This document shows positions 1 to 33,485 of a stretch of 33,485 bases of DNA, in pieces. A program made the position numbers and the translations under genes. How positions within the stretch are numbered: the stretch's first letter is position 1; the number at the start of each line of letters is the position of its first letter. Source of the stretch: Clostridiales bacterium (GTDB lineage Bacteria; Bacillota; Clostridia; Oscillospirales; Oscillospiraceae); contig JAJQBL010000083.1 of assembly GCA_021203325.1 (NCBI GenBank), positions 1-33,485 on the forward strand. The letters run 5' to 3'. Under the pieces are notes generated by a model. It did not search any database. It saw only the letters and a list, made by a program, of their open reading frames with translations, and was not told the origin of the DNA.

Positions 1-179
1 AGGGATGGTTCCATGCGTCAAATTACTGATAACATTTTTGATGATTGCTATAGGTATATCATGGAGACTATACCCTGAGGGCACGGCGCAGGATGTGGCC
101 GCCCGGACAGGTATCCGTCAACAACCAAATCGCAATACCGACGGATGAACATAGTTGTCCGCGGCTGGAGGACAATGGA

Positions 180-2827
<2,648 letters not shown>

Positions 2828-3874
2828 TCACTCGCTGACGCTGAACCGGTACTCCGTCACCTGATGATATGCCTCTCCGGGCCGGAGGACGGTGGAGGGA
2901 AATTCCGGGCGGTTGGGGGAGTCGGGGTAGTGCTGGGTCTCCAGACAGAAGCCGCCCCGCTGGGGGTAGACCGCGCCCCCCTTGCCGTGGCCCACCGGGT
3001 CGTCCTGGACGAAGTTGGCGGAGTAGAACTGGACGGCAGGCTGGGTGGTGTAAACGTCCATCAGGATGCCGGTGCGGGGACTCACCGCCGTGGCCACCGG
3101 CGTCTCCAGCGAGGGGAGATCCAGAATATAGTTGTGGTCATAGCCGCCGCCGAAGCGGAGCTGGGGATCGTCGGCCCCGATGTCCCGGCCGATGGGCTTG
3201 GGGACGGTGAAGTTGAAGGGGCCCTCCGGGGAGAGGCTGCGGATGACGCCGGTGGGGATGCTCTCGCTGTCCGCCTCGGTGATGCGGCTGGCGTTAAGCT
3301 GGAGGACGGTGTCCAGGGCGGCGCCGGAGGCGTGGCCGGACAGGTTGAAGTAGGAGTGGTTGGTCAGGTTGATCACCGTGGTTTGGTCGGCGGACGCCTG
3401 ATAGTCCAGCACCAGCCCGTCCTCCTCCGTCAGGGTGTAGGTCAGCTTCAGCGTCACCGCGCCGGGGTAGCCGTCCTCCCCGTCGGGGCTGGTGCGGCGC
3501 AGCACCAGAGAATCCCCCTCCACGGCGGCATCATACACCTCAAAGCAGAAGTTGCCGTGGAGGTGGTTCCGCCCCTCGTTGGGGGTGAGCTGCACTTCGC
3601 CCTCCTCCAGGGGGAAGCGGCTGCCCGCGATGCGGTTGGCGTACCGGCCCACGAAGGCGCCGTAGTAACAGCTGCCCCGCTCGTAGTCGGCTACGCTGTC
3701 GTAGCCCAGCACCACGTCGGTGAGGGTGCCGTCCCGGTCAGGGACGATGAGGGACTGCACGGTTCCGCCGTAGTCCAGCACCACGGCCCGGCAGCCGTGG
3801 CGGTTGGTCAGGGTGTAGGCGGTGACGGGGATGCCGGCGGCGGTGACGCCGAAGGGGGCGCTTGTGATGGACAT
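2828..3874 (-). CDS. galM: Aldose 1-epimerase (galactose mutarotase)
   Basis: ORF 2828..3889; start at MSITSAPFGV likely. NHLHGNFCFEVYDA, NLTNHSYFNLSGH, GGGYDHNYIL and FCLETQHYPDSPNRPEFPSTVLRPGE are mutarotase signatures. Confidence 0.93.
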   Translation of the reverse strand: MSITSAPFGVTAAGIPVTAYTLTNRHGCRAVVLDYGGTVQSLIVPDRDGTLTDVVLGYDSVADYERGSCYYGAFVGRYANRIAGSRFPLEEGEVQLTPNEGRNHLHGNFCFEVYDAAVEGDSLVLRRTSPDGEDGYPGAVTLKLTYTLTEEDGLVLDYQASADQTTVINLTNHSYFNLSGHASGAALDTVLQLNASRITEADSESIPTGVIRSLSPEGPFNFTVPKPIGRDIGADDPQLRFGGGYDHNYILDLPSLETPVATAVSPRTGILMDVYTTQPAVQFYSANFVQDDPVGHGKGGAVYPQRGGFCLETQHYPDSPNRPEFPSTVLRPGEAYHQVTEYRFSVSE

Positions 3875-3904
3875 AGACCATTCCTCCATTCAAATGGTAG
3901 AAAC

Positions 3905-3934
3905 TGCGGAGCCGGACGAGCAACCGGCTCCGCA
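3905..3934 (-). other. Intergenic hairpin between ROK regulator and galM (possible attenuator or weak terminator)
   Basis: TGCGGAGCCGG-acgagcaa-CCGGCTCCGCA, 11-bp stem; only GTTT follows on the minus strand. Confidence 0.5.
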
Positions 3935-3983
3935 GGGGGAAATGCCCGCGCCGCAGAGGGCGGCAGCGCAGGCAATATACGCT

Positions 3984-5108
3984 TTAGATGTTCTCGATAA
4001 AATCGTTGACGAAGTACAGCGCAGCGCCCACGCAGGTGGACCAGTTCAGGTAACGGCTCAGCTTCAGGTACTTGCCGTCGGTATCGAAGGGGCTGAGGCT
4101 GCGCAGACGGAGGCGGAGATCCTCCAGATAGGGGCTCATGAACTGGGCCAGCGCGCCGCCCAGCACCACATCGCAGTCCAGCACCATGCGGATGTTGTTG
4201 ATGCCGTAGGACAGATGATCCAGATAGTCGTTCCAGATCTTCTGATACTCCAGGTTGCCATGCTCCAGGGCGTCGAAGAACTCCTCACGGCTGATGCCCA
4301 GGTCGGTGGAGATGCGGGCGGTGGAGCAATAGGCCTCCAGGCAGCCGCGGCGGCCGCAGGTGCAGCGCTGCCCGCCGGGGACGATGCACATATGGCCGAA
4401 CTCGCCGGAGTGATGGTGGTGGCCCATGTAACGGGCGCCGTCCAGCAGCACGGCGCCGCCGACGCCCCGCTGAATGGACAGGTAGACCATGTTCTCATGC
4501 TCGGCATGGTTCCACCACTCGGCCATGCCGCCGGCGTTGGCGTCGTTCTCCACATGGCAGGGGTAGGGGATGTGGGAGGTCAGCTGGTCAAAGGTCAGGT
4601 TCTCCGCGGACAGGGTGCGGGACAGGCTGATGATGCCGGTGTCCTCATCGGGGATGCCGGGCAGGGCCACGCCCACGCCCAGCAGGGCGGTGCGGTCGAT
4701 CTGGTTCTTGTCGATAAAGGACTCCAGCAGGCTGGCCACCCCTTCAAAATAGGCGTCGGAGATCTCAAAGGCCCGCTCCACGTGCTCCTGATACAGTACC
4801 TTGGCCCGCAGGTCGATGCAGACCAGATGGATATGGTAGTTGGAGAGCATAATGCCGATGCTGCACTTGATGGAGGCGTTCAGGCCGATGGCCCGGGGCT
4901 TCCGGCCGCCGGTGGAGTCAAAGGTGCCCTGGGTCTCCAGCAGACCGGCGTCCTGCAGCTCCTTCAGGTTCTGGCCCACGGTGGGCAGGCTCAGGTTCAG
5001 GTTGTGGGCCACGTCCTGCTTGGTGACGGGGGTGGGGGAGGCATAGATATAGCGGAATACGCGGTTGCGGTTCTGCCGGCGCAGCTCAGCGGTGTTATAA
5101 GTGGTCAT
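3984..5108 (-). CDS. ROK family transcriptional regulator (HTH + sugar kinase-like domain)
   Basis: N-terminal HTH (PVTKQDVAHNLNLSLPTVGQNLKELQDAGLL); ROK zinc motif GQRCTCGRRGCLEAYCS. Confidence 0.92.
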   Translation of the reverse strand: MTTYNTAELRRQNRNRVFRYIYASPTPVTKQDVAHNLNLSLPTVGQNLKELQDAGLLETQGTFDSTGGRKPRAIGLNASIKCSIGIMLSNYHIHLVCIDLRAKVLYQEHVERAFEISDAYFEGVASLLESFIDKNQIDRTALLGVGVALPGIPDEDTGIISLSRTLSAENLTFDQLTSHIPYPCHVENDANAGGMAEWWNHAEHENMVYLSIQRGVGGAVLLDGARYMGHHHHSGEFGHMCIVPGGQRCTCGRRGCLEAYCSTARISTDLGISREEFFDALEHGNLEYQKIWNDYLDHLSYGINNIRMVLDCDVVLGGALAQFMSPYLEDLRLRLRSLSPFDTDGKYLKLSRYLNWSTCVGAALYFVNDFIENI

Positions 5109-5505
5109 GGGAATTCATCCTTTCAATCTCTAGTCGGGTTCCTTTTGGAAAAGAACATTCAGCTTTCCTTTAGTCTACCAAAAAAACAAAGGCGTTTACA
5201 ATGGCAAAACTGTATATTTTACAAAAGACTTGCACGAAGGGTTTTGTACACTCTGCCCATACCCTCCGCGTTCCGAAGGAACCCGGCGGCAAAATGAGGC
5301 ATTTTCTGCGGAAAAACGGCGTTGTCTGACCGTTTCTGCGGGCGCGGGAGGGAAAGTATTTTGCCCTCCAAACGAGTGCTGCCTGCCATGTGGTCAATAT
5401 AACACTTTTGAAATGAGATAGCTATTGATAAAAGGGAAAGATTTTCTTCCATAATCCGGATAAAAGTGGTAAAATTATCTAAATACCTGGAAAGGAGGAC
5501 CATTC

Positions 5506-7599
5506 ATGGCGATTCAGCTGACAGACCCGGTGCAGACCCTGCCCGGCATCGGCCCGACCCGGGCCAGGGGGCTGGAAAAGCTGGGCATCGCCACGGCGGG
5601 GGACCTGCTGTGGTACTTTCCCAAGCGCTACGAGGACAGGCGGGCCACCGTCTCCATCGCCGACGCCCCCGTGGAGACGGCGGTGTGCGTCCCCGCCATG
5701 GTGGCCCGGCGGCCCGTCACCAGCCCCATCCGCCAGGGGCTGACGGTGACAAAGGTGCGGGTGGTGGACGACCAGGGGCAGATGACCGTTACCTTTTTCA
5801 ACCAGACCTATGTGCAAACCGCCCTGACGCCGGGGGAGGAATACGTCTTCTTCGGAAAGGTGGAGAAGGACAGCGGCCGGGTGGCCATGACCAACCCCGT
5901 CTTTGAGCCAAAGGGCCGCCAGCGGTTCACCGGCCGCATCATGCCGGTGTATCCCCTGACGGCGGGCATCTCCAACAACCTGATTGCCGGGGCGGTGCAG
6001 CGGGTGCTGGCGGACTGCGGCAGAAGCGTCCCGGAGCGCCTGCCGGAGGAGCTGCGGCGGGAACACGGGCTGCTGTCCATCGGCCCGGCCCTCCAATACG
6101 TCCACTTCCCCAGAACTGAGGGGGAGCTGGAGGGGGCCCGGCGGCGGCTGGTATTTGAGGAGCTATACTACTTCTCCCTGGGCCTGGCCCTGATGAAGAC
6201 CCGACGGGGCATGGGCCAGGGGGCGGTTTGCACCGGCGGCAGGCTGGAGGATTATATCGCCACCCTGCCCTTCCCCCTGACCGGAGCCCAGCGCCGGGCC
6301 CTGGAGGAGGCCGCCGCCGACATGGCCTCCGGCCGGGCCATGAACCGGCTGGTGCAGGGGGACGTGGGCAGCGGCAAGACGGTGGTGGCGGCGGGCTGCC
6401 TGTACCTGGCGGCGAAAAGCGGGTGGCAGTCGGCCCTGATGGCCCCCACCGAGATTCTGGCCCGGCAGCACTACGCCACCTTACAGCCCCTGCTGGAGCA
6501 GAGCGGCCTCCGGGTGGGCCTGCTCACCGGCAGCATGAAGGCGAAGGAGAAGCGAGGCGTCTATGAGGAGCTGGAGCTGGGGATGCTGGATGTGGTCATC
6601 GGCACCCACGCCCTGCTGTCCGAAGGGGTGCGGTTCCGGCGGCTGGGCCTGGTGGTCACCGACGAGCAGCACCGTTTCGGCGTGGGCCAGCGGGCGGCTC
6701 TGGCCGGAAAGGGGGGAGAAGGGGACTTCCACCCCCATGTGCTGGTGCTGTCCGCCACCCCCATCCCCCGGACCCTGGCGCTGATTCTCTATGGGGATTT
6801 GGAGGTGTCCGTCATGGACGAGCTGCCCCCGGGGCGGCAGACCATCGACACCTTCCTCATCAGCGAGGACAAGCGCCAGCGGATGTACGGCTTCATCCGC
6901 CGTCAGAATGCGGAGGGGCACCAGACCTATATCGTCTGCCCCGCCGTGGGGGACGCCGACGCCCCCCTCCAGGAGACGGAGCTGACCCCCGCCCAGGAGC
7001 TGAAGGCGGTGGAGGCCTATGCGGAAACGCTGCAAAAAGAGGTGTTCCCCGACCTTCGTATCGGCCTGGTCCACGGCAAGCTCAGCGCCAAAGCGAAGGC
7101 CGCCGCCATGAACGCCTTCGCCGCCGGGGAGACGGACGTGCTGGTGGCCACCACGGTCATCGAGGTGGGGGTGGACGTGCCCAACGCCACCCTGATGGTG
7201 GTGGAGAACGCCGAACGCTTCGGCCTGTCCCAGCTCCACCAGCTCCGGGGCCGGGTGGGCCGGGGGACGGCCAAGAGCTACTGCGTTCTGGTGTCCTCCA
7301 ACCGCAGCCAGGAGACCCGGAAGCGGCTGAAAGCCCTCTGCTCCACCAACGACGGCTTCAAAATCGCGGAGCTGGATCTGGAGCTGCGGGGCCCCGGCGA
7401 CTTCTTCGGCAACCGGCAGCACGGCCTGCCCCAGCTCCGGGTGGCGGACCTGGCGGGGGATATGCGGGTACTGCGGGAGGCCCAGGAGGCGGCGGAGGCG
7501 CTGCTGGAACAGGACCCCGACTTGCAAACCCCGAAAAACCGTGCTATATTGGAGCGGGTGCAGGAGCTGTTCGCCCAGAATCAGGACACATTAAATTAA
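5506..7599 (+). CDS. recG: ATP-dependent DNA helicase RecG
   Basis: 697 aa; PGIGPTRARGLEKLGI wedge-domain start, QGDVGSGKTVVAA, VVTDEQHRFGVGQR, LSATPIPRTLAL, QLRGRVGRG, ELDLELRGPGDFFGNRQHGLPQLRVADL. Confidence 0.97.
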   Translation: MAIQLTDPVQTLPGIGPTRARGLEKLGIATAGDLLWYFPKRYEDRRATVSIADAPVETAVCVPAMVARRPVTSPIRQGLTVTKVRVVDDQGQMTVTFFNQTYVQTALTPGEEYVFFGKVEKDSGRVAMTNPVFEPKGRQRFTGRIMPVYPLTAGISNNLIAGAVQRVLADCGRSVPERLPEELRREHGLLSIGPALQYVHFPRTEGELEGARRRLVFEELYYFSLGLALMKTRRGMGQGAVCTGGRLEDYIATLPFPLTGAQRRALEEAAADMASGRAMNRLVQGDVGSGKTVVAAGCLYLAAKSGWQSALMAPTEILARQHYATLQPLLEQSGLRVGLLTGSMKAKEKRGVYEELELGMLDVVIGTHALLSEGVRFRRLGLVVTDEQHRFGVGQRAALAGKGGEGDFHPHVLVLSATPIPRTLALILYGDLEVSVMDELPPGRQTIDTFLISEDKRQRMYGFIRRQNAEGHQTYIVCPAVGDADAPLQETELTPAQELKAVEAYAETLQKEVFPDLRIGLVHGKLSAKAKAAAMNAFAAGETDVLVATTVIEVGVDVPNATLMVVENAERFGLSQLHQLRGRVGRGTAKSYCVLVSSNRSQETRKRLKALCSTNDGFKIAELDLELRGPGDFFGNRQHGLPQLRVADLAGDMRVLREAQEAAEALLEQDPDLQTPKNRAILERVQELFAQNQDTLN

Positions 7600-7635
7600 A
7601 CAGCGCTTCAGGAAACAGAAAGGACGGTACAATCC

Positions 7636-8043
7636 ATGAGTGAATTGTTAGAGAGAAGCAAGGCCCTGCGGGGCGACCCCAACGTACACTATAACTGCGC
7701 CCAGAGCGTGCTGATCCCCTTCGCGGAGCGCAGGGGGATGGACACCGCCACCGCCAATGCCCTCAGCGCCAATTTCGGTGCGGGGATGAAGATGGCCTCG
7801 GTATGCGGGGCGGTCACCGGCGGGCTGATAGCCCTGGGGCTGTACGGCGTGGACGACGGCCCCACCGTCAACCGGTTCTACAAAATGGTGAAGGACAACC
7901 ACAACGGCATGCTGCTGTGCCGGGAGCTGCTGGCCGCCTACAAGAAAAGCGGCGGCACAGACAAAAAGCCCCACTGTGACGGGATGGTGTATGAGTGCGT
8001 CCAGGCGGTGGAGGAGATTCTCACGGAGAAGGGGCTGCTGTAA
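7636..8043 (+). CDS. C_GCAxxG_C_C family (putative redox-active) protein
   Basis: NCAQSV ... FGAGMKMASVCGAVTGGLIALG ... CREL ... CDGMVYECV cysteine spacing. Confidence 0.87.
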   Translation: MSELLERSKALRGDPNVHYNCAQSVLIPFAERRGMDTATANALSANFGAGMKMASVCGAVTGGLIALGLYGVDDGPTVNRFYKMVKDNHNGMLLCRELLAAYKKSGGTDKKPHCDGMVYECVQAVEEILTEKGLL

Positions 8044-8046
8044 GGG

Positions 8047-8451
8047 GGAATGTTATCAACCTGAGATACAATCTATCCTGAGTTGAGGAGCATAGCATAG
8101 CCTTACAGTCAGATGTCCACGACCAAAGGATAACAAAATTGACGCCCGTTCCGCCGAAGGCAGGAACGTGGCGGCAATCCCCGCCAGCCGCCATCGGCGG
8201 CAGCTTTGGTGCGTGTAAAGTTACATCGTCTCTGGCGGGATAGACCACGTATGGGGTGGATAGCGCGAAGCCCCAGCGGAACAGGAGAGGGATTCTTAAG
8301 GGGGAGCGAGGCCCCGAGCTTCCCCTTAAGCCGCCCTCTTTCCCCCATTTCTCGGCGGAGCAAGAAATGGGGCCCCCGGAGGGAAAGAACGTATTTCCTT
8401 CATCAACCCTTGTCTAAGGAAAACATTCTCCTTAAATTTGCCGTTACCCTG
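8047..8451. repeat. Dispersed structured intergenic repeat, copy A (most conserved core about 8185-8440)
   Basis: Extended similarity to 31736-32101: CCATCGGCGGCAGCTTTGGTGC, AAGTTACATCGTCTCT, ATAGACCAC, GATTCTTAAG, TTTCCCCCATTTCT.GGCGGAGCAAGAAATGGGGCCCCCGGAGGGAAA, CCTTGTCTAAGGA. Confidence 0.88.
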
Positions 8452-8498
8452 AAAGCCGGTAGCCGCCGCGCAGCTGCGCGGCGGCTACCGGCTTTCAG
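8449..8498. repeat. Perfect 50-bp palindrome downstream of the P-type ATPase gene
   Basis: CTGAAAGCCGGTAGCCGCCGCGCAGCTGCGCGGCGGCTACCGGCTTTCAG equals its own reverse complement. Confidence 0.95.
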
Positions 8499-8501
8499 CC
8501 T

Positions 8502-10388
8502 TTACTTTTTCCGTCCGGCCTGCAGCGCCCGCATGGCGTTCAGCACGGCCAGCACCATGACCCCCACGTCGGCGAACACGGCCCACCACATATTGGCCAC
8601 GCCCACCGCGCCCAGCACCAGGCACAGGGCCTTCACCGCCAGGGCGAACACGATGTTCTCATGGACGATTGCCAGGGTCTTTCGGGCGATCTGCATGGCC
8701 AGGGCGATTTTGGCCGGGTCGTCGTCCATCAGGACGATGTCCGCCGCCTCGATGGCGGCATCGCTGCCCAGGGCGCCCATGGCGATGCCCACATCGGCCC
8801 GGGACAGCACCGGCGCGTCGTTGATGCCGTCCCCCACGAAGGCCAGCTTTTTGCCCTTGCCCTGCCGGGCCAGCAGGGCCTCCACCTGCTCCACCTTGTC
8901 GCCGGGGAGGAGCTGGGCGTAATATTGGTCGATGCCCAGTTCGCCCGCCACGGCCTGGGCCGTGGCCTGATTGTCGCCGGTGAGCATGACGGTCCGGGTG
9001 ACCCCGGCGGCCTTCAGCCCGGCGATGGCCTCTTTTGCGGTGGGCTTCACCACGTCGGAGATCAGGATGTATCCCAGGTATTGCCCGTCCTCCGCCACAT
9101 GGATGACGGTGCCCGGGGCGGCGGCGGGGATGTAGGCCACATGGAGGGCTTCCATCAGCCGGGGGTTGCCCACGGCCACGGTGCGGCCGTCCACCCGGGC
9201 GGTGACGCCGTGACCTCCCACCTCCTCCGCGTCGGTGACCCGGCCGGGGGCGAATTCCCTGCCCACGGCGGCCTTCAGGCTGCGGCTGATGGGGTGATTG
9301 GAGTAGGACTCCGCCAGGGCGGCCCGCTCCAGCAGGGTTTCACGGGAGACGCCCGCCTCCGGATGCACCTCCGCCACCTGGAACACGCCCTGGGTCAGGG
9401 TGCCGGTTTTGTCAAAGACCACGCAGTCCGTCTCCGCCAAAGCCTCCAGATAGTTGGAGCCTTTCACCAGGATGCCCTGGCTGGAGGCCCCGCCGATGCC
9501 GCCGAAGAAGGACAGGGGGATGGAAATCACCAACGCGCAGGGGCAGCTGATGACCAGGAAGGTCAGGGCACGATACACCCAGGTGCCCCAGTTGGCCTCC
9601 CCGCCGATGAGCAGCCCCACCACCGGGGGCAGAATTGCAAGAGCCAGGGCCCCGTAGCAGACGGCGGGGGTGTAGTACCGGGCGAAACGGGTGATGAAAT
9701 TCTCCATCCGGGCCTTTTTCATGGAGGAGTTTTCTACCAAGTCGAGAATTTTGGACACGGTGGAGGCCCCAAACTCTTTCGTGGTGCGGATACGGAGGAC
9801 GCCGGTCATGTTGATGCAGCCGGACAGGACGCTGTCCCCCGCCGTGGCCTCCCGTGGAAGGCTCTCGCCGGTGAGGGCGGCGGTGTCCAGAGTGGCGGAG
9901 CCTTCGATGGCGTCCCCGTCGATGGGGATACGCTCGCCGGGCTGCACCATGATGACGGAACCCACGGCCACATCGTCCGGGTCCACCTCCTCAAGGGAGC
10001 CGTCCTCCAGCTCCAGGTTGGCGCTGTCCGGGCGGATGTCCATCAGGTCGGAGATGCTCCGGCGGCTTTTGCCCACGGCGATGCCCTGGAACAGCTCCCC
10101 GATCTGGTAGAACAGCATAACGGCCACGCCCTCGCTGTACTCCCCCAGGGCCATGGCGCCAATGGTGGCCACCGCCATCAGGAAGCACTCGTCAAAGGGC
10201 TGGCGGTTGCGGATGCCCTTCCCCGCCTTTATCAGCACGTCATAGCCGATGGTCAGGTAGGGGATGAGGTAAAGCACCAGCGCCAGCCAGTTGGGGACGG
10301 GCAGCAGCCGGCAGAGCAGCGTCACCGCAAGCAGCAGCGCCAGCGCCAGAATGACCCGGAGGAGGGTCTTTTTTTGTTTTTTGGTCAT
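8502..10388 (-). CDS. Heavy-metal translocating P1B-type ATPase (Zn/Cd/Pb class likely)
   Basis: [55 protein letters not shown]; no N-terminal HMA domain. Confidence 0.95.
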
Positions 10389-10407
10389 AGGGGGTCACGG
10401 TCCTTTC

Positions 10408-10440
10408 GGAGGATTTGGCCGCGCTGCGGCCAAATCCTCT
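10408..10440 (-). other. Intercistronic hairpin between HMA gene and ATPase gene
   Basis: GAGGATTTGGCCGC-gct-GCGGCCAAATCCTC, 14-bp perfect stem; no T tract, lies just upstream of the ATPase RBS. Confidence 0.8.
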
Positions 10441-10441
10441 C

Positions 10442-10660
10442 TCACAGATAGATTTCGCAGTCGTCCTCCACCCGCTTGCAGTTCTTCAGCACCGCCTGCA
10501 TGGTGGCGGACACGTCCGCCCCGTCGGCGAACTCCACCTTCATCTTCTGGGTCATGAAGCTGACGGTGGCGTCGGCAACACCGGTGGTCTTTTTGGCGGC
10601 GTCCTCCATTTTGGCGGCGCAGTTGGCGCAGTCTACTTCGATTTTATAGGTCTTTTTCAT
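10442..10660 (-). CDS. Stand-alone heavy-metal-associated (HMA) domain protein
   Basis: MKKTYKIEVDCANCAAKMEDAAKKTTGVADATVSFMTQKMKVEF; DCANCA motif as in CadA/ZntA N-termini; start preceded by aaggagct on the minus strand. Confidence 0.9.
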   Translation of the reverse strand: MKKTYKIEVDCANCAAKMEDAAKKTTGVADATVSFMTQKMKVEFADGADVSATMQAVLKNCKRVEDDCEIYL

Positions 10661-10696
10661 GGGAAACAGCTCCTTTATCAAATTTGAATGTTGAAC

Positions 10697-10754
10697 ATAT
10701 GAGCAGCCATTCATTTATTGTCTGTATCATAGCACTGCGCTGCGGGGCTGTCAA
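10697..10754 (-). promoter_or_regulatory. SigA-type promoter with candidate ArsR/SmtB-type operator upstream of HMA/ATPase operon
   Basis: Minus strand TTGACA (10754-10749), 17-bp spacer, TATGAT (10731-10726); imperfect dyad ATATGAGCAGCCATTCAT just downstream. Confidence 0.7.
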
Positions 10755-10893
10755 GGGGGAAATGAAAAAAATCACGGAAATCAAGTTTTCGGGCAAACAT
10801 ACCAGAGAACCCCTCCGGCTGGCCCTTCCCCCCTCAGTCAGCCTCACTGACAGCAATCCTTTCAGGGCAATGTTATTAACTTAAGGGAGCGCA

Positions 10894-11097
10894 CCCTCCA
10901 CCGGCTGCCGCCGGTCCCCCTCCCCTTTCAGGTGAGGAAAAAGGTTGTTGTAACCGCTATGTCATTGGCTCCCATGAAAGGGTAGGGAGCGCAGCGGAAA
11001 TGCCGCCTGACGGCGGAGCTGTCGGCGTAGCCGACTGAGGGGTGGAAGCGCCGGAAATGCCGCTTGACGGCGGAGGGCGGCGGCAGCCGGTGGAGGG
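10894..11097. repeat. About 204-bp intergenic cassette bounded by perfect 20-bp inverted repeats
   Basis: CCCTCCACCGGCTGCCGCCG (10894-10913) and CGGCGGCAGCCGGTGGAGGG (11078-11097); internal near-identical 24-mers CGGAAATGCCGCYTGACGGCGGAG at 10995 and 11052. Confidence 0.85.
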
Positions 11098-11160
11098 GTT
11101 TCTATGCAAAGCGAATTTCAAAATTGATTTCCGTGGCAAAAAATACCGCAAACGGACACA

Positions 11161-11194
11161 AAAAAAGCGGCTCCGCTTCCACAGGCGGAGCCGC
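11161..11194 (-). terminator. Rho-independent terminator of queT
   Basis: GCGGCTCCGC/GCGGAGCCGC stem; minus strand continues into TTTTTTTGTG. Confidence 0.85.
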
Positions 11195-11213
11195 ATACAA
11201 TTGATAAAGAGCG

Positions 11214-11753
11214 TTACGTCCGCTCCGGCGGGGACACCAGTTCCCGCCGTTCCTCCGGCATCCGCTCCCACAGGGGGGTGATGCGGGGGAGACAGCGCAG
11301 CAGCAGGGTGCCCAGGACGCAGCAGCAGATCAGCTCCCCCAATCCCACGGTGAAGCCGTTCCACAGCCAGGCGGCCCCGAAGCCCGGGCCGAAGCCGGTC
11401 TCAAACCAGGCGATCTCCGCCCCCACGATGACCATGTTGCACACCACCGGCGGCAGGGGGGCCAGGGCGCGGTGGTGGAGCCGGGACGTCCACAGGGCGG
11501 CCAGCAGGGTGGCCAGGGTGCCGAAGACCCAGTCCAGCACATAGGGGGAGCCAAGGAGATTGGCGATAAAGCAGCCCACCGCCAGCCCCGGAATGGCCTC
11601 CGGGAAGAAGAAGGGCAGCACAGTCAGGGCCTCGGCAAAACGCACCTGCACCGGGCCGTAGGACAGCATGGGCAGGCACAGGGTCAGCACGGCGTACAGC
11701 GCGGCGATGACGGCGGCGAAGCAAAGCTTTTGGGTCATGGTTCTTCTGTTCAT
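11214..11753 (-). CDS. queT: QueT-type queuosine precursor ECF transporter S component
   Basis: MNRRTMTQKLCFAAVIAALYAVLTLCLPMLSYGPVQVRFAEALTVLPFFFPEAIPGLAVGCFIANLLGSPYVLDWVFGTLATLLAALWTSRL. Confidence 0.9.
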   Translation of the reverse strand: MNRRTMTQKLCFAAVIAALYAVLTLCLPMLSYGPVQVRFAEALTVLPFFFPEAIPGLAVGCFIANLLGSPYVLDWVFGTLATLLAALWTSRLHHRALAPLPPVVCNMVIVGAEIAWFETGFGPGFGAAWLWNGFTVGLGELICCCVLGTLLLRCLPRITPLWERMPEERRELVSPPERT

Positions 11754-11769
11754 CAGGGAAATACCTCCA

Positions 11770-11875
11770 TTTTCGTATTTAGAGTACAGCACAGAGAAGA
11801 AGCTGCACAGCTGCGGAGTTTGTCCGCAGGTTGGACCGGGTGTGGAAACCAGTCAAGAGGCAGTGTACCATAAAA
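11770..11875 (-). ncRNA. Candidate preQ1 riboswitch (class III suspected) in queT leader; boundaries approximate
   Basis: Structured leader upstream of queT including CTGCGGA-CAAAC-TCCGCAG hairpin (11811-11829) and GGTTTCCACACCCGGTCCAACC; association with queT. Confidence 0.5.
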
Positions 11876-11919
11876 AACCGGTCGTGTACAGAAATTTTTC
11901 GAAAAAACCGAAAAAAACC

Positions 11920-11950
11920 TTGACTGTCAAGCGGCTTTATGGTTTATGAT
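11920..11950 (+). promoter_or_regulatory. MerR-type promoter with 19-bp spacer upstream of the MerR-like gene
   Basis: TTGACT (11920-11925), 19-bp spacer, TATGAT (11945-11950); CTTGAC-T-GTCAAG dyad overlaps the -35. Confidence 0.65.
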
Positions 11951-12000
11951 GAAGACGGAAAACAAAGAGAAAACAGGAATCAAGGAAAGGGGGAGTTCCC

Positions 12001-13464
12001 ATGACGGTGAAGGAAGTGGAGGCCCTGTCGGGTATGCCACGGGCCAACATCCGGTTTTATGAGGCGGAGGGGCTGCTGACCCCGGCCCGGAACGCCAACG
12101 GCTATCGGGATTATTCCGAGGAGGACGTGGCGGTGTTGCAGCGCATCCGGCTGCTCCGGCTGCTGGATTTGCCCATCGAGGACATCAAGGCCCTGCAAAG
12201 CGGCGCGCTGGAGCTGAGCGACGCCCTGGCCCACCGGCTCGCCGCCCTGGAGCGGGAGGAGGCCCAGGCCACCCGTGCCCAGGCGGTGTGCCGCACCATA
12301 CAGAGCGACCGGGCAAGCTACGCCACCCTGGATGCCGGGCGGTACCTGCTCCAGCTGGAGCAGCCGCAGCTGTCCGCCGCCGTCAGCACGCCGCCTACGC
12401 CGCCCCTGCCCGCCCCGCCCAGGGAGGACACCGTCCCCAAGGTGACGGCCCCCTGGCGGCGGTACTTCGCCCGGGCCTTTGACCTGTCGCTGTACCTGGC
12501 GCTGTGGTGGTGCTTCCTGGCCCTGGGGTTCCGGGTCAACATGGTGCAGCGGAATGCCGGTGTGCTGGATACGGTGGTCGCCCTGCTCCTGATGCTGGCG
12601 CTGGAGCCGCTGATGCTCCACTTCTGGGGTACCACCCCCGGAAAGTGGCTGCTGGGGCTGAGGGTGACGGACGAGGAGGGCCGGAAGCTCTCCTACTCCG
12701 CGGCGCTGGAGCGCAGCCGGACGGTGCTGTGGCGGGGGTACGGCCTGTACATCCCCGTTTACAGCTGGTACCGCCTGTGGCAGAGCTACAAGGACTGCCA
12801 GGCCGGGGACACCCTGGCCTGGGAGTATGACAGCCAGCTGACCCTCCGGGAGAGCCGGACGCCCCTCCGGGTGACGGGGATGCTGGCAGGCTCCGGCGTC
12901 CTGGTGGGGGCAATGGTGCTGTCGGCGCTCCTGGCGGCCGTGCCCAGGTACACCGGCGACCTGACGGTGGCCCAGTTCGCCGCCAACTTTAACCAGATGG
13001 CGGACTACTACGGCTATGACAATCTGGATGAGCTGGACGAGGACGGCCGGTGGGCGGACGCTTCCGGGGATGTCATGATCCTGGAAGGGCTGCTGGAATC
13101 CCCCCAGCCGGAGTTCGTCTACACCGTGGAGGACGGCGTCCTCACCGGGGTCTCCTTCGCTTACACCGTGGAGGACGGCGGAACCCAGGTGATGCCGCCG
13201 GAGCGGACGGTGGCGGTGCTGGCCTTCGTGGGGGCGCAAAAGCCCGACCCCCTGAACCAGGGGGCGCTGGACAGCCTGGTGAACTTTCTGGAGGACAGCC
13301 CCTTCGCCTCCTTTACCGACACGGTTTTTGGGGTGGAGGTATCCGTCCAGGCGGAGTGGGACGGCTATCTGGGGGACGGCACCTGGAACGATGTGACGGT
13401 GCTGTGGCCGGACGAGAGCGAGGAGCGGTACCTGTCCGTCTCCTTCTCCATGACGGTGACATAG
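12001..13464 (+). CDS. MerR-family HTH fused to RDD-like membrane domain plus additional TM and extracytoplasmic C-terminal domain
   Basis: N-terminal MTVKEVEALSGMPRANIRFYEAEGLLTPARNANGYRDYSEEDVAVLQRIRLLR; RDD-like WRRYFARAFDLSLYLALWWCFLALG ... LHFWGTTPGKWLLGLRVTDEEGRKLSYSAALERS; later TM GSGVLVGAMVLSALLAAVP. Confidence 0.88.
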   Translation: MTVKEVEALSGMPRANIRFYEAEGLLTPARNANGYRDYSEEDVAVLQRIRLLRLLDLPIEDIKALQSGALELSDALAHRLAALEREEAQATRAQAVCRTIQSDRASYATLDAGRYLLQLEQPQLSAAVSTPPTPPLPAPPREDTVPKVTAPWRRYFARAFDLSLYLALWWCFLALGFRVNMVQRNAGVLDTVVALLLMLALEPLMLHFWGTTPGKWLLGLRVTDEEGRKLSYSAALERSRTVLWRGYGLYIPVYSWYRLWQSYKDCQAGDTLAWEYDSQLTLRESRTPLRVTGMLAGSGVLVGAMVLSALLAAVPRYTGDLTVAQFAANFNQMADYYGYDNLDELDEDGRWADASGDVMILEGLLESPQPEFVYTVEDGVLTGVSFAYTVEDGGTQVMPPERTVAVLAFVGAQKPDPLNQGALDSLVNFLEDSPFASFTDTVFGVEVSVQAEWDGYLGDGTWNDVTVLWPDESEERYLSVSFSMTVT

Positions 13465-13480
13465 GAAATTGCTGAACGCA

Positions 13481-13517
13481 CAGCGCCCCGGCGCGGCAAT
13501 GCCGCGCCGGGGCGCTG
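13481..13517. terminator. GC-rich hairpin between convergent MerR-RDD and PepSY genes (terminator-like)
   Basis: CAGCGCCCCGGCGCGGC-AAT-GCCGCGCCGGGGCGCTG, 17-bp perfect stem; no strong T tract. Confidence 0.7.
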
Positions 13518-13529
13518 CTCTGATTCCGT

Positions 13530-14462
13530 TCAGTGGGATTCCACATATTGTTCCAGAATGGTGCCGTCCTCCAGGTCGATGAGGTAGACATATTCCGTGT
13601 CCCTCACCCCGAACTCCACGCACCAGGCATAGGGGGCGTCGTGCCTCCACTCCACATAGGAGTGGAGGTATTTGGTATCGCCTTCGGCAAGCCCCGCTTT
13701 CTCCAGGGCGATGGACTCCGCCTGACCGGCGGTGACGGCGGCGTTCACGGTCTGGCCGGTGCTGTCCGTCCCGCCGCTGGCAGCGTCGGCGGCGGCGCTC
13801 CCCTGCACGTCCCACTCGTATTCCAGAATGACGCCGGTTTCACGGGAAATCTCGTATTCATATTCCCCGTTGGCGGTGGTGAACTCCAGCTCATAGACCC
13901 CGTCGTCCAGCTTCTCCTTCTCAAAGGAGGCGGCGTCAGCCTCCACCCCGGCGTGGCTCAGGGCCAGGGCTTTGGCGCTGTCCAGGCTGTCCGGGGCGGT
14001 GCCGGTGGTCACGTTCTTCCCCTGCACCTCCCATTGATAGGACAGAATCTCACCGCTGTCTGCGGAAAGCTCGTACTCGTACTGCCCGTCGGCGGTGGTG
14101 AACTCAACTTCATAGGCCGTGCCGTCCCGGTGGAGCCGGGCCTCGGTGAAGGAGGCGGAGGCGGCCTCCACCCCGGCGTGGGTCAGGGCGGTGATCTTCA
14201 CATCCTCCAGCGTCACCTCGGCGGCGGATTCCGTGGCTGCGTCCTCCGGCGTTTCCTCTGCGGCGGCGCTGTCGGATTCCGCCGGAGCCGCGGATTCCAT
14301 GGTGACATCCTCCAGCGTCACATCGGAGCCGGAGGCCTCCGCCCCGGCAGCGCTGGCGGAAGCGGCACCCTCTGCGGCTGTGCCGGCGCCGCTCTCGGCG
14401 CCGCAGCCGGTCAGCAGGAACAGCAGGAGCAGCAGCAGCGCCCCACAGTTTTTCCGTTTCAT
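13530..14462 (-). CDS. Lipoprotein with three PepSY-like repeats
   Basis: MKRKNCGALLLLLLFLLTGC lipobox; three repeats such as ALSHAGVEADAASFEKEKLDDGVYELEFTTANGEYEYEISRETGVILEYEWD. Confidence 0.85.
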   Translation of the reverse strand: MKRKNCGALLLLLLFLLTGCGAESGAGTAAEGAASASAAGAEASGSDVTLEDVTMESAAPAESDSAAAEETPEDAATESAAEVTLEDVKITALTHAGVEAASASFTEARLHRDGTAYEVEFTTADGQYEYELSADSGEILSYQWEVQGKNVTTGTAPDSLDSAKALALSHAGVEADAASFEKEKLDDGVYELEFTTANGEYEYEISRETGVILEYEWDVQGSAAADAASGGTDSTGQTVNAAVTAGQAESIALEKAGLAEGDTKYLHSYVEWRHDAPYAWCVEFGVRDTEYVYLIDLEDGTILEQYVESH

Positions 14463-14643
14463 CATAAAAACCTTTCCTTTCGTTGTGACAGCCCCCGCCG
14501 GACGAAAAAAGCGCAAATCCAACACTGAAAAGTGCCTGGATTTACGCAGCTTCCTGCAACGCAGCGGGGGAACCGTATGTATGCTGATACGGGTTCAGCA
14601 TAACAGAAAAGGGGGCAGCTGTCAACCGGCAACCTGTGCGGCA

Positions 14644-14679
14644 ACAAAAGCAGCCCTTCGGACGCGTCCGAAGGGCTGC
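14644..14679 (-). terminator. Rho-independent terminator of kdgK
   Basis: GCAGCCCTTCGGACGCGTCCGAAGGGCTGC (perfect palindrome 14650-14679), followed on the minus strand by TTTTGTT. Confidence 0.85.
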
Positions 14680-14723
14680 CAATACGTATGAAGGTTCGTC
14701 CGCCTGGGCGGACACGGGGGTGC

Positions 14724-15758
14724 TTACCGCTGGATACGGCCGGAGCCGTCGCCGCCGGCCAGCTTCTCCACCTCGGAGACGGAGACCATGTTGTAGTCGC
14801 CCTCGATGGTGTGCTTCAGCGCGGAGGCCGCCACGGCGAACTCCACCGCAGCCTGGGTGTCCTTGCCATTCAGCAGGGCATAGATCAGGCCGCCGCCAAA
14901 GCTGTCGCCGCCGCCCACGCGGTCCACGATGCGCAGCTCATACTTCTTGCTGAAGCAGTACTCACCGGAGGCCACATCGTAGAGCATGGCGCTCCATCCG
15001 TTGTCGGAGGCGCTGTGGGACTCCCGCAGGGTGATGGCCACCTTCTCAAAGCCGAACTTGTCCGCCAGCTGCTTGGCCACGGACTTGTAGCCCTCGTGGT
15101 TCAGGGTGCCGCCGTAGATGTCGGTGGCCTCAGCCTCGATGCCGAACACGTCCTTGGCGTCCTCCTCGTTGGAGATGCACACGTCCACATACTGGCACAG
15201 GTCGGTCATGGCTTCCCGGGCTTCGGCACGGGTCCACAGTTTGCCGCGGTAGTTCAGGTCGCAGGAGATCTTCACGCCCTTGGCCTTGGCAGCCTTGCAG
15301 GCGTCCTTGCAGATTTCCACCACGTTGGGGCCCAGGGCCGGGGTGATGCCGGTGAAGTGGAACCAGTCGGCCCCCTCAAAAATCTTGTCCCAATCGAAGT
15401 CGGCGGGCTGGGCCAGCTGGATGGCGCTGTTGGCCCGGTCATAAATGCAGACGCTGCCCCGCTGGGAGGCGCCCTTCTCGTTGTAATAGATACCCACACG
15501 GTCGCCGCCCCGGACGATCATGCTGGTGTCCACACCGTAGCGGCGGAGGCTGTTGATGGCGGCCTGGCCGATGGCGTGGGCGGGGAGCTTGGTGACAAAG
15601 GCGGCATCCAGCCCGTAGTTGGCCAGAGAGACGGCCACGTTGGCTTCGCCGCCGCCGAAGGTGAACTCCAGATTGCTGGCCTGGACGAAACGCTCATAGT
15701 TGTAGGGCTGGAGGCGGACCATCAGTTCGCCGAAGGTGATGACTTTACCCATAATCAT
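14724..15758 (-). CDS. kdgK: 2-keto-3-deoxygluconate kinase (PfkB-type sugar kinase)
   Basis: MGKVITFGELMVRLQPYNYERFVQASNLEFTFGGGEANVAVSLANYG; RVGGGDSFGGGLIYALL active-site motif; divergent to uxu/uxa genes. Confidence 0.92.
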   Translation of the reverse strand: MIMGKVITFGELMVRLQPYNYERFVQASNLEFTFGGGEANVAVSLANYGLDAAFVTKLPAHAIGQAAINSLRRYGVDTSMIVRGGDRVGIYYNEKGASQRGSVCIYDRANSAIQLAQPADFDWDKIFEGADWFHFTGITPALGPNVVEICKDACKAAKAKGVKISCDLNYRGKLWTRAEAREAMTDLCQYVDVCISNEEDAKDVFGIEAEATDIYGGTLNHEGYKSVAKQLADKFGFEKVAITLRESHSASDNGWSAMLYDVASGEYCFSKKYELRIVDRVGGGDSFGGGLIYALLNGKDTQAAVEFAVAASALKHTIEGDYNMVSVSEVEKLAGGDGSGRIQR

Positions 15759-15861
15759 GTGCTCCTTTTTCTACAAAGATTTCAAATGGCCCCCTGCTGC
15801 GGCGCAGCCTTCGCGGTGCGGCAGCCCGCCATTCCGATTCAATTTACTATTTTACACAATC

Positions 15862-15953
15862 TTTTGCAAAAATCAAGGGGGATATCACAATTATCCAATT
15901 ATTTCATAAAATCGTCCTAGATTTTTGAGCAAAAATACGATAGAGTATATAAT
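15862..15953 (+). promoter_or_regulatory. Promoter and candidate operators in kdgK/uidA divergent intergenic region
   Basis: TTGAGC (15925-15930), 17-bp spacer, TATAAT (15948-15953); TTTTGCAAAA at 15862-15871 and TTTTTGagCAAAAA at 15922-15935 overlapping the -35. Confidence 0.6.
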
Positions 15954-15998
15954 GATAGGAATCTAATGCAAAAGTTTCATGCGAAAGCGAGGAAAAAA

Positions 15999-17822
15999 AT
16001 GATGAAAACATCCCTGTTATACCCCGTAAACTCCACTTCTCGTCGCTTTTCCAGCCTGGACGGTATGTGGCGCTTTCAGTTTGACCCGGAAAGCGCAGGC
16101 GTTGCAGCCAACTGGGCAGGCGGTCTGCCCGACTCCGTCACCATGCCCGTCCCCGCCAGCTTTTGCGACTTCTTTACCGATAAGGACAGCCGCGAATACA
16201 CCGGCGACTTCTGGTATGAGACGGATTTCTTTGTCCCCGGCGAGTGGCAGGGCTGCGAGCTGAACATCCGCTTCGGCAGCGTCACCCACCGCGCCCGGGT
16301 CTTTGTGAACGGCACTGAGGTGGTCAGCCATGAGGGCGGCTTCCTGCCCTTCCTGGCCCCCGTCACCGACGTGGTGAACTACAACGGCATGAACAAGCTG
16401 GTGGTTCTGGCCAACAATGAGCTGAATGAGTATATGCTCCCCGCAGGCACCACCGGCGTCCTGTCCAACGGCAAGAAGATGAGTGCCCCCTACTTTGACT
16501 TCTACAACTACGCCGGCATCCACCGCCCGGTGAAGCTGGTGGTCACCCCCAAAGAGAGCATCGTAGATTACACCGTCAGCTATCGGTTGGACGGAGCCGA
16601 TGCCTTTGTGGATTACACGGTGGAGACCAGCGGCAGTTCTCCCGTCGCCGTGGAGCTGTATGACGCCGAGGGCGCGAAGGTCGCCGAGAGCGCCGGGGCC
16701 GCCGGCACCCTGACGGTGAAGGACGCCCACCTGTGGAACGTCCACGCCTCCTACCTCTATAAAATCGTCATCCGCATCGTGGATGGAGACAAGGTCGTGG
16801 ATGAATACTATGAGAAGATCGGCATCCGCACCTTCGAGGTGAAGAACCAGCGGTTCCTCCTGAACGGCAAGAGCGTCTATCTCCGGGGCTTCGGCAAGCA
16901 CGAGGACGCCGATATCCGGGGCCGCGGCCTGGATCTGGCCACGGTGAAGCGGGACTTCGAGTGCATGAAGTGGATCGGCGCCAACTGCTTCCGCACCAGC
17001 CACTACCCCTATGCCGACGAGGTCTATCAGATGGCCGATGAGGAGGGCTTCCTCATCATCGACGAGGTGCCCGCCGTCGGCTTTATGGAGAGCACCATGA
17101 ACTTCCTGGCCGCCAACCAGGGCAACGGCAAGAAGGTGGGCTGGTTCGAGAAGGAGACCACCCCTCAGCTGCTGGTCAACCACAAGCAGGCCCTGCGGGA
17201 GATGATCACCCGGGACAAGAACCACGCCTGCGTGGTAGCCTGGAGCATCCTGAACGAGCCCCAGTGCACCAGCGAGGGCACCGAGGCCTACTTCAAGGAG
17301 GTCTTTGACTACGCCCATGAGCTGGACGTGCAGAAGCGCCCCCGCACCTATGCCATCGTCATGATGAGCCTGCCCAACACCAGCAAGGGCTGGCAGTTCA
17401 GCGACTTCCTCTCCCTGAACCGCTACTATGGCTGGTACGTCATGGGCGGCTATCAGATGTGCGACGCCGAGGTCGGTTTCCGCAAGGAGCTGGACGGCTG
17501 GCAGGCCATCGCCGGGGACCGGCCCCTGATCTTCACCGAGTACGGCGCGGACACCCTGCCCAGCGAGCATAAGCTCCCCTCCGTCATGTGGAGTCAGGAG
17601 TATCAGGATGAGTATCTGGAGATGAACCACCGGGTCTTTGACAGCTACGACTTCATCCAGGGTGAGCTGGTGTGGAACTTCGCGGACTTCCAGACCACCG
17701 AGGGCATCATGCGGGCCAACGGCAACAAGAAGGGCGTATTCACCCGTCAGCGTCAGCCCAAGGACGCCGCCTTCGTCTTCAAGGCACGGTGGGAGTCCCT
17801 GCCTCTGGACTATAAGGGCTGA
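15999..17822 (+). CDS. uidA: Beta-glucuronidase (GH2), cytoplasmic
   Basis: FRTSHYPYADE, ILNEP (acid/base), TEYGADT (nucleophile), NKKGVFTRQRQPK (NxK glucuronide motif), SLNRYYGWY; no signal peptide. Confidence 0.95.
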   Translation: MMKTSLLYPVNSTSRRFSSLDGMWRFQFDPESAGVAANWAGGLPDSVTMPVPASFCDFFTDKDSREYTGDFWYETDFFVPGEWQGCELNIRFGSVTHRARVFVNGTEVVSHEGGFLPFLAPVTDVVNYNGMNKLVVLANNELNEYMLPAGTTGVLSNGKKMSAPYFDFYNYAGIHRPVKLVVTPKESIVDYTVSYRLDGADAFVDYTVETSGSSPVAVELYDAEGAKVAESAGAAGTLTVKDAHLWNVHASYLYKIVIRIVDGDKVVDEYYEKIGIRTFEVKNQRFLLNGKSVYLRGFGKHEDADIRGRGLDLATVKRDFECMKWIGANCFRTSHYPYADEVYQMADEEGFLIIDEVPAVGFMESTMNFLAANQGNGKKVGWFEKETTPQLLVNHKQALREMITRDKNHACVVAWSILNEPQCTSEGTEAYFKEVFDYAHELDVQKRPRTYAIVMMSLPNTSKGWQFSDFLSLNRYYGWYVMGGYQMCDAEVGFRKELDGWQAIAGDRPLIFTEYGADTLPSEHKLPSVMWSQEYQDEYLEMNHRVFDSYDFIQGELVWNFADFQTTEGIMRANGNKKGVFTRQRQPKDAAFVFKARWESLPLDYKG

Positions 17823-17893
17823 TCCGGGTCGGCGTACCCCCTCAGGGCGTGTCCCGTGACCCTTTCATAAGAATCGGTTTATCCGTTGGAGCT

Positions 17894-17927
17894 GCCGCAC
17901 TCTGGAGCCCTTGCTGCGGAGTGCGGC
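17894..17927 (+). other. Intercistronic hairpin uidA-uxuA
   Basis: GCCGCACTC ... GAGTGCGGC, 9-bp stem; no T tract. Confidence 0.65.
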
Positions 17928-17961
17928 TTCCATAAATGAAAAAAAGCAAGGAGGAATTTTT

Positions 17962-19068
17962 ATGGCTATGAAAATGGGCTGGCGTTGGTATGGCGAGGGC
18001 AATGACCCTGTCACCCTGAACGATATCAAGCAGATCCCCGGTGTGGAGAGCATCGTCTGGGCGCTGCATGACAAAATGCCCGGTGAAATCTGGGAGGTCG
18101 ATGAGATCCAGAAGGTGGCCGACCAGATCCACGCCTACGGCTTTGATATGGATGTGGTGGAGTCTGTCAACGTCCACGACGATATCAAGATCGGCCTGCC
18201 CACCCGCGACAAGTATATTGAAAACTACAAGCAGTGCATCCGCAACCTGAGCAAGTTCGGCGTCAAGGTCATCTGCTATAACTTTATGCCCATCTTTGAC
18301 TGGACCCGGACCGACCTGTTCCATCCGGTGGGCGACGGCTCCACCGCCCTGTTCTATGACCCCAAGGAGATCAAGGGCGATTACCGCGCCATGGCCGACT
18401 ATATCATGAGCTTCACCGAGAAGTACAACATGACCTTCCCCGGCTGGGAGCCGGAGCGGATGGCCAAGCTGGACGAGCTGTTCCAGGCCTACGCCCCTGT
18501 CACCAAGGAGAAGCTGTGGGACAACCTGAAGTACTTCCTGGAGGCGCTGATGCCCACCTGCCACGAGTGCGACATCAAGATGGCCATCCACATGGACGAT
18601 CCCCCCTGGGACATCTTCGGCCTGCCCCGCCTGCTGGTGGACTCTGAGTCCATTGACAAGTTCCTGGCCATGGTGGACGACCCCTATAACTGCCTGACCC
18701 TGTGCTCCGGCAGCCTGAACGCCAACCCGGAGAACAACGTGGCCGACGTCGTCCGCAAGCACTGCGACCGCATCGCCTTCGCCCACATCCGCAACATCCA
18801 CCACTTCCCCGACGGCTCCTTCTCCGAGGCGGCCCACCGGGACTGCTGCGGCGAAACCGGCATCATCGACATCCTGCGGGCCTATCACGACTGCGGCTTC
18901 AACGGCTACATTCGTCCCGACCACGGCCGCCAGCTGTGGGAGGAAGGCCCCGGCGTCTGCCGTCCCGGCTACGGCAAGTATGACCGCGCCCTGGGCATCC
19001 AGTATATGCTGGGCGTCTGGGACCTGCTGGACCGGCTGGACGAGGAAAAGCAGGCTGCAAAGCAGTAA
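17962..19068 (+). CDS. uxuA: Mannonate dehydratase
   Basis: MAMKMGWRWYGEGNDPVTLNDIKQIPGVESIVWALHD; FCYNFMP-like ICYNFMPIFDWTRTDL; FAHIRNIHH; YIRPDHGRQLWEE. Confidence 0.97.
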   Translation: MAMKMGWRWYGEGNDPVTLNDIKQIPGVESIVWALHDKMPGEIWEVDEIQKVADQIHAYGFDMDVVESVNVHDDIKIGLPTRDKYIENYKQCIRNLSKFGVKVICYNFMPIFDWTRTDLFHPVGDGSTALFYDPKEIKGDYRAMADYIMSFTEKYNMTFPGWEPERMAKLDELFQAYAPVTKEKLWDNLKYFLEALMPTCHECDIKMAIHMDDPPWDIFGLPRLLVDSESIDKFLAMVDDPYNCLTLCSGSLNANPENNVADVVRKHCDRIAFAHIRNIHHFPDGSFSEAAHRDCCGETGIIDILRAYHDCGFNGYIRPDHGRQLWEEGPGVCRPGYGKYDRALGIQYMLGVWDLLDRLDEEKQAAKQ

Positions 19069-19099
19069 GTCCCGCTCCATTTTCAATGAATGTTCACCG

Positions 19100-19140
19100 C
19101 GCCGGAGGGGGAAGGCGCCCCCTTGCCGCCCCTTCCGGCG
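19100..19140 (+). other. Intercistronic hairpin uxuA-uxuB
   Basis: CGCCGGAGGGG ... CCCCTTCCGGCG (one imperfect position). Confidence 0.6.
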
Positions 19141-19182
19141 TCCCCTGAATCAGTCAAATTTTAAAAAAGAAGGTCATTCCCT

Positions 19183-20793
19183 ATGAAAATGAATCTCGCC
19201 TCCCTGAACGATAAGGCCGGTTGGGCCGCCGCCGGCGTCACCCTGCCCCAGTACGACGTTCCCGCCGTCATCGCCAACACCAAGGCCAACCCCGTGTGGA
19301 TTCACTTTGGCGCAGGCAACATCTTCCGCGGCTTCATCGGCTCCCTGGCCCAGCGCATGCTGAACGCCGGCGTCACCGACAAGGGCATCATCGCCGCCGA
19401 GACCTTTGACTACGGCATCATCACCGACATCTATGACCCCTATGACAACCTGACCCTGAACGTCACCCTGAACGCCGACGGCTCCTTTGGCCGTGAGATT
19501 CAGGCCGGCATCGTGGAAGGCATCCAGGTGGACAGCACCAACCCCGCCATGATGGCCCGGATGAAGGAGATCTTCACCAACCCCGGCCTGCAGATGCTCT
19601 CCTTCACCATCACCGAGAAGGGCTACGCCCTGCGCCGGGTGGACGGCTCCCTGATGCCCGTGGTGGTGGCCGACATGGCGGAAGGCCCTGCCTCCGCCCG
19701 TCACGCCATGAGCATCGTCTGCGCCATGCTGCTGGAGCGGTTCAAGGCCGGGAAGTATCCCGTGGCCGTAGTTTCCATGGACAACTGCTCTCACAACGGT
19801 GAGAAGCTCCAGGCCTCCGTCATGGAAGTGGCCAACGCCTGGCTGGCCAACGGCTTCGTGGGTCAGGACTTCATTGACTATCTGACCGACGAGAGCACCG
19901 TCACCTTCCCCTGGTCCATGATCGACAAGATCACCCCCCGTCCCGCCCCCGTGGTGCAGGAGGCCCTGGAGGCTTCCGGCATTGAGGACATCGCCCCGGT
20001 CAAGACCGCCAAGGGCACCTTCATCGCGCCCTTCGTCAACGCCGAGCGTCCTCAGTACCTGGTGGTAGAGGACAAGTTCCCCAACGGCCGCCCTCCTCTG
20101 GAGAAGGCCGGTGTCTACTTCGGCGACCGGGACGCCGTCAACAAGTCCGAGACCATGAAGGTCACCACCTGCCTGAACCCGCTGCACACCGCCATGAGCG
20201 TCTATGGCTGCATGCTGGGCTACACCCTCATCGCCGACGAGATGAAGGACCCCGACATCGTGGCCCTCATCAAGCGTCTGGGCTATGTGGAAGGTCTGCC
20301 CGTGGTGGTCAACCCCGGCATCCTGGACCCCAAGGCCTTCATTGACGAAGTGGTGGAAGAGCGTCTGCCCAACCCCTTCATGCCTGACACCCCCCAGCGT
20401 ATCGCCACCGACACCTCCCAGAAGATTCCCGTCCGCTATGGCGAGACCATCAAGAGCTATATCAAGAAGGGCATGGATCTGAACAACCTGGTGTCCATCC
20501 CCCTGGCCATCGCCGGCTGGCTCCGCTACCTGCTGGGCGTGGGCGACAACGGCGAGGCTATCGAAGTTTCCGCCGACCCCATGAAGGCCGACATCCAGGC
20601 CAAGCTGGCCGGCATCAAGGTGGGCGATCCCTCCTCTTACAACGGCGAGCTGAAGGAGATCCTCTCCAACACCGTGCTGTTTGCCACTGACCTGACCCAG
20701 ACCGTCCTGGCCGACAAGATCGAGGAGATGTTCGTCTCCGAGCTGGCCGGTCCCGGCGCCGTCCGTGCCACCCTGCAGAAGTATCTGGCCTAA
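19183..20793 (+). CDS. uxuB: Fructuronate reductase / mannitol dehydrogenase family
   Basis: WIHFGAGNIFRGFIG, VVSMDNCSHNGEKLQ, TFPWSMIDKITPRP, CLNPLHTAMSVYGCMLGY. Confidence 0.93.
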   Translation: MKMNLASLNDKAGWAAAGVTLPQYDVPAVIANTKANPVWIHFGAGNIFRGFIGSLAQRMLNAGVTDKGIIAAETFDYGIITDIYDPYDNLTLNVTLNADGSFGREIQAGIVEGIQVDSTNPAMMARMKEIFTNPGLQMLSFTITEKGYALRRVDGSLMPVVVADMAEGPASARHAMSIVCAMLLERFKAGKYPVAVVSMDNCSHNGEKLQASVMEVANAWLANGFVGQDFIDYLTDESTVTFPWSMIDKITPRPAPVVQEALEASGIEDIAPVKTAKGTFIAPFVNAERPQYLVVEDKFPNGRPPLEKAGVYFGDRDAVNKSETMKVTTCLNPLHTAMSVYGCMLGYTLIADEMKDPDIVALIKRLGYVEGLPVVVNPGILDPKAFIDEVVEERLPNPFMPDTPQRIATDTSQKIPVRYGETIKSYIKKGMDLNNLVSIPLAIAGWLRYLLGVGDNGEAIEVSADPMKADIQAKLAGIKVGDPSSYNGELKEILSNTVLFATDLTQTVLADKIEEMFVSELAGPGAVRATLQKYLA

Positions 20794-20799
20794 CACACC

Positions 20800-20828
20800 G
20801 ATACCGGCCCTCCACCGGGGCCGGTATC
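20800..20828 (+). other. Intercistronic hairpin uxuB-uxaC
   Basis: GATACCGGCCC-tccaccg-GGGCCGGTATC, 11-bp stem; no T tract. Confidence 0.75.
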
Positions 20829-20851
20829 TCTGAAAGGGAAAGGAATCCTAT

Positions 20852-22252
20852 ATGAAAGCATTTATGGATCAGGACTTCCTGCTGACCACCGATACCGCCA
20901 AGGCGCTGTATCACAACGTGGCGGAGAAGCTCCCCATCATCGACTATCACTGCCACATTCCCCCCGAGCAGATCGCGGAGGACGTGAAGTTTGACACCAT
21001 CACCCAGGTCTGGCTGGGCGGTGACCACTACAAGTGGCGCGTCATGCGGGCCAACGGCGCCACCGAGGACCTGGTCACCGGAGACGCCCCCGACCGGGAG
21101 AAGTTCCGCGCCTTTGCGGAGACCATGCCCAACCTGATCGGCAACCCCCTGTACCACTGGAGCCATCTGGAGCTGCAGCGGGGCTTCGGCATCACCGAGC
21201 CTCTGACCCCCAAGAACTGCGACCGCATCTTTGACGAGGCCAACGAGCAGCTGAAGAACTACTCCGCCCGTCAGCTGATGGAAAAGTTCAACGTCAAGGC
21301 CATTTGTACCACCGACGACCCCATTGACGACCTGCACTGGCACAAGCAGATCGCGGAGGACAAGAGCTTCTCCATCAAGGTGCTGCCCGCCTTCCGTCCG
21401 GACAAGGCCGTGAACGTGGATAAGCCCACCTTCGCGGGCTATATCCCCCAGCTCAGCGCCGTGGTGGGCTACCCCATCACCTGCACCGCCGACGTCATTC
21501 GCGCCCTGGAGGATCGGGTTGACTTCTTCGCCGCTGCGGGCTGTCTCTGCGCCGACCACGGGCTGGACTACTGCATGTACGCCGAGCCCGACCTGGCGGT
21601 GGCTGACCAGGCCTTCGCCGTAGCCATGGCCGGCGGCAAGCCGGACAAGGCTTCCGCCGATGCCTTCAAAACCGCCGTCACCATCGCCTGCGCCAAGGCC
21701 TATGCCGACCACGGCTGGGTCATGCAGATTCACTTCGGCTGCCTCCGGGACAACAACAAGCCCGCCGTAGCGGTGATGGGCCCCGACCACGGCCATGACG
21801 CCGTGAACAGCCAGAGCGGTGTGGAGAACCTCTCCCCCCTGCTGAACGCCTTCGTGGAGAATGACGGCCTGCCCAAGACCATCCTCTACAGCCTGTCCCC
21901 GGCGGACAACACCGCCATCGCTACCATCATGCAGTGTTTCCAGGGCGGCGGCGTTCCCGGCAAGCTCCAGCAGGGCAGCGCCTGGTGGTTCAACGACAAC
22001 CTGCCCGGCATGCGCCAGCAGATGACCGACCTGGCCTGCAACGGTGTGCTGGGCCGCTTCGTGGGTATGCTGACCGACAGCCGCTCCTTCCTGAGCTACA
22101 CCCGTCACGAGTACTTCCGCCGTATCCTCTGCCAGCTCATCGGTGAGTGGGTGGAGTCCGGCCAGTATCCCGCCGACATGGAGCAGTTGGAGAAGCTGGT
22201 GGCCGACATCTGCTTCAACAACACCAACGAGTTCTTCGGCTTCCAGGTGTGA
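20852..22252 (+). CDS. uxaC: Glucuronate isomerase
   Basis: MKAFMDQDFLLTTDTAKALYHNVAEKLPIIDYHCHIPPEQIAED; TTDDPIDDLHWH; DHGLDYCMY; MQIHFGCLRDNN; LTDSRSFLSYTRHEYFRRILC. Confidence 0.97.
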   Translation: MKAFMDQDFLLTTDTAKALYHNVAEKLPIIDYHCHIPPEQIAEDVKFDTITQVWLGGDHYKWRVMRANGATEDLVTGDAPDREKFRAFAETMPNLIGNPLYHWSHLELQRGFGITEPLTPKNCDRIFDEANEQLKNYSARQLMEKFNVKAICTTDDPIDDLHWHKQIAEDKSFSIKVLPAFRPDKAVNVDKPTFAGYIPQLSAVVGYPITCTADVIRALEDRVDFFAAAGCLCADHGLDYCMYAEPDLAVADQAFAVAMAGGKPDKASADAFKTAVTIACAKAYADHGWVMQIHFGCLRDNNKPAVAVMGPDHGHDAVNSQSGVENLSPLLNAFVENDGLPKTILYSLSPADNTAIATIMQCFQGGGVPGKLQQGSAWWFNDNLPGMRQQMTDLACNGVLGRFVGMLTDSRSFLSYTRHEYFRRILCQLIGEWVESGQYPADMEQLEKLVADICFNNTNEFFGFQV

Positions 22253-22289
22253 CCGGAACCAATCAATTTTAATCAGGAGGTTTTGTCTT

Positions 22290-22931
22290 ATGAATGAATT
22301 TAACTCTGCCATTGCCAAAATCGGCGTTGTGCCCGTCATCAAGCTGAACAACCCGGAGCGGGACGCCGCCCCTCTGGCCAAGGCCCTGTGCGAAGGCGGC
22401 CTGCCTGTGGCTGAGGTCACCTTCCGCGCCGCCGGTGCGGACAAGGCCATCAAGATCATGAAGGAAACCTGCCCTGACATGATCGTGGGCGCAGGCACTG
22501 TGCTGACCGTGGCCCAGATCGAGACCGCCGTGGCCGCCGGTGCGCAGTTCATCGTCTCCCCCGGCTTCAACTACAAGCTGGCCGACAAGTGCCAGGAGCT
22601 GAACCTGCCCTACTATCCCGGCTGCACCACCCCCACCGAGTATCAGATGGCCCTGGAGTACGGCTATGAAGTGCTGAAGTTCTTCCCCGCCGAGCAGAGC
22701 GGCGGCCTGGCCAAAATCAAGGCCATGAGCGCCCCCTTCGCCATGTTCAAGATCATGCCCACCGGCGGCATCTCCCTGAAGAACCTGGAGGAGTACCTCT
22801 CCTGCCCGGTCATTGCGGCCTGCGGCGGCAGCTACATGGTCAAGGCCGACGACATCGAGAGCGGCAACTGGGACAAGATCATCGACCTGTGCAAGCAGTC
22901 CCGCGCCATTGTGGACAAGGTTCGCGGCTAA
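22290..22931 (+). CDS. kdgA: 2-dehydro-3-deoxyphosphogluconate (KDPG) aldolase
   Basis: MNEFNSAIAKIGVVPVIKLNNPERDAAPLAKALCEGGLPVAEVTFRA; VGAGTVLTVAQ; QFIVSPGFN; YYPGCTTPTEYQMAL; LKFFPAEQSGG; AACGGSYMV. Confidence 0.95.
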   Translation: MNEFNSAIAKIGVVPVIKLNNPERDAAPLAKALCEGGLPVAEVTFRAAGADKAIKIMKETCPDMIVGAGTVLTVAQIETAVAAGAQFIVSPGFNYKLADKCQELNLPYYPGCTTPTEYQMALEYGYEVLKFFPAEQSGGLAKIKAMSAPFAMFKIMPTGGISLKNLEEYLSCPVIAACGGSYMVKADDIESGNWDKIIDLCKQSRAIVDKVRG

Positions 22932-22970
22932 ATTTCTGACAGCGGCTCAGTATCTGACAAGTGTACCATC

Positions 22971-23001
22971 GCCCGGAGTCTGGCTCCGCCCGGCTCCGGG
23001 C
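22971..23001 (+). other. Intercistronic hairpin kdgA-GH2
   Basis: GCCCGGAG ... CTCCGGGC, 8-bp stem. Confidence 0.55.
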
Positions 23002-23040
23002 GTTTCACAACTCTCATCATAAAAGGAAAGCAGGTATTTC

Positions 23041-25281
23041 ATGAAAGAAATCATCTCTATCAATGACGGCTGGACCCTGACCTTCCCCAAGGGCGAGCGC
23101 CCCACGGAAACGGTTGACCTCCCCCACACCTGGAACGCTGTGGACGGTATGGACGGCAACGGCTCCTACCTCCGCACCACCGCGGTCTACACCCGCAGCT
23201 TTGACACCCCCGTACAGCCTCTGGCCGGCGGCCGCACCTATGTGGAGGTGCTGGCGGCGGCCCTCCAGGCCACCGTTTACGTCAACGGCGAGAAGGTGGT
23301 CTACCACGAGGGCGGCTACTCCCGCTTCCGCGCCGACATCACCGACCTGTGCAAGGACGGCGGCAACGAGCTGAAAATCGAGGTCTCCAACGAGGAGAAG
23401 TCCAGCGTCTATCCCCAGAGCGCCGACTTCACCTTCTACGGCGGCCTGTATCGCGGCGTGAACCTGATCAGCGTCCCCGCCACCCACTTTGACCTGGACT
23501 ACTACGGCGGCCCCGGCATCATGGTCACCCCCAAGCCCACCGACTGCGGCGGCGCCACCTTTGAGATCGAGAGCTGGGTCACCAACCCCGACCCCAACTT
23601 CACCGTGATGTACTCCGTGGAGGACTTTGAAGGCAATGAAGTGGCCTCCGGCGTCCGTCCCGCTGACGATGCGAAGATTACCCTGTTCGTCCCCGACGCC
23701 CACCTGTGGGGCGTGGACGACCCCTATCTCTACACCGTCACCGCCACCCTCCAGCGCCGCAACGAGGCCTATGACGAGCTGGTGGTCTCCGCCGGTGTCC
23801 GCTCCTTCAGCTGCACCCCCGACGAGGGCTTCATCCTGAACGGCGTCCAGACCCCCCTGCGGGGCGTGTCCCGCCATCAGGACCGGCTGTATGAAGGCAA
23901 CGCCCTCACCCCGGAGGAGCACTATGAGGACGCCCTCATCATCAAGGAGCTGGGGGCCAACACCATCCGTCTGGCCCACTATCAGCACAACGAGTACTTC
24001 TACGACGCCTGTGATGAGCTGGGCTTCATCATCTGGGCGGAGATCCCCTTCATCTCCGTGTTCAACAAGGACCCCGCCGCCCACCAGAACTGCATCAGCC
24101 AGCTGAAAGAGCTGATTATTCAGAACTACAACCACCCCTGCATCTGCTTCTGGGGCATTTCCAACGAGATTTTGATCGGCGGCATCAGCCAGAAGCTGGT
24201 GGACAACCATCACGAGCTGAACGACCTGGCCAAGAAGCTGGACCCCACCCGTCTGACCACCATCGCCCACGTCTCCCACACCCCCATCCAGTCCCCCATC
24301 CACAACATCACCGATGTGGAGAGCTACAACCACTACTTCGGCTGGTACGGCGGCAAGGTGGAGGACAACGGGCCCTGGCTGGATAACTTCCACAAGGTTC
24401 ACCCGGAAATCTGCCTGGGCGTCAGCGAGTACGGCTGTGAGGGTATCATCACCTATCACGGCCCCAACCCCGCCTGCAAGGACTACTCCGAGGAGTATCA
24501 GGCCCTGTACCATGAGCATATGGCCCAGGTCTTTGACGAGCGTCCCTGGATTTGGTCCAGCCACATCTGGAATATGTTCGACTTCGGCTGCGCGGCCCGG
24601 AACGAGGGCGGCGTCGCCGGCCGGAACAACAAGGGCCTGGTCACCATGGACCGCAAGACCCGGAAGGACAGCTTCTATGTCTATCAGGCCTACTGGACCA
24701 AGGAGCCCATGGTGCATCTGGCAGGCCGCCGGTATGCCCAGCGGGCCGGCGACACCACGGTGGTGAAGGTCTACTCCAACCAGCCCGAAGTGGCCCTGTA
24801 CCTGAACGGCGAACTGGTGGAGAAGAAGGAAGGCTACCGTGTCTTCTCCTTCACCGTGGCGCTGAAGGACGGCTTCAACGTGCTGGTGGCCGACGCCGGC
24901 GAGGTCAAGGACTCCATGACCCTGGAGAAGGTGGAGCAGGAGCCGGAGATCTACGTCCTGCCCGAAGTGAACGAGCGGGCGGAAGGCGTCGCCAACTGGT
25001 TCAAGCAGGTGGGCGATATGGATTTGAAGGCCCCCATGGAGTTCCCCGAAGGCTATTACAGCATTAAGGACACTCTGGAAGAAATTTCTAATAATGAGGA
25101 AGCCATGGCGCTGACCTCCAAGGCCATCAAGCTGGCCACCAACTTTGACGTGGCCCCCGGCGTGGGTATGTGGGGCATGATGAAATCCATGTCTCCTGAG
25201 AGCATGACCTCTATGATGCCTACAGCCCCCGACGGCTTTATAGAGAGCCTGAACGCGCAGCTCATCAAGATTAAGAAGTAA
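23041..25281 (+). CDS. GH2 family glycoside hydrolase (beta-galactosidase/beta-glucuronidase-like; substrate uncertain) with extra C-terminal region
   Basis: LPHTWNAVDGMDG, YGGLYRGVNLI, RLAHYQHNEYFYDACDELGFIIWAEIPF, FWGISNEI (acid/base), VSEYGCEG (nucleophile), NNKGLVTMDRKTRKDSFY; no signal peptide. Confidence 0.92.
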   Translation: MKEIISINDGWTLTFPKGERPTETVDLPHTWNAVDGMDGNGSYLRTTAVYTRSFDTPVQPLAGGRTYVEVLAAALQATVYVNGEKVVYHEGGYSRFRADITDLCKDGGNELKIEVSNEEKSSVYPQSADFTFYGGLYRGVNLISVPATHFDLDYYGGPGIMVTPKPTDCGGATFEIESWVTNPDPNFTVMYSVEDFEGNEVASGVRPADDAKITLFVPDAHLWGVDDPYLYTVTATLQRRNEAYDELVVSAGVRSFSCTPDEGFILNGVQTPLRGVSRHQDRLYEGNALTPEEHYEDALIIKELGANTIRLAHYQHNEYFYDACDELGFIIWAEIPFISVFNKDPAAHQNCISQLKELIIQNYNHPCICFWGISNEILIGGISQKLVDNHHELNDLAKKLDPTRLTTIAHVSHTPIQSPIHNITDVESYNHYFGWYGGKVEDNGPWLDNFHKVHPEICLGVSEYGCEGIITYHGPNPACKDYSEEYQALYHEHMAQVFDERPWIWSSHIWNMFDFGCAARNEGGVAGRNNKGLVTMDRKTRKDSFYVYQAYWTKEPMVHLAGRRYAQRAGDTTVVKVYSNQPEVALYLNGELVEKKEGYRVFSFTVALKDGFNVLVADAGEVKDSMTLEKVEQEPEIYVLPEVNERAEGVANWFKQVGDMDLKAPMEFPEGYYSIKDTLEEISNNEEAMALTSKAIKLATNFDVAPGVGMWGMMKSMSPESMTSMMPTAPDGFIESLNAQLIKIKK

Positions 25282-25315
25282 CAGCTTCGGCCTCCCGCCA
25301 GACAAGACAACCATT

Positions 25316-25357
25316 CCTCCCGTCCGCAGCCTCTGCGGGCGGGAGGTTTCTCTTTTT
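25316..25357 (+). terminator. Rho-independent terminator of the glucuronide operon
   Basis: CCTCCCGTCCGCAG-cct-CTGCGGGCGGGAGG followed by TTTCTCTTTTT. Confidence 0.88.
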
Positions 25358-25391
25358 GGCAGAGAAAGCCAACCTTTTTTTCATTTTGGTA

Positions 25392-25420
25392 TTGTAACTT
25401 CCCGCAAGATTCGTTATAAT
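25392..25420 (+). promoter_or_regulatory. SigA-like promoter of the AraC-family gene
   Basis: TTGTAA, 17-bp spacer, TATAAT. Confidence 0.7.
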
Positions 25421-25504
25421 AGACAGCAGATACCGGGCCATCAGAAGACGTCGGTCTGCCAGCGCAGCCTTTTTCTGTGTCCCCACTTTCAGGGGGTTGA
25501 TATT

Positions 25505-26305
25505 TTGGTAGAATTTACAGCGAATTTGCAGCTTGGCATGAGTGAATCCTCTGAGCTGGATTTGGAGGCCATCACCTTCCGTTACAACTATGAGCAGGAG
25601 CTGATGAAGGCCGTCACCGCCGGGGACAGGATCTGGGTGGCCAGCCTGAACGAGAAGTGGAAGGAAAATATACAGTACTGGGACTTTTCCTACCGCATTC
25701 CGGAGGACCCGCTCCGGGTCCAGAAGAACAACTTCGTCATCCTGAACTCCCTGATGCGGGTGGCCGCCTACAACGGCGGCCTGCCGCCCCTGTATCTCCA
25801 CATCATCAGCGAGAAGTACGCCAAGGCCATCGAGCGGGCCTCCTCCCTGGAGGAGCTGGGGCCCTCCATGCACGAGCAGATCACCATGGAATACACCGAC
25901 GCCGTCCACCGCCTGTCCACCCACGGCCACAGCAAAAAGGTGGTGGAGATTCTGGAGTACATCTCCGCCAACATCCGCTCGGAGCTGTCCCGCAGCAGCA
26001 TTGCGGAGGCCTTCCACATCTCCTCCAGCCACCTGTCCCAGATTTTCAAGGAGGAGATGGGGATTTCCATCGTCCAGTATATTCAGCGCCAGCGCATTAA
26101 CCTGGCCACCTACTACTTTGAGCTGGGGGAGACCAACGTCTCCGAGGTGGCCAGTCTGGTGGGCTATACCGACTCCAGCTATTTTACCCGGGTGTTCCGC
26201 AAGGTGACGGGGGAATCTCCCAGCGCCTGCCTGGCCGCCCTGCACCGGAAGCCGGCTCAGCCCTCCGGCACAGAAAGGAACGACAACCATGCAGTAGCAG
26301 TATGA
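25505..26305 (+). CDS. AraC-family transcriptional regulator
   Basis: C-terminal double HTH: ISANIRSELSRSSIAEAFHISSSHLSQIFKEEMGISIVQYIQRQRINLATYYFELGETNVSEVASLVGYTDSSYFTRVFRKVTGESPSA. Start uncertain (TTG 25505 or downstream ATG). Confidence 0.92.
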   Translation: MVEFTANLQLGMSESSELDLEAITFRYNYEQELMKAVTAGDRIWVASLNEKWKENIQYWDFSYRIPEDPLRVQKNNFVILNSLMRVAAYNGGLPPLYLHIISEKYAKAIERASSLEELGPSMHEQITMEYTDAVHRLSTHGHSKKVVEILEYISANIRSELSRSSIAEAFHISSSHLSQIFKEEMGISIVQYIQRQRINLATYYFELGETNVSEVASLVGYTDSSYFTRVFRKVTGESPSACLAALHRKPAQPSGTERNDNHAVAV

Positions 26306-27491
26306 TTTCACCTCGATTTTGGACCGGGCGGGGAAGGACTCCATCGCCGTAGACAAAGGCGTTACCTTCGGCTCCCGGCCCCGCCGGGAGGGCTTCGACT
26401 TCCTGCCCATGTGGGTGGCGGACATGAACTTCCCCACCGTCCCCACCATTCAGGAGGCAGTGATTCAGCGGACCCAGCACCCCGCCTTTGGCTACTTCCC
26501 CACCTCCCAGGAGTATTATGACAGTATCATCCGCTGGCAGAAGGTGCGCAACGGCGTGGAGGGGCTGGAACAGGAACACATCGGCTATGAAAACGGCGTG
26601 CTGGGCTGCGTGGTCTCCGCTTTGCAGGCCTTCACCGCCCCCGGCGACCCGGTACTGCTCCACAGCCCCACCTACATCGGCTTCACCCACTGCATCACGG
26701 ATAATGGGCGGGAAATCGTTCACTCCCAGCTGAAGCGGGACGGGGACGGCGTCTGGCGCATGGACTATGAGGACATGGACCGGAAGCTGAAGGAGCGGAA
26801 CATTCACTTTGCGGTGTTCTGCAACCCCCACAACCCCTGCGGCCGGGTTTGGACGCCGGAGGAGATTCAAAAGGCCATGGAGGTCTACCGGGCCAACGAC
26901 GTGGTGGTGGTGTCCGACGAGATCTGGAGCGACCTGATTCTGGACGGCCACAAGCACACCCCCACCCAGAGCGTCAGCGAGGACGCCAGGCAGCGCACCA
27001 TCGCCGTCTACGCCCCCAGCAAGACCTTCAACCTGGCGGGGCTCATCGGCTCCTACCATGTCATTTACAACAAGTACCTCCGGGACCGGGTGCGGGCCCA
27101 GAGCAGCAAGTGCCACTATAATGCCATGAACGTGCTGTCCATGCATGCCCTGATCGGCGCGTACAAGCCGGAGGGCGAGGTCTGGGTGGACGAGCTGTGC
27201 CAGGTGCTGTCCGCCAATGTGGAGCTGATGTACCGCTACCTGAACGATGAGGTGGAGGGGGTCAGCCTGGCCAGGCCGGAGGGCACCTATATGCTGTACC
27301 TGGACTGCGAGGGCTGGTGCAGGGCCCACGGCAAGACCCTGGATGAGCTGCTGGACGACGGCTACGAGGTGGGCGTGGGCTGGCAGGACGGCCGCCCCTT
27401 CCATCGGCCCTACGCCATCCGCATGAATCTGGCCCTGCCCACCGCACGGGTGGAGGAGGCCATTCGGCGGCTGCGGGAGTACGTATTTTAA
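26289..27491 (+). CDS. MalY/PatB-like PLP-dependent aminotransferase/cystathionine beta-lyase; best RBS-linked ATG (26289) is followed by in-frame TAG at codon 3; uninterrupted ORF begins at TTG 26319
   Basis: FLPMWVADMNFPTVPTIQEAV, FCNPHNPCGRVWTPEEI, VSDEIWSDLIL, YAPSKTFNLAGL (PLP lysine). ATG CAG TAG CAG TAT GAT TTC at 26289. Confidence 0.85.
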
Positions 27492-27504
27492 AAGGTACTT
27501 TCCC

Positions 27505-27549
27505 GTGGGCGCACTGTAGAAGTTTTTCTGCGGTGCGCCCACTTTTTTT
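27505..27549 (+). terminator. Rho-independent terminator after the aminotransferase gene
   Basis: GTGGGCGCAC ... GTGCGCCCAC followed by TTTTTTT. Confidence 0.88.
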
Positions 27550-27622
27550 GAGCCATAGTGTCAGAAATCCCCTCTGTTTTCCGACTTAACAGGTGAAAGG
27601 CAAAGGAAAGGAGGTCAACCCC

Positions 27623-28171
27623 ATGGAGGACGAAGCCATCATCGCGTTGTACTGGGCCAGGTCGGAGGAGGCCATCTCCGAAACCGACCGGAAATATGGC
27701 CGCCTGCTGGCACAGGTGGCCCGAAACATCCTGCAAAACCGGCAGGACGTGGAGGAATGTGTCAACGACAGCTATCTGGGGGCCTGGAACGCCATGCCGC
27801 CCCAGCGCCCCGCCCTGCTGCGGAGCTTCCTCTGCCGCATCACCCGGAATCTGGCGCTGGACCGGTCGGACTACCACCACGCCGCAAAGCGCAGCGTCAA
27901 CTGCACCGCCTCCCTGGAGGAGCTTGACCGGCTGGGGGACGGCCGGGAGAGCGTGGAGGAGGAAGTGCTGCTGGCCCAGCTGATGAACGACTTTTTGGCC
28001 GGACTGAAGCCGGAGCAGCGGGTGATCTTCCTGCGGCGGTACTGGTTCTTTCAGCCGGTGAAGGAGATCGCCCGGTTCCTGGGCTGGACGGAAAACCGGG
28101 TCAGCGCCAGCCTTTCCCGCACCCGCAGGAAGCTGCGGGACTATCTGGAACAGGAGGGATATACGATATGA
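27623..28171 (+). CDS. ECF-type RNA polymerase sigma factor
   Basis: MEDEAIIALYWARSEEAI ... DVEECVNDSYLGAWNAMPPQRPALLRSFLCRITRNLALDR; region 4 LKPEQRVIFLRRYWFFQPVKEIARFLGWTENRVSASLSRTRRKLRDYLEQEG. Confidence 0.93.
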   Translation: MEDEAIIALYWARSEEAISETDRKYGRLLAQVARNILQNRQDVEECVNDSYLGAWNAMPPQRPALLRSFLCRITRNLALDRSDYHHAAKRSVNCTASLEELDRLGDGRESVEEEVLLAQLMNDFLAGLKPEQRVIFLRRYWFFQPVKEIARFLGWTENRVSASLSRTRRKLRDYLEQEGYTI

Positions 28172-29613
28172 ACAAGGACGATATGCGCAGGATGCTGGCC
28201 CTGGTGGACGACCGGTATCTGGACGAGGCCCAGGACTGGCGGCCTCAGCGCCACCGGTGGCCCCGGTGGGTGGCCCTGGCCGCCTGCCTGTGCCTGGTGG
28301 TTGGGCTGGGGGGATTTGCACTCTCCCAATGGCGCGTGGGCGGCGCCAACAGCTCCGGCGGACTTGACAGCTCCGGCGGCTCCGACGACGGCCCCACCAG
28401 CTTTAGCAGCTACGCCGGGCCAGTCCTCCAGCTGACCCTGGGGGAGGAAACCGACGCCGTCTCCGCCCGGCGGCAGCTGACCTACGGCCTGACACCGGGC
28501 GTCTGGCAGCAGGAGCTGGAGGTGACGGACGGCTACGCCCTGACCAACACCTCGGAGGAGGATGTGACCCTGACGGTGTACTACCCCTTCGTCGGCACCC
28601 TGTACGACCTGACCACCCCCTCCCTGACCCTGGACGGGGAGGAACTGGAGGCCGGCGACCCGCTGGTGGGGACGGTGATCTGGCATCAGGGGTCGGAGGG
28701 CGACCTGGGCGGCAACTACGCCACGGACTGGGAGGACTATCAGGCCGCCCTGGAGGACGGCAGCTATCTGGAGGAGGCCATCGCCGGGGTGGGAGAACTC
28801 ACCGGCACGGTGACGGTTTACTGGCTGCAAAATGCGGACTGCTCCGCCGCGGAGGGGGAGAACCCCACCCTCCAGTTCTCCGCCACCATTGACCCGGAAG
28901 TCACCGCCTGCTTCTCCTACGGCATGAACGGCAGCCGGTGGAACGACGAAACCGGCACCTTCGGCTCCAGCTTCTCGGTGGACGAGGATGATTTGACCAA
29001 CGGCAGCCTTCACTGCGTCATCCTCTGGGGGGAGGACGTGACGGACTACACCCTCCAGGGCTACGAGAACGGGGGCTGCGACAAGGGTATGGAGACGGAG
29101 GTCACCGCCGCCGTCCTCCGGGAGGAGACCACCTGGGCCGAGCTGCTCCCCCGGCTGCTGGAGGACTATTTCAGCCGGGACCCGCTGGAAAGTGACGCCA
29201 CGGAGGAGATGGTGGCGGAGGCCGCGGCCCAGTGGATTACAGAGAACCGCTGGGCGGTGGGTATGCTGGACTACGACGGCATAAGCGAAATCCTCAGCGG
29301 AGCGCGGGTGTTCTGGCTGGAGGCGGAGGTCACGGTTCCTGCCGGGGAGACGGTAACGCTGGAGGCCCACCTGACCCAGACCGCCAGCTACAACTACACG
29401 GACTACTCCGACAGCCTCTTGGGCTTTGACCTGCTGCTGGGGGCAGGCAGCAGCCTGACCGTCACCGAGACCGCCGTCACCCTGGTCACCCTGGACGATG
29501 ACCAGGACTGGGACATTTACGCCCAGAACTACGGGTTCGACCCGGAGAATGGCGTCTCCACCGTCACGCTGGAGGGGGAGGAAATTCACTACTATCTGGA
29601 ATTGAATCCGTAA
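28168..29613 (+). CDS. Single-TM membrane protein coupled to sigma factor (putative anti-sigma/sensor)
   Basis: ATGA overlap with sigma gene; MNKDDMRRMLALVDDRYLDEAQ then TM WVALAACLCLVVGLGGFAL, large extracytoplasmic domain. Confidence 0.8.
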   Translation: MNKDDMRRMLALVDDRYLDEAQDWRPQRHRWPRWVALAACLCLVVGLGGFALSQWRVGGANSSGGLDSSGGSDDGPTSFSSYAGPVLQLTLGEETDAVSARRQLTYGLTPGVWQQELEVTDGYALTNTSEEDVTLTVYYPFVGTLYDLTTPSLTLDGEELEAGDPLVGTVIWHQGSEGDLGGNYATDWEDYQAALEDGSYLEEAIAGVGELTGTVTVYWLQNADCSAAEGENPTLQFSATIDPEVTACFSYGMNGSRWNDETGTFGSSFSVDEDDLTNGSLHCVILWGEDVTDYTLQGYENGGCDKGMETEVTAAVLREETTWAELLPRLLEDYFSRDPLESDATEEMVAEAAAQWITENRWAVGMLDYDGISEILSGARVFWLEAEVTVPAGETVTLEAHLTQTASYNYTDYSDSLLGFDLLLGAGSSLTVTETAVTLVTLDDDQDWDIYAQNYGFDPENGVSTVTLEGEEIHYYLELNP

Positions 29614-29620
29614 AAATAAC

Positions 29621-29665
29621 ACGCTGTTATAGCAGACGCGCCTGCTATAACAGCGTTTCTCTTTT
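29621..29665. terminator. Terminator after anti-sigma-like gene (convergent with truA)
   Basis: ACGCTGTTATAGCAG-acgcgc-CTGCTATAACAGCGT followed by TTCTCTTTTT. Confidence 0.82.
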
Positions 29666-30403
29666 TCAGTAATCCACCTTCATCAGGCACAGCCCCTCCG
29701 GCGGGGCGGTAGGCCCGGCCTGGCTGCGGTCCCTGGCCGCCAGAATCTCCCCCACCCGCTCCGGGGGGAGATTGCCATAGCCCACCTCCAGCAGGGTGCC
29801 CACCATGATCCGCACCATGTATTGCAAAAAGCCGCTGCCGTGGAAGGTGAAGGTGAGGTAGCCCCCGGTTCGCACAATGTCGATGGAGTCCACCCGGCGG
29901 ACGGTGGACTTTTTCATCTTCGGGTTGCCACAGAAGCTCTTGAAGTCGTGCTCCCCCATCAGGTAAGCCGCCCCCCGGCCCATGGCCGCCTCGTCCGCGG
30001 GCTGCTCCAGCCGGGCGACGTAGCGCCGGTCGAAGATGGGCTTCATGGGGCCGTCATAGCAGGTGTAGCGGTAGGTCTTGCCCACCGCCTTGTACCGGGC
30101 GTGGAACCGCTCCGCCGCCGGGCGCACCTCCCGCACCCCGATGTCCTCCGGCAGGTAGCGGTTCAGGTAGTCCCGCAGCTCCTCCGGCGTCAGCGCCGTG
30201 TCCAGCCAGACGTTGGCCACCATCCCCCGGGCGTGTACCCCGGCGTCCGTCCGGCCTGCGCCGATGACCTCCACCGGCGCCCCGGCCAGCCGCTCCAGCA
30301 CCCCTTCCAGCTTCCCCTGGATGGTGGGCAGGCCCGGCTTGCTCTCCCAGCCGTGGTACCGGGTGCCGTCATAGAGGATGGTCAGCTTGTAGTTCTGTCT
30401 CAT
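29666..30403 (-). CDS. truA: tRNA pseudouridine synthase A
   Basis: MRQNYKLTILYDGTRYHGWESKPGLPTIQGKLE; GAGRTDAGVHARGMVANV; FHARYKAVGKTYRY; GSGFLQYMVRIMVGTLLEVG. Confidence 0.97.
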   Translation of the reverse strand: MRQNYKLTILYDGTRYHGWESKPGLPTIQGKLEGVLERLAGAPVEVIGAGRTDAGVHARGMVANVWLDTALTPEELRDYLNRYLPEDIGVREVRPAAERFHARYKAVGKTYRYTCYDGPMKPIFDRRYVARLEQPADEAAMGRGAAYLMGEHDFKSFCGNPKMKKSTVRRVDSIDIVRTGGYLTFTFHGSGFLQYMVRIMVGTLLEVGYGNLPPERVGEILAARDRSQAGPTAPPEGLCLMKVDY

Positions 30404-30500
30404 AAGAAGCTCCTTTCCTTTTCCGGCTGCTTCTGGTATAATAAAGCAGTATAGCACAAAACCGGCAAAGTTGTAAGCGTTTTTTCGGAAGGAGATACTT

Positions 30501-31733
30501 ATGGATATTGCTATTTTCGTTCTGCTGGCAGCAGTCCTGGCGGTGCAGGGAGTGACGCTGTACCAGCTCCTCGCCGCCCAGCGGCAGGCCGGGGACACCG
30601 CCAAACTGGAGCAGGCCCTCCAGGCGTCGGAGGAGCGGCAGCAGAAACAGCTCGCCGCCCTGAAGGAGGACCTTCACATGACCCTCCAGAGCCTCTCCAC
30701 CATGGGTCAGGACGCCACCGCCCGCCAGCTGGTGCAGATGGAGCAGCGGCTGCAAACCCTGGAGTCCACCAACGAGGCCAAGCTGGAGGCCATCCGCCAG
30801 ACCATGAACCAGAGCCTGGAGCGCCAGCGGCAGGAGAACAGCCGGAAGCTGGACGAGATTCGGGGCACCGTGGACGAGCGGCTGCAAACCACCCTGGAAA
30901 AGCGCATCGCGGAGTCCTTCCAGTCTGTCAGCGCCCAGCTGGAACAGGTCTACAAGGGCCTGGGGGAGATGAAGACCCTGGCCAGCGACGTGGGCGGCCT
31001 GAAACAGGTGCTGTCCGGCGTCAAGACCCGCGGCATCCTGGGGGAGGTGCAGCTGGAGGGGATTCTGCGGGAAATTTTGGCCCCGGAACAGTACGACACC
31101 AACGTGGCCACCATCCCCGGCAGCAGCAACCGGGTGGAGTTCGCCATCCGCCTGCCCGGTCAGGAGGATGGCAGCGTGGTCTACCTGCCCATCGACTCCA
31201 AGTTCCCCGGCGACCGGTACGCCCAGCTCCAGGACGCCCAGGCCACCGGCGACAAGGCCCAAATCGCCGCCGCCTACAAGGCGCTGGAAACCGTCCTCCG
31301 CAGCGAGGCAAAGGACATCCGGGACAAGTACCTGGAGGAGCCGTATACCACCAACTTCGGCATCATGTTCCTGCCCTTCGAGGGGCTGTATGCCGAGGCG
31401 GTGAACCGGGGCATGGTGGAGGTCCTGCAGCGGGAGTACCACGTCAACATCGCAGGCCCCAGCACCATGGCGGCGCTGCTGAACTCGCTGCAAATGGGCT
31501 TCCACACCCTGGCCATCCAGAAGCGGAGCAGCGAGGTCTGGGCAGTGCTGGGGGAGGTCAAGACGGAGTTCGGCAAGTTCGAGGACGGCCTGCTGAAAAT
31601 GCAGAAGCACCTGAACCAGACCTCCAGCGACCTGGACTCCCTCATCACCACCCGCACCAGAGCCATCAACCGCAAACTGCGGGATGTGCAGGCGCTGGAC
31701 AGCGTGAGCGCGGGGGAGGATACTGCCGGTTGA
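30501..31733 (+). CDS. rmuC: DNA recombination protein RmuC
   Basis: Coiled-coil N-terminus; TRGILGEVQLEGILREILAPEQYDTN; VYLPIDSKFPGDRY; KDIRDKYLEEPYTTNFGIMFLPFEGLYAEAV; GPSTMAALLNSLQMGFHTLAIQKRSSEVW. Confidence 0.96.
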   Translation: MDIAIFVLLAAVLAVQGVTLYQLLAAQRQAGDTAKLEQALQASEERQQKQLAALKEDLHMTLQSLSTMGQDATARQLVQMEQRLQTLESTNEAKLEAIRQTMNQSLERQRQENSRKLDEIRGTVDERLQTTLEKRIAESFQSVSAQLEQVYKGLGEMKTLASDVGGLKQVLSGVKTRGILGEVQLEGILREILAPEQYDTNVATIPGSSNRVEFAIRLPGQEDGSVVYLPIDSKFPGDRYAQLQDAQATGDKAQIAAAYKALETVLRSEAKDIRDKYLEEPYTTNFGIMFLPFEGLYAEAVNRGMVEVLQREYHVNIAGPSTMAALLNSLQMGFHTLAIQKRSSEVWAVLGEVKTEFGKFEDGLLKMQKHLNQTSSDLDSLITTRTRAINRKLRDVQALDSVSAGEDTAG

Positions 31734-31735
31734 GG

Positions 31736-32101
31736 GCAACGTCATCAATTTGAGGATCAAATTTTGCTTTCCCAAAGAAAGATGCGTTTCCGCATTAAAA
31801 ATCAGATTAGCACGAACAATGGAAAACCAGAAAGTTCCCCAGCCTCCATCGGCGGCAGCTTTGGTGCCTTTCAAGTTACATCGTCTCTAGCGGAATAGAC
31901 CACCTATAGATTGGATAGTGCAAAGCCCAGCGGGATACGGGGAGATTCTTAAGAGGGGGGCCACAGGTCCCCCTCTTAAGCCGCCTTCTTTCCCCCATTT
32001 CTTGGCGGAGCAAGAAATGGGGCCCCCGGAGGGAAACCACCTGTTTCCTTTCTCAATCCTTGTCTAAGGAGAGAAACCTCTCAAAATTGACACCATTCCC
32101 C
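31736..32101. repeat. Dispersed structured intergenic repeat, copy B (core about 31837-32092)
   Basis: Direct repeat of 8047-8451 in the same orientation; see copy A. Confidence 0.88.
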
Positions 32102-32103
32102 GT

Positions 32104-32153
32104 AAAAAAGCGCTGCCATGAGGAACAACGCCCCATGGCAGCGCATTTTTTTT
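32104..32153. terminator. Bidirectional rho-independent terminator (birA side)
   Basis: GCGCTGCCATG ... CATGGCAGCGC flanked by AAAAAA and ATTTTTTTT. Confidence 0.9.
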
Positions 32154-32167
32154 GCGTTCGTGCCCCG

Positions 32168-33160
32168 TCACACATACCCGTACAGCCCCCGGACGGACAC
32201 CTCTCCGGAGGTGATTGTGCGCCGTGCGCCGTCCGGCATCCGCACCACCAGACCGAACTGCTCGTCCACGTCCTCGGCGAAGGCCGGCTCCACCCTGCCG
32301 TCCGGGTGCAGCAGCTGCACCTCTTTGCCCAGGGTCAGGCAGCGGCGGCGGTAGCGTTCCAGATAGTCGCCCCCGCCGGACAGCCAGTCGGCATACATCC
32401 GGTCCAGGGCGTTGATGACCTCCGCCGCCAGCCGTCCCCGGCGCACCGGCTCCCCCTTCATCATGGCCAGAGACCCGGCCATGGAGCGAATGTCCTCCGG
32501 GAAGTCCTCCTCCCGCTGGTTCACGTTGATGCCGATGCCGGTGACGATGGAGCGGAGGGTCACGGTCTCGCTCTCCAGCATCATCTCCGTCAGGACGCCG
32601 CAGACCTTCCGGTTCTGAATCACAATGTCGTTGGTCCACTTGATTTCCGGCTGCAAACCGGTGGCCGCCTCGATGCCCTCGCAGACCGCCACCGCCACAT
32701 AGGCCGTCAGGTTCAGGGCCTTGGCAGGCTCCACGTCGGGCCGGAGCAGGGCGCTGAGGTAGACCCCCACGTCCCCCGGAGACTGGAAGGTGCGGCCCCG
32801 CCGCCCCCGGCCGCCGGTCTGCTGATTCGCCACCGCCACCGTGCCGCCGGGAAGGTGCTCCTCCTCCCGCTTCAGGTAGTTGTTGGTGGAGTCGATGGAC
32901 TGGAACACCAGCAGCTTGCGCCCCACATGGTCGGTGTTCAGCCAGGGCAGAATCTCCCCCTCCGTCAGAGAGTCCGGCGCGGCGCACAGGCAGTAGCCCC
33001 GGTTGGTGACGGAGCGAATCTCATACCCCTCTTCCCGGAGGGAGCCCACTGCCTTGGACACCGCCGCCCGGCTGATGCCCAGCCGCTGACTGATGGCCTC
33101 GCCGGAGACGAATGTGCCTGCGTTCTTTTGCAGAATGGCGAGAATTTTCTGTTTGTTCAT
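32168..33160 (-). CDS. birA: Bifunctional biotin-[acetyl-CoA-carboxylase] ligase/biotin operon repressor
   Basis: HTH GEAISQRLGISRAAVSKAVGSLREEGYEIRSV; QSIDSTNNYLKR; VANQQTGGRGRRGRTFQSP; IKWTNDIVIQNRKVCGVLTEM; GIGINVNQ. Confidence 0.96.
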   Translation of the reverse strand: MNKQKILAILQKNAGTFVSGEAISQRLGISRAAVSKAVGSLREEGYEIRSVTNRGYCLCAAPDSLTEGEILPWLNTDHVGRKLLVFQSIDSTNNYLKREEEHLPGGTVAVANQQTGGRGRRGRTFQSPGDVGVYLSALLRPDVEPAKALNLTAYVAVAVCEGIEAATGLQPEIKWTNDIVIQNRKVCGVLTEMMLESETVTLRSIVTGIGINVNQREEDFPEDIRSMAGSLAMMKGEPVRRGRLAAEVINALDRMYADWLSGGGDYLERYRRRCLTLGKEVQLLHPDGRVEPAFAEDVDEQFGLVVRMPDGARRTITSGEVSVRGLYGYV

Positions 33161-33274
33161 GGGAACCTCCCGGTTAGTGGGTAGTAGCCAGTGGCTAGTG
33201 GCTGGCCGCTCAGCGGCCAGCCCCAAAAGAGAGCAGCACACGCTCCGGATGGGAACGTATGCCGCTCTGCATCC

Positions 33275-33435
33275 AGGGAACCCCTGAACAAATGAACTTC
33301 GGCGCCTTGCGGTAAATTTGCGCCATAAATGCGTTGCAACCGCTTGAAATCCGTCAGGATTCCTGCGCGCTTGCGCCTTTTTCTGACGCAAATTTCCTCG
33401 CAATTCGCTCTCGTCCATTTATTCAGAGGTTCCCT
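33275..33435. mobile_element. MITE-like non-coding element, 161 bp, imperfect 20-bp terminal inverted repeats
   Basis: AGGGAACCCCTGAACAAATG (33275-33294) versus reverse complement of 33416-33435, AGGGAACCTCTGAATAAATG (2 mismatches); internal inverted GCGGTAAATTTGCG/GACGCAAATTTCCTCGC. Confidence 0.75.
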
Positions 33436-33485
33436 ATAGCAACCATCAAAAAACGTGTCACACTTGACAGCGGGTGTATAACAGA

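Follow-up and report, generated by a model that had tools for sequence, protein, structure and literature searches.

The window analysed here, a stretch of 33,485 nucleotides from a Clostridiales draft genome (GCA_021203325.1, contig JAJQBL010000083.1), carries two similar intergenic sequences, here named copy A and copy B. Two questions arise from them, namely what kind of element they represent and whether the fold that they share acts as RNA or as DNA. An earlier note on this DNA had described a repeat of about 250 bp at two sites in the same orientation. This was borne out, since positions 31839-32070 are 83% identical to copy A on the same strand. However, the repeat is not restricted to two copies. 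A DNA search revealed at least 40 near-full-length copies with 77-89% identity in the 2.57-Mb draft genome of the organism itself, and at least 19 copies in each of the sister species G002, G004, G017, G018 and G021. Most other genomes of the genus sample contained zero copies. Matches above 60 bits numbered 50 in G000 and 53 in G004 within 1.3 Mb of stretches taken from both, a sample partly picked for holding copies, so that its density does not stand for a genome average. Many contigs end within copies of the element.

The extent first given for copy A (8185-8440) proved too short, as conserved sequence and inverted ends reach approximately 8048-8448 in copy A and 31737-32098 in copy B (Table 1). 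Complete elements are about 400 bp in size and terminate in 17-bp inverted repeats (AATGTCATCAACTTAAG). When copies were aligned together with their flanks, the 5' end GGCAATGTCATCAACTTAAG proved to be conserved, and its inverse was present at the 3' end.

Table 1. Features of copies A and B in the window (S1, S2: stems; a, b: first and second strand; L1: first loop)
Feature	Position	Strand	Basis or remark
Element, copy A; about 400 bp, MITE-like, without an ORF of its own	8048..8448	+	ends by comparison with other copies
Left terminal inverted repeat, copy A, AATGTTATCAACCTGAG	8049..8065	+	family consensus AATGTCATCAACTTAAG
Right terminal inverted repeat, copy A, degenerate, CTTAAATTTGCCGTTAC on the + strand	8431..8447	-	compared with intact ends
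Conserved core, copy A	8186..8420	+	nhmmer, 250.7 bits
Hairpin H1, copy A, CTTAAGGGG..CCCCTTAAG	8295..8330	+	fold and covariation across 90 distinct segments
Pseudoknot strand S1a, CCGCC, predicted to pair with 8354-8358	8331..8335	+	compensatory TCGCC/GGCGA, TCGTC/GACGA
Third strand L1, CTCTTT (Y1 + TCTTT), proposed parallel triplex with 8362-8367	8336..8341	+	Y1-Y2-R covariation; position-2 triple change in L226
Hairpin H2 / stem S2, 8343-8353 with 8362-8372	8343..8372	+	sequence and covariation
Loop strand S1b, GGCGG	8354..8358	+	
Element, copy B; about 360 bp, MITE-like	31737..32098	+	sequence and comparison with other copies
Left terminal inverted repeat, copy B, AACGTCATCAATTTGAG	31738..31754	+	
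Conserved core, copy B	31841..32070	+	nhmmer, 226.8 bits
Hairpin H1, copy B, CTTAAGAGGGGG..CCCCCTCTTAAG	31948..31980	+	
Predicted pseudoknot/triplex, copy B: S1a 31981-31985, L1 31986-31991, S2 31993-32003 with 32012-32022, S1b 32004-32008	31981..32022	+	sequence; T-T-A class

In total, 28 elements with an inverted repeat at both termini were found, ranging in size from 215 to 1334 bp. Flanks resembling target duplications, scored as best-match lengths of 7-11 bp, were present in 12 of the 28 compared to 1.5 expected (300 flank shuffles, maximum 5). Perfect 10-bp duplications were AAGTCAAGGG, TGTGCAGGAT and CCTTTCAGGG. The other 16 elements lacked a good target duplication, and a clear one was found at neither copy A nor copy B. 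Comparison with sister species revealed empty sites for some elements. One of these lies in the window at about 27603, where the sister genome G004 contains a full two-ended element (L186 4409-5013). Additionally, several differing interiors carry ends of the AATGTCATCAACTTAAG type, as is usual where a single transposase mobilises a set of MITEs.

The IS4 subgroup of the IS4 family has been characterized by the ends '-AATR--------WTW----' and direct repeats of 10-13 bp (PMC2266710). The ends on both sides of the 28 elements fit this pattern and the duplication length matches as well, and we regard the assignment of the A/B repeats to a MITE-like family with IS4-subgroup ends as well supported by these sequence features. 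An autonomous IS4-type transposase sharing the ends was not found in the genus sample of draft genomes. Transposases of PF01609 (DDE_Tnp_1) were considered as a source, and none of their 29 matches in the genus sample had these ends. Since the genomes are drafts and no transposase matched, membership in the IS4 subgroup is judged from the ends only. Mobilisation in trans by an IS4-type transposase is nevertheless what the ends suggest. The 1334-bp stretch between terminal repeats (G004 L114) contains a gene whose translation looks peptidoglycan-binding or hydrolase-like and not like a transposase. The element was not matched in plasmid and phage collections.

The earlier note had left open whether the repeat is an ncRNA or a MITE. 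Inverted ends, target duplications, empty sites, the intergenic position and the lack of an ORF speak for a MITE; evidence for a stand-alone ncRNA gene was not found. The copies are also more than decayed transposon ends, since the conserved core lies in the interior of the element. The MITEs and mobile insertion cassettes of the IS4 subgroup (De Palmenaer et al. 2008, PMC2266710) resemble the A/B family in the end pattern, in perfect 10-bp duplications and in several interiors behind common ends. In contrast to these, the interior described here is a long covarying fold, and the copies form mosaics and head-to-head pairs.

The copies are mosaic and unstable, and each module occurs in alternative versions which reassort among them. 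Six head-to-head pairs with 228-247 bp between the cores were present in the G000/G004 sample. The rmuC/birA gap holds differently oriented or deleted versions in G000, G018, G004 and G002 and none in G044.

Some further observations concern the composition of the copies. The spacer of the head-to-head pairs is conserved and contains an A/T-rich inverted repeat, AAAAAACGTGATTATCCATTGCTTTTTT (e.g. L155 12132-12372). Short structured inserts such as TAGGGAGCGAAGCGGAAATGCCGCTTGACGG were located in hairpin loops of the element (L122 560-1320, L161 3230-3940, L186 4300-5150), indicating that elements are nested. A module of about 50 bp at the 3' end of the core is tandemly repeated in some copies. 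At about 10869-11080 of the window a further repeat family was found which shares the end, AATGTTATTAACTTAAG, and differs in its interior (CACCCTCCACCGGCTGCCGCCGG...CCCTTTCAGG). Elsewhere, this family is about 215 bp in size (G004 L174, L185, L187).

Regarding the fold of the core, stem 1 of the earlier note was recovered exactly (8295-8303/8322-8330 in copy A, 31948-31959/31969-31980 in copy B), and stem 2 with its GGCGGAGCA loop is likewise present in both copies. Single-strand folds of the copies beat shuffled sequences with z values of -4.1 and -3.0. H1 was counted pair by pair, since its length classes were not brought into register when 50 cores aligned with MAFFT were analysed by RNAalifold. 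Across 90 distinct segments H1 contained 1029 Watson-Crick, 84 G.U and 4 A.C pairs, with compensatory pair types at several positions. A single position common to many copies accounts for about half of the G.U pairs; with it left out, 38 G.U are found versus 4 A.C. From a DNA process that treats both strands alike, comparable numbers of the two would be expected, so that RNA of the written strand is probably the acting molecule.

Stem 2 is part of a more complex arrangement. The order of strands is S1a (CCGCC), L1 (YTCTTT(T)), S2a, S1b (GGCGG, in the loop), L3 (AGC) and S2b. The loop GGCGG is complementary to the upstream CCGCC, and the intervening YTCTTT matches the purine strand of S2 in the manner of a triple helix. 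This motif could be parsed in 129 of 134 distinct copies. At the positions Y1 (L1), Y2 (S2a) and R (S2b) the combination C-C-G occurred 67 times and T-T-A 60 times. Copy A is one of the two exceptions; its S2 has a single mismatch, C.A, at 8353/8362, the pair closest to the loop. The association was found in both stem classes, CCCCAT and GCTAC (Fisher 1e-23 and 2e-12, values which overstate independence because the copies are related). Independent changes therefore matter more. In one copy (L226) the next position is altered in all three strands (TCCTTT / TTTCCT / AGGAAA), and S1 carries the compensatory variants TCGCC/GGCGA and TCGTC/GACGA alongside CCGCC/GGCGG. In an alignment of 17 sequences across taxa the crossing structure was 99.3% paired, with a covariation of 0.417 compared to 0.144 for shuffled and at most 0.143 for slid structures.

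Covariation of three strands and of S1 would be expected of an H-type pseudoknot in which L1 occupies the S2 major groove. Judged by these substitution patterns, there is good support for a covarying pseudoknot and a third strand that matches it, and a triplex is predicted to form. Selection on a folded nucleic acid, as proposed before, thus gains more support than the earlier note could discern, with stems 1 and 2 covarying in more than 100 copies and stem 2 forming a predicted base-triple pseudoknot. Three-strand covariation is rare evidence for tertiary structure obtained from sequences. G.U exceeded A.C in S1 (8 versus 2); this excess was absent in S2 (1 versus 5). Points against the proposed fold are that an L3 of 3 nt is tight for the 5-bp S1 and that C+.G-C triples require protonation. 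Near its 3' end, for instance at 8395-8421 of the window, the core has the sequence TTTCCTT...CCTTGTCTAAGGAAA, which may represent a second, shorter third-strand hairpin.

Related folds were found in other taxa. G030, a member of another family, contains a different dispersed repeat which has the H1 leader in common and the fold CGCGC / TTTTT / GCGCG / AGC / AAAAA. With a covariance model of S2, matches were obtained for 43 of the 297 genomes and 35 of the 148 genera sampled in this order, frequently as multiple copies. Some weak matches near the threshold will be due to chance. Both pairing rules were obeyed in other genera, as in GCGCC|CTTTTTT|..|GGCGC|..|GAAAAAA and ACGC|CTTCTTT|..|GCGT|..|GAAGAAA, and S1 pairs there comprised GCGCC/GGCGC, CCGGC/GCCGG and TCGGC/GCTGA. 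Some families kept the third strand and lacked S1. In out-of-sample genera the third strand and the loop of a family fitted that family better than did the corresponding parts of other families, and none of 2000 shuffles reached the observed fit for either feature. This result is supportive only, since the parse was crude, extended stem ends greedily and included four loci in both strand readings.

The exact hairpin pattern was also present in Herbaspirillum, Pseudorhodoferax, Thiobacillus and Chitinibacter. The pseudoknot of these Betaproteobacteria is nearly identical, and flanking bases beyond the search pattern agree too. Its recurrence across phyla could reflect either homology or convergence. 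The pseudoknot pattern was not matched in IMG/VR, and the Herbaspirillum form gave one weak match, to a Variovorax plasmid, in the plasmid and phage collections. Rfam, which the earlier note had suggested consulting, contained no family matching at gathering score, and a permissive search gave only sub-threshold chance matches.

Copy A is located between convergent genes for a C_GCAxxG_C_C protein and a heavy-metal P-type ATPase, copy B between those for RmuC and BirA. The convergent setting noted earlier is thus correct for these two copies but is no trait of the family. Tandem genes flanked 41 of 67 placeable copies, convergent genes 15 and divergent genes 11, a distribution close to that of ordinary gaps above 100 bp (277, 72 and 96, respectively; gene calls by a simple codon-usage script). 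Without a convergent bias, the setting of copies A and B is incidental. Only 1 of 92 copies was found inside a predicted ORF. In tandem gaps 26 copies lie along the gene direction and 15 against it, and with a placement this inconsistent relative to genes a role in cis is not evident. Separate perfect or near-perfect hairpins adjoin both copies (8449-8498 and 32104-32150), and these are probably the terminators of the convergent genes.

We favour, with a probability of roughly 0.55, the following explanation. The repeats would be non-autonomous MITE-like elements with IS4-subgroup ends which are spread by a transposase acting in trans. Each copy would hold a strand-specific folded core of H1 followed by the H-type pseudoknot (S1 CCGCC/GGCGG; S2), in which YTCTTT(T), the first loop, would occupy the S2 major groove as the third strand of a triple helix of U.A-U and C+.G-C triples. 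The core would act mainly as RNA, within transcripts that read through the element. More speculatively, and with low confidence, the compact knot could resist nucleases and polymerases and thereby insulate or protect such transcripts, making insertions tolerable. RNA is favoured over single-stranded DNA as the acting molecule because G.U far exceeds A.C in H1 (84 versus 4). The main rival assigns the function to DNA: the core would be selected as an intrastrand pyrimidine triplex or cruciform, or persist because it forms one, in single strands at replication or transposition. Template switching and rearrangement would be promoted in this way, which has been argued for the TMECO repeats (PMC4666352). 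Single-stranded DNA could also adopt S2 and the triplex, and third-strand matching is valid there too. The rearrangement of copies between species at one site, the head-to-head pairs, the module swaps and the broken assemblies would suit such a process, as would a placement indifferent to gene direction, and triplex repeats are tied to instability in E. coli (PMC4666352). However, G.U strongly outnumbers A.C in both H1 and S1 when one strand is read, which is unexpected for a strand-symmetric DNA process, and S1 and S2 together make an H-type pseudoknot, which is a typical RNA arrangement. We consider this rival unlikely, yet to be taken seriously.

If each copy were instead a mobile ncRNA gene with its own promoter and a structured, trans-acting product, the several covarying modules over about 240 nt and the nearly identical pseudoknot in distant taxa would be expected. 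Against this, a conserved promoter was not seen by eye, ends, spacing and pairing arrangement differ among copies, an Rfam match is absent and no partner protein was found, which renders this model improbable. Quasi-palindrome correction is a known mechanism in bacteria, and such template switching together with copying might keep the arms complementary without any selection, the covariation then being mutational. The copies are related and the stem variants fall into few classes, as this would predict, but the matching changes in the third strand and in the crossing S1 are left unexplained, as is the G.U/A.C asymmetry; this reading is already disfavoured and very improbable. Hardly any weight is given to the hairpins being transcription terminators carried by the element. 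They are strong, GC-rich and situated in intergenic gaps, but in copies A and B neither H1 nor H2 is followed by a U run, whichever strand is read, the gaps already contain the separate terminator-like hairpins, and the family has no preference for convergent gaps.

Telomerase RNA, SAM-II and preQ1-II are H-type pseudoknots with major-groove triples. The topology predicted here, S1a-L1-S2a-S1b-L3-S2b with L1 as a pyrimidine strand in the S2 major groove, is the same, and the crossing helices S1 and S2 are backed by compensatory changes. In contrast, the A/B family is a dispersed mobile repeat that is not known to have a ligand or protein partner and has no demonstrated sequence relation to these RNAs. 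Type III toxin-antitoxin RNAs, which are tandem pseudoknots beside a toxin gene, were considered as relatives and set aside; each element has one pseudoknot, and no toxin gene adjoins copy A or copy B.

The TMECO / ITxF intrastrand triplex repeats (Holder et al. 2015, PMC4666352) are similar in being dispersed, intergenic and strand-indifferent and in having three triplex-capable strands. Three compatible sequence blocks in a dispersed repeat were found in the A/B family as well. TMECO is a G-rich purine-motif triplex which was not found on mobile elements and for which no loop pseudoknot is mentioned (PMC4666352). The A/B family, in contrast, has a pyrimidine motif with S1 pairing inside an element with terminal inverted repeats, and its loop of 8 nt is longer than the 6 nt allowed in the ITxF search (PMC4666352). 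By these differences in motif, mobility and pseudoknot it is a variant rather than a member.

BOX, RUP, ERIC and Correia are small non-autonomous structured intergenic repeats. To our knowledge, a triplex pseudoknot has not been described for any of them, and they differ from the A/B family in ends, sequence and host group. They have been listed as small repeats (PMC3110155). BRE, the Beta-proteobacterial repeat element, is a dispersed element with a tandem-prone unit of about 90 bp (PMC3110155). Compared here by description, BRE shares its host group with the betaproteobacterial pseudoknot.

MITEs of bacteria are as a rule regarded as inert debris, and the interior of one family here displays three-strand covariation. 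We tentatively put forward as possible that the triple-helix pseudoknot of about 45 nt defines a new class of mobile structured RNA, residing on unrelated dispersed elements in many Clostridia and, hardly altered, in Betaproteobacteria, and selected as RNA via a conserved cellular factor; its novelty is judged within the open-access literature and Rfam. The three-strand covariation and the recurrence of the fold on other repeats in distant bacteria make a clear and cheap test of RNA versus DNA possible for triple-helix pseudoknots. Annotators would gain a name for many unexplained intergenic repeats of gut Clostridia and soil Betaproteobacteria. In the Betaproteobacteria, dispersed multi-hairpin repeats without an Rfam match were also observed around GCCGCCTTCTTTTGCTTACTTTTCTTGGCGGAGCAAGAAAAGTGAGC (L217, L222, L240, L251, L254 and L288).
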